Origin: Isoetes taiwanensis
Lineage: Eukaryota; Streptophyta; Lycopodiopsida; Isoetales; Isoetaceae
Direction: 5' to 3'
Assembly (NCBI GenBank): GCA_021234155.1
Contig: JAJEKV010000019.1
Coordinates: 19,839,359 to 19,903,358 of the forward strand
Length of the DNA: 64,000 nt
Shown here: in pieces, positions 1 through 64,000 of the stretch
Layout: each line of letters starts with the position of its first letter
How positions within the stretch are numbered: the stretch's first letter is position 1
Program-made: the position numbers and the translations under genes
The notes under the pieces: generated by a model
Database searches by the model: none
Seen by the model: the letters and a program-made list of their open reading frames with translations, nothing else
Told to the model about the DNA's origin: nothing

Positions 1-587
1 ATCAACGCTCAAAAAGAGACACACTCTAAAAATACTATTTAGTATGCCCCAATAAATATAGCACTAAAATCATAGGAAAACCATGCCAAAAAATGTATAA
101 AACTATAAAAATAACCCCCTGTTATTATGTATGCTAGATATTCCGCCGATACTAAGAATAAAACATGGGAAAAAATTTGTGGGAAAGAGATGTTCCAAAT
201 GCTTTCCAAAGCAGGAATGAGAAAGAAGAAAAAAGTATATTATTATGGCACTCAACTTTACACCACTCCTCAAAGGCAAAGCCTCAACACAAAAATGATT
301 AAGAGAATGATTCATGGTTAATTTTTTGGTTTGGTAACATATGCTCCAATGGCCTAGCACATTGCATATATACCACCTACTCTCCTCTTCCATTTTAGAT
401 ACGACTAAAACCGCTCAACTTTGGAACATATGCCAACATTTCTTTCCAGTTTACAAAATCGTACAATAGCCAGCCATTCATTCAAGGACATTAAATATAA
501 TACGCGAAGGAATACCAAATGGCTTTTGAATATTGAACAGAGTTATGAATGACCTATATGGATCTTGCATCACATATGAACTATAGT
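1..587. repeat. Dispersed repeat and intergenic DNA at window start
   Basis: No gene is recognised here. Positions 20-128 match, in inverted orientation, a stretch near 34365-34470. Both contain the block ATACTATTTAGTA and end with CCCTGTTATT followed by RTG. This marks a dispersed repeat whose termini and class I cannot define. The rest is AT-rich, with only short overlapping ORFs lacking family motifs. The pseudogene that follows loses its recognisable 3' portion at this boundary, so repeat insertion or deletion may have truncated it (inference). Confidence 0.4.
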
Positions 588-1942
588 CTATTGAGTGCTA
601 AGAAGTCCACCAAAAAGAGGGATTCGAGCAAGACGTTTGGAGAACCTACTAAACATCTGATCAATTTGATCGTGTGTGTGCCCAACAAGAAGAAAACCAA
701 TCTTCACTTTCTTGAAAATCTGTTTCTCAACAAGCATAGCACAGTACGTAACTAATGCTTGGTTCTTATTCTCTCTCGTTGTGTTGTCAAGCTGGAGGTA
801 CAGAACTGGTGGTAAATGCTCCAGACTAGAAAGAATCTTGTGCAAGGTTGTAATAGTGAGATTAGGATCAACATGAATGTTTGGATAGTTTAAGAAAGTC
901 TTGCAAGAATGTTTTCCATTGAAAACCATAGCACCAACAACATGCAAATGTACAAAGTCTTCTTCTGGAGCATCCTTGCACATTGACAAAGTGTGGCAGG
1001 GTTGTTTTTTTTCTGGCCATTCCATCAATGACAACTGATACACAGCTGAGAGGATGTTCAAGTGCTTTTTTCCTGTGTTTTGTCAGCTTTCTCCTCTCAA
1101 GAGATTGTTGTTCTCTGTGATTGTTAAGCTTCTCTTTCAATGCATCTGAGAAGAAAAACATGGTTAGGAAAGGAATCTAATAGTATAGGCAACCAGAACT
1201 CTCGGAAGCTTACTTTTAATGTGTTGTGTCCTCGCATTCTGTTGTTCCGCTTTCAATTCAGAACATGTAGCACAAACAGACATACGTTGCTTTCTAGGAA
1301 TTGTTACCCGTGAGAATTCCTTTTTCCACAACACAGTGAATTAAGAGTAGCATACATGCCTTTCACCAACTTCAACACACAAGTCTTTGTAGTTGTTATA
1401 AACCTCATGTTTAGTAAAGTTATCACTTAAATGGTACATTGGGCTGTTAGGTAGTTTCTCGCAAGAATCTTTGAAGAAGCTTTCCATCCAAGAAACACAT
1501 TGAAGTGCATGAATTCTTGAGACACTTCCTGTGTGGCAGTAGTCGTTGATGCCTAGGTCCTTGTCTAGCTGTTTCTTCAATGTATGAAGTCTTCTGCTGC
1601 CTAAAGCATGAATCATTTTAAAGGCTGCTTGACAGACACTCGCCCACCAGCTGTGTAAGAAAACTTGTCACCTACGTCTGGTCTAATGTTCATTGCTAAG
1701 TAACCTCTTTGTTCTAGTAAGGTCATGGAACTGTAGTTGTCACGTAGTTGTCTTAATTCTCGGAGACCAATCTGTAGTAAACAGCGCTGCGAGCAACAAT
1801 GTTTTGTATGAGTTGCTCTCAAGTGCCCCTCGTCCATCAATTTCCTTCGTCTTTGTGAGGTACAAGCCTTCTTGCGCAAGTCTCGTAAAGGGGCTTTGAA
1901 CTCGAACAAAGTATCTTTTGAGCGCGCTATGTCCTCATCCAA
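588..1942 (-). pseudogene. DUF7869-like gene remnant, multi-exon with frameshifts
   Basis: This resembles the plant/algal family I know as DUF7869, thought to carry an RNase H-like, possibly transposase-derived fold; its function is unknown. Exon 1 (1942-1356) has a Cys/His-rich N-terminal part, then VCQAAFKMIHALGSRR. Exon 2 (about 1320-1214) carries a CATC metal-binding-like motif. Exon 3 (about 1145-588) carries VVIDGMARKKTTLPHF and, further on, QLDNTTRENKNQ and VGHTHDQIDQMFSRF, the family's signature acidic/histidine motifs. Consensus-type donors and acceptors separate the exons. Two single-base frame breaks are visible, near 1640 and near 985-1010; the second lies beside an A8 run. The C-terminal domain is missing. 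It is either a decayed gene or a gene with homopolymer sequencing errors. The family call is fairly sure; the exon edges are approximate. Confidence 0.7.
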
Positions 1943-2186
1943 AAGATCTACACGAGGTGTTCACGAGAACTACACGAGGTGTTTCTTCATCAGACACGAG
2001 AACTACACGAGATGATTCTTCATTTGAAATAAGAGCAACAGGTGTAGAGGCTGATGTTGTAGAAGCTCCAGGACCTTGTGTGGAAAGAGAGAGCCTATCT
2101 CTGGGAAAAAGTAGTCTAGGTTGGTGGCGTAATTGAGCATCTCCTGACGTGGCATAGAATACAGGAGTTGCAAGCCTAAGACTACA

Positions 2187-5100
2187 TTAGGGCGGATTTG
2201 GGGTCTCAAAATGGCCTCCTATCAGCCATTCCACGTCATATTTCCGCTCCTTTTTTCCCATGCCAACTAGGATACCAAATCTCATCATTACAGATTTACT
2301 TGGAATATTCTCCCGGAATAAGGGGGATTGCGCATTCATGGCGCCATATGTATTTAATTCTGTTGGTTGTCAGACAGGCTGATGCAACATGTGGCGCTTC
2401 TAAAAAGCCACTTGCATTATAGCATACTGGCAACTCATGACGGTGTCTCTTGGTTTGTCAGATACCAAGCGTGCGTGTCACCGATTCTTGCGCTATTTTC
2501 ATTTAGAGGCCATGGCCATACAAGCTCCCCGCCTTCCACATTTCAAAATTTGAATGTGTAGGTTGAAGCTTTGTATCAGACTTTCATTTCGAGGCTATTG
2601 CAAGGTCACTTTATGGGTGGTTCACATGGAGAAGTTTAGGCTCTCCGAAGTTACGTGGAGTCGAAGATCGATTAAAAAATTCAGCGCTGCATCAACTACG
2701 CAAGTTGGATCTTGCAAGGGCTGATTTTCCAAAACGGAGCTGAATTTTTTTGCCTCTGCCCAAGTTCAACATAGTTAGTCCATGTGAACCCAAAGATTAA
2801 CCGGATCTTTACTTCATCCCAATACAAAGGCTTCCGCCCCTACAATTCGAAATTTAAATTTGCTTAATGTATAAAAGCATGGATTGTAGGAGAATGGACT
2901 TTTCGATTTCCATATGCACGTTGCAAATTTCAAAAACGAGGTTAGTAATGCGGACGTTAGGCTCACCGGCCGAATTGTCTTTGGGGCATACAAATTGTAC
3001 ACCTTCATTTCGCTACCGTCGCGATCCACGCAAAGATATGGAAGCTCCAAATGATGTGTGGAACTGACTCACGAATATGCTCCAGTCTTCAATCGCAAAA
3101 AAAGAGGTCTAAAAAATAAGAACTTAGACCTCGACGTGTTGTGTCTTGCAGTGTCGACATCTGGGCGGATGGCAGTTTATATCCATTGGATCCGTTGATT
3201 GGCAAGTTTCAGGACGTTTCAAGTTTAGTCCGATTTTGTGGTGACGGTAACTCTGGCCTCCTAGGATATTGTGAGAGATTGAGAGACGATGAAGGCATTC
3301 GGAATCGAATACAGTTCATTGAGATGAGCTGCTTCCGATAAGGAAGGGGAAATGTCCGTGAAGATGCTAATAAATGACATTATACTTTGCAATGCGAAGG
3401 GTTTATACATTCTTGAAGTACAAAGGTTATGGTGTTTGTGTTTAGATACCTCTAATACAAGAAGTCTTTGACTACTTTTAACAATAGATTCCTTTAAAAA
3501 TCTATTGCTATTTAAATTATAGCAAAAATGAGTCTTGAAACTCTTCAAGTAGTAGAAGAGCTCTTTGACTAGTTATCCATTTGATGACCATTTTTTAAGA
3601 AAATATGATATGTGACATTCTTATATGCAAACATTCATAAAATTTATGAACATTGAAGGTCAAAGCCATCCTTGTTTAAAGAGGATCATATGATGCGAAA
3701 TATTCATGCGCAGAAGTAATTGCATATAAGAAATTCGCCTGGTGTGATCCTTGCGTAAAAAAGTAAATAGAAACACAAATATTGAACTTACAACTTAGCG
3801 TAAACAAATAGTATTTTAATAAACCAACACTTTATATACTAATAGATATTTCTTTCTTTTGTTTTACTTGAAAGCTATTTTTTTTTTCAAGATGGATCAC
3901 ACTAAGTGAATAATACATATGCAAAAAAAAAGGGACACACTAAATTCGCATGGTGTGATCCACTTTCTTATTTGTTGTCAAATTAAAATTATACAAGTAC
4001 TCATTCCTATTTGTATCTAAAATGCTTTACCACTCTTAAGTTAAGTCATTATCCCTTTTCAAAGAGCATATTATTTTTCAAGAAGGATCACACCAAGCGA
4101 ATAGTACATATGCAACAAAAATGGAACACACTAAATTCGCATCGTGTGATCCACTTTCTTATTTGTTGTCAAATTAAAATTAAACACAAGTACCCCTTCT
4201 CATTTAATGCTTTACCACCCCAAGTGCATAAAGTTATTAGTCCTTTTCAAAGAGCATATCTTTTTTTAAGAAGGATCACATCAAGCATCCTATTTGCATC
4301 TAAAATACTTTACCAACTCTAGTAGTACATAAAGTTATTAGCCCTTTTCAAAAAACAAACACTTTATCAATAAATGAGCACGTCACATATCCACACTTAA
4401 CTTCAAATAAGACACATATATATTTCTTTTATTAAAAGATAATCAAAGTAATTTTACTATAGGAAGTCATCTTTTTCCAAAAAGATCACACCAAGCGAAT
4501 TTTGTATAAGCTAAAATGTTGGAATATACTAAATTCGCATGGTGTGATCCACTTTCTTGTTTGTTGTCAATAGATAATAACACCAAGTCCCTCATCAATA
4601 GTCTCCCATTTGCATATAAAATATGTATCATTCTAAGTTATATTATGTTTTATGAACTAAACTTTTTCAAAGAGGGTCCCAAAGCAAAATACAAACACTT
4701 ACTCAATAAGCCAACACTTTACCAACAACCAAAGCTTTATTAAATAAGATTTTTATGTTATTTTATCAAACCTAACAATGTTTCCATATGTGACACTTTG
4801 AGTTAACTGATCCAAAGGCTCATGAAAGTGACATTTTATACAATATGTCTTTGGAGCTTTTGTGTCGTGGCATTAGTAAACACCTTTAATGGAGCAAATA
4901 TCTTGTAACTCATTTTTTCAACAACCCTGGATGCACGTCTTATCAAACATTTCTTCATTGCAAGGACACCATTCTCATAACTTTGAGGCTTGCACAATTC
5001 GCTTAAATGAGGTCATGGGACGACTTTCAAGCTCGGCTCCCACAACTTTACAACGTAAAACTAGATGCCCATTGCCCTGAATGTATATCTTGGAAAAGCA

Positions 5101-6215
5101 TGTCTCTTATATCCATATGTTAGACAACAACGATGCTAGTAATGCTTTTCCCTAGTCTCAAATCCCCAACATCTGATAAATATAGCCCAAAGAAAAATAT
5201 TTGATTCAGTGAGTGAATATAAATCAAGAAAAGGGAAGAAAAAAGAAGCAAGGATCACATGACGCGAAATCTCACTACACATTTACAAAGTGCATATGCA
5301 TTTTCGCATGGTGTGATCCATGTATTATTGAGGGTGCAAATTTGCAAATATCCTCCTCTTCAAATCCCTTCCAACCCTCCCTTCCCTTTTTTTTTGGCAA
5401 TATACTATCCATAGCATTTATTTTGAACCCTATAGTTCTACCTATTCATTGCGTATGAATGTCGCTCCGGTGATGTAACTCCATAGTCACCCTTCGTTAA
5501 GGATAGCATTCTCACCCACAAGCCTATGGATAGATATCCTTCCGCCCGGCATGCCTTTATTATTTTGTAAGTGATGAACTACTTGAAAGCAATGTAGAAG
5601 TACTAGGAGCAATGATGGGTGCAATTAGAGATCTGGTCGGTCGTTGAATTGTAAGATGAATGGCGTGGAGCAATAATGATGAATGGGAAGAGCTGAAAAG
5701 TAGGAAAACTTCGTAATGAAAATTTGGGCAAGAAAAACATGGCATGTAACGTCGTTTGCTTGTCCGCGCCATCGCCGTTGTTGCTTAACTCTATGCTCAG
5801 CCCAAGAAAAAACACGATACTATTGGAGACTTGGATTCCAAATGAAGAGCCGGGCGGAGAGGATGCAATGTGAAGGGGCGCTAATGTGAACAATGGAAAT
5901 CTTGGTGCCAAAATTTGATAAGATGGTTGGTGCATGTGGGCATGCAATGCGAGGGCGGGAAAAGTAGCCATTATTTTGGTCCGCGATACGATTTTCGAAA
6001 AATGCAGGCCATTAATGTGGTTGCAATGAATGCACAAACATGTCCTATGAAATTTCGCCATGTGGATGCCAAGTAAGCTTGCTCCTCTTTCTACTTGCCA
6101 ACTAATACTGACTTTGGAAAAAAATGCGCAAACATCATTGGTCGCGAGAAACATGACGTGGAATTCTGGCATCCAAGATATGGGCCATTTTCAGACCCCA
6201 AATCCGCCCTAATGC
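2187..6215. mobile_element. 4-kb element bounded by long inverted repeats
   Basis: The block starting AGGGCGGATTTGGGGTCT at 2189 reappears inverted, ending at 6213. The match continues inward with TTCCACGTCAT and, after gaps, TTACTTGG and GCGCATTCAT/GTGCATTCAT. The terminal inverted repeats are therefore imperfect but extend for at least about 100-170 bp. Long TIRs suggest a MULE-like or foldback DNA element. I find no transposase motif, and no 9-bp target duplication (flanks GACTACATT and AATGCCACC differ). A 189-codon open frame on the minus strand (6172-5603) in the right arm has no recognisable domain and is probably incidental. The palindrome cluster 3683-5319 lies inside. The intervals 2430-3680 and 5320-6090 hold nothing else I recognise. 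Confidence 0.55.
3683..5319. repeat. Cluster of five 68-bp palindromic units
   Basis: Five units, each exactly 68 bp, lie at 3683-3750, 3894-3961, 4085-4152, 4483-4550 and 5252-5319. Each begins with a variant of GGATCACACCAAGCGAAT and ends with its inverted complement ATTCGCATGGTGTGATCC, around a 32-bp AT-rich middle. A left half alone occurs near 4273. Units 2-4 share a downstream block (CACTTTCTTATTTGTTGTC), so they also belong to a larger local repeat with offsets of about 191 and 398 bp. Units 1 and 5 have unrelated flanks, which suggests mobility of the palindrome itself, as a tiny MITE. Transcripts could fold into near-perfect hairpins. Confidence 0.8.
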
Positions 6216-6639
6216 CACCGTCCAAGCAATACAGTGATCTCATTTTCAAGGATCGCGATTTTGCCTCTTTGGAGCTTGAGCTCGGATCCATTTCGTGGTT
6301 TTTTTCTTCAATTTTGTTCTCCTAATGTTGGACACGCAGGACTTGCACTGCCATCATTACATAAGAGGCTCAGAAGGGATGCAACATCTTTTTGGTGTTT
6401 TGTTGAGGGCACCATAGTGACAACCACCCTTTTGTGACACAAGTAGACCCCATGGCTATAGCACAGGCAGACAGCGACCATCAACCCCTTTGCCCGACTC
6501 ATCCTCGGCGGCATCGGCTTAACTGTGCCAAATAAAGTATATGTGTATATATATACAAGAAATTTAATGCGTCCTACGGTGCATGTTCGAGTTTTAGCAT
6601 GTTCCTACGTGCAAGTTCTTGTCGTGCCCGACATTCTAA

Positions 6640-7350
6640 AAGAATCTCTTGAGAATACTCTAAATTCATAGATTCTCTAAGATTCTACCAAGGTTCTTTT
6701 AGAGGTTTCGTGAGCATTTCTCTAAATTTTATAAGATCCCCTCTAGATTCCATTAGATTTCCCTAGATTCTCCAATATTTTATGAACATCCCCTTAGATT
6801 CCCTTAGATTCCTTTACATTTTATGAGATTGCCCTAGATTCCCTTACATTACATGAGATTCAAAGAGATTCCATAAAGATTCTCTTAGATACTCTAAAAT
6901 TTCATCAACATTTTCTTAGATTCCCTTAGATTTTATCGAGATTCCTTTAGATCCCCCAGATTTTAAGAGATTTCCCTAGGCTTGTAAATATTTTCCTAGA
7001 TTCTCTTACATTTTATAAGATTTTCTTACATTCTATTAGATTCTTCTGGATTCCTTTACATTCTAAAACTTTTTAGAACATTCTAAGACTTTCTGGAACA
7101 TTCTAAGACTTTCAATATATTCTAGAACTTTCTGGAAGTATTTCCCTAGATTTCCTTACATTCCCGTAAATTTCCCTACATTCTATAACATTCTAAAACT
7201 TATTAGAACAATTTGGAACTTTCTGGAAGACTTTTCTTAGATCCCCCCTAGATTCTCTTATGTCCTAGAACTTTCTAGAAGATTCTAGAACTTTCTCGAG
7301 CCTTCCAGAACATTCTAGAACTTTCTTGAACTAGCTAGAATGTTATAGTC
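6640..7350. repeat. Degenerate satellite; right part is a heat-shock-element-like array
   Basis: Short AT-rich modules such as CCTTAGATTC, TTTTATGAGATT and TTCTAGAACT are repeated imperfectly. From about 7057 a 10-bp rhythm dominates. Between 7268 and 7340 there are fifteen consecutive 5-bp modules alternating GAA and TTC with two-base spacers; thirteen are exact and two are altered (GAG for GAA at 7298, AGC for TTC at 7333). This is the architecture of a eukaryotic heat-shock element, although it may simply result from amplification of the palindrome TTCTAGAA. There is no coding content. Confidence 0.65.
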
Positions 7351-7412
7351 TATTTTATCTTAATGGAACATTACCCTTAAGTGTATTTGAAACTTAAATT
7401 AGCTATGGAATT

Positions 7413-7484
7413 AAAGCTTGGTCTAGTGGTTAGAATGGGGGGCTGGGGGGTTAATGGCCAGGGTTCGAATCCCCCACACAACAT
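7413..7484 (+). mobile_element. tRNA-like SINE head
   Basis: An A-box-like TGGTCTAGTGGTTAG (7419-7433) is followed 28 bp later by a B-box GGTTCGAATCC inside a G/C stem resembling a T-arm (7461-7474). The ends do not pair as an acceptor stem and no clean anticodon arm is seen. It fits the tRNA-derived 5' part of a SINE, or a tRNA pseudogene, better than a working tRNA. The 3' boundary is unclear. Confidence 0.55.
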
Positions 7485-7524
7485 AAAAAATTTTAAAAGC
7501 CTTTTTCCTAAGGGATGAGCATTC

Positions 7525-7935
7525 AACTTGGGCCGCAGGATCTTGGACCCGATCAAGGGTCGAGATCTCACCACGTGACAATAATTAAAGCAACCTGAGC
7601 CATAGGATCTATTACATATAATTCCCAAAGTCATGTGCACCGTAGGATATGTGCCAAGCCACCTGAGCCGTAGGATCTCGGATCGACGATCACGATCAAG
7701 AACAACCTGGGCCGTAGGATCGATTACATATAATTCCCAAAGCCATGTGCACCGTAGGATGTGTCCCAAAGCAACGTGAGCCGTAGGATCTCGGACCGAC
7801 GGTCAGGATCAAATCAACCTGGACCGTAGGATCGCTTACATATAATCTACAAACAAACTCCCAAGCCATCTGGGCCGTACGATACGTCCCAAAGCCACGT
7901 GAGCCGTAGGATCTCGGATCAACGGTCGGATTGAC
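7525..7935. repeat. Tandem repeat, period about 114-123 bp
   Basis: The phrase GAGCCGTAGGATCTCGG recurs near 7665, 7778 and 7901. It alternates with CACCGTAGGATRTGTCCCAA and GGCCGTAGGATCGATTACAT blocks. Each monomer holds three variants of the core CCGTAGGATC. The array starts less than 50 bp after the SINE head. It has no coding potential. Confidence 0.75.
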
Positions 7936-9055
7936 TGGGACAAACATAAGAACATATATGAGTTATGATATAAGTAAGAAGGAATAAGTACGGAATGAAT
8001 GTCGTATATAAAGCACATAATATAAAGGATTCTAACAGTGAGGACGAGCAGAGGAGTACATTGAAAAGGGGTAGTACAAAATGTAAATAGAGGAGTCTCT
8101 GTATGTGTCAATTTATGTAATTGAGAATAGATATAAATAATGACTTAAAATGTGTACAGTTGTGGATATAACGTATGGTTAAGATAGAGAGTGTGAGTCT
8201 GGAAACATGAAAGATAATTAAAAGGAGAAAGGTATTTTAAAATATGGTCGAAAGAAAATATTGATGTCATAGAGTGGCTACAGTGTTAACTATCATCGAA
8301 TCGGAAAATATAATTATGTATATGTATAAAAACTATCGCAGGAATACTAAGAGTTAGATTATAATTATAAAGAGATTACGAATGATAAACGATGAACAAT
8401 GAGTGTGTAATTAATGTAAAGTATATATGTACACATATATATGTGCCTTAAATGATATAAGGGATAAAGAACTGTTTGTAAATGGTATAAAAGAATATAA
8501 CTTATAAATCTCATGGTTATGTATAATAATGCGAGTATCAATATATTAGTTGTCAAAAAAAAAAAAAAATGTAAGACATAAGAAAAACAATTGATAGTAA
8601 ATAAAACTTAACGCGAGTATACCATGAATGGCTAGTGTAGTAATGAAAGGTATGTTGTGGAGACTTAAATCATCATGATTACAACAATTCGACCCCAAAT
8701 TGCTCACCGACATATATGTTTTTGTTGAGGATTCGGGTTGCAGACTTCGTCTGGTTGAAGATTAATTCTTAGCGGGCTCAGCCTAAGATTCGATATTGCA
8801 TGTTACTGCCACCTCAATGAGCGGAACCTTTTAGATAATCTAGCCAGTATGCCCACGGGGCTATAAGCTACTTCTCCTCGCTCATCTGCATGCCATGATG
8901 TCCTGGCCGACGGATGAGGCATTTGATCTACTTCACCAAATACAAGAAGCTATGGCTCATTGAAATCAGCATCCAAAACTAAGAATCCTTATGAAATTGC
9001 AGCTTCTACCTGTGCATATTTTGAGCACAATCATGAAAAATCAGATCAAGGTTGC
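7936..9055. other. AT-rich spacer without recognised genes
   Basis: Purine/AT-rich sequence with an A14 run near 8555. No open frame with a recognisable motif was found on either strand. The section 8690-8960 is more balanced in composition and may be an old repeat, but I could not match it to anything else in the window. Confidence 0.5.
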
Positions 9056-9059
9056 CATA

Positions 9060-9460
9060 GAGTAGAAGCTAATATCTCATAAACTACTTCACATAATGGA
9101 TTGTCGTCAATTCTTATGGAGTCTCAGTACAAAAGCGTTCTAGGACACCAAGTTTCAGGTAAATCCATTGAGTATTTTCACCGCAAAAGGCCAAAAAACA
9201 ATTTCTGGTATTTTATCGTAAAAGCCCAATATCCTACAAAATGCACTACAGAATTTGATGTCGTCTGTTCCATTAGATTCGTGATACAAAAACGTCTTTG
9301 GGGGTTAATTTTCAGACCATTCTATAGAGAATTGATAGTGAAAAAAGCTAAAAAACGATTTCTGGTATTTATAAGGGAAAAGCCTATATCTCACAAACGG
9401 CTTCATAAAATCTAATGCCGTCTCTTCTATTAGATTGGAGATACAAAATATTCCAAATGT
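9060..9460. repeat. Tandem repeat, period about 157 bp
   Basis: Three degenerate units start near 9066, 9221 and 9379. Each begins AATATCYYACAAA or similar, continues through GATGYCGTC, then ATTAGATT or its equivalent and GATACAAAA. The shared phrase AACAATTTCTGGTATTT/AACGATTTCTGGTATTT falls between units. An apparent 104-codon ORF through the array is incidental. Confidence 0.65.
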
Positions 9461-9990
9461 TATGAATATGGTAGCTCGGGGGAGTGGTCTTGGATGTTAG
9501 TCTTGGTGGACTAGCATAGGTGTGTGAGAATGGCGAATTATGGGCAATGCATGGCAAATAAATGGCAAGGAAACCATATAATGGTTATGGTTAAATAATA
9601 TCTTGGAGCCAAGATATTATTTAATGGTTACAAGAAATTTATCGTGGCGGTCAAGGCTGCCGAGAACATTTTTCTTTCCCAATAGTCATGTTCTATGTCA
9701 CTTATATGCAAAAATTCTGCTGCGATCATGTATTAATTCGAGAACATGCGAGATTTGAACATGCACTATTGCCTTGTGTTTTCATGCCTGTAGGATGCAT
9801 GGAAGCTATGGTCAACGACCATGGGGTTCTCAATATTTTCTCATTTGTATCACTGCGGCATTTTTTATTTTCTCATTTCTTTCTAGTTCTTTGTATTTTT
9901 GCACCATCCAATGGCATGGCAAAATCAAAGAATATGTTTCAAATCAAAGGCCAGTCAAGCATTTAAGAGAGGACAACCCATTCACAAAAG
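9461..9990. other. Spacer without recognised gene
   Basis: Mixed AT-rich sequence with short frames and no recognisable motif. It may include earlier exons or introns of the DUF7869-like gene whose later part begins near 9997, but I could not identify its diagnostic motifs here. Confidence 0.35.
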
Positions 9991-12006
9991 TTAAGGGTGC
10001 CAGCAATGATTGATGTTATCCAAGAATCCTACAATCCTCATCCAGAAATCAAGTTGTTGAATGAGACTTATGATTTTAAAGAACTGATTTTTTGGAAAGA
10101 CCCGTTAGGTCACTGTGCTATTGAGCCTCTAAGAAATATCACGTTCTCACATCAGATCAAAATCTCACTTAAAGATGGGAAAAGCCAGCCTACGAGGCAA
10201 GAAATATGCTACATCGAAGGAGTGGTAGCCAGCAGAAGGAATACAGTTCATTCAAACCAGTCCTGACATTACTTCTATGCTCTCAGCAGAGCAAATGCCT
10301 TTACAGCCCAGCCAACTATCGTACCATTATGGTCAGTTCTGTCTTTGCCAAGTTGCTTGCCGGGATTCTTGAGTAGCGACTGACACTTTGGGTAGAGGAT
10401 GGAGAAGTGCGGGCTCTCACGCAGGCAGGCTTCCGCCCCCGGCATTCTACTATTGACCATATCTTCACTCTGCGAACACTCATAGAGGATAGCCGGAATC
10501 AACGCCAGAATCTGTACTGTTGCTTTGTGGATTTCGCAAAGGCTTTTGACACATTGCCTCGGGATAAGTTGTGGGACAGATTGAGACAGCTAGGGACCCC
10601 CGTCGACTTGCAGAATGCTATATACGACTATCTGAGGGCTTGCTCCGGTCGTCTCACAATGTCGAAGGAGCCCGTTGTTAGTAGCATTGGGGTGCGCCAG
10701 GGCTGCCCTCTATCCCCGACGCTCTTCGGCTTGTACATTGACCAGCTAGAAGAATGGCTAGGCGAAAGCACCTGAGGGGGCGCTGGTTGATGCACCACAT
10801 AATCCGGCAACTCATATATGCCGATGATGTTGACCTGCTTTCGATATACCCCGGAGGACATGCAACGCCACACGGATGCTTTGGACACTTTCTCGCCAAT
10901 TCATCGACATAAGAGTTAACTTGGCCAAGACAAGGGTGCTCGCTGGTCCCATCATCCCGGCACCCACGCCTTTCCTCATTCACTTACGAGGCGGGTAGTG
11001 GAGGTGGCTCCGATCTTATAAGTATTTGGGCATTGAGTTTTCTACTACCACACACCGGGATGCATCCATCGGGTTACGGTCACCTGCAGTCGGAAAGCCC
11101 CAGATGCAATGCAAAACAACGATCACAAGGCGTAGTATGCATGGGGTCACCAGGCACACTTGTTCGTGGCCTTGGTTGAACCGGGTCCTCCTCTATGGGG
11201 CGTATGTGGGGGCGGTGATATCCCTCACCACTTGGAATGATCTAGAGCAGTGTGAAGGCCTTCTTGGCCCGGGCACGGGAGTGAAGTCCACGGTCCCATA
11301 TCGATCTTGCTCCGGGGAGACGGGCTTCCTTCCATTCTGAGGGGGTCTTGGAACGTCACATTATTTACTTCCGGAAGGTGGTGGCTATGGATGAAGCCCG
11401 GCTGCCCAACCTTGCTTTGGCGGTGGCGATGGGCCCGCGACTCAAAGCCTGCTTTGGAAAGACAAGCAATCCCAGTGGTTCGCTATGGAATGTGCAGGCA
11501 CACGATGTGGACCCGGTCATACACCGAAGGAACGCTACGCCTTGAAGCGATACTTGGATGCTTGCTTCATGGCCAAGCTTTGGGATCACAGAGGCCCCGT
11601 CACATGTCAAGGTGGCAAATTATCGACACGAGGTTAATCCCATGCTCACGAGGGGCCTACACCACTACCTGCGCACCCATCTACCCATGAAAAGCGCGGG
11701 GGTGATTGCTTCTATTCGCACGGGTGCACACCACCTCCAGCGTTGAGGCAGACGTATGCCATTGAGGATGAAAGTCACGCCCTCCGGGCTTTGTCCGTGA
11801 TACCGGATATCCGGGCTCGATATGCTTTCGGTTAGTTGTGCCCCATCGGGCCTTGCATGAGCTCTTGAAGCACGGCCTCTGTAGGCTTGTTGGGATCGTA
11901 CCTCGGGAGGTAATGGATCTGCCGGACTCGATTATGCCCCCGTCCGACATTAACCTCGGTTGTACTTGTGATTATGTATATAAGCGTGCGGTATGTCGAC
12001 ATCCTT

Positions 12007-12072
12007 ATTGCTACTAAGGTTTTTCCCCCGAAAACCCTTCGGGGCGGGGGTTTTTTAATCCTGGTAGTAATA
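12007..12072 (+). other. 3' UTR stem-loop of the LINE
   Basis: ATTGCTACTAAGG at 12007-12019 pairs with CCTGGTAGTAAT at its far end. Inside it CCCCCG pairs with CGGGGG around a short loop, followed by T6. In stringent-type LINEs the reverse transcriptase recognises such a 3' hairpin; the role here is inferred. Confidence 0.6.
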
Positions 12073-12140
12073 CGCCTGATGCTCTCTCTTTGTACTTGGG
12101 TCCCATAGGCCAGTTGGTCTCCGTGGACGATAAAATCATA

Positions 12141-12184
12141 TTCTATTCTATTCTATTCTATTCTATTCTATTCTATTCTATTCT
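12141..12184 (+). repeat. (ATTCT)n retrotransposon tail
   Basis: A pentanucleotide array at the 3' end of the LINE. The same pentamer ends the second LINE fragment (27969-28002) and the short 3' module at 49750-49815, which supports tail synthesis during retrotransposition over a random microsatellite. Confidence 0.85.
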
Positions 12185-13128
12185 TTAAAAAGCTTGAAAG
12201 AAATCAAAGGGGTAAGAAGGAAGGGAGAGCCTTTCAACCGGACAAGTCGTTGGATTGCATTGAAATGAGCATCTTGTCATGCTCTAACCATTTTAGAGAA
12301 GCAGATACTTCATGGTGGCCTTAGTTTTTTGCTCAACAACTTGAGCTGCTCCATGCCATGTCACAAGGTCGCAGTCCTATTTTCTTCAATTGGCCAACTG
12401 AAAATCAAATGGAACAAGTGCTGGCACAAAATGAAAATCCAGTGGAACAGGAACGGCTCGTGTCTAGCTCAGATGAAGATGATAGAGTGATTTACAAGGG
12501 CCCTAGATGCACGACACAATATGTTGCCAGAGTTTCTGGTTCAGTCTTTGAGATTCAAAGAGGAATGCTTGTAGCTGTTCCAGCTGATGATGATGAGAGT
12601 GGGAAGCCATTTTGGTTGGCTAAAGTAGTGGACGTAACCCGGAAACTAAAAGTACACTGGATGAGAACAAGTGGAACTAACGCATTTAGTGGGACTTATA
12701 ACATGGACATGGTCAGAACTGGAGTGGGAAAGAGAGCCAAGACGAAAGCAAACGTTGGTATCATAGACCTTGCTGAAGTGAAGGTGCTAGCATATGACTT
12801 CGTTCTAACTGCTGCTAACAAGTTGCGTGCTGTAACTCAAAAGTTGTTGAGGTCAGCATGTGGATTGGATAACGCACGCAAAAAACCTTCCAGAGATTAT
12901 GACGAAGATTCACTGGTAGACAGTGATGAAGAGAATCGTTCAAGTACATCCAGTTTTGAGAGTGAGGCCGGGGACACTAACAGCTCTAATGATCCCGATC
13001 TAAATGAGTCAGAGGATGACATGCATCCCGACTTAGCTGCAAAATGTAAGTTTGTGTTAGATAAGGTATATATATACAAAGGAAAAAGTGTAGTGCACAG
13101 ACAATGTCAAAATGTATCACATTTTTGA

Positions 13129-16100
13129 CAATTTTGTTCATAATTTTGTGATGTCTTTCAATACTTTGAATACAACATCTTTTTGTTATTCCAGTGCACT
13201 TGTTGTTTTCTATGATCTCTGTTTTTTCGCGTTCTTGAATTTTTTGCTTTTCTTCGATACCAACCTGGGGGGCTGAAATGGGTATCAGAGATTTTTTCAT
13301 GGAAGTTAGTTTCAATTTCACCCCCCCAAAATGGTACGCAGAATGTCCTGAATGTCACACTTTATCACGCAAAAACCACGAAAATGGCTCTTTTTTTGGG
13401 AATTTTAGGGAATCTTTTAAAGATTCCTTTTAAAGTGCATTTGGAGCAAATTAGTGCGTTTCAATTTAAACTTTGTTCCTTTTGATATAGTAATGAAGGG
13501 GTCAATGTAAAGTAGGTTGTGCACTATTACAATTATGATATAGTCATTATCTCTTGCAACAAATATCATCTACAACAATCAATTTTTAACCATCAATTTT
13601 TATAGACACTCCTCCACGCATTGTTAAGCAACATTTGCTAACATAAAGCCCACATGACCCATAGATAATGTCTATCAAGCATAGTCCACATAACATTCAA
13701 GGTAGGATCTCCGAGATATTATTCTCATACCCTTTAGACATTTAAAATTTTGCATAGACATACATCCCATAACACAAATTTTTATGTAGTATTTTTGAAT
13801 GACCATTATCATACCCCTCTAATGTTGCAATCCCTTACAGGTCCAGACTGCGTTTGTTTGTCATTGATATGGTTCAAATGTAGTGCTAAGCTTGGTTACA
13901 AAGCTACAACAGTGGGATTACTACTACACACTTTTCAGCCAAACAATTTACAGGCTCTCAATTTATTACTAGTCCTATATTATAATGTTATAGGTTGTGT
14001 CGTGAATCATGCCCTAACTTTGATGGCTAGGATTAGATGAGCAGGTTTGACGGTCCAAAAATAAACCAAACAAAAGGTCCTTAGGGCTATCCCAGCGTGA
14101 GGCTATCGAATCATTCCGACATCGCCCAAAGTTTCTAATGGCCACGCTTTTAATTTCATAACATGGCCTGCCATTCTGCGTGCTAAAATTTGCTACTCTC
14201 CCATTAAACCTTTGTTCTATTGAAGATAATGCCAAGTTTATTGTTACCGGATCTTGGGGTGATAAAGCCTTTAAGGAAGCTCAGAAATATTCTAAGGTTG
14301 GAGCGAAAAAGCTAACAAATATACATCAGTATTTCAAGTGAATCAGATTTTCAGGTGTCTGCAAAATATCTGCACATAGCTTGCGTTAGGTCCTATGGTA
14401 TTCGCATTATTTGGACCTTCAAGGGATATGGAACAAAGATCTCAAATCCAGCTTGGAGGTATTGCTATGTCTTTTATATTGTGCAGTTGCTAAAAAAAAA
14501 GGGGTGGAATTGTTTAATTTAACAAGAGTATTTTTAGAGGATGTTCATATAGCAGATACTTGGCTGAATGATCTAGATGTGAGAGAAGCTAGGGTTCTTA
14601 GCATCTAAAGTTGGGCCGTACAAGCTTTATCAGCAGAGAAGCTAAAGTATGGGAAGCCAAAGCCAAAGCTATAAAGAGGAATCGGAATGGAGAAAGGAAG
14701 AAGAACTTCATTGCAAAACCTATAAAGAATCATGCCACTTTGCTCAGATAAGATTCTGTGTTGTAGATCATCTTATGTATTATATGATTGTAAACTTCAT
14801 TCGATCAGTCCTGGTTAGAAAAGCCAAGGTGAACTCAAAGACAATTTTGAATTTGAATTTTTTTCCTCAAACACTTGAACTTGGGCAATGCTTTTTGCAG
14901 GAGACTTTAGATCTTAGCAAAAAGTAGAAAAATGAAGGGAGAGTGGAAAATGCTGGGTATTGTCTTTTATAATATGGAGAATTTATTCATAATGGCAAGT
15001 ATTTATTTATGAAAACTCTTGCAGGATAATTAGTGATAATAAGAGTGTCTGCAATTAGTTTCTGTATTTGAGATACTATCAGTGGGCACAGTTTTACCTA
15101 TTTCATTTCTTTTCCAGCGCCTGATGGAAATACAAGAACATTATTAGCAAAGGTGATACGTTTTAGATCTAAACAAGGACTCTCGAGCACCATGTTTGGT
15201 TGGCTGGTGCATTAGTTGTACATTTCTTTCTAATTCTTAAGTTGAGTCATTTATCTGTACATTTCTTTCAAATTTTGAACCACATGGATTTTTCGTCGGA
15301 TCAAATTTGGAATGGCACAAATTAGGATGGAGAGATGAAGCAAGTTTAAAGGATTGAGGCTAAAGTGAAATATATTTGTTATGTCCATAACCTTGTAAGT
15401 TTTTATAACAGCAACCCCTTAAAAAGGATGTGCTCTCAAGAAATAATCTTCTCACAAGTTTATAATCTATGCAGATGATACATTCTTTCAAAGTAGTCAC
15501 TTTCATTAATATTTCCATTCATCAACTTATTTTCAACAGGCTCTTTAGATTTTGAAGATAAATGAATACACATCACAATCATAATGAGTAAAATTAATCT
15601 TTTCACCCTTTGACTACAATGTCTTCTTCACATGTTTTACTTTTGCATTTAATGTCATTTTCTGAAGGCGGCATTTCTCGAAAAGGGTGGCTTCTCACCT
15701 TTGGCAAGGCTTAAGAGGGACTCATAGAGGAGCAAATGCCTAAGTTTTCAATGGCGGATGGAACTCCACAAGAATAAGAAAGAAGGATTGAAACCACAAG
15801 AGATAAGGTCAAGGATGAAATAGCCCTTTAACTTGCCATAGAACAAATGATGCAATTCAATGGACCTCTTATGACAAACTTTGTGATAGCTCTTCAATGT
15901 TAATTCTTGAGACGTGGACAAGGTTAATTTAATTACCATCACTAAATTTCACTATAGCGTACTTTATGAATGCACTATTTTCTATCTCTAACTTACCATT
16001 TGGCATAACAAACTAGTTGTTTTTGCGCCCTCAATGTGTTACTGGTCCAACGATTGAGATTTGGTCTCAACTATAAAATTGGAGTGCTAGTGGGTCAAGG

Positions 16101-16430
16101 TCTTAGATTTAGTAATCATAACATTAAGTAATATTATTCATGGACTATTGATTAAACTCAAAATTTACTTTAGTTAAAACCCACAGGAAATTCCTCTCTA
16201 TTAAATTTGCCACTAAACTGAGGTCATAAACTATCCAGCCAGGAAAGGATCAATCTTTCAGCTAAGAAAGGAGCATTTCTAGCCAGGAAAAGAAAATCTT
16301 AATAATGGCTAAGTTTTAACAAAAAGCTCTAGCGATATTTTCGACAACCCTAACGCATCCCATCCATCCAAGGAACCGGGAGGCGTGGAGCAATCACGGC
16401 CGTCTAATGTTTACCATAGCCTTTTTCCGC
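13129..16430. other. Intergenic region without recognised genes
   Basis: About 3.3 kb of AT-rich DNA. Short open frames (for example 13750-14040, 14411-14608 and 14649-14927 on the plus strand) show no family motif, signal or supporting splice pattern that I recognise. A run of C/T at 13320 and two near-identical poly-T/A stretches are the only low-complexity features. Old, unclassified repeats are likely. Confidence 0.4.
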
Positions 16431-16439
16431 CATTTTAAA

Positions 16440-18060
16440 ATTGATCGTAAACATAGTTTGATCCGGCCGTAACTGTAAAAGATTGTATATAATGAACAGA
16501 TTGGTCCTGTCTATAATGATTGAAAGATAAAATCTTTTTTGTTATTCCCTTTTTTATAGAAAATGGAAGTGCCAAATTTCGAGGATGAATTTCAAATAAC
16601 AGTTGTTCTTTCCATCCATTTCTGGGCTTACAAAAAGGGCCCCAGTTTATGACAGAATGGCAGAGCAATCAGTTACATAAGTTATAAAAGCATTCAATGT
16701 TGCTTCATATGCATGGCCATAAGCTTAGTTGAATTTATCCATTTCTGAATTTATGAATTCAACACATTCTGGATATTATGAAGCTCAATCGATCCAAATT
16801 TAACGTCAATTTCCATTATGTCTTTTATGAAGTTGTAGTTGTGGTACTGTGCAAAGGGGGGTTCAAAAAACTCTTTTATAATACCACGACAAGCTTTATA
16901 GCTGTTGTATGGTCAGCTTTTCTGTGTCGATCCTTTAATCTCATTCGAATGCTCTTAATAAGTAACAGTTGTTTCTTTGGCTCATTTATGAAAAAAATGG
17001 TCACCATTTTGCAGTCACAATCGTTTATAATATCCCATCAATGTGCTCAACTTTCTTCATGTCCTTGTCCATTTCTGAATAATGACCTTTTCGATCCACC
17101 CAAATTGCTTTTTAGATGTGGTTAACCCTATGTATGTACACATTTGTAAGGCATATCCATATGGCCCTTGTAAGGACCACACATTTGTAAGACATACCCA
17201 TATGGCTCTTGTATGTACACATTTGTAAGACATACCCATATGACCCTTGTCCATCCAAATTTAATCCATTCTGTCCTTTATAAAGTTGTAGTTGTGGTAC
17301 TGTGCAAAGGGGGGTTTGAAAAACTCTTTTATACTACCATGACAAGCTACGTGGCTATTTTGATCCAGCCAAATTGCTTTTTAGTTTTGCAGTCACAATC
17401 GTTTATAATATCCCTTCAATGTGCTCAGCTTTCTTCATGTCCTTGTCCATTTCTAAATATGACCTTTCTTCTATAGTGCATGTGGCTAGATTCTAATCCA
17501 TTCAAATTTCTTTTTAGACGTGGTTAACCCTATGTATATACACATTTGTAAGACATACCTATATGGCCCTTGTATGTACACATTTGTAAGACATACCCAT
17601 ATGACCCTTGTCGATCCAAATTTAATACATTCTGTCCTTTATGAAGTTGTACTTGTGGTACTGTGCAAAGGGGGGTTTGAAAAACTCTTTTATACTACCA
17701 TGACAAGCTACGTGGCTATTTTGGTCCAGCCAAATTGCTCTTTAGTTTTGCAGTCACAATCGTTTATAATATCCCTTCAATGTGCTCATCTTTCTTCATG
17801 TCCTTGTCCATTTCTAAATTATGACCTTTGTTCTATAGTGGTATGTGGCTAGATTCTAATCCAGCCAAATTTCTTTTTAGACGTATGTATATACACATTT
17901 GTAAGACATACCCATATGGCCCTTGTAAGACCACTTTTGGATTTCATAATAACAGCTACTTTATTTGCTCATTCCAGGCTTACAACCCCCGTTGGTTGTT
18001 GACAGAATGCCATAAGCAATCGGGTATAAAAACCATTCATGAACATTAAGTTAACTATAG
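16440..18060. repeat. Tandem repeats of about 360-460 bp, with a micro-repeat
   Basis: Units start near 16793, 17254 and 17614. Each shows TCCAAATTTAA, then GTGGTACTGTGCAAAGGGGGG, GCAGTCACAATCGTTTATAA, and CTTCATGTCCTTGTCCATTT. Between units a 35-40 bp module, CACATTTGTAAGACATACCC plus ATATGGCCC, repeats up to three times. The open frames at 16778-17125, 17213-17476 and 17520-17852 are the same repeat translated and are not genes. The block 16540-16790 recurs at 19160-19420. Confidence 0.8.
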
Positions 18061-19040
18061 ATGTGCTTGTCCTTGTCCAATTCTAACACCCCCCTTCTCC
18101 AAATTGTTCAGAATAACATTGTTCTTTAAACTATTCTATTCTATTTTTGTTAGTTTTTGACAAGAGGGCCGCAATTTTGCATGAACGATGGGTTATAATG
18201 TCGCTTTATTTCCTCACGTCGCTTTATATCCACGTCACTTTTATAATGGAAGATTATTGTCTTTATCCATTTCTAAGTTTGTGCTTCGTGCTTCCTCTTC
18301 CCATGCACCATTACCTTTTCTTAAGCCAAAAGTTGGCAAAGTGTTTTTTAAGTTTTGACTAATAAAAAATTCTTTTGTCACCTTACTTGCCACATTAACA
18401 TCCCATTGTGCCATGTCATCACCTATTTGCCACACCTCCAAATTAGCCCCCATTTTATACCCAAAAATCAAGATGCTCTTTTTGAAAAAAAAATCTTCCA
18501 TATTGAAAAGCAGAAAAAAAGATTCTATGCGGAAAAAAGATTTTTTCAAAAGGACCTAGTTATGACCTTCAAATTCCATTTCTTGGGAATCGTCGTGCCA
18601 TATTTGAAAAAGATAAAAAAAAATCTATCTACCCCCCTCCCCCCCTTCCCGGGGGGCCTAGTCACTCGTTTCCTCCAATCACCCCTTGCCACGTGGTACC
18701 TCCGGGCATGTGGGGTGGCAACTAGGCCTGGCCCAAGAGATTCACCTCTATATTATATGTATATGGCATTTGTATCACTAGGATAGCAAAAAAAAAACCT
18801 TTTTTATATGCGCGATAATGCTTTGTCACCTTTTTTACCATTTTACAATAGACTAGTACGATAAACTATAGCAAAAATCCCTTATTTTACGTACAAAATC
18901 GGCAATAGAAACCCTTTGCATGTACTTTGATAGTTTTTACTACTAATACTAAACGAGTCCCCATTGGCAGGTAGACTAGCTTTAATATAACATTTTGGTC
19001 TAGAATGTTTGATATATACGGTTTGAAAAGCAGCTGATGT
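18061..19040. other. Spacer between repeat copies
   Basis: No gene recognised. A C-rich tract meets a G-rich tract at 18632-18657, giving the palindrome CCCGGG with long C and G arms. Short frames at 18147-18786 have no recognisable motif. Confidence 0.4.
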
Positions 19041-20340
19041 GGGCAACTACAAACGATGGAAAGGCAGTTGTCATTGTACGCCAGCTTTTGTCTAATAGCA
19101 ATGAAAAGCTTACAGTTCAGATCATGTCCATCTAGATATTGAGACAATGGAAGCGTCCTTTTTGTTATTCCCATTTTTACAGAAAATGGAAGTGCCAAAT
19201 TTTGAGGATGAAACTGTTCATTTCAAATAACAGTTGTCCTTTCCGTCCATTTCTAACCTTACAAAAAGGGCCACAGTTTTGGACAGAATGCCAGGAACAA
19301 TAGGTTATATAAGTTATAAAAGCATTCATTGTTGCTTCATATGCATGGCCATAAGCTTAGTTGACTTTATCCAGTTCTAAATTTATGAACTCAACACATT
19401 CTGGACATTATGAAGCAGATGTGATTGTGGTCATTCAATGAAGATTTTTTTCCATTTCTAAATTTACGACAAGCTTTATAGCTGTTGCATTATAATCTGC
19501 ATTCAGGCATATGTAGGCAGATGTGTTGCTTCTGTTTTTTGTGTTTTTCTCTTTATTCCACCTGTAGTTGCGATGTCAATTTTCATACCAACATTTGTGT
19601 ATGGTCAGCTTTGCTGTGTGACAGCCTGTGTCGATCCAAATTTAAAATCAATTTCCATTTTTTCCTTTACAATAGTTGTGGTATTGTGCAAAGGGGGGCT
19701 TAAAAAGCTCTTTAATAATTCCAAAAAAATCGCCCTAATAGATGGGACAGGACCATCCATTCAAATTTTGTCATAAGGATACAAATAATCGACCATCCAA
19801 AGCATTAAAGAAACATAAAAAACCACTATGTATGGCGATAAATTATAAAGTCACTTTTGATCTCCTTCGAATGCTCTAGATTTCTAGATAACGGTTGTTT
19901 TTTTTGGCTCATTTATGATGAAAATGTCACAGTTTGACAGTCGCAATCGTTTATAATATCCCTTCAATGTGCTAGCTTTCTTTATATCCTTGTCCATTTC
20001 TCAATTATGATCCTATGTGGTTAACCCTATGTAGTTATACATTTCTAACACATATCCACCTATATGGCCCTTGTAAGGACCACTTTTGGATTTCATAGTA
20101 ATAGTTGCTTTATTTGTTCATTCCAAGCTTATAAAAAGAAAAGGAACCCAGTTGTTGACAAAATGCCATAAGCAATCGGGTATAAAAAGCATTCATGAAT
20201 ATTAAGTTAACTGTAAATGTGCTTGTCCTTGTCCATTTCTGAAATTATGAATTCAACGCCCACCTTCTTCTAGAATATGGCTATCTGGACCAGCCAAATT
20301 GTTCAGAACGATCGGTCATAATGTCGCTTTACTTCTAAAA
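19040..20340. repeat. Second copy of the 16.4-18.0 kb repeat block
   Basis: In direct orientation, 19160-19420 repeats 16540-16790: GGAAGTGCCAAATTT, ACAGTTGT(C/T)CTTTCC, TGCTTCATATGCATGGCC. Likewise 19670-20210 repeats the GCAAAGGGGGG, CAATCGTTTATAATATCCC and CCTATGTA modules. This points to a diverged segmental duplication of about 1.3 kb. Confidence 0.75.
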
Positions 20341-21080
20341 GCAATTTATTATAATGTCGTTACTGATTCATACATGTTTGGATGTAAGCATTAGACTTTG
20401 CACATTAAAAAAAAATGTGAATTATCTTGGAAGTATAAGGTTTGCCCCAACCTAGTCAATAAATGAGGCAAACATTTATATAGACAACAATTAAAATTAC
20501 CCTTATGATATGCCATAAGATTCACCGTGTCAAGACAAAGACTTTAGCATGTCAGCATTGCCATCATGGCTTGTCGCTTGTCTTGAGAGGCAGAGGTGTC
20601 TATTTAAGGAACATTTAGGATGAAAACTTAAAGAAGGGAAAATCTTGAAAAGGGAAAAATCGTATAGGGGGGTGTTTTAAGTGGCATGCAACCCTTCGGG
20701 GTTGGGGAGGGGGAGGGAGAGAGCGGTGGTGTGTATTCAAACGGAGGAACACAGATGATGTATAATCTACTCTAAAGGTGAGCCTCCCGGGGATTGCCTT
20801 CAAATTTTTTAAATTTACTACGTTTTTTTCTCAGCTCCATGGTTCAGAAAGGTATGTACAAACTAGGTCATTTAATTTAATCAACACATTTATCCTCAGC
20901 TCCAAAATTGACAATTCACTAAATAGTTTGTATGACGGTCCATCTTCCTGGTAGATTCATTTTAAAAAAATCACTACATTTGTTCTCAGCTCCATAATCC
21001 AAAAAAATTGGTATATACAATTTCCTTACCACTATGTATGCAGAATAAGCTACTAGTCGGCTAGAATAAAACTAGGTCCA
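20341..21080. other. Spacer downstream of the FSH1-type gene
   Basis: It includes the presumed 3' flank of the minus-strand hydrolase gene. A G-rich tract (20690-20730) and repeated TCAGCTCCA(T/A) phrases (20830-21000) are visible. No other gene is seen. Confidence 0.4.
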
Positions 21081-22847
21081 TTAGACATAGGCGTCCACTA
21101 ATTTGTGCATCTTGTCCTCCTCTTTCAACGAATGTTTCCATGGGGCCTCATGCTCCAGTTCAAAACTATGCAGAACATCTTTCTCATGATTATTGAAACT
21201 ATTACAAGCCAGGAAATTTTGAAGAGTAGTAATGGACGTTTCACCTATTGACACACATAAACAAGTTTAGTACACTGCTATATATCTTATCAGAACTGTC
21301 ACGTAATGCCACTTACTTAATCTTGGCACTGTGTGTGCTTGAGGATGTTTGATAACAATCGGTTCATGGAATGCATCTATAAGGTCCTCATGCAGTACTT
21401 TCAACCAGTCCCTTTCTCCTATAACAAGATTGTAAATTGGACATGAATACCAAAAGCAATTAGGTTATATAATTGAAATATGCAAGTATATATGACAACA
21501 GAGCATGTCGAAGGAATCATTATACATGCAAAGTTGGGTATGTAATGGAATTTTACGTGTAAAGCACTACATCAAATACATCATACCTAATTTATTGATA
21601 CAAAATATAGAAATGCAAAAATCAGACTCCAGATACCTAGAAAATGAAGGGATGGGCAGTTAATTGAATTTAAATAGGCTATTTGCATGGTTTCTGCTTG
21701 AAGCTTGCAACCTGAGATGGCTATTACAAAACGAACATGAGGGAGGCCATGAAGAGCCAAGCCCTGCAAAAAAATCCCCAAAGGATTTGACTTCAAATAA
21801 AGATTGTTTAGAAACAACGACGAGTTAGTTAAGGATATTATGCAACTATTTTATCATCTAAGCAAAAACATACGAAATAAATTGAATAGAACTATAAAAA
21901 TAAGAAATCCGTTGATATAAGTACCTTTTCTTGAAGTCCCACAAGTGCACATAGTGTTGCTGCTCCCTATAATTACAATTATTATCTGTGGATAAATTAT
22001 GTCAACATATGAACATGAACAACAACAAGATATACCTGAGAAAATCCAATGAAACCATCAAAAGGCCCATGCTCCTTCATATAGTTTGTGATGTAATCAA
22101 AGCATTCTTCAAGACCAATATATTCTGTCATTTCCTGGTGAAGTTGCTGCATGGAGTGAGATACTTATAATGAGAATTATTATCAGAATCAGATGTCTAG
22201 ACCTTATTATATTGAAACCACTCATAGTATGGTGGAGTAAAGAAGCCTTCAACTTCTGATCTTCCTTTAGCTGGAAAAGGCGCATCTAGAAAGCTCTGGC
22301 ATCAAGGTACCAATTAAAATGGCTCATAAATCAAATGTAGACAAAACAAATTAATCAACATCAAGGCAACTGATGCATTAAGTAAAAAGATCGAATGATT
22401 AAGGCCAGTTTGACCAGTTTCTAATTGCAACAGACTAAATTTGACTAATGCCAGATTGATGCATACCATTTCTACAATATCTTCGATTGCATTGCCCCAT
22501 TTGGCAAGTTGTTTGTGCATGATCTTGCCACTGGTTCTAAATCCATGCAGACATAAAGCCCTCAATTTGCGCTTATCATTACTACTATTTCCATCAGAAA
22601 TTCTTATCAGTGATTTGAAAGAGCAGCTGGTGACCAAGCGTGCTGCAATAAAAAGGGTAGTATAATTACGTTTTTCAGAGGTATGTGAACCAAGAGACCA
22701 AACACACAAAAAAAACATTACAAGAAAGAAGAGGTATTTTGGGTTTGAGAAAACGAAAGAAGGAAAGGGTTGTCCAAGGAAGAACCAGATGTGTGAAGCC
22801 AAGGAGAACTTGGAGCCGCGTGGTGCTTGGGGCTTTGACGGTGCCAT
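21081..22847 (-). CDS. FSH1-type serine hydrolase (alpha/beta fold), seven exons
   Basis: This belongs to the FSH1/OVCA2-like alpha/beta-hydrolase family, likely an esterase with unknown natural substrate. Exons on the minus strand: 22847-22467, 22295-22203, 22146-22036, 21966-21925, 21763-21637, 21418-21317 and 21244-21081, all with GT-AG junctions and matching phases. Family motifs appear in order: LRALCLHGFRTSG (oxyanion strand), SFLDAPFPAKG, PPYYEWF, GPFDGFIGFSQG with nucleophile Ser, FVIAISG, LHFLGERDWLK with the likely acidic residue, and HPQAHTVPRL with the catalytic His. The triad is intact. The N-terminus before LRALCL is about 80 residues longer than usual. Part of it may be a retained intron (GTAATG near 22731 to GCAG near 22648), and the Ser/Arg-rich remainder could be an organelle transit peptide (inference). 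Stop codon TAA at 21083-21081. Confidence 0.85.
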
Positions 22848-23006
22848 GGTGTAAAAAGAAGACTAGGAACATCTGCCCGAGCATTATCATAAACATTTGA
22901 AGATGAATAAACCATTGTCATATTGGTAGATGAATTGAATTGGCTTTTCTTCACGTGTTGAAGTGGGACGGCTGTGTCACGGCTTAACAACTATATCACA
23001 TACACA

Positions 23007-23015
23007 TATATATAC
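23007..23015 (-). promoter_or_regulatory. TATA box, FSH1-type gene
   Basis: TATATATA about 160 bp upstream of the proposed ATG at 22847, on the correct strand. Its position is plausible for a plant core promoter, but the region is AT-rich, so support is moderate. Confidence 0.4.
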
Positions 23016-23019
23016 ACAC

Positions 23020-25380
23020 TCTTTGGTGCAATAATAATTTTACCTTTTAACACCCAGCCCCTCAAGTTTAACGTGTGAGATCAATCTTGACCAGTGCGTT
23101 ACTTGAGGCATAACACACTTACTTGGTAATACAGGTACACTTTCTTTCTTTTTTTTTTTTTTTCTCTTTTTGGTTTGGTTACATTACTGTTAAATTATTC
23201 CCTTTTAGAATAACCCAGGAACGACTCTGACATTTGCGGAGCGGCGCCGCGAAGCTCTGCCCCGTTTTGTACAGCAAAAACATTTGGGGCTCTGGCTATG
23301 GCGATTGCGGAAGCATTCAAGATTGCACAATCGTATTATTGATTTTGAGATCGGGCAAGCCCTTCCAAACATTTTTTATCTTATTTCTAGGTTCTGCCGG
23401 AACCTCATGTTTTCTCCGCTTTGATTCAAGCTCTAGCAATCCGGCCTGGAGGTGGGAATAAGCTCCCTGGAATCGGCTATGCCGTTTAAAACAGGGGGCG
23501 TTCATGCTCGGGAGCAGAGATTAAAAATCTGTTTTGCATGCCATTTGTGCTTTGAATATCAAATGTGCAACTTCAAAATTTCTGAGGGAGAAGCCATAGC
23601 TGTAATTTTCATCTGATCAAGACTCCCGGAATGCCATTTCCAACGCTTCAATCTGGAAAATGGTTTGATTTTCTGTCTCGGATTGGGGCTCCATGTGAGT
23701 TGCCCATATGAAGAATACTATTGCTTAACTTTACTCAAACGTGTGCATTTTATCTCAAACGTAGATCACATGCAATAAGAATCCATTCTTATCATTCCCA
23801 GATTCATATTGCATTCTTTAAGTTTTTGGAAAGAATGCATGCACAAACACAAAAAAAACCAAGAGAGACCGCAATGGTCATAATCTCATAAATTCCAAGA
23901 GAGCACATAATTGCATATAGTAAAAAGGTAAACCAACTAAGTGTCAATCACTTACCTTTTATTTTATTCTATTCTATTTATTGATGGTTTATAACTATCA
24001 GGTTTTGCTTGTTACAAAAAAAAGCACAAAGCTTGTGCACACAACACTTATGTATAGAGTTCATAAGGTTTATGTAGACTTAGGTGAAAAACCTTCACCA
24101 TTGCTTATTCCATAACTACATAGCATATTTGTCACTGAAACACGAATCATCTTTCTAATTCTCACCTAAAAGGCCAGAAGTGAAGCAAACATTGAAGAAA
24201 CGTGGCAAAGAATTCATTGGTAGTGAGATTGAAGCATTTGACACACATTCCACCACAGTTGCCCCTATTATGAAACAAATTTCTGAAACGAAGATGTTTA
24301 CTCATGCTAGTAGCTTGCCTTTAGGAATTTTTATTTTGATGGTTTTATGCAAATTGGAAAGTACATGCCTTTGCCCAAACAGTTTACATATTCCAAACAT
24401 GATGCCAATATAATCTTGTCTCAAATTACATTTGCCTTTTCAAGACCAAACTTTCTGAACTTTGCGCTTCAGAATTATCAGTCCTCAACTAAAAGATGAG
24501 GGAGCCTTGAAGGTCCATATGTTTAAACAATCATTAAGACTTGGTCCTTTATTTTAACCAAACCTGATTGCTATGCCTTTTCTTTATGTAGCCCAAAAGA
24601 CCATAGTTTTCATTTGCCATCATTCCTGGACATTTTCCTTTGCTAACATCATTCTGCCTATTTATATTATAGACATTTGACTCGTTATTATAGACATTTG
24701 ATGGTCCTCTAAACATGCTATTTTCTGTGTTCTTTTTTTTTTTTTTTTTTTGGGGGCTCAAAATACGATTTTATCTTCTTCTTCTTTTTTTTTTTTTTTT
24801 TTACCCCAATTTAATCCTTTTTTAAAAAGAAGAAAACCTTTGGAAAATATTTCTTCTGCTCCCATTTAGATGATTTCTCCCATTAAATATGCAATATTGG
24901 GTCAATTGATTTGAATTGGCTTTTTTATTGGACTTGAAGCGGGACAACCATGTGACATATATATACTCTGAAACTTCGGTCCTCAGAGATTTTAGAAATC
25001 CAACCAGTCCCCACCGTTGGATCTAGAGTGGTTATTTCGCATAACCTTCCAAATATTCCCTTTTCAAGTGTACTCCAGTGATTATCATAACTACTTCTCA
25101 GATGTTTTTTGGCAAAAGAATATTCGTACCTTCACGTTTTGCCCTCGCTGCCATAGCCTGCCCACACACAGCTTATGTGGACGTTCCCAAGGTCTAGATC
25201 CAATGCTTATCCAAAATGAAGCCATGTATAACACTCTCAAAAACACAAACACCACCAGCCTTCTGCCATAATCGACCTTTCATGGCCAAAAAAGCAAAAG
25301 GATCTAGCCACTCTCAGAGCTGAAAAAAGATAGTACAATTTGTATCCACTCTTTTGCACAGTCCGACATCAAATGGAAGA
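23020..25380. other. Intergenic region without recognised genes
   Basis: It holds several homopolymer T runs (23148-23163, 24731-24750, 24786-24802), the last two separated by about 35 bp. A section of balanced composition at 23200-23720 looks like an old repeat but matches nothing else in the window. The plus-strand frame at 24180-24413 shows no recognisable domain. Confidence 0.4.
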
Positions 25381-25382
25381 TT

Positions 25383-26300
25383 TTGGATTCCATGCAAACT
25401 CTTGAATGGCGAAATTACTCCTCTGCTTTCTTTCAAGGTACAATCACTACTTCTATTGACCTAGTTCTTGTTTTAAGACATAGTAGGCCTTTAATAGCCC
25501 AGCCTAATTCCAAGGCCATGAGAAAAGAAGGGGAATTGGAAACAAGGAAGCCGAAAATTCGAAGGCCATGCCTGGAATTGCTTGCCCTCATAAGAAGATG
25601 ATATGTGGAGACAGTGCTACAGGATGTCACGATTCTCATGGAAAAACTGGTAGGTCTTTTGGCCACATATTTTGTAAAACCAGGTAATAAATTGAGGGCT
25701 CATATTCAGCCAAGAAGGGCTGTAGCTATGGTGGTTTATTTCTTAGCTCACGGTGAATCTTCTCTACATGTTGGAAGGAGATTTTATGCTGGTTAGTCTA
25801 CAGTTTAGAAGTATGTGAGGAAGATTACACTTGCTTTGGCTTCCAAGAGCATGCTCTATAAAAGATTTGTAGCCATTCCATCAGGGCAGAGACTACTTGA
25901 CATTATAGCAGAATTTAAGGAAGCCACTGGTCCTCCTAATGTGTTTGCTGCAGTTGATGGCAACCATATATACTTGTACAGAAAACCAAAGAACAAATGA
26001 CTATTATAACAAAAATAAAAGATACTCCACTGTTTCAAGGCTGTGTAACTCATAATAAATTGTTTGTCAATGTGTGTTGTATTAGAATAGGATCTGTACA
26101 TGATTCTGACCATTTCACAAGTTAGCCTCCAAATCTATATTACAGGAGCCAGTTGTTAGATTACAAGGAAAGAAGATTAAAAAAGGAATGCCTACTGAGG
26201 AGGATATAATTATAAATATACCTCCTCAACTACTTGGTGATTCTGCATCAGAGGTAGGATTATTATTGAAAATGGTTTTGACATGGTTAAGGAGAAGTGG
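25383..26300 (+). pseudogene. PIF/Harbinger (HARBI1-like) transposase remnant
   Basis: Readable blocks across frames match DDE-type Harbinger nucleases. RRAVAMVVYFLAHGESS and HVGRRFYAG are followed by a stop, then STV and KYVRKITLALASK, the usual helix-turn-helix region. Next come PPNVFAAVDGNHIYL with the first catalytic Asp (near 25955), FQGCVTHNKLFVNVCC, and IGSVHDSDHF with the second Asp (near 26100). Several stops and frame changes intervene, so it is inactive. Terminal inverted repeats and the 3-bp target duplication were not located. Confidence 0.75.
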
Positions 26301-26530
26301 AGAATATTGAAGAGCCTCACAGTCCAAGCATCACAAACTAGCAAAATCATGCACGCATCTGCTATATAGCCACTGGGTATGAAACATCAATTACCAGATT
26401 CTGCTTTTTATGGTTTTGACCTTGCTGCTAACACTTCTCCTTTGATGAGGAATATCTTTAAAGCTTGAAAAATTGTATCCCCAAATTTTCAGCATGACAA
26501 GATAACTAATTCGTTGGAGCCATCTATCTT

Positions 26531-28002
26531 TTGATCTCCTATTATGGCCCTTTCTTCATCCATTTCGACGTCTACCCATCGTCCCACCTGCTACAAAAAA
26601 TGGCGAATAGTACCAATATTTTGACTGTTAAGGATCTGTTTGATGATAATAACCAATGGCTTTCTTGGGAGGAGGTTAAGAAGTTGGTGAACGGGAGTAA
26701 AACTTATAGATCTATCTATAATCATGTTGTGAGGATATATTCTCGTCATCTCAGTAAGGATGGATCTGGAGAGAGCTTAACCTCCCTGATTTGGCTTTTT
26801 AAAATAAAAGGCTATTACAAGGTTTCTAAAATCTACCATGCTTGCCTTCCTACTAAAGGTGCGAAACATGGTACTCTTCAGGGTCTCTCACTTGATAAAT
26901 TCAAAAGCATCTTGTGCGCTCTAGCTGGAAATCCTACTCTTGTCCCAAAAATTAAAGTCTTCTCTTGGCTTGTGCTCCATAATGCTCTTCTCAGTAATAT
27001 CAATATGATTAAGAGGGATTTTAAATCAGTCCTGAACTCTACCCGCTCTCTTTGTAAGACCCATGATGAGACTGTGCTTCATATTTTCACATGCCCAAGA
27101 GTTTGTAGTTCCTACTGTTGGCTGTCGCAGATAGGTCCCAAAGTGAAGCTCCCTGACATGGACTCAGCCCTAGCACTTCCCAATTTTTTCAATCTCAAGA
27201 CTGTATTGTCAATACTTCTGTCATCCAGCTGGCCTTATCGATTGTTTGGAAGAATAGAAAAAATGTGATCTTGGCAAATAGGAAATGTGACCTCACTTGG
27301 ATGAAACTTAATTTCCAATTTGAATTCATCAGATGTGCCTTGGCCCATAAGGTTGCTAGAAAGGAAAAATATGACTCTGATTGGATTCATTGGGGAGAGT
27401 TTAAGTCCGCTTTCTTTGTTTGCTTTGACTCATTGATTGATCAAAATTCATTCCTGGATTGCAGCATTCTTGAACAGTGTGGTGTAGGTGTTCAGAGGTG
27501 TCAGGCTTCCTGATGATGTTTCCAATGATCATACAGGTACTCCGCATAGGGCCATCTTTTGACTGAAATTTTTGCTTCAGGAGGCTTATAACACTTACAT
27601 TCTTCACAAGTTCATTGGTTCCCACAACCGTCTGCTCACAGAGAATCAGTTTTGTTGTTTGCGCTCTATATATTACTGTCATAAGAAGAGTTGTGAATCT
27701 TGCAATGGAGTGCTTTTGGATAATATGCAAGTCCCTATTAATGAGTTGTTACTGCTACTCATTCATTCCAGGATCTCCTTGTTATTCCACCTTCTTTGCT
27801 TTGAGTACCATACCTGCGTAGCCTTCCTGTTTTGCCAATTTGCCGCGCCGACTTCCTACTGCTCTCTGTTTATTCTGTTGTCTATCTGGTTCATGGTTGG
27901 ACATAATTTGTGTTCATCAGGTTCCTATTTTGGTGATGATTATCTGATGTTCCATAGTATGTGCATCAATTCTATTCTATTCTATTCTATTCTATTCTAT
28001 TC
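26531..28002 (+). mobile_element. LINE 3' fragment with zf-RVT domain and (ATTCT)n tail
   Basis: The frame 26531-27268 encodes the C-terminal zinc-binding region found after plant LINE reverse transcriptases: LVPKIKVFSWLVLHNALLS, then CKTHDETVLHIFTCPRVCS with the expected Cys/His pattern. No RT catalytic box precedes it, so the copy is strongly 5'-truncated. A 3' UTR follows to an (ATTCT)n array at 27969-28002. The array is bracketed by the near-identical phrases CATAGTATGTGCATCAA and CATAGTATATGTATCAA. It differs in sequence from the LINE at 10.3-12.2 kb but shares the tail type. Confidence 0.75.
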
Positions 28003-28590
28003 ATAGTATATGTATCAAGGATTTTCTCTCCTTATATTGCAAAGACGTCATGCCTTTCCTCTATATGTTTAAGTTATGATTAATATAAAATCCTTCCCCT
28101 TACTCCAAAAAAAAGAAAAAGAAAAAAAGAAAACAAATGTGGTACTTTGTTAAATAACATGTAATGTTTTTAAAAACCATCTTACTTTGACATTGTAATT
28201 TACCTTTCCATGTGTACTAATATTCAATCCTACATGTGTTATTTAGAAGACAAACCATGCATGGCTCCTCCAAAAACAACAGTCAAGAAAAAACCACACG
28301 TTGACAAAAATTTGTTAAAAACAATAGTGAAAAAAAAAACACGTTGACAAAAAAAAGGGGGCCAAAAAACCATTGTCGGAAACTTCTAGCAAAAGTCAAC
28401 TATAACTTTTAGCAAATTTGGACAAAATGACAACGTGGACTTTTGATGCCATTTTGGTGTTGTTTTTTTGGCACAAAACAACACTTCCGTACAACTTAAA
28501 AACTACTATGGACCAAAATTTTGGGTGAGTACGAGAAGTTCATAAGGCTTTAGCTTAATATATCTTGCCGCTACAAACACTTAACACCTT
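28003..28590. other. Spacer
   Basis: AT-rich sequence with A-rich runs near 28105-28130 and 28330-28355. No gene recognised. It leads into the tandem duplication upstream of the BAHD gene. Confidence 0.4.
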
Positions 28591-28599
28591 GAGAAGAAC

Positions 28600-31105
28600 A
28601 TCACCATATCATTTCCATAAATTACGTATATTTTGCAATATATGCATAGAAAATAGGTTTTGCACATGTGGATATCGCTCAACTTTGCCACATCATCATC
28701 CATTTAGTGGCTCATCATAAAAATGCTTCTTTGTTATATTTCTCCATTTGCCATATGTTAGTTCTTATTATGCCACATATGCACCCACTTTTGGCACATA
28801 AATGTATTTTATATAATTTACTTCACTTGTCAAATTAACGTATCTTCATGGCATGTTATCACAATGTAAGTACACCAAATTTTGGCACCTTTTCCCTTTT
28901 TTTCCAAAGTTTTTACCACTGCAAAAACCTCCCATGTATTATTTTTAAACACCCCAAATTTTATTAAAAGACCTTATGGTGGAATTCTTTTCCCAACTTC
29001 TACACCAACTGTAGCGAGCTTGGGAGTGGACAAATATATATGACATTTGCGATTTGTCATATAATCACGTCACAAATGATGAACAAGAACAATAATGTGT
29101 CTGCCATGTGATGATTCCAACCAGCTCCTTTGTGCTGGCGAGCCGTATTCTGGTTTTTCGAGCTTTCCAAATATCAGGTAGGTAATCCACTTGAGTTTAA
29201 GACTTTTATCTATAACGTATGTTACCATGTGAATTCATTTCTTTTTTCTAGTAATAATACCTAACATTTGATAAAGCTTGGCGACTAAGACCAAATGGGT
29301 ATTAGACGAAAAGGACAAGGAATTTGGCAACTTCGAGAAAGTAATATGGCAAAAACCATAACTATAGCAGAAGAAATACAAATGGCTAGTTGTTAGAATG
29401 AATGTGTGCATGTGTAAAAGCCATTTGAAATTTGTGTGGTCCAGAAGACATATGAAGACATACTGCAAAAGTCATACTGCAGAACAAATACGCCAAATAC
29501 AAATAGGTAAGACGTCAATATGACGGTTGTTAGAATGAACAATATGTATAAGCCAAATCGAGAAGCCAGACTTGCAACTTTCCACTCAAATTCGCCACGT
29601 TTTGCGATGTGATTTAATGACAAAACCATTAAAGACATAGCATCTTTTTATCCAGTATAAATAAGATTGTCTTCTGCAACCAACCGACAGGTTCAATAAC
29701 TTAGACGTATCTAATAATAGCACGTTTTTGTCTAGGCACTGAATTGCATCCCAAATATCAGGTAGCAAGTCATTTTCTAGTTTATGGATCTTATTAGCAT
29801 ACCACATTTTGCCACCTCATCACAAAAATTTGCAACATCACCATATCATTTACATAAATTACGTATATTTTGCAATATATGCATAGAAAATAGTTTTTGC
29901 ACATGTGGATTTGAATTTGCTATGTCACCACTCATTTTGCCATATCATCATCCATTTAGTGGCTCATCATAAAAATGCTTCTTTGTTATATTTCTGCATT
30001 TGCCATATATTAGTTCTTATTATGCTATGCACCCACTTTTGGCGCATAAACATATTTTAGTTTACTCCACTTGTCAAATTAACGCATCTACATGGCATGT
30101 CATCACGATGTAAGTACACCAAATTTTGGCACCTTTCTCCTTTTTCCCAAAGTTCTTACTAGTGCTAAAACCTCCCATGTATTATTTTTAACACCCCAAA
30201 TTTTGTTAAAAGACCTTGTGATTGGAATTCTTTTCCCAACTTACACCAACTGCAGCCAACTTGGGAGTGGACAAATATATATGACATTTGCGATTTGTCA
30301 TATAGTGTCACAAATGATGAACAAGAAACAAAAATGTGTATGCCATGTGATGGTTCCAACCATCTCCTTTGTGGTGGCAAGTCATATTCTCCTTTTTAGA
30401 GCTTTGCAAATATCAGGTACGTCGCCATCAACCCATGTAAGGTTTAAGAATTTATCTATCACGTATGTTACCGGTATTAAACAAAAGGGAGAAGGAATTT
30501 GGCAACTTCGAGAAAGCAATATGGCAAAAGCCATACCTATAGCAGAAGAAATACAAATGGCCAGTTGTTAGAATGAACATATATAAATGTAAAAGCCATA
30601 TGAAACTGTAATTTGTGTGGTCCAGAAGCCATAACTGCAGTAGACATACTGCAGAAGTCATACTGCAGAACAAATATGCGAAATACAAATGGGTAAGACG
30701 TCAATATAACAGTTGTTAGAATGCCAGTATGTAAAAGCCAGAGGGAGAATTCAGACCTGCAATTTTCCACTCAAATTCACCACATTTTGCGATGTGATTT
30801 AACGACGAAACCATCAAAGACATAGCATCTTTTTGTCTGGTATATGTAAGATAGTTTTCAGTTTTATATCTTTTTTGGACATACTGGATATGTTATATGT
30901 TATATGATGTACTTGGCTGTCATATAGACCTAAGGGTCTCTACATGACATTTTAATACATTACTATTATTATTATTATAGTCTTCTGCGGCAAATCGACA
31001 GGTTCAATAAGTTAGACGTATCCAACAAGAGCCTGTGTTTGTGCAGGCACTGAATTGCATCCCAAATATAAAGTAGCAAGTATCAGGTAAGTTATGGATC
31101 TTCCC
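28600..31105. repeat. 1.2-kb tandem duplication upstream of the BAHD gene
   Basis: Unit 1 (about 28600-29790) and unit 2 (about 29837-31105) are in direct orientation and match along their length: CATATCATTTMCATAAATTA, CCAAATTTTGGCACCTTT, GGGAGTGGACAAATATATAT, GGAATTTGGCAACTTCGAG, CGACAGGTTCAATAA and CTGAATTGCATCCCAAATAT. Unit 2 carries an extra 121-bp insertion (30856-30976). Frames inside, including 30092-30571, do not look coding. Since the BAHD start codon lies 360 bp beyond unit 2, the duplication makes up its distal promoter. Confidence 0.8.
30851..30981 (+). mobile_element. 121-bp insertion with (ATT)n tail and 5-bp target duplication
   Basis: The insert spans 30856-30976 and ends in five ATT repeats. 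ATAGT flanks it on both sides (30851-30855 and 30977-30981). The sister unit at about 29660 reads AGATTGTCTTCTGC with no insert, giving the empty site. The insert carries the self-complementary phrase GACCTAAGGGTCTC. It looks like a very short, 5'-truncated non-LTR element or a SINE, mobilised after the 1.2-kb duplication. Confidence 0.65.
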
Positions 31106-31389
31106 AAATATCAGATAACTTAGCCATCAACCCACCATGTAAAACTATTTCCTTTTTTTTTATTTGCTAAAGCTCCAATAATATCTGCCATTCTACTGCA
31201 ATTTGTCAGAATATGCCATACTGCAATTTAATGCACAAGATCCTTCCAAATCACATGCTAAGCATGAATATGCCACAAGCAATGCAGAAGCCAACCGCCA
31301 TACAGCAATTTGTGTGGTCCAGAAGCCATACTGCTCAGTCATTCTCCACACAAATTCGACCACATTTTTTATTTTTCCCAGTGTATACT

Positions 31390-31397
31390 TATATATA
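31390..31397 (+). promoter_or_regulatory. TATA box, BAHD gene
   Basis: TATATATA lies 66 bp upstream of the preferred start codon at 31463, which suits a short 5' UTR. Confidence 0.5.
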
Positions 31398-31462
31398 GCA
31401 TCAAACAACCATAGGATGTAATTCAGCCTGTGTTTGTGTTGGTGTTGGTGTTTTGTGTAGTG

Positions 31463-33015
31463 ATGGTGAAGGATATGGTGATAGTCACATCAACATCCAT
31501 GATAAAGCCTTCACCTCCAACGCCTCAGCCATGCAAATATGCTCTTTCTAATTTCGATCTTGTAACAACTTGCAAAGATTATGCAAGTGCAGTGTATTAC
31601 TACAGCCCCCATGAATCAATGGTCAATGTCATAGCATCTCTCAAGGAGTCCCTAGCCAAAACTCTCCACATATTCTATGTTCTTGCAGGACGAGTTGAGG
31701 AAACAAGTGATGGAAAGATGGAGGTGAACTGCAATGACAAAGGAGTTATGTTTGTTGAAGCATTCGCTGATGCCAGATTCATGGATTGGGATGGCAACAT
31801 GAGATGCTCAAGCATTGTCGAGTCTCAGCTTTATCCCAATGATACTGTTATAACAGATATGGCCACAGCTCCACCTCTTCGTCTCCAGGTATGTCTTATC
31901 CCATCATGGATGTTAAAATTTCAATTCAATTCAATTCAATTCTATTCTATTCTATTCTATTCTATTCTATTCTATTCTATTCTATTTCATTTCATTTCAT
32001 TTCATTTCATTAATGCACATGCACGTTGTCTTCGCAGGTTACACGCTTTAATTGTGGTTCCATCTCCGTGGCATTTAACATGTGGGAGCTCATCATTGAT
32101 GGGTTTTCTGCAAACCTTTTTATGAACACATGGTCTGAAATACATCTAGGACAACCCATTTCTAAGCCATGCTACATGGGTACCCATCTTCTGCAAGCTC
32201 GGAACCCTCCTCGTGTGAATGTGCCAATTAGGGACTACATTGTAGTGGAACCACAAAAAGAAGTTGCAAAAGTTGAATATATCCAAAAGGTCTTTGATAT
32301 TTGCCCCGAAAATATCAGCAAAGCTGTGATGGAGATCCAAAATGGCCCTTATAAATATGGCCATGTCAGTGCATTTGAAGCCATTTGTAGCATTGCATGG
32401 AAGGCCATAACTCAAGCACGTAACTTGCCGGATCAGATCACCACAAGATTCCTCTATCCTTACAATCTCAGAGTCCAAAATCGATGGAGCCCTCCTCTTC
32501 CTGAAAACTATTTTGGCAATGCAGCTCATGTTGCATCCCTGCCAGCCATGGCTGGGGAAATCAAGTGTAATCATGTTTCCTACGCTGCCAAGTTGATCCA
32601 TGATGACATTAAAAATATCACTCTTGAAGATGTCAAGTCCTCAATAGATTGGATAGAAATACAACTTAGGGAAAAGAGAGAGCTCAGCTTTAACATAGAT
32701 TATTGCTCAGGAACTGATATTCATAATACCATCCTTGTCAATTTTCCTTCGTACCAAGTGGATTTTGGATGGGGAAAACCTGCACTTTATTCTATGATAG
32801 TGAATGCATCATACGGAGATGGTGTTGCTTTTCTTTTGCCATCACCTCAAGGAGGAAGACATAGACGTTTGGCTATTGCTTTGCAACAGTTCGCAATGGA
32901 TCGTCTTCTGCAAAACCCCTTGTTCATGGCTTTGGTCACCCCAATAAAAGACAATATCAAAGGTCATAGAACCCAGATAGCCAATGATTTGGAATATGCA
33001 CAATCCCGATTGTAA
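31463..33015 (+). CDS. BAHD-family acyltransferase with altered HXXXD motif
   Basis: BAHD proteins transfer acyl groups from CoA thioesters to alcohols or amines in plant specialised and cell-wall metabolism; the closest style here is hydroxycinnamoyltransferase. Exon 1 is 31463-31888 and exon 2 is 32038-33015, giving 467 residues, normal for the family. The N-terminus has IKPSPPTPQP and LSNFDLV. The centre has ISVAFNMWELIIDGFSA followed by NTWSEI, and the C-terminal DFGWG is intact at residues 384-388. The position of the catalytic base, His of HXXXD, is Glu159 (codon GAG), while Asp163 and the following Gly are kept. The frame is otherwise open and well conserved, so this is probably an expressed but catalytically changed or non-catalytic member, as described for CER2-like BAHDs. 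The start at MVKD was chosen because upstream in-frame Met residues precede a hydrophobic stretch not typical of the family; MVIV at 31475 is equally possible. Confidence 0.88.
31889..32037 (+). repeat. BAHD intron filled with pentanucleotide microsatellites
   Basis: The 149-bp intron has a GTATGT donor and a TTCGCAG acceptor. About 90 bp of it are three consecutive pentamer arrays: (TTCAA)n at 31920-31940, (TTCTA)n at 31941-31985 and (TTTCA)n at 31985-32011. The middle array equals the LINE tail of this genome, so the intron may hold a tail-only retrotransposition scar that later mutated at both edges (inference). Confidence 0.8.
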
Positions 33016-33638
33016 ACTGTTAAGATGCTGATCAGAGTCTTGCCTGTTAGCATTTTGTAGAGTCTTTTGGTCTGATATATATTGTGACTGCGGTTGGCAG
33101 TATTCCAACCAGGTTATGTAATCTAGTCTTGCATTTAGTTATCCGCTGAGTATCTCTAAAAATTCACATCGTATCTCAGAGCTTTGGCTTTGAAAAGGCT
33201 GTTGTAAAGCACGACACTCTTGGGATCGAAACAAGAGCCTCAAATTTGTGATCACCCAGCTCTGTGTTGGAGCGATGATTGCTGAAAGCCCATCTTTAAA
33301 CTAATGGGCTATAAGTGAGACAAGGAAACAACCCCTAAATTATTGTAGAGGGCCCATCTATCCGGTTATATTTGTGTGTGATATTTGTGGAGTGCTCGAT
33401 TCAAAGATGGCTTCAAACATAGTGGAGAAGACAAGACATCCATTGACAAATTTGTTTCAAATTGTAGAAGAAGAGAAGAAGAAGAGATTTTAACGTCACG
33501 CCACAAGGCAGCGTCCTATCGGACATGTGACACTTTACAACATACCCAGATGGGTCCTGCACAGATGTAACTAAGTGCAGATAATATATTCAATATAGAA
33601 CAGAAAACTTGTTGAACAGGCCTCCACCATAACCTAGA
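33016..33638. other. BAHD 3' flank
   Basis: It contains the presumed 3' UTR; candidate AATAAA-like signals are weak. The section 33140-33560 has no recognised gene. Confidence 0.4.
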
Positions 33639-33668
33639 CTAGAAACGTGTGCCCGGCGATGCCGGGCA
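33639..33668 (-). mobile_element. Helitron-type 3' terminus
   Basis: On the minus strand a perfect hairpin TGCCCGGC-ATC-GCCGGGCA (33668-33650) is followed 7 nt later by CTAG, then T, the standard Helitron 3' end (hairpin, CTRR, host T). The element would extend towards higher coordinates. I could not place its 5' TC end, and no Rep/helicase motif is seen, so a non-autonomous element is likely. Confidence 0.55.
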
Positions 33669-36290
33669 TTAGTCACAGATGTGTGAAATGAGTCGAGATT
33701 ATAAAATTTAAAAAGTGTTGTAAAATACGTAGATGTAATCATATTCCTACATTAAATATATAAAGGGCATTGTATATATGTACGTGGCCCGCATACAATT
33801 GAACAAAAGGCATGGGAGGGTGGAAGGGATGGATCTTATCATAGTTACTAAACCCATTGTAATCTCTTTAATCAACAATAAGATTCACATTTTTATTTAT
33901 CTCAAAATTAATCAATCGAATAATTTAAGGAGTAGATTTTGTATATCACAAACATTATGCACATATATGTATCTACAACTTTAAAATTTTTTGGGTACAT
34001 AGAGAGCATATAGTCTTAGAAATATTGTTAGTTAGCACATCAAAGTAGAGGGAAATCCCTTTGTGTAATGTATGTCGGGATAAAAATGGTTAATACATAG
34101 TTTAACTGTATTAAACCAAAAAAAAAAAAAGGGCATAAGTTCTATAGATGCAATGGTGTTTGGAGCTGCAAAAGAGTTAAGATAGATATACAATGGTTAG
34201 GGCAAACATTTTCTTCATAAAATGCCATTTTTTGAGATAGAAATACAATGCTTAGGGCAAAGATTTTATGTGCAAATTGCATCTTTTGTTTGGTTCTATA
34301 TTTTAGCATGCTTCGTCCTATAATCTAAAATTGAAAACATTTATTTGAACATATGGCACAATAACAGGGGTTTTTATTGTGTTTTGTACGTTTTTTTCTA
34401 AGGTTTTCCTATGATTTGGTTGTCATATTCATCTAGGTGTACTAAATAGTATTTCTAAAGTGCTCCTTTTCCTGGCCATTGATTTTCTAATGAAAGGCAG
34501 AATTATATGGTCGCTATGTACGGTCCAGATCAAGGAATAAAGGGCAAACATACTCATCCGACAGCTCTCGGTGCCCAGAGTAACCCCTCGTGTGAATACG
34601 CACACAAACCACAGAGGGTTTCAGGGGGCTTTTATTTTTTAATGTGTTAACTTGGTTACTTATAAAAGGTTAGGTACGAAACATTGAATATAAATTTGTT
34701 CAACAAATGTAGAATAAATTGTTAGCCTCGTCTACTTCAAAGTTCTAAACACTGTCAAAATCACTCTAAACACTGTCAATAGTATGCATGAAATCAGATT
34801 TACACAAAGTAATTCTTAAGCACCTCTTTCCCCAAGAGGCAAGTCAAAACAAATGCTAATTTCTTGTAAGCCTTGCCCGCATTATAGCACTCTAACAGAT
34901 ATTAAGAATGGCATTGTCGGGTTTCCCTTCAGGATTCTTGTCTTGATCGCATTATGTTGAAACATTTAAAAGCCTCCAAGTGATTTCACAATTCAATGGG
35001 AGATCAATCAGCCATGGAAATTTCTAAACTATGATAAGTCCATGCTTTTAAATTGCTTAGCTCTATTTGAACAAAGAGCATATGTCTAATCTCTAGAAAG
35101 CATATGCACTTGCAAGTAACAAAAATGGATGCGTCTACTTTAATATTTTTAGAATTTTTTCCTTGGTCATGGATTTTCCAAAATCCAAAAAATTAATGTT
35201 GAGCAACTTCATCAACATAATGTTTCACATTGCATTACTTGCAACATTCAGCTATTGCAATCCCCCTGGAGTGATAAACTTTTTCTTAATTCCTGGATCA
35301 TGTAGGGACCCTTTGCTAGCTGCATTGTTACATTCTTCAAGTGGTCAGATGACAATGTTCGTCCCCATAGAAAAGAGAAGTTGACAAATTAATAGGTAAT
35401 AATAGCATACACAATATCTAAAAATATATACTTACCTACATAAGGGAATCTGAATTACAAAGATAGCTGAGATGTTGTAGAACCCTCTGTGGCATTTTTG
35501 CAGTTCAGATCATCCATGCTAGTACTTGCAGGAGACATTTGACCAAATGTTGAAGGATTCTGCAAATAATGAGAATGGCTATACCTTCCATCTGCCCAAG
35601 CGCCCATGCGCTAACGGCTCTTTAAATTCTTTTGCATATCAAGCAATGCACGTGCACCATTGGCCCAAATGATGCTTATTGCAAGTAATCGATTAAAAGC
35701 AACCATCAAGCATAGGACACCAATAATTCTGATAGGAAGACAAATGCCAATACTAATTTTTGTTAAAAGTGCTTTCACAGGTCCATATTTTAGCAGGTCC
35801 CGCACAAGATGGTATTATGCTTGCGTGAAAGACAATTTGCCTTCAAGAGACCATGACTGCACAGCCAACATATCAAGAAAACCAAGGTACATAAGTTACA
35901 GAGTTATATCACCATTTCAAGCAACCACATAGGGATTGATCATAAAGAGGCATGCCAAGGGCCATTCTATAACTATATTAGTAGTATATGGGCATGAAAT
36001 GTAAATTTTGATTTCCTATCACTTCTCAAAATCACAATGCTGACATCCATTTCGAAAATTAGTGATCAAGAGGTTTGGCATGGCAGTAGGGATACTTGGA
36101 AGATGTAACTCCATCCCCAATAATGATGTTGTCATTTTTTTTCTTAACGTCCTGGTCAGCGCCCATCCAGGTACCGGCTTGGTAAGTGATTTGCTTTGAT
36201 CCGCTTGTTTCTGCAATCAGCTTGTCTTTGGATTTGCTCTGCCTTGCCTACAGCCCCTTGCATAGAGCCCCCTTGATTTGCCCCTTTCTG
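33669..36290. other. Probable Helitron body and repeats, no intact gene
   Basis: 34365-34470 is the inverted counterpart of the repeat at the window start. On the minus strand around 35900-35480 a continuous reading of QSWSLEGKLSFTQA, stop, YHLVRDLLKYGPVKALL, a hydrophobic stretch, GARALLDMQKNLKSR, stop, RMGAWADGRYSHS looks like a decayed protein-coding segment with two in-frame stops. I do not recognise the family. The remainder shows no gene. Confidence 0.35.
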
Positions 36291-36293
36291 GCT

Positions 36294-36655
36294 TTCTCTC
36301 TCTAGGGTTTACAGTCTCTCTCTAGCCCCAAAACCCCCAAACCCCTAAAAGGTGCTCTGACCTACGTTTTTGGTCCCTAAATTGGATTACGGCTTTTTGT
36401 ATGCCGAGACCCCCCACGCCTCACGAGCTCTCTCTCTCTCTCTAGGAGTTACAGTCTCTCTCTAGCCCCATAACCCCCAAACCCTTAAAGGTGCTCTGGC
36501 TGATAATTTTGGCCCCCAAATTGGATTCTGAGCGCAATTTTGACAGCCAGAGACCCAACTGCCTTTGACCCTAAAAGGTGCTCTGACCTACGTTTTTGGC
36601 CCCCAAATTGGATTCTGAGCACAATTTTGTATGCCAGAGACCCCATTGCCTTTGG
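36294..36655 (+). repeat. Tandem monomers at the 5' end of a LINE
   Basis: Two full units and one partial unit of about 135 bp (36294-36428, 36429-36566, 36567-36655). Shared blocks are a CT dinucleotide run, TACAGTCTCTCTCTAGCCCC, AACCCCCAAACCC, AAAGGTGCTCTG and CCCAAATTGGATT. They sit just ahead of the GC-rich LINE coding region, the position of promoter monomers in some L1 elements. That function is inferred. Confidence 0.7.
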
Positions 36656-39600
36656 AAGACAGCGCACAGAATAATGTTGAGCTAGGCTCCAACATTTGCC
36701 TGACATTGCCATAGCCCAACCAACTGTCTCTTGGCCTTGCCTAGCCACAAATGTACCACATACCGGCCTAGCCTCCCCGCCCGGACGACAAGCCCCCACC
36801 CATAGCCTACCTAAACCTTGCTTGACGTGCCATAGCCCAAGTCATGGCCTACGAGGCGACCAAAGTGTCCGGCCTCACCCCTAGCGGGTGAGCTTCCCTG
36901 CACTTCCTGACACCCACCCCAGGCAAACCCCGGACCCCGGCCTGGCCGAGCCCTGCTGAAAAACCAAGAAGGGCCACCAAGGAAGCGGCCCCGTGCAGAC
37001 GCAATGGGCAAGGGAGAGACATCCTCCATGAAGAAGGAGGCCCGGGCCAAGACCCACACAACCAGTCGGCTCGAGGAATTGGCCGCCAGCCCCCCATACT
37101 CTGCTGGCGTAACCTTTTGGGCCCATCCAAGCCGGGTTGAGGTTACCGCCACCGCATTAAGGGCTTGAGATGGAGATGGAGTCCGCGAACATCCCGTGTG
37201 TTGCGCAGCACGCTGATGATAGCAAAACAACAGATCAATGAATTGAGACCCAAGCACGCCGGGTGGACGACAAAGATCCGCTTGGTGCACTTTTGAGACC
37301 GGCAGAAAAGCGACATAGCTTGGTAATCACGCCTCAGCAAGCATCGAGGTCGATGAGGCCAATGCCATGGCACGGCGAGCACAAACACACCCAGCTTGAA
37401 GTTGAGGAGGCTACCGCTGCAAGATACGAGGTTGCAGTCGCCTTTGGAAGTTAACCAGCAAGACCGAAAGCGCCTCTTCGAGAAAGATTTGGCACGGACC
37501 GAAAATGCGGGAGCTTCGATCGTCATTGCCCGAAAGGCAAGGGCCTCCATGCAGAGGCGATGAACAATGGTGGCACCGCGACGCTGAGATGGCAAGACAT
37601 GACCAAGCCTTGCAAGAGCCGAGCTCCGCACTTCAGAAACGAAGCGCAACACATGACACACCATGCCCATGAGCCCAACAACCCGCAAGGCGTCAATCGG
37701 ATCACCTCGTCAACCTGAATGCCGACAGCAGCCCCACCCCCGTCGCACCATCATCACGCTGCGTCGCCACCAAGCGGCGGGCGGTGCCCCTCATCGGCCG
37801 CCGAGCTCCGTGGCCTGACGGCGAACCACAACCCGGTAGTTCGGGCCTGCCGAAGAGCCGGGAGAGAATCTCACCCGAAGATACACACACGGATCCTTGG
37901 CGCATGACGTTTCTTGGTCCAGGACCTATTCCGCGTTCATGATCGGCACCGCATGGGGTCCAGCGCCCGAGGCCATAGCCGAGTCGTGGTGTTCACGCGG
38001 TTCGCGGATGCACAAGTTGAGAGGCCATCTTGCGACGGGGCAAGTTCTTGAAGGGAACATCTGCGTATGTGGCGGGATCTCCTCGGTTACAGCAGGAGGC
38101 GGAGCCGGGAGTTGCCGAGTCGGGGGCCGTAGTCGACCAAATGCTGCTTGGTACACCTTTCGGCCAAATGCTACCATTCTTGCCCGGCTCTTGCTCCTCG
38201 CCAATCTGCCCCTACAACTCGATTACGCTCGCCCGGCCAAATCGCGCCCTGCGCCTAAAAACACCTTTGTCAGAAGTCGCCCCCGACCTAATCTGCTCAT
38301 TTCTTTGGTCATACGTGACACACACTACACAAGCATCTCCGTCGGCTCAATAGGAATTGTGCCTCCGTTGGTGGTTTGGAGCTGTCGGGGTTTCGAGTGT
38401 GAGGAAGAGGCGATAGCCTCAATTCATTGGGCTGTGGACATGGACCTCATCTTCCTCATGGAACATGGGAATACCCAGGGCCATAAAGACTGCCCGATCT
38501 GCCAGTGGTACCAGCATTTTTCGGTGTTCAATGGTTGTACAGGGAGAGACGGCCCACGGTGGGGTTGCTGCTACTATCGGGTAGCCCCTGCACATTTGGT
38601 TTCCCTCGAGGAAGGAGACACAATCGCTACTTGTGGGTCCGAAGTGCACCACCCCTCGGTGGCGATCCTCTCTTCCTAGCTGCTTTGCTACTTTCCCCAT
38701 GTAGAGAGTCCCTTCTATCACCCACCGGAGATGGGCGGGATGGACCAGTTATGTCGATCTATATGATGACATACGGCCAGCCAAGCGGATGGGCGAGTCA
38801 TGCTCCTTGGGGACTTCAATGCGCAGACGAGGATGGAACAAAGCTATGCGGCTAGACCCTCGCGGATGGCGTGCTGCCGCTTGCGTCCCTTGAGAGAGAC
38901 TTTTGCCCACGGCACTCGGATGATAGTCGTCACCCGCTTGGCAGAACAATTGCTCGATGTGTGGTATCTTTGACTGCTCATATGCAATGGCCTACCACAA
39001 TGGCCCTCTTCCCACGGGTACACTTGCAAACGGACAATCACGGCCGGGTAACTAGTGTCGCATGGATTATGTCCACGCTGGCTCGCACGTGATGTACACC
39101 TTGTCACCCATTTTCATGTGGGCACGGACAACCGGACGAGGAGGCCGACTTCGGATCACCTCCCACTTCTATGTGAGGCCGGCTTGGCCGCCGCTACGGC
39201 CTCGCGCGCATCACCTCGTAGGCCTTCGGTTGCGCTTTTGATTATGAGCAGCCCAGGGTTACGCCGACATGCTCGGGCAGGCCCTCCCGACGGTTCTGGG
39301 CCCACACGCCGGAGCAAAGAAACCGACCAACCGGGTTGAGCTCCTCGTAGCGTGGGGCATACCGCTGGGAGACCTCCCACGCCGGAGATCGAGGGCGCGA
39401 ACCTTCCGCTGCAGAATGGCGGTTTGATGCTCCGGGCAGGCGAACGAAAACGCGACTCCGCTTTCATCGTGGATCGTGACATCGCGAAGCTTCGGCCACC
39501 AGCCCATTACCGCGCCTTTCTCAAGGAAACAAAGGCAAGGTACCCGGCAAGGCACGGAAGGAGAAATATTTGGCCTACTAGACACCCACCCGAACTTTAC

Positions 39601-40228
39601 GGTGCATGGTACTCCAAAGGCCCAAGACCCTTACGGGGGCACATCTACGGAGCAATGGGAGCAATACACGAACGGCTTTATCATCCCCCGTGAACACCGG
39701 ACGATGTGCCCCCGCAACATGGCTCAATCACCGGTGATCACGTGCATCGAAGATGTCGAAGAGGGTCGCAGCGCTGGCTAATGGGAAGGCGGCCAGACTT
39801 AGACACGACTAAGCCGGAGTTGCTCAAGTGGGCGTGACAGCCCATGGTGCCCGGCCCTGTCGCGACTTTGTTCAACGTGGCCGCAAAGAGGGTTTTCCCC
39901 GGTCATGGACCCCAGGCGGTTGTTCCCATCTACAAGGCGGGGACCCCCACAGGCCCGGTGATTCTCAAACCATCATGGTCAGCTCAGTGTTTGCCAAGCT
40001 ATTGGCGGGCATTCTCGAACAGCAGGTAACCACCTGGGCAAAGGCAAAATCAGGGCACTTACCCAGGCAGGCTTCCGACCCCGACATTCGACCATTGATC
40101 ACATCTTCACACTCAGGGCCCTGGTCGAGGACAGCAGGAACCGTCAGGAGGACCTGTACTGCTGTTTTGTGGATTTTGCAAAAGCTTTCGACACGGTACC
40201 CCGGGAAACGTTGTGGGCGCGATTGCTG
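36656..40228 (+). mobile_element. LINE copy with endonuclease and truncated RT
   Basis: A GC-rich block unlike its surroundings. A probable ORF1 remnant occupies about 36700-37900, broken by stops. An L1-type (APE-like) endonuclease is readable from about 38420: MDLIFLMEHGN, RWGCCYYR, then in other frames a LLGDFNA-like block (near 38800) and SDHLPLL (39147-39167), the catalytic SDH motif. The RT start (39955-40228) shows MVSSVFAKLLAGILEQ and, after frame changes, CFVDFAKAFDT-like sequence, matching the LINE at 10.3 kb. The copy stops abruptly where the LTR element and MITE begin, so the catalytic RT boxes are lost. Many frameshifts; inactive. Confidence 0.75.
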
Positions 40229-40896
40229 CATGGAATAAAATAACGGCTAAGGTTAGCCAAATGGCTATTTTGTAGTTGTTTTGTCAAGAAAAATGGCTAA
40301 AGTAAATGGAAAAAATGCCCAAAAAAAGGGGAAATTTTAGCCCAATTTTTTTGCCGCCCAAGTGAGCTTTTAGGTTGAATAGCCAAACCTTTACCTCCAG
40401 ACATATCCACCAGGGCATCGATTAGCTAAACCTAAGATAGAGTGGGCTTGGAAAAATGGATAGATTAGCCCAAAATCCAACACCAATATATGTACCAACT
40501 TTAAGAAATTTCAAATAGAGTTTATATTTTTCTTTTTTTTCCACTTTTTTTTCTTGTTCCAAGTAACAAAGTTAAAGCATTAAAGGAAAAGGAAAACAAT
40601 ATACTCTTTTTTTTTAGGCTTTTGAACATGTTCATGTATGTTTGTGTGTTGATTTATGTATTTACAATAAATTTAATGTCTTTGCCAAATTGCTTGGATT
40701 TGTTAAAATTATTATAGCATGATGGCTAATATTTGCCTCTCTATTTTGTGAAAGTTTAGCCAAAAGCAAGAAAGTGTGTTGAAGAAAAACCATTTAGTTT
40801 AGCCAAGTGTTAGAAACTTCTAGCCCCAATTTGAAGGTAGTTTAGCTAAATCTATTTTGGCTACACTAAAATATAGGAGTAGTAATTTATTCCATG
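40229..40896. mobile_element. 668-bp hAT-like MITE with 8-bp target duplication
   Basis: Terminal inverted repeats CATGGAATAAA at both ends, flanked by identical 8-bp copies of GATTGCTG (40221-40228 and 40897-40904). The interior is AT-rich and contains many subterminal copies of TTAGCC, TAGCCAAA and TAGCTAAA in both orientations, typical of transposase-binding clusters in hAT elements. There is no coding capacity. The target site straddles the LINE/LTR junction: GATTGC is LINE sequence and TG the first two bases of LTR_A. The MITE therefore came last. Confidence 0.8.
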
Positions 40897-40902
40897 GATT
40901 GC

Positions 40903-42433
40903 TGTGACGGCCCCAGCTCATATACGATGCCCTGATCGTGTACAAACTGGAGATCATCCCTCAAACCAGCATCTGCTCGCTGACGTGAGGCCGTCCACCT
41001 AACATCGGGCTCTTGATGGTGGCCAAGAACCCGACGGGAAAGAATGGACGTGTCATTCATCCCGTCTCCCTCGGGATCGATCTAACTGCGGAAGCGTAAA
41101 CACACATGAGCACATAACATAAATCAATAATAACATACCCACCTCGAAGGGTGGTCCACCATATCACAATGGTGATCAACACATCAAGACATCAAAGATA
41201 ACATAGGGAAGTCCTACCTGTGCTCGGACTCATGGGGAAAGACCCGATGGCTTGGGCTCCCGGATAGCAATGCGCATGTAATTCATGGCAAATGGATTTG
41301 GTCGGCATAGGAACATGGCCGTTGGGTAGTCCACTCCATCCGCCCCTCCTGTGCATACTTTGCGGATAGGTGAAAAGTATTGGAGCCCCACCGTGACGTC
41401 CGGTGAATAGCCGAGGGGCTACTACTACCGGGTTGCATCTCCCCAGCCCGATGAGGCAGAGGAGATCACTCTCCTCCGTAAGGTTCATGCCAATCACAGG
41501 CGAGCTAGAGAGCCACCGTCAGATATCGACTTGAACCCCTAGAAGATGACGATCACCCAAGAGGTGTCGAGCCCATACCCCGCCTCATGCGGTGCCGGGA
41601 TATTAGGCCTAGCTCACAACGTTCTCCTACCGCCGCTACGCACTGCAGGGATCAATCGTGATTAGAAAAGCCCTCCCTTGTCACCCGGTCTAGCTCCGCC
41701 ACCCACGTACCAAAGGGCTCTTATGCACAGCCGCATTAATGGGAATTAATGGGCTAAAACTAGGATCATCCATCTACTTGGGCTCGGGTCTCTACCCCCT
41801 TCCCAATACACAAGAGTGGCGATAGAATGTCAAACATCAACACAAATAACTGAAATAATAGAATACATCTATTCTAATCTACCTAATCATACATGGTTAG
41901 GTTCCTTTGTTAGTGTTTATCATTCTTAGGGTCAGAGGGGTCGCCTATAGCTAAGAATGGATACTAATCCTATGGAATGAGGGCTGAAAACTCGGATCTA
42001 ACTATCGGATCAACCACTAACCCGCTTCTTGGCTGGCTCCCACTCCTCTAAAAGCGTCCATGCTGCTGGATTTCGAGACTGCTAGTCTTGGATCGAGCTG
42101 CAACCTAGGAATTCCGATTCCTCTGCTACTCTTCAGGCGAAATGACGTCCAATGCTGCTCCAATCCAACCTATAGGGGCTGGAAACCGAAAGCGTTTCCC
42201 TTTTAGGGTTTATGCCCCTTTATCCCCACGAATTTTAGGGCTGGGCCCTTTTGGTCAATGGGCTATTGCCACATGGCAAAAGATATTATATTCACATGTG
42301 GCCTTAACATGTGCAATATAATGGTTCACTACCCTTTACGGTCGCCGTGTACATGTCATCTGAGTCGACATGTACTAGTGACGTGTCAGTATAATATACG
42401 TATTCATACCGTATGTTATGCTGGAACGTCACA
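40903..42433 (-). mobile_element. LTR_A: 3' LTR of a minus-strand retrotransposon
   Basis: It is 1531 bp. On the minus strand it begins TGTGACGTTCC and ends GGGGCCGTCACA, giving the short terminal inverted repeat TGTGACG/CGTCACA. A polypurine tract lies directly before its 5' end and a homologous LTR_B lies at 54700. The left edge abuts the LINE at 40228 once the MITE is removed. Compared with LTR_B, many CG sites here are TG or CA there, so LTR_B has decayed more. Confidence 0.8.
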
Positions 42434-42446
42434 TTCTCCCCACCTT
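42434..42446 (-). other. Polypurine tract
   Basis: On the minus strand AAGGTGGGGAGAA immediately precedes the TGTGACG start of LTR_A, as expected for plus-strand priming of an LTR retrotransposon. This site fixes the LTR boundary. Confidence 0.75.
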
Positions 42447-45400
42447 AAAATGATGCTGTCCGCAGCATCAAGGTTCTCCCCACCTTGGGATCTTCCTGTC
42501 CTGCAACCGACTTGATGCATGCAATTATTATTATAGTTATATAATTATTAGAATTACTCTAAGGTAATGTTTAAGACCTTACTGTACTATTTGATTATCC
42601 AATTAACTTATCGCTTCATAACTTAATACAACATTTAAGTTTATCAAAGTTTATCAAGTTCATACAAAATTTACACTTCCAAGGTACTCTTCATCCCTTG
42701 CAACACGTTATAACAAAATTTGTGTTGCAAGTCTTTGCACCTTGAAATCCTGCATTAATTTTACAATATCTATAATTACATACTTACTATCTCACACAAA
42801 ATTTAAGCGATTAGTTTAAATGGTAGAAATCGCAACTACTCTAGAACTCTTTAACTTGTCAGAGGATATCTTCGCATTTCCTCCACCAACTGCTTGCATG
42901 TGGGCTAGCATCTGTTAACATTTTTAAGTAAACATGATGCTTGGACGCCAAGACGATCCTGGCCGGACTTCCCTTAATGCATGCGATTAACATAATTACT
43001 CTAAGGTAATATTTATGAATTAACATTATCATAGTATGGGATACATTACTTTCGATCGGATACATTACTTTCGATCGCATAAATTATATTTACTCTAGCT
43101 TTGCAATATTTAACAACTTTTAGGTCGCGATTATTTAAACAATAACCCTGATTTGGAGCTATTGTTACATAGACAAGGTTTTAATTATCATACACAAGAA
43201 TTAGATGTGCTTCTTATTCTCTTCCTTGGGTCCTGCATTACCCTTGGAAGTATATCCCTAAGATGCACTTAAGTATATCTGAATTCTATTTTCTATTTAT
43301 ATTTATAAGGACCCGAGGTTATATAGCTATCCTTGGAAGGAATTGCATCCTTCTTGAAGGATTAATTAACATGCTACCTCACATTACCGTTGTTATTTAA
43401 CTTATTTCCCTATGATACATATATGTACAACAAATTCTATGTGGTTATTAGGATCTATATTTAACTTGTCAATAAGACACATTAAAGCTTATTATGCATG
43501 GGCACCCTTACCTAAGGCTAGGACGCATCCACCCATTGAGCCGGCGTGGAGTAATTTGGAGGTGACTTGGTCGTTGCATTGCTCCCATAGTTTTGCTCCA
43601 CTTCATTGGTGTAGTTAGCTACTACGCCGGTCTCAAGCGTTGAAGGCCTCCCCGAGCACTAAGGTATCTATCTATCTTACGCTTATATTCGCTTCGCCCC
43701 ATTGCCGGGAGTGAACTCTATTCTACGGGTCGGTCAATTCGATGCAAGTATGCGCTCAATCATAAGATTGAGCCCTCCCACTTTCTTCAAAACGAAAATG
43801 GTCCTCAAGACCTTCAACGGCGTTGTACACAACGCGTCATATCTATTCTCTCCCCTTAAGAGGTTATACGCTTCTTACTTAGCGCATTAATTTACTAGCC
43901 TTAGCTGACATATATAACTATCTAAGATGGATGCACATATTATGTTATCATTTATTTCAATATAGTTATGGGTTACCTACTTAGTTAGAACAATTCTAAA
44001 CCACAAGGTTTTGTCATGACGACAATTCCTTTTATCTCAAAAGACTATTTGATTACTATAATTCTTATTTTAGATGTACCTTACATGTATTATTCTTTTA
44101 TATTCTAGAGATTCCCCCTTTCTTAGTTATTTAAACTCTTGGAATATTCCTACCAATCGAATTGATGCCATCGTAACAAGTTGGCCGGACTTGTTAGATT
44201 GCTTCTTTTCTTTCGGTTGGATTATTCTTTTGGAGGTGCTAGATTTATACATGGTCAACAATTATCCTAGTAATGATTCCTTCTTAGCGAGGTGATCAAT
44301 CTCACCAAGTGGTTTCAATATGTTGGACGTCTGTTAACAATCGTGTATAATTATAGTTACTCCTATGCATTTCCTTCCCAATCCTTGATGCTTAGCTCAA
44401 TATTGGGGCAATCCTTTCAGCGAGAATATCTGAAAATGCCTTCTAATCCCAATATGGATGTTACCGTCTATACATTTACCCTACTAGGCCCCATGGCCTT
44501 AGATCCTTGAGCTTGTTAGAAGCTTATCCACTCGTTGCCTGCTTGAAGTAGCAAGGTGACGTTCTTCCGAAATCGCCGATACTTGGTCTCCTTGACGGTG
44601 GCTCCTCTTTATGTAGAGGTTGACTTTGTTCGTTAGAAGCCTCTCATTGCTGGTGGCTTTGATGGTGTAGTTGATCACTTGAATCTTCCATGCCGCTTTT
44701 CAAAAGCCTGAAGGTGATGCCGTTGAAAAAAAATCTTTCATCTTGAACTCTTTGTCTTGGCGGCTAAAAGGACGACTCGATCCGATATTGTTTCTTCGAC
44801 TCCATCGACGTCTCATACGTCGAGTCCTCTTGTTGCCCGAAGAGTGTTGAGGATGTTGGTTGCTTCACCCCTGCAATTGCCTGACATCTCTTCCTTTGAT
44901 TTGTTACGCTATGGGAGGGAGGGAATAACAAGGGAACTATATATGCAAAGCATATAGCTTACATAATTACAATTACTACTAGAGCTATTAAGTCCCCCTT
45001 ATGCTTCCCTTCGAGTTGCACACCTACTCCTTGGTAATGTCATCGGTGTTCCTCCCGGTGCAATGGTGTTGACGATCTATATCCTCCTATTTGTACGTCC
45101 GCTCGTACTCCGGAGTGACTTGTTGATATACTTGGGCCGTCCGATGTTTGTTGGCTATTGCACAACACGCTTTGCATCACATTCTAACTAAAGGTGTGCT
45201 GGTCGTTGATGCTTCGACATTTCAGTCTGCTTCCTGATCCTGTTCTCGGGCGGTAATTGTTCCCCCCTTCATGATACTTGAAGCTATTTGGAGGCGTCTC
45301 TTGAGGCTGTGTGCGCTTTCTTTGGCTATACTCCTCTGGAGTTGTTCTCTTCTGCAGTTGTTCTTTGAATCGTCCATCCTTGGGTTCACCAAGTTGCATG

Positions 45401-47240
45401 CAAGTCCGCGTGCAAGTTATCGGCTCGCCTCGTCTCGCCTCACCTAATTGCTCCTCCATCGGCTTCCAATCTTCCTTGTTTGATCCCCTCGGTCACATGG
45501 CTTGGACATTGTCACGTTCCTCAGTGCTATGCCGTCTTCTTGTCTTGAGGTACCCTCCGGTGGTTTTGATTGTGCCCGTCAGTTTTGATCCTCCTGTTGC
45601 CTCTAGGGAGCTCGTTGATGCCGGGTCGTTCCTCCTTCGTACTTGCTCTTCCATTTTGATCTTGGGCTATAGTTGTGCTTCCTTGCTTCCTCATTTGGTA
45701 GTCGAAGTGAAGGAGCTTCCTGATCTAAGCGCTAAATCCGTAAAACATGACTTTAAACTCATGTTTCTCCACTATATCTGTGAGCACCCGATCATATACA
45801 ATAGACATATATGCATTTACATTGGGATTTTAATTCATCCACTTTTTCAAAACAACTACGAAGATCTACTTAAATGTTTATACTCCTTTAGGGTTTCCCC
45901 TCCTCCTATCGCGTTTGATCCTTCGGTTTTGCTGCATCTTCTTCGTTCTGGTTGACTCCGGGATTCCTTGAGATGTTGCTACTATTGTTGAGCTTCATGT
46001 CTGATCCGAGCTCGTCACCCCAAGTTGCGAAGAGTGTTCGTCGATGTGGTCCCTTGAAAAAGATGCTCCTTCTTAATGTGCATGTCTGTCGTAAGGAATG
46101 CGGTGACCGCTCAACGTCCCTATATGCAGTGTGTCGTTGCAAGGTTGCCGATGTGCGGTGCCATTGATCGGTTGATCACCTAGCTGTTGCAGTCGGGCGT
46201 TCTTGAATGTCTTCGAAGCTCTGAGATCGTGGTCGGTAGGCAGGCATTGTTATTCTTCCGCAGGTTGAACTTCTGGGTGCGACTTCTGTTGCTTGGGCTT
46301 TGCTTCATTCCGAGGTCTCTCTTGTCCGTGGAAGTGTGGTCATCTCCATTGCACCTACCATAGCTCCTTCTCTTTGCGTGATTTGTTCCTGCTGTCTAGG
46401 TCGTCTCCTCCGTTCTTTGTGACCTATCCATTCGAGTCTCGCACTCCTTATCTGCCTGTAGATCGGCCGGGTCCTCGATGTCTTCAAGAAGTTGCGCCTC
46501 TAGCTCTTCTTTGGCTCTGGCCTTATACTTCGAAAGCAACGCTCGTATATCCTAGAGTCTAAGGGTCTACTTGAAGGGTTCCCCTACAACATTCTGGGCT
46601 CTATAAGTAAGCAAGATGGCTCGAGCAGCATTACTGGAGACATCTATAATCTACAAGTCTATGGACATTAGGACGTGTGGTATGGCATGAAATGAGGTTT
46701 GTTTTGCAGAGCCTTCATGATGTTTGAGGCATACTCTAAGGTCCTAGCAAAGTTGGTTTGGGAGAGTCCAATCTCTACACGTGGAGTGACTTGGGCAGCT
46801 CTAGACTCTGGCTCCTTTCTAGGTGTCCTGGCAATAGGGAGTGTCAATGTGGCAGCTGTATAGGTCAAACTCTATTAGAAGGACACAAAATTAGGTCAGG
46901 GTTTATGCCTTTGGCATGAGCAGAGGTGATGTACCAACAGTTGGACTTGGGTTGCTATGCTGAGGTCTAGATGACTATAATAAAGGGGTGTTCTTGGGCA
47001 CTTCTATCTAGGAGTAAGGCATCAGCTTTGAGCCGAGAGCAATACTTGTGAGGTACTAATGGGATATGCTTCTATTTACAAACAAACCACAGTTTGGAAA
47101 AACAATTCAAGGGTTTGAGCAATTTTAGTCATTTTGAGCTGGGGTCATAAATGGATTCTAGGCTGTCTAACGGTCCTATTGGAACAAATTTCAGGCGATT
47201 TGGAGCTGTGTAGCTCAAGTTATGGGGTTTGAAAAATCGG
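42447..47240 (-). mobile_element. Internal region of the retrotransposon, no pol seen
   Basis: From 42447 to 45812 it is homologous to 56178-59446. The distal 2.7 kb (42447-45180) is AT-rich and non-coding. On the minus strand short charged frames at 46868-46668 (SQTNFARTLEYASNIMKAL), 46487-46305 and 45459-45184 (EPKDGRFKEQLQKRTTPEEY) could be pieces of a gag-like polyprotein. No CCHC knuckle, protease, RT or integrase motif was found. This suits a non-autonomous LTR element (LARD or TR-GAG type) relying on a partner in trans. Confidence 0.5.
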
Positions 47241-47243
47241 ACC

Positions 47244-47513
47244 CCTCTAAGAGTGCGCGAGGAGGGTGTTAGGTTGGGACCTAAGTGGCCTCTGGCGCAC
47301 TCTTGGAGGTGTTGGTCTATCTGGATGCCAAGAACAAGTTCAAAGACGTGAATTCCTACTTATTTTCCTCTTAACTGCAAGTTTCTTTGCTTATTTACTT
47401 CATTTGGAGCAGGTAAGTGGCTGATCAAGGGCCCAGTTGGCTGGACCCCTCTAAGAGTGCGCGAGGGGGGGGTTAGGTTCAGACCTAACTGTGCTCTGGC
47501 GCACCCTTAGAGG
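47244..47513 (-). repeat. Leader hairpin array, left half (two units)
   Basis: Two 66-nt inverted repeats at 47244-47309 and 47448-47513. CCTCTAAGAGTGCGC pairs with GCGCACYCTTRGAGG, and an inner TTAGGT pairs with ACCTAA. The spacing is 204 bp. The same unit occurs three times at 53951-54444. The array is interrupted by a 6.4-kb block that contains host genes. Confidence 0.75.
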
Positions 47514-47654
47514 TGTTGGTCAAAATTGGACATTTGCTCCTTAACTACTACTATACTTAATTCAATGCACGTTTTAAACAACTATATATCCTTATTATTC
47601 AAAAATTTCACACTTTCCATATAAGCCTGTTAGTTAGGAAAAGTAGTTTCTGTT

Positions 47655-48287
47655 CTATTTATCTGTCCTCTTGATGTATTTGGCCAGTCTCATGTCCTTT
47701 GGCTGAAGCGTGACTCTTTTTGCATGGACCGTGCATGCCAGTGAATCTTCGAAGTGTTGCACGGCCTCCATCTCTGCTGCTTCTTGTAAAGCGAGTAACA
47801 TGTCGTTGGTTACTCGCTTGTCGGGGTCGAAATCCCACAAAATCTCCCGGACAAATCTCTGGAATGCAGCTCTGAGGATAAGAAATCCGTAACTCCGTTG
47901 GAAGTGTCGGATTTCTCGCAAGGCTTTCCCAAATACTGAATTTTAAGATCTTCTCTTGGGCTTCTGTGGGGGGTCCGGAAGCTCTGGTGGGGGTTTCAGC
48001 CGGAGTGTCTCACGTGTTGGCCGCCCTCCTTCAATATATTTTACCTTGTATGCCTCGTAATAGGCACTGTACTCGGTGTGCATCCTCTTTGCCTTCTCTT
48101 CTTTCCTCTTGGTCCTCTCTTCTTTCTTCCGCCTCTTCTCTAGATTTCGGTAGTATCTAGGTCGCCTCTCCATGTCGGCCTTCAGTTTCTCTTCAGCATC
48201 CTTGAGTTTCTGCTCGGCGGCGAGGACTTGGGCGCTGGGCTTATCATCGTTGCTTACCTTACGAGCGGTCTGCTCCGTCCTAGCCAT
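47655..48287 (-). CDS. Histone H3-like protein with charged insert and in-frame TAA
   Basis: The reading frame begins MARTEQTARK, matching the H3 N-terminus except Lys4 to Glu, with Lys9 kept. About 100 residues rich in Lys, Arg and Glu follow (EQKLKDAEEKLKADMERR, EKRRKKEERTKRKEEKAK), then a Pro-rich linker ending KPKRRS. A TAA stands at 47945-47943. In the same frame the H3 histone fold follows: ALREIRHFQRS, AAFQRFVREI, ALQEAAEM, HFEDSLACTVHAKRVTLQPKD, ending at TAG 47655. The fold has canonical helix and loop lengths and loop 1 is not extended, so it is not a typical CENH3. The full frame is 209 codons plus the internal stop; canonical H3 is about 136. A perfect donor (AAG/GTAAGC) overlaps codons 9-11, and an acceptor at 47937-47936 would skip the TAA in frame if donor 48262 is used. 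It could be a variant gene, a spliced gene or a recent pseudogene. The H3 relationship itself is clear. Confidence 0.8.
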
Positions 48288-48361
48288 TGTTTGACAGAGT
48301 TCGATTTGGATCAGGGCGCCGGAAGATAGCCTGTTGGGACAAGCTCGAAGGACAACGTGGG

Positions 48362-48421
48362 AAACCCTAAAAAAAATGAGGTCTAAGTCCACTTAATTTA
48401 TAGGGTTAAATTTTAGGGTTT
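48362..48421 (-). promoter_or_regulatory. Telo-box and TATA promoter of the H3-like gene
   Basis: On the minus strand AAACCCTAA lies at 48421-48413 and its complement at 48370-48362, with TATAAATT between them (48402-48395), about 110 bp upstream of the ATG. Telo boxes near a TATA box are known from plant histone and ribosomal-protein promoters and link expression to S phase or proliferation. This suggests the locus is, or recently was, a real gene. Confidence 0.6.
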
Positions 48422-48497
48422 GGCCTAAGTGCTTATTTTCTTGGTTTGTTGGTGAAATCCTCCATATCCCGAATCAAAGCTGGGTCTTCTTCAACTA

Positions 48498-48526
48498 CTA
48501 GTAATGGTGCCCAGCGTTGCTGGGCA
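48498..48526 (-). mobile_element. Helitron-type 3' terminus
   Basis: On the minus strand the hairpin TGCCCAGC-AAC-GCTGGGCA (48526-48508) is followed 6 nt later by CTAG and host T. The element extends towards higher coordinates and its 5' end was not found. It lies about 210 bp upstream of the H3-like ATG, just outside the telo-box promoter. The hairpin differs from the one at 33650, so these are two families. Confidence 0.55.
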
Positions 48527-49749
48527 TAAGTTGGGAATCTGTATAGACGGAAACCTGTTCATCTCAGACTCCTTTTCATAAATCTAATATAATAAAAACG
48601 AAATCCAGTATTCTTGGGCTATAATAGGTTGTTGTGTACTTGACACCCTTTTTCATTTCTCTTTCTATTTTTTATTTTTCCATACCTTTTTCCATTCCTT
48701 TTTCCTCACCTTTTTTACATGCTCCTCATCCCTTTCATCTTCAAAGTTTTTCCGTGCCCTTCCCCTCTTCTTCTTTTCTAATTTCCTATCCCGTTTCCTC
48801 GTGCACCTTTTCCCTTCCCTTTTCCCCTCTCTGCCTCCTTTTTCGTTTTTCCTTTCCCTTTTTATTTTCCCATGTTCTTTTTTTTGTCTCTCCACCATTT
48901 TTCGCTTCCCTTTTCCTCCTTTCCTCACCCTTTCCTCTTTCCCTTTTTCTGTTGCCCTTTTTCCCTTCCTTTTCCTCCCTCCCCCTTTTCTTTTACCTTA
49001 TTTTTCCTTAAGGTAGCCTAATAATATCCAAAATGTTTTAAATCACTATTGTTCTAATATTTAATATCTAAGCTCAATAGTAAACATGTGCCTGGAGTAT
49101 CCATGCATTAGTAGGTATGTTTATATGGAGTTGATACCCTATAGCGTACAAATTTTTTGACTAATTAGTTTTGGCCATGTCTCTCCACGGAACCTCTCTT
49201 GTGTGTGTGTGTTCTTTTCTTTTTCTTTTTTTGTTTTCTTTTTTTTTTTTTAAGAGAAGGAGGAGGAGATTTTAAACATATCCTGGCAACACATAACATA
49301 TGTAGGGGTACGTGTATGTACGGATATGGTGTCTATATGGATAGGAGTGTGTTCGTTCCCAATAGAAGTGGCAATTCCATCAAATGCATAATCAACAAAC
49401 ATATATGTGATATTGGACAGAATGGCCATCATGGTGTAAACAAAGATCCACTCTATAAGGCTCTTTAAAAATTAGAGAATGGAATGATAAACATATGCAA
49501 ATGATTAGATTAGTATCTTTTCGGGGCAAAGTGAATTATGTCGTTTGAATGCAAAGTGTATGAAATTATAAGATTACACATTAGTGGTACTTAGTTGAAA
49601 ATATCCATCATGGTAGATAGATTTGTGAACGCCATTTTAGCTTTTAAGAAAAATGCTATTTTATCTACAGACAGAATGCCCTTTGTTATCTATCGAATGT
49701 TTAACTTCTGCTCTTTTGATGTTCTATTCTATTAACTAGCCCATTGTAT
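48527..49749. other. Low-complexity pyrimidine tract and spacer
   Basis: 48630-49010 is almost entirely C and T on the plus strand (repeated CCTTTTTCC, CTTTCC, TTCCCTTTT). It yields spurious long ORFs on both strands that I do not accept as genes. 49199-49250 is a (GT)n and poly-T run. No gene recognised. Confidence 0.6.
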
Positions 49750-49815
49750 GGGTCCCATGACCTATTGGTCTTCGTGGACGTTAAAAAAACTATTCTATTC
49801 TATTCTATTCTATTA
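49750..49815 (+). mobile_element. LINE 3'-end module with (ATTCT)n tail
   Basis: GGGTCCCAT, TTGGTCTTCGTGGACG and a short A run are followed by (TTCTA)n. This matches the last 45 bp of the LINE at 12098-12184 (GGGTCCCAT, TTGGTCTCCGTGGACG). It is either an extreme 5' truncation of that LINE or a SINE sharing its 3' end. Confidence 0.7.
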
Positions 49816-50254
49816 AGGACAATGGTCGTTAAAGGTGCATTTAAGCTTGTATATTTTATAGATTTATACTACTTGGGACTTCAAATGGTTTCAAAATAAA
49901 CTTGTTTGTACTTTTTAACGGGAATGCCAACAAATAATCTTTGAGATGTCAAATGACTTTGATGTCATCACAATTGTCGGGATTGTAATGAACATCATGA
50001 ACATTACATTGGTAACTACATTTATGCCAATTTATATAATTATATAATACTCAAAATGCAAGGAATGATCACTGCATTTATCAATGTCGATAGCCATCAT
50101 CCATCATATCTTGAATGAGCATCTAGAAAAGCAAGCTTGCCGAATGAATAAAAGAGGTAAATTATCTAAAAACAAAAAAAATGGAGGATTATGCTCAATA
50201 ACGTAATAGAAATACTTGTATTTTGATTGCAAGGAGATCACATGGAATTTGAGA

Positions 50255-51095
50255 TATTCTCATGAGTGTGTATCTCATGGTGTAGAGAGAAAGGTCTACC
50301 TATAATACCACCTACAACCTGTACAATGAAACTATGCAATCAAATTTAATATACAATTGCATGAGGCTTTCGATGCCACCTACAACCTGTACAATGAAAC
50401 TATGCAGTCAAATTGATTATACAATTACATGAGACTTTCGATGCATGAATATGCTATAAGGACAGAGGACACAATCTCTAATAGACTTGCCATGTTATTA
50501 TTTAATGTGGATGGCTATGATCAAGATTGGCCAGTGGTTGGCTATGTCTATGGCTATGTGCAAAGCAAGAAAAAAATGTTGGAAATAAGAATTAGAAAAT
50601 AGAAGGCGGCCTGAACACCACAACTAGATTTTTGAGCTCATCCCATGAAACTAAAAGACTGCTCATGTCTTGGCATTTCTATAAAAAAGAGATTAGAAGT
50701 GGAGTCTGAGATCTGTAGTTTTTCTTATCATCATATTCTATTCTATTCTCATGAGTGTGTGTCTCGCAGTGTAGAGAGAAATGTCTATAATACCACCTAC
50801 GACCTGTACAATTAAACCATGCAGTCAATTCTAGTATACAATTGCCTAAGGCTTTGGATGCATGAATATGCTCTAAGGACAGAAGACGCAATCTCTAAAG
50901 AACTTGCCAGATTGTTATTATTTAATGTGGGATGTCTAAGCAAGAGTACAATGCTGGAAAAAAGAATTACAAAATAGAAGGCAGCCTGAACAACGCAGCT
51001 AGATTTTTGGGCTAATCCCATGAAACTAAAAGACTGTTCATGTCTTGGGATTTTTATAAAAAAGGGATTAAAAGTGGACCTTGAGACTGTTCCAT
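50255..51095. repeat. Tandem duplication of about 450 bp with LINE-type tail at the junction
   Basis: The section 50255-50710 (TCATGAGTGTGT, CCACCTACAACCTGTACAAT, GCATGAATATGCT, CTAGATTTTTGAGC, CCCATGAAACTAAAAGACTG) is repeated at 50748-51095 with about 10% divergence. Unit 1 contains an inner duplication of about 80 bp. A (TTCTA)n stretch sits exactly between units at 50737-50750. No reading frame survives in both units. Confidence 0.75.
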
Positions 51096-51099
51096 TGAC

Positions 51100-53120
51100 A
51101 AAAGAAGAATCCCTATTTGTATTTGAGGAGCAGAGGAAACAAAGCAAAGATCTATTGGCATCACAACGAAGAAAATATTATTTTGTGACAATAACAATCA
51201 TAGGAGATAGGCACCCCATCCTCCATCTAGTTTGAATGAGTGCAATGAGTGACCAATAGCACAGACTTTGGTGCCAAGAGCAGAATCGAGAAGAGGAAAC
51301 AGTGGGTGTTTTCAGCCACAATAATTGCATAACAATGGTCAAATATTGTGATAAACTTACTCAGATGTCTGAGTGCCAAATGGTAAGGCTGAACTACTGC
51401 AAATGTTCAAGTTGTTTCAAAGTAGGAGTAGTACTTGCTCAGTAGCTGGGTGGCACTGCCTCCAAATGCTCAAATGCTGGAGCAAATGATACACCAAAGC
51501 TGGAGACAAAACAAAATAAAATTAGCCTTCTATACAACTTTATATCAAAAAGCTTACAAAGGATACCTTGAATAAGAAAAAAAAAAAACTGGAAATTTTA
51601 TACCATAGCCAAACTTCATGGACGGCTAGCTCCAAAGTGAGAAGCCTGCAAATAAAGAGCCTCGCCCTGATCAGAAGACCTTCAATAAGCCCATGTGGGC
51701 AACAGATGTTTGGCCTGATGCATCGACTCTAGAGCTCAGATTTGGGTTACAGGCCACATGTAACAAATAACCAAGCTAGAGATGCAGATCAAGACATATG
51801 ACATTTGCCTTATAGGATTCCATGACCTGCAGCAGGTTGTGTATAATGGGTATGGTGAGGCTATAATATTGTCACAACAATTATTATTACTATAATTATT
51901 ACTATGAAGATGACCTTGCACTTTTCAAGCATGTTTAGGAAGTGTAAATAATTGCCTTCTTATGTAGCATGTTCCAGGTTCTAATGGAGGACCAAAGCTT
52001 CCTCATCAAGATAACTATTTTTTGTGTAACAAACGCTAGTCTAGAAATAGACTTTCCAAGAAATTATACCTATCCAATCAGAACATTCAACCTGCAATGA
52101 GGTATCTAACCAGGCTACATGCACTTGTAAAACGGGGAACTCAGCTGTGATAATATGAAAAGTACGATGGTTGTTTTAATTTTAAGGGAAAGAACATCAC
52201 ATTTGGGGCAATCATAAATAGAGAAGAGTTACTCTTACCTCAGATGGCGAGTAATTTCTTGGAAGCGAAGCCCATTGTGCCAATTGCCTGTGCATCCAAT
52301 GAACCAATTGTTGAACCTAAATGGTTGGCACAGAGAATAGAGCCCATCTGCAACAACGAAGGGGACTTTCCTTTGCGGGATTATCTTGAATTAGAGCACA
52401 TTCTGATCAGAACGTCTGAAACACAGACCGCATCATTGATTATGAAGGAGCATAATATGTTGAAATAGAGTATGTTCTGATCAGAATGTCGGAAACACAG
52501 AATGCTTCATTGATTCTAAAGGAGCGTAATATGAAGAAGAATACCTCAGCGCATGCAAAGGCCTCTTCCCAGCAAAAGCTTAGATAACCTGCCAAGAGCT
52601 CTGCTAGGTTTGTTCTGCCATTCTCGGCATTCACCATATGCGCGCATCCGTAGACCTTCACTTGATTTTTTAGAAATGTTAGAAGCAATGCTGGCTTCAT
52701 GTTTTGTAATGTGTGCACTGTGCATTTGGTACATCTCAAATTTATCTTTGACTTTCCATAATCCATATCTTGCATCTGCCAGCTTATCTTACTATGTAGT
52801 CCCATAAAGAAAAATAATACCCATATCCTAGTTTCAAGTTCCACCCATCATCCAAGATAATCCAGCACGTTGGTTTTTTCCAAGGTCCATTCCACACATA
52901 CCTCTCACTCATACTATAACTGTATATTCTCAAGCAGCGGCTGGAAACCAGAAAGATGAACTAAACAAATGCCTCCCAACACAAGCTGGCAAACCATAGA
53001 CATTATTTAGAAAAATCCATATTTCTCTGCCATGTCATTGCATTCTGATGATTATTTTTTCAGAAAATTTTCCAATTCAATCCTAACTTATCATCTGTTT
53101 TGTACATTGCAGCAGTTTGA
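51100..53120. other. Region downstream of GRIM-19, no recognised gene
   Basis: It probably includes the GRIM-19 3' UTR near 52850-53120. A plus-strand frame 52244-52468 (MASNFLEAKPIVPIACASNE...) has no recognised domain. A 74-bp tandem duplication at 52391-52534 (LEHILIRTSETQTASLI / IEYVLIRMSETQNASLI when translated) shifts frame between units. A consensus minus-strand donor (CTGAG/GTAAGAG) lies at 52235-52246, so an unrecognised minus-strand exon is possible. Confidence 0.4.
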
Positions 53121-53733
53121 TTACCAATAGTCTCCAATTAGCTTGCCTGTCGCCGGAGGCATCCATCTGCCAGAATTGTACACATTTTCTCCAACCTTCC
53201 AGCCTGGGGCATGAGCCATGATCCTCGCTTCTTCTTCAAGTTGTTTTTGGTATTCCTTAACGAACCTAAGATAGATAACTAACAATCAGAATCACCTTGC
53301 CACTAAACGTGATAAAAAGTTAGTACTACCTCAAATCTTCCTCAGCTTGAAGAAAAGGCATTATAGCTTGTCGACCGGCAATCTTCTCAGCTTTCACAGC
53401 CCTGTAATTTAATTTATTCATATAAAATTTAGGAGTCTGCATATACCCGCAAAAAGCAACCACAGAATTTACCGATGATCATGTTGATTTTGCTTTGTAT
53501 TGCGATTATTGTTTCATTTACAACTATGGAGGATTCAGCATAGAGACAGAGAAACACACCTGCGATACTTGTTGCCCTGTCCAACCTGATAAAGCCCATA
53601 TGAAATAATGAGGGCAGCTCCAGTGAAGATGGCAACTGCACTGGGTCCAGTGTTAGAGGGGCATGTCTTGAAGGGGGGGCATGTCCTTGACACTGGCCAT
53701 GCCCTTCTGGCCTCGGATTAGAGTTTCCGTCAT
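53121..53733 (-). CDS. NDUFA13: GRIM-19/NDUFA13-like complex I subunit, exon 1 internally deleted
   Basis: This is a small membrane-anchored accessory subunit of mitochondrial NADH dehydrogenase (complex I), needed for assembly. Exons on the minus strand: 53733-53560, 53401-53330 and 53265-53121, with GT-AG junctions and consistent phases. Exon 1 opens [20 protein letters not shown] and later gives [20 protein letters not shown] and [10 protein letters not shown], the transmembrane helix. Exon 2 gives [23 protein letters not shown]. Exon 3 ends with [21 protein letters not shown]. Between LQDMP and NTGPS the conserved GGF/VRYARR segment is absent and the frame changes (a TAA results), which looks like a deletion of about 40 bp. 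The rest is highly conserved, so this is a recently broken copy or an assembly error. Splice sites show that it is genomic DNA, not a retrocopy. It lies between the two LTRs. Confidence 0.82.
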
Positions 53734-53868
53734 AGCTACAGCTGCTTGGAGCTTCCGGTGTTCGGATCGTTCGTCTTCCCTATATTGTTCGAAAGATTGG
53801 CAAATCGTAATCATAGGATAAAGTGATTAAACCTCAGCCATTGGATCTAGGGCGTGGTCCATTACTTG

Positions 53869-53958
53869 CACTAAAACATTATAATATAAGATTTTTCCTC
53901 AAACCCTTCTAAGCACTAAAACATTATAATATAAGATTTTTCCTCAAACCCTTCTAAG
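53869..53958. repeat. Perfect 45-bp tandem duplication
   Basis: Two identical 45-bp units, 53869-53913 and 53914-53958, run directly into the first hairpin unit of the right array. The unit contains TATATTATA-like AT sequence. A perfect copy implies a recent event, and it marks one edge of the gene-bearing block. Confidence 0.8.
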
Positions 53959-54444
53959 CATGCGCGAGGAGCGTGTTAGGTCCAGACCTAACTATGCCCT
54001 GTTGCATCCTTAAAGGTGTTGACCTCTTTTTGCTTTAAACTTATCCAATTTAAACAAATTAACATGCATTTCTAACTAATTTAAGCATTATAAGCAAGAT
54101 TCTATCATTACTTTTAGAATTTAAGTAAATTTGGATCAAATTTCGAGGTCACTTTTAGGGGACCCCTCTAAGTGTGCGCGAGGAGGGTGTTAGGTCATGA
54201 CCTAACTATGCCCTGGCGCACCCTTAGAGGTGTTGCTCCAAAAATGACTTTTACTTAATGTTTTTCTGTGTTTTAACATACAAATCTAGCTAATTCGAGC
54301 TTTTTAAGCGGGATTTCATCTTATATTTTACAATTTGGGGCTCCTAAGGCCGAGTTCTAGGGTTCATATGGGGTGACCCCTCTAAGAGTGCGCGAGAGAC
54401 CCATTAGGTATGGACCTAACATGCTCCTGGCGCACCCTTGGAGG
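53951..54444 (-). repeat. Leader hairpin array, right half (three units)
   Basis: Three inverted repeats at 53951-54015, 54165-54230 and 54379-54444, period 214 bp, with the same stem arms as the units at 47244 and 47448. They follow the primer-binding site by about 240 bp in the element's sense direction. They therefore lie in the 5' leader, where packaging or dimerisation structures are expected in LTR retroelements. Confidence 0.75.
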
Positions 54445-54686
54445 TGTCGGCCGAAAGTGCCTGAAATTTATTAGGCTCTCTTAGGTGCTTTTCTTCTATT
54501 TGTTCATCTTACTTATGTTCTCTAATTATCCTAATTCTAGATGATTACTAACTCTACCCCGGGAAGAAAAAATTTCCCACTACTCGAGGTTCGTGCTTGG
54601 GCTTTTATCTCCAAGACTGAATGTCTAGATTAGTTAGTTCCTATAGGATTACGGTCAGTGCTCAATCCTGGTCTGCCAAGATCGGA

Positions 54687-54698
54687 GCTCTGATACCA
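54687..54698 (-). other. Primer-binding site for initiator tRNA-Met
   Basis: On the minus strand TGGTATCAGAGC follows the CCGTCACA end of LTR_B after one base. This is the usual plant tRNA-iMet primer-binding sequence and shows that the element reads on the minus strand and that LTR_B acts as its 5' LTR. Confidence 0.85.
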
Positions 54699-54699
54699 T

Positions 54700-56177
54700 T
54701 GTGACGGCCCCAGCTCATATACGATGCCCTGATCGTATACAAACTGGAGATCATCCCTCAAACCAGCATCTGCTCGCTGACGTGAGGCCGTCCACCTAAC
54801 ATCGGGCTCTTGATGGTGGCCAAGAACCCGACGGGGAAGAATGGACGTGTCATTCATCCCGTCTCCCTCGGGATCGATCTAACTGCGGAAGCGTAAACAC
54901 ACATGAGCACATGACATAAACCAATAATAACATACCCACCTTGAAGGGTGGTCCACCATATCACAGTAGCTGCATCAACACATCAGTACATCAGCATAAC
55001 ATAGGGAAGTCCTACCCAGGCTCAGACTCATGGGGAAAGACTGACGGCTTGGGCTCCCAGATAGCAATGCAGACAGAATTCACGGCAAATGGATTTGGCT
55101 GGCATAGGAACATGGCCGTTGGGTAGTCCACTCCATCCGCCCCTCCTGTGCATACTTTCCAGATAGGCTGAAAAGTATTGGAGCCTGACTGTAGCCTGCC
55201 GGGTGAATAGCCAGAGGGGCTACTACTACTGAGTTGCATCTCCCCAGCCCCGATGAGGCAGGAGGAGATCACTCTCCTCCAGAAGGTTCATGCCAATCAC
55301 AGGCGAGCTAGAGAGCCACTGCTCGTATACGACTTGAACCCCTAGAAGATGACGCATCACCCAAGAGGTGTCGAGCCCATACCCTGCCCTCACGCAGTGC
55401 CAGGATATTAGGCCTAGCTCACAACGTTCCCCGGCCGTCGCTACGCACCAGAGGGATCAACTGTGATTAGACAAGCCCTCCCTTGTCAGCCGGTCTAGCT
55501 CCGCCACCCACAGCCAGGCGGGCTCTTATGCACAGGCCACATTAATTGGGAATTAATGGGCTAAAACTAGGATCATCCATCTACTTGGGCTCTAGGTCTC
55601 TACCCCCCTTCCCAATACACAAGATGTCAAACATCAACACAGAACTGAAATAATAGAATACATCTATTCTAATCTACCTAATCATACATGGTTAGGTTCC
55701 TTTGTTAGTGTTTATCATTCTTAGGCTGTAGGGGTCGCCTATAGCTAAGAATGGATACTAATCCTATGGAATGAGGGCTGAAAACTCGGATCTAACTATC
55801 GGATCAACCACTAACCCGCTTCTTGGCTGGCTCCCACTCCTCTGAAAGCGTCCATGCTGCTGGATTTCGAGACTGCTGGTCTTGGATCGAGCTGCAACCT
55901 AGGAATTCCGATTCCTCTGCTACTCTTCAGGCGAAATGGCGTCCAATGCTGCTCCAATCCGACCTATAGGGGCTGGAAACCGAAAGGGTTTCCCTTTTAG
56001 GGTTTATGCCCCTTTATCCCCACGAATTTTAGGGCTGGGCCCTTTTGGTCAATGGGCTATTGCCACATGGCAAAAGATATTATATTCACATGTGGCCTTA
56101 ACATGTGCAATATAATGGTTCACAAGGTCGTCGTGTACATGTCATCTGAGTCGACATGTACTAGTGACATGTCAGTA
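54700..56177 (-). mobile_element. LTR_B: 5' LTR of the minus-strand retrotransposon
   Basis: Homologous to LTR_A over its length and ending CCGTCACA next to the primer-binding site. The first part (35 bp or more, including the TGTGACG start) and the adjacent polypurine tract are deleted: the sequence jumps from GTCAGTA to GGTTCTCCCCACC. Upstream it continues into sequence homologous to the A-side internal region. LTR_B is thus also the 3' LTR of a further copy, giving an internal-LTR-internal-LTR tandem. Confidence 0.75.
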
Positions 56178-59100
56178 GGTTCTCCCCACCTTGGGATCTT
56201 CCTGTCCTGCAACCGACTTGATGCATGCAATTATTATTATAGTTATATAATTATTAGAATTACTCTAAGGTAATGTTTAAGACCTTACTGTACTATTTGA
56301 TTATCCAATTAACTTATCGCTTCATAACTTAATACAACATTTAAGTTTATCAAAGTTTATCAAGTTCATACAAAATTTACACTTCCAAGGTACTCTTCGT
56401 CCCTTGCAACACGTTATAACAAAATTTGTGTTGCAAGTCTTTGCACCTTGAAATCCTGCATTAATTTTACAATATCTATAATTACATACTTACTATCTCA
56501 CACAAAATTTAAGCGATTAGTTTAAATGGTAGAAATCGCAACTACTCTAGAACTCTTGCTGCGAGAGGATATCTTCGTACTTCCTCCACCAACTGTTGCA
56601 TGTGGGCTAGCATCTGTTAACATTTTTAAGTAAACATGACAGTCTTGGACGCCTGCACGATCCTGCTGGACTTCCCTTAATGCATGCGATTAACATAATT
56701 ACTCTAAGGTAATATTTATGAATTAACATTATCATAGTATCGGATACATTACTTTCGATCGGATACATTACTTTCGATCGTACAATTATATTTACTCTAG
56801 CTTTGCAATATTTAACAACTTTTAGGTCGCGATTATTTAAACAATAACCCTGATTTAGAGCTATTGTTACATAGACAAGGTTTTAATTATCATACACAAG
56901 AATTAGATGTGCTTCTTATTCTCTTCCTTGGGTCCTGCATTACCCTTGGAAGTATATCCCTAAGATGCACTTAAGTATATCTGAATTCTATTTTCTATTT
57001 ATATTTATATGACCCCAGGTTATATAGCTATCCTTGAAGGAATTGCATCCCGCGTAAGGGATTAATTAACATACTCCTCACATTACCGCTGTCCTATTTC
57101 CTATGATACATATATGTACAACAAATTTAAGTGTGGTTATTAGGATTCATATTTAACTGGTCAATAAGACACATTAAAGCTTATTATGCATGGGCACCCT
57201 TACTTCCATACAGACGATCCACCCATTGAGCCGGGCGTGGAGTAATTTGGAGGTGACTTGGTCACAGACGTTCTATAGTTTTGCTCCACTTCATTGGTGT
57301 AGCAGCTACCATGCCGGGCCTCGCACGCTGAAGGCCTCCCTGAGCACTAGCGGTCTATCTATCTACGCTTCTATTCGCTTCGCCATTGCCGAGTGAACTC
57401 TATTCTACTAGTCGTCAATCTTGATGCAAGTATCGCTCAATCATAAGATTGAGCTCCTCCCCACTTCAAAAAGAAAATGGTCCTCAAGACTCTTCAATCC
57501 ACGCTGTACACAACGCCATATCTATTCTTCCCCTTAAGAGGTTATACTTCTTACTTAGCATTAATCACTAGCCTTAGACGTACATATATAACTATCTAAG
57601 ATAATGCACATATTATGCTATCATTTATTTCCAATATAGTTATGGGTTACCTACTTAGTTAGAACAATTCTAAACCACAAGGTTTTGTCATGACGACACC
57701 TTTGTCTCCAAAAGACTATTTGATTACTATAATTCCATTTTAGGATGTACCTTTATATGTATTATCTTTTATATTCTAGAGATTCCCTTTCTTAAGCTAT
57801 TTAAACTCTTGAATATTCCTACTAATCAATTGATGCCATCGCAATGTTGGCCTGACTTTGTTAGATTGCTTCTTTCTTTCTGCTGATTACTTTGGTGCTA
57901 GATTTATACATGGTCAACAATTATCCTTAGTAATGTGATTCCTTCTTAGCTTAGGTGATCAATCCCCACCAAGTGGTTTCAATATGTTGGACGCCTCATA
58001 ACAATCGTGGTATAATTATAGTTACTCATATGCATTTCTTCTCTAACTCGACGCTTTAGCTCAATATCGGGGCAATCCTTTCAAATGAGAATATCCGAAA
58101 TGCCTTCTTAACCTGTAATATATGGATGTTACCGTCTACATTTCATCTCTACTAGGCCCCATGGCCGATCCTTGAGCTTGTTAGAAGCTTATCCACTCAA
58201 GGTTCGCTTGAAGTAGCAAGGTGACGCTCTTCGAAGTCACATACTTCAAATTTTGATCAAGTGGCTCCTCTTTATGTAGAGAAGGACTTTGTTCGCTAGA
58301 AGCCTCCTCATTGCCGTGGCTTTGATGGTGTAGTTGATCACTCTTTGAATCCTCCATTTTCAAAAGCCCTCAAGGTGGCTTGAAAAAAAAATCTTTCATC
58401 TTGAACTCTTTGTCTTGGCAAACAAAGGACGCATCAGATCCTGATATTGTTTCTTTCGACTCATCGACGCCTCATTAATGTCGAGTCCTCTCATGTCTCA
58501 AGAGTGTTGAGGATGTTGGCTGCTTCACCTCGCGAATTGCCCGACATCTTTTCCTTTGATTTGTTACGTTTATGGAGGGAGGGGAATAACAAGGGAACTA
58601 TATATATGCAAAGCATATAGCTTTATATAATTGGCTAAATTACTACTAGAGCTATTAAGTCCCCCTTATGCTTCCTTCGAAGTTGCACACACCTACCCTT
58701 GGTAAATGTCATCACCTGTTCCTCCCGTGCAATGGTGTTGACGATCTATATCCTCCTATTTGTAATAACCGTGCATTCCTGAAAGTGACTTGTTGATATA
58801 CTTGGGCCGTCCGATGTTTGTTGGCTATTGCACAACACGCTTTGCATCACATTCTAACTAAAGGTGTGCTGGTCGTTGATGCTTCTCACATTCTCAGTCT
58901 CCGCTTCCCCGACATCCCCGTTTCTCAAGCGTAATTGTTCCCCTTCATGATATCACTTGAAGCTATTTGGAGGCGCCTCTTGAGGTCAAAAGCGATTTCT
59001 TTGGCTATACTCCTCCTCGAGTTGTTCTCTCGGCAGCTTGTTCTTTGAATCGCCCATCCTTGGGTTCACTGCCGTGGCGTAGTCCACAAGGTGTTATCGC

Positions 59101-59452
59101 TCGCCACCCACTGTTCTTCCCTCCATCGCTTCCAATCTTCCTTTGTTTGATCCCCCGGTCACATGGTTTTGACATTGTCACGCTCGCCATATGTCAGTCT
59201 TCACTTTGAGGTACCTCCGTGGTTTTGATTAAGTCTTTGATCCTCCCCGTTCTAGGAGCTCGTTGATGCCGGGGTCGCTCTCCTTCAGACTTCTGTTTCC
59301 TTCCATTTTGATCTTAGGCTGCGTTGTGCTTCCTTTGCTTCCTCATTTGGTAGTCGGCGGAAGGAGCTTCCCGATCTAAGCTTAAACTGTAAAACATGAC
59401 TTTAAACTTCATGTTTTCCACTATATCTCGGAGCACCCGATATACAATAGAC
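56178..59452 (-). mobile_element. Internal region of a second, tandem copy (B)
   Basis: Homologous to about 42450-45812 with numerous small deletions and C-to-T/G-to-A type differences. The short gag-like phrase EPKDGRFKEQ is still readable near 59050. Homology stops at 59447-59452 (TAGAC), where another retroelement is inserted; the missing remainder would lie beyond the window. Confidence 0.7.
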
Positions 59453-59942
59453 TGGCCATGAACTCTACTCAAACAAGGAAAATACGCGGGAAAATACGCG
59501 CAGGCAGTTTGTTAACTAAATATGAATGTGAATCAAGAATACAATAGCCCGGAAGGCGCGGTGAATATCAGACGATGCCTAGAAGGCCTAAGACCGGCGC
59601 TTGAACTGAATGGTTTGACAAGAAGGAGGTGCCTCCTTATATATCTAGACCAATCTGGCCGATCAAGGCCACTCCAATGGATGAGATCGCCATGTCACAA
59701 GATGCATTTAGGTTCTAGAATATTCTAGAACCTTTCCCCGAGATATCCCACATATGAGGGAAAGACGGAAGGAATATCTTCAACAACTATTGTGAAGACT
59801 TGGTGACTTCCAGAACCTGAAGGTTGCGAAATTAAACCTTGTCTTGTGCAACTACTCCTTTGCATCCTGCGGTGACGCACTCATCTTTGTACATAGAAGT
59901 ATAATGTTCAGATGATACTTAATAAATTGCATGGTCGCTACA
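59453..59942 (-). mobile_element. 3' LTR of a Ty3/gypsy element, with heat-shock element
   Basis: A 490-bp LTR starting TGTAGCGACC and ending CATGGCCA on the minus strand. It is preceded by the polypurine tract AGGAGGGATGG (59953-59943). Its end abuts TAGAC (59448-59452), the likely 5-bp target site in copy B, intact in copy A. In U3, 59713-59730 holds four alternating TTC/GAA modules with two-base spacers, a perfect heat-shock element. It lies about 70 bp upstream of the TATA box TATATAAGG (59643-59635). Confidence 0.75.
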
Positions 59943-59953
59943 CCATCCCTCCT

Positions 59954-62900
59954 ACGATGGCTAATTTGAAGTCCCCTAAGTCACGGAAAATTCGCATTCT
60001 TGGTTTATGCGGGTAACGCTTCTGAAACCTCGCACCTTTGTCGCATTAGTCGATTCTAAGCAGTTCCCGTGTTCTCGGCTACTTCATGCAGTAATCTCCA
60101 ATCGACGGCGCAAACAATCAGTCGCATCTAAGAAACTTGGGAGTCCAGAATCTCTCAACCTCGAACTCCTCGCGATCATCAATCTCGACCGTGATGGAGG
60201 TGGAGGTACTTCGATCCCGAAATGGATTCGCCATATAGGGTTCTAACAAAGACACATATGAAACACCTGCGAAGCCGGACTGATGGCGAAGCTCCAGACG
60301 GAAAGCGCGATCACCAACTCCTCGCTCAATGATCCGATAGGGGACCTGTCGAATGAAGCTTGTTACATATGGCAGTCATTCAAGAATCCCCGGACGCAAG
60401 CAAGATCAATTAACCGCAAAATGAGGAGCCGGCCCCGACATGTTGATCCTCGCATGATGACGATAACGGTTTGGGCTCCTGAGGATGGTGTTGAATGTCA
60501 TCCAAGCATGCGAGCTTCTCGAGCTCGTTCCTGTGACTGATTGACTGAAGTCATATCCTCGAGCACCAAAGACCACCGTGATGCATGCTTCTAAATTAAT
60601 AAAGAACGGTCCGCCCCTCGGTGGAGGCATGGACAGAATTATTATAAGCAATTCCGCCAGTAGCCAATCAACCCGCCTATCCCGGCTGTGGATAATTGAT
60701 GAAGCATCGCGCAACACGCTTGCTGGTTTGATTAGTGCGCCCACCGTCTATTGGCTCTGGATGATGTCCGGAGAGCTTAACGCTCCACATGCAAGAGCGT
60801 ACAGACGCTTCCAAACCGGCAACAAATTGAGGGTCGCTGTCAATCGACAATGTTAATCGGGTAAGCCATGGAGTCAACCACCTCGAAGCAAGAGAACCGC
60901 CGGTATCACCTAGAGATAGAAGGCCGCATGAACTAAATGCGCCATATCTTGGAAAACGGTCAACAACAATCGTGGATGGCGCCATGGCCTGGAGTATGGA
61001 AGCTCGACAAATAAAATCCACCGGGGCCACTCTTCCGCCGACCGGCCGGAACCGGTAAAGGCTGAAGTAGGCCATGAGGAAGATGCCTTTGGAACCTTGG
61101 CTCGACAAACAGCATGTCACAGATCAATAAAAGCTTCGATGAAATGACGAAGATTCGCCACCAATACTCGACTAATAAGTCTAAGAGTCTTGCTTACTCC
61201 GAAAGTGTCCGGCCAGAGGGTAAATCATGGTGCAAGCCCGAAGAACTCGAAGCCTAGAAGCACCATCTCGCACATATAGAAGCCCATCATCGAGCAGAGT
61301 CCATCTCGGGAACTCCTCAAACCATCATAGTCCGATCCCATCTCGCCGAAAGAGGATGATGCAAATGGCCAAGGTGTAAGAATACATCTTGGTTTCGCCG
61401 GATCGAGGGCAGAAATGCTCTAACGACCCAACAAGGCTGGAACTTCATGAGGCCTCCTAACAAAGTGAGAGCCATAAGTCGAACCGACAGTTCCTTAAAA
61501 TAACTCCGGGTGGATTACCGATCATATGCGTGATCACCTAGTTTGGGCTCAAGGTAGGAGCCGCCGACAAGGTGACCGCTTTCCTTGAGGGATCCAGACG
61601 TGCCTGATCACGCATCAAATCAATCCGGATAATACTTTGAGTATGCCACCGGCGACTCGCTGAGCACTCGAAAGCAGATCAAAATATTCAGATTCGTGAT
61701 CCGTAGATCAGGACCTTATAAGGAGATCCTCCAGAAACGCTCAATTCTCTAAAAAATCCACTATCGCCAACAAACTCCCTTTGTCATAAATGGGATAGTT
61801 GATTTCAAACAAATCCATGGAATGATAGGCTTATTGATGCAATTCATGGTCATCCCCCTCAGGATGATCCCACCAAGCGCAAAAATCAAGCATCCGTCAA
61901 TAACATATGGATCTGTGTTGATTCCGCATATTGAACTGGCCGCGCAGGAAAGCATGCTTCGTGGTAACAAAAGTGCATTCCGCCTAATAAATTCATTCAA
62001 TGGCAATTCTGACAGCGAGGTTGTCAAAGGAAGAGCACTCCTATCAATCCCGATGAAAACGCCGAAATTGGCAAACCTAAAACAATCAACATCTCGAACG
62101 GATGAAGGTGTTTCTTTGCCACCTGCACGTTATTGACCTTTCGATCGATAAAGACTCCATGGTGTGATGCGAGCAGCGCCGTATGAACTCCACATTATCC
62201 CGCTTGAACTCGCACTTCAAGTTTGGCATATAATCCATGCTATTTAAGCTTTTTGAAGGACTCGTCAACATATTCTTTCATGTTCTTCGAGTCTTAGAAT
62301 AAATAAGGATATCATCCAAATAGATGATAATAAAGTGCTCCAAGAACTCAAAACATCATTGGCCATATACCGGAATATCACGAGCATTGTAAGTCCAAAC
62401 GCATAACTGTACTCAAATGGCCATACCGGTGCACGCTATCGCTTCCACCATCACCCTCCCGGATCCTAATAAGATTATAGGAACCCCGAAGATCAATCTC
62501 GTGAAAAATAGTAGCGACTCCTCGAGTCGCTCCAACAACTCGATCGAGAAGCGGATTATTGAGGCCACGATAATCATATGACCGACGCAAATAACCATCC
62601 TTCTTTGACGAAGATAGGCTACCAGCCAGGGATCTAGAATGTCAATGAAGCTGGCTAAAATTCTCTAATATAGTCCCAAGAAAACTCTTTAACTCCGCGG
62701 AGATAGACCATATATCGGACCATATGGCGGCGTGGGTCCCCCGGCCGCAAATCAATAGGACAATCATATGGACGATGCTCGAGTTTGGTCGCCTTGACTT
62801 TGTCAAAACATCGAGAAGTCGCCATATTTATCTCGAGCATTGGATAGACTACCGATGTCGAAGCTAGCCGAAGGGTGAACTCGATTTGATCTTGCCTTCT

Positions 62901-64000
62901 AGATTTATCAAAACCGCTGGTTTGTCTTCAGATACTTAACCGAGGGCATGAAGAAACCTCCACAAAAGCATGAGCAGAAATTACGAACATGAGCAGAGTA
63001 ACCGAAATGAACTGATCAAGAACCGAGCAGGAACATGGATCGAGCAAGAACCGGAGCAGAGCGTTAAACTGAACTGGAGCAAGAGCGGTGAACTAGAGTC
63101 GGAGCCGGGATACCATCAAGAACATGATCAACTGGGCATGAACCGGAACAGAGGCAAGAGGCGGATCGTAACATGGAACAAAGAAGGGACGGAGTCGTGG
63201 GCCCACGACATCGCACCTGATCAAGTCGATGTTGGTGTAGAGACCTAATCAGCATGAACCGAACTAGAGCTAGAACTTCAACAAATCGAAATGATCTAGT
63301 ACGCCAATCAATCAAGGGTTATGTAGGCCTCGAGCCGTATGCACTCCAAAACTATTGGCTACGAGGGCTACAGCGGCAATGAGATTGAAGGAAATACGAC
63401 AAGAAACTCCTCAACAAAATCAAGAGGCTAAAGACATCTGCGGATCGCACCCGAGGAGATCTCTCCCGCCCATCAATCACTCTCATGTACAGGATGCTCA
63501 ACCTTGTTTCTGTGAGATGATGCTACATCGGCAAATGCATCTATCCATAAAGCAAGCATTTCCACCACAATCAAGTTGCACCAACACTCTGCAATTCTCC
63601 AACTTCCGGGATTTCAATGATATAGGGATGAAGAATGCCTTGCTGACCTTATCTGATGGAATAAACATGTCAGAAATGTGGAAGAGTCCGAGAAAAGGTG
63701 GCCACCGACGAGACTCCTACCACTCTGACCAGCCCCCAAGCTCCAACGGGATTTAGGTCACACAGGCATCCACGAGCTTATATGGCCAGCCTCCACGAGG
63801 CAAAGATTAGCCTCTCTCCGACGCCGCCGGGCGGCGTGATATGGGTCCTCGAATCAGCCCGATCAATCAGATAGGCTCAGTCCAGATCCGCTTTTGTGAT
63901 TCTACGATAGGGCCGAAGGCGAAGCATAGGCCAGTAATTGGAAAGACCCGGACCACGCCTTCTTCTTGCCTACGCTCAAGAGCCGATTATCAGCCACCGG
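59954..64000 (-). pseudogene. Ty3/gypsy chromovirus-like pol, decayed
   Basis: Domains are readable in correct order on the minus strand: EHRPYDCPIDLRPGD (62760-62720 region), RT with DYRGLNN, EIDLRGSYNLIRIREGD and the catalytic IIYLDDILIYS (near 62320), then AKLKCEFKRDNVEF. RNase H region pieces lie at 61.5-62.1 kb. Integrase core pieces IVVDRF, DPQFV, HHPEPIDGG and CFINYP lie at 60.68-61.12 kb. C-terminal EEFEVER-like chromodomain-edge sequence lies at 60.0-60.3 kb. Numerous deletions of a few to about 20 bases remove conserved residues and shift frame, so no protein is made. 62.9-64.0 kb should hold the protease/gag end but is not readable; it includes a degenerate GAGCAnGAAC-type repeat (62985-63180). 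The element continues past the window. Confidence 0.75.

Follow-up and report, generated by a model that had tools for sequence, protein, structure and literature searches.

A decayed histone H3 reading frame in Isoetes taiwanensis and its putative Ty3/Gypsy retrotransposon carrier

Introduction

Does the histone H3-like reading frame at positions 47655..48287 of a 64-kb stretch of Isoetes taiwanensis DNA (hereafter the window) represent a new H3 variant of the plant, or does it belong to something else that carries it? In histone H3, an N-terminal tail of some 40 residues leads directly into the fold, and in CENH3 loop 1 of that fold is longer than in H3. The frame departs from both patterns, and a first-pass annotation of the letters had taken it for a host variant gene. 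We describe here the locus, its relatives in the same genome and the DNA that surrounds them.

Results

The frame lies on the minus strand, from an ATG at 48287 to a final TAG at 47655-47657, and it is interrupted by an in-frame TAA at 47943-47945; the first-pass annotation had overlooked both strand and stop. Codons 1-10 (48258..48287, minus) read MARTEQTARK, an H3 tail mimic, so that the nine-residue H3 N-terminus with Glu at Lys4 had been correctly recognised. It is followed by 104 mostly K/R/E-rich residues (47946..48257, minus), by the TAA as codon 115, and by an H3 histone fold (47658..47942, minus) recognised through Pfam, PDB and genome matches and by alignment. Taken alone, this fold matches Pfam Histone with an E-value of 3.1e-20 and H3 chains of the PDB with an E-value of about 1e-21, and its loop 1 aligns at the same length as in canonical H3, as expected from the complete fold with canonical loop length described earlier. 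The part before the stop, tail and insert together, had no match in Pfam or the PDB, and none of 51 candidates from a search of 5.8 billion proteins, which covered proteins of up to 367 aa, reached an E-value of 10. Inside the 64-kb window, tblastn found no further H3 copy.

Comparison with copy C1035a indicated that 552 nt have been lost in frame from the window gene, between AAGAGGA repeats (join near 48090/48089), and that 19 sites separate the remaining 633 nt from that copy. At the position of the TAA, CAA was read in all four copies located by an exact 14-base anchor (seven were searched), and the stop has thus arisen by a single substitution in what is a sense codon in these other copies. 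The insert of about 100 residues and the stop are therefore both products of decay: the charged stretch that had been reported does exist, but as the remnant of a basic and linker region left by the deletion. Among the copies listed, the joined form was also found in C549 (96% over 107 residues). K4E and the 100-residue insert, previously proposed as defining traits, are features of one decayed copy or subfamily.

The genome searched comprised 1,658,258,908 bases in 1,110 contigs. With the window fold as query, at least 150 scored matches (8,044 first-look candidates) were obtained on at least 78 contigs, at 69-100% identity; 124 of the 150 fold matches listed contain no inner stop, and uninterrupted relatives are present in the same genome. 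When canonical H3 was the query, 15 matches at 88-99%, corresponding to host-type genes, were obtained together with at least 135 further ones at 55-87%. Degenerate DNA patterns for MARTKQTARK and for the (x)ALQEAAE motif of helix alpha-2 matched 1,051 and 1,606 places genome-wide, with none for the reversed controls; these counts include host genes and concern the matches alone, with no surrounding element implied. The tail was spelled in 38 ways at the DNA level among the 68 listed places entered. When these 68 tails were paired with 98 listed motifs on one strand within 2.5 kb, 11 pairs were obtained, with the canonical spacing of 271 nt in two host H3 genes vs. 996-1179 nt in the other nine; in the element-borne H3, no tail of about 40 residues runs directly into the fold. 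A local tandem array at G000:C217:120970-132589 consists of three identical copies of the exact H3-tail sequence, spaced about 5.8 kb from one another on the same strand.

Ten copies of the first family (family 1), read from ATG to stop, encode proteins of 382-406 aa (C120 is frame-shifted at its end) that are arranged as H3 tail, basic region, acidic/low-complexity middle, linker and fold. The full-length copy C1035a matched Pfam Histone with an E-value of 1.9e-20. AlphaFold predicted a K/R/E-rich helix over residues 19-111, together with the fold helices, at a mean pLDDT of 55; since the structure models are poor (mean pLDDT 55 and 54), weight is given only to the long helix and, weakly, to the fold helices. 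All 50 listed Foldseek matches contain histone H3, in nucleosomes, octamers and similar assemblies (best E 6.3e-5, rmsd about 8-10 Å).

Within the tail, position 4 was K in 19, E in 7 and A in 1 of 27 sequences, window included, while position 8 was R in 19 and position 9 was K in 25 of them. The former suggestion that loss of K4 biases chromatin towards silencing is unsupported, because K4 is kept in 19 of these 27 sequences. In the fold, residues that we take to form the H3-H3 bundle were retained (C110, H113, A114, R116, L126 and I130 in 11/11 folds, D123 in 10/11), and so were R69, R83, K115 and T118 (11/11 family-1 folds) and R49 and R72 (10/11). Full nucleosome incorporation is nevertheless doubtful, because R42 is replaced by S and the core residue L82 by K in 11/11 folds and R63 is lost in 10/11. 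This residue pattern fits a protein that would pair with H4 and H3 and grip DNA less well than H3 does. Given the length of the arm that joins it to the fold, the tail would be held away from the nucleosome.

The protein resembles CENH3 in its divergent fold, its ALREIRHFQ start and its long variable N-terminus, but it differs in its C-terminus, and the alignment of family 1 does not contain the longer loop 1 of the CENH3 type. No grouping with CENH3 was observed in a tree that included two CENH3 rows and placed family 1 on a long branch, with 15 of 24 inner branches weak. Identity with CENH3 was rejected on these two grounds, the lack of the extra loop 1 residue and the lack of joining in the tree. 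The statement that the locus fits none of H3.1, H3.3 and CENH3 has held, for an H3-derived protein.

Homology among the copies, at the DNA level, extends beyond the gene into LTR sequence. Paired LTRs, each about 1.57 kb long, flank the gene in the window and in three of the ten 20-kb stretches analysed (c952, c1018 and c1035a); c1080 contains a 6.8-kb tandem, and no direct LTR pair was found within 20 kb in the remaining six. Four elements were examined for their edges. Three of them (c952, c1018 and c1035a) have LTR edges TGTGACG...CGTCACA and 5-bp duplications (AGAAC, TCTAG, GTATC), whereas the left edge of the window copy is not clean. A primer-binding site, TGGTATCAGAGC, presumably of the initiator-tRNA type, is present without change after the 5' LTR in c952 and the window; c1035a has an altered form of it, and c1018 has no such site at that place. 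Ahead of the 3' LTR, c952, c1018 and c1035a contain a polypurine tract, AAGGTGGGGAGAA. The locus annotated as a host variant gene therefore sits in an LTR retrotransposon with many relatives.

The H3 frame is located between the 5' LTR and gag. In the fuller copies it is followed by a second frame (ORF2), Retrotrans_gag/Ty3_capsid, protease, RT, RNaseH, and the zinc finger and core of integrase, whose end comprises a Tf2-1-like SH3 domain and then a weak partial Chromo match. The order gag-PR-RT-RNaseH-INT was observed, with frame breaks, in c1035b and c952, and partially in c1039 and c996; neither gag/pol nor ORF2 matches were found in c1035a, c1018 or the window. The Chromo match, from a scan of the integrase end of c1035b only, reached E 0.0015 and 18.9 bits against a cut-off of 25.1, over positions 3-30 of a 53-position profile, and may be shortened because this copy runs into an inverted LTR there. 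Judged from these domains and their order, the carrier is a Ty3/Gypsy retrotransposon lineage of Isoetes, and it probably belongs to the chromoviruses.

In c1035b (L019 and L020), the right-hand LTR, near L020:7253-8226, is inverted with respect to the left one and the integrase frame ends in antisense LTR, which indicates either a rearranged copy or an assembly join. ORF2 (L018:1086-2513 and L051:399-1556; 386-476 aa) gave no convincing Pfam match and is possibly a second captured gene.

The association with gag was also seen genome-wide. An H3 fold lies upstream of 29 of the 42 best-scoring gag matches, counting the locus of the query itself, in the same orientation and no more than 12 kb away; in 27 of these pairs the spacing is 2.1-2.6 kb. 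Three more of the 42 have an N-terminal match only, and ten have neither among the matches listed. The control orientation gave two pairs. For weaker gag matches, an H3 fold was upstream in only 6 of the 31 entered. Four consecutive gag matches about 2.5 kb apart (G000:C1089:4054484-4062910) form a tandem array of element parts.

The window element extends over about 56.2-40.9 kb on the minus strand. Its 5' LTR (54700..56177, minus) lies upstream of the H3 frame and lacks its first bases. A second partial copy (59.5-56.2 kb) ends in this same LTR, and the internal 3' part of that copy (56177..59452, minus) lies in tandem and is 86.7% identical to the first. The primer-binding site (54687..54698, minus) adjoins this LTR and is followed by a leader with 79-nt palindromic repeats (53936..54699, minus; repeats at 53948-54459) and by about 5.4 kb of inserted DNA (48498..53935, strand not assigned) ahead of the H3 frame. 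The copies c1035a, c908, c1057, c1018, c1035b and c952 align across the site without interruption. The 3' LTR lies at 40903..42433 (minus). The K2P distance of the LTR pair is 0.062 in the window, 0.024 in c1018, 0.056 in c952 and 0.083 in c1035a. Neither gag, protease, RT, integrase core nor ORF2 gave a match within the window element.

Repeats of 79 nt with near-palindromic ends (ACCCCTCTAAGAGTGCGC ... GCGCACTCTTGGAGGTG) flank the H3 frame on both sides, in the window (47239-47317, 47443-47521, 53948-54021, 54160-54255 and 54375-54459) and also in other copies, and are possible regulatory or recombination sites. The window further contains a BAHD acyltransferase gene in two pieces (31430-33015), separated by a TTCTA-type 5-nt repeat array in a likely intron, and other mobile DNA, namely a DUF7869 fragment and RVT_1 and zf-RVT fragments (588-1061, 10407-10775 and 26531-27268). 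The protein encoded by the BAHD gene was most similar to one from Selaginella moellendorffii (43%, 292 bits), well ahead of the second match at 118 bits.

A second family (family 2, L049) has a different N-terminal domain of about 290 aa, joined to a fold that shares 79% identity with host H3 and followed downstream by a related ORF2 and gag; it has no H3 tail. This N-terminal domain has at least 134 matches in the genome and lies directly upstream of 36 of the 100 non-host folds entered from the canonical-H3 listing. The two families have gag (60% over 163 aa) and ORF2 (25%) in common and do not share their N-terminal halves. Another copy, L052, has an exact tail 1,164 nt upstream of a fold intermediate between family 1, which it resembles at 75%, and host H3, at 61%, both over about 52 residues; its frame contains a stop. 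The lineage may have captured H3 once or twice.

Selection was estimated as dN/dS (Nei-Gojobori) on copies picked for their open frames or their similarity to the window. Between subfamilies, dN/dS is far below 1: for the fold, it was 0.13 (A-B), 0.08 (A-C952), 0.05 (B-C952) and, for a pair with dS near saturation, 0.09 (C952-C1080), and comparisons of A and B with C1080 were saturated. The acidic middle gave 0.28-0.75. Nine group-A folds gave a pN/pS of 0.11, a value biased low by a sample made of the top-ranked window matches. Between c952 and c1039, dN/dS was 0.02 for the gag core, 0.06 for the RT core and 0.04 for the H3 fold, and between c952 and c1035b it was 0.11 for the RT core and 0.05 for the H3 fold, so that the constraint on the fold is similar to that on gag and RT. 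These codon comparisons point to purifying selection on the H3 fold between subfamilies. With such ratios and with uninterrupted relatives in the genome, the family withstands the refuting conditions on intact homologues and on dN/dS that the first-pass annotation had set. In the tail, B and C952 differ by 4.9 synonymous and 0.4 nonsynonymous changes per pair, and C1039 and C952 by six base changes, all synonymous. The tail of C952 differs from that of host H3 at eight bases with unchanged amino acids, and the C1080 tail has three amino-acid changes. The tail is relaxed in subfamily A, given an A-B dN/dS of 0.48 (on 2.5 changes per pair) and frequent R8P or K4E.

Discussion

The window gene is almost certainly the defunct remnant of a histone H3 encoded by a retrotransposon. 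The best explanation as a whole, to which we give a probability of roughly 60%, is that Isoetes Ty3/Gypsy elements carry an H3 frame whose product would act on host chromatin for the benefit of the element. The tail is often kept exactly across widely spread copies, which suggests that the element uses H3 to cope with host chromatin. Some role at the chromatin level is slightly more likely than not.

From a mechanistic point of view, the element H3 protein would be made and would pair with host H4 through its retained H3-H3 and H3-H4 residues, and the paired protein would dock on chromatin or enter it. In family 1 the long arm would then present the H3 tail, and in family 2 a different domain. 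The protein could act as a decoy, a substrate or lure for H3K4/K9 readers and writers that would weaken silencing, and/or as a tether that would guide or shield element DNA; we hold this decoy or tether reading tentatively, at less than even odds. The H3 tail cannot account for the whole lineage, since family 2 has none. Among the elements without a gag, pol or ORF2 match, the H3 frame is broken in c1018 and the window and uninterrupted in c1035a, and its retention there as the only uninterrupted frame hints that the benefit may act in cis. It is conceivable, though improbable, that the element brings its own histone: on element DNA or at target sites, this H3 would pair with the H4 of the host, host enzymes would modify the H3 tail, and the chromodomain-like integrase end or host readers would respond, the element thereby co-writing its own chromatin.

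The main rival to an action on host chromatin is a nucleic-acid packaging or assembly protein, a gag accessory working in the particle. The position of the H3 frame upstream of gag, the K/R/E-rich stretch with its predicted helix over residues 19-111, and a constraint on the fold equal to that on gag are all compatible with such a function, but it leaves unexplained both the exact conservation of the H3 tail and the retained H3-H3 bundle residues, and we consider it unlikely. Gene capture by transposons is known (PMC3538342, PMC9289625), and many copies, the window copy among them, are broken, as a passively captured passenger of no use to the element would be. A passenger is nonetheless very unlikely in view of fold dN/dS values of 0.05-0.13, of the purely synonymous differences between the C1039 and C952 tails, and of the uninterrupted H3 frame in c1035a, an element without a gag, pol or ORF2 match. 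An H3 fold and tail would also be expected of a host H3 variant gene with accidental repeats nearby, but this reading is scarcely tenable given at least 150 scored matches on at least 78 contigs, DNA homology that continues into the LTRs, the fixed gag spacing, and LTR-bounded copies with target duplications. Least credible of all, an intron spanning the TAA, for which GT and AG sites are present and fold-preserving splice models score at most 9.0, was rejected in view of the sense CAA in the 4/4 related copies.

The closest precedent that we found for the Isoetes elements is H3L of the fungus Pyrenophora tritici-repentis, where a hAT DNA transposon carries H3-like genes by transduplication (PMC3538342). 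The two cases share a mobile element that multiplies an H3-like gene outside the H3 and CENH3 groups, insertions in the tail, and the presence of the gene in long and short element forms alike. They differ in the carrier, a DNA transposon vs. an LTR retrotransposon; in scale, 26 very similar genes vs. a diversified set and more than 1,000 exact tail-coding places; and in evolution, since drift was suggested for the fungal genes whereas purifying selection was measured in the Isoetes elements. Ty3/Gypsy elements of orchids that have captured an m6A RNA demethylase domain (PMC9289625) likewise have a host-type regulatory domain in an extra frame kept through amplification, although there the domain is an enzyme in another plant lineage and not a histone. 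Capture of host domains by Gypsy elements is thus already known. Chromodomain Gypsy elements, lycophyte ones included (PMC3350952), have the same gene order and a chromodomain-like integrase end, but the sections of that paper at hand mention no histone frame. Similarly, plant 'H3-like' genes (PMC4357034) encode deviant H3 proteins with K4, K9 and K27 substitutions, but in the available excerpt they are treated as members of the plant H3 family, with neither LTRs nor an insert of about 290 residues mentioned.

Among the listed titles and abstract openings, element-borne histones were found only in PMC3538342, and the word 'histone' is absent from the main texts of the two Isoetes genome papers. 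Within that coverage, we found no printed precedent for a retrotransposon-borne H3 of such number, diversity and constraint.

If a retroelement maintains a core histone gene by purifying selection, this would directly exemplify the use of a histone by a selfish element against host silencing. It would mean that the histone itself, beyond an enzyme or a reader, can be exploited in the conflict with silencing. The Isoetes copies also provide, as a natural series, H3 proteins whose tails are exact, altered or moved, and they raise the question of why one plant genome tolerates more than 1,000 extra H3-tail-coding sequences.
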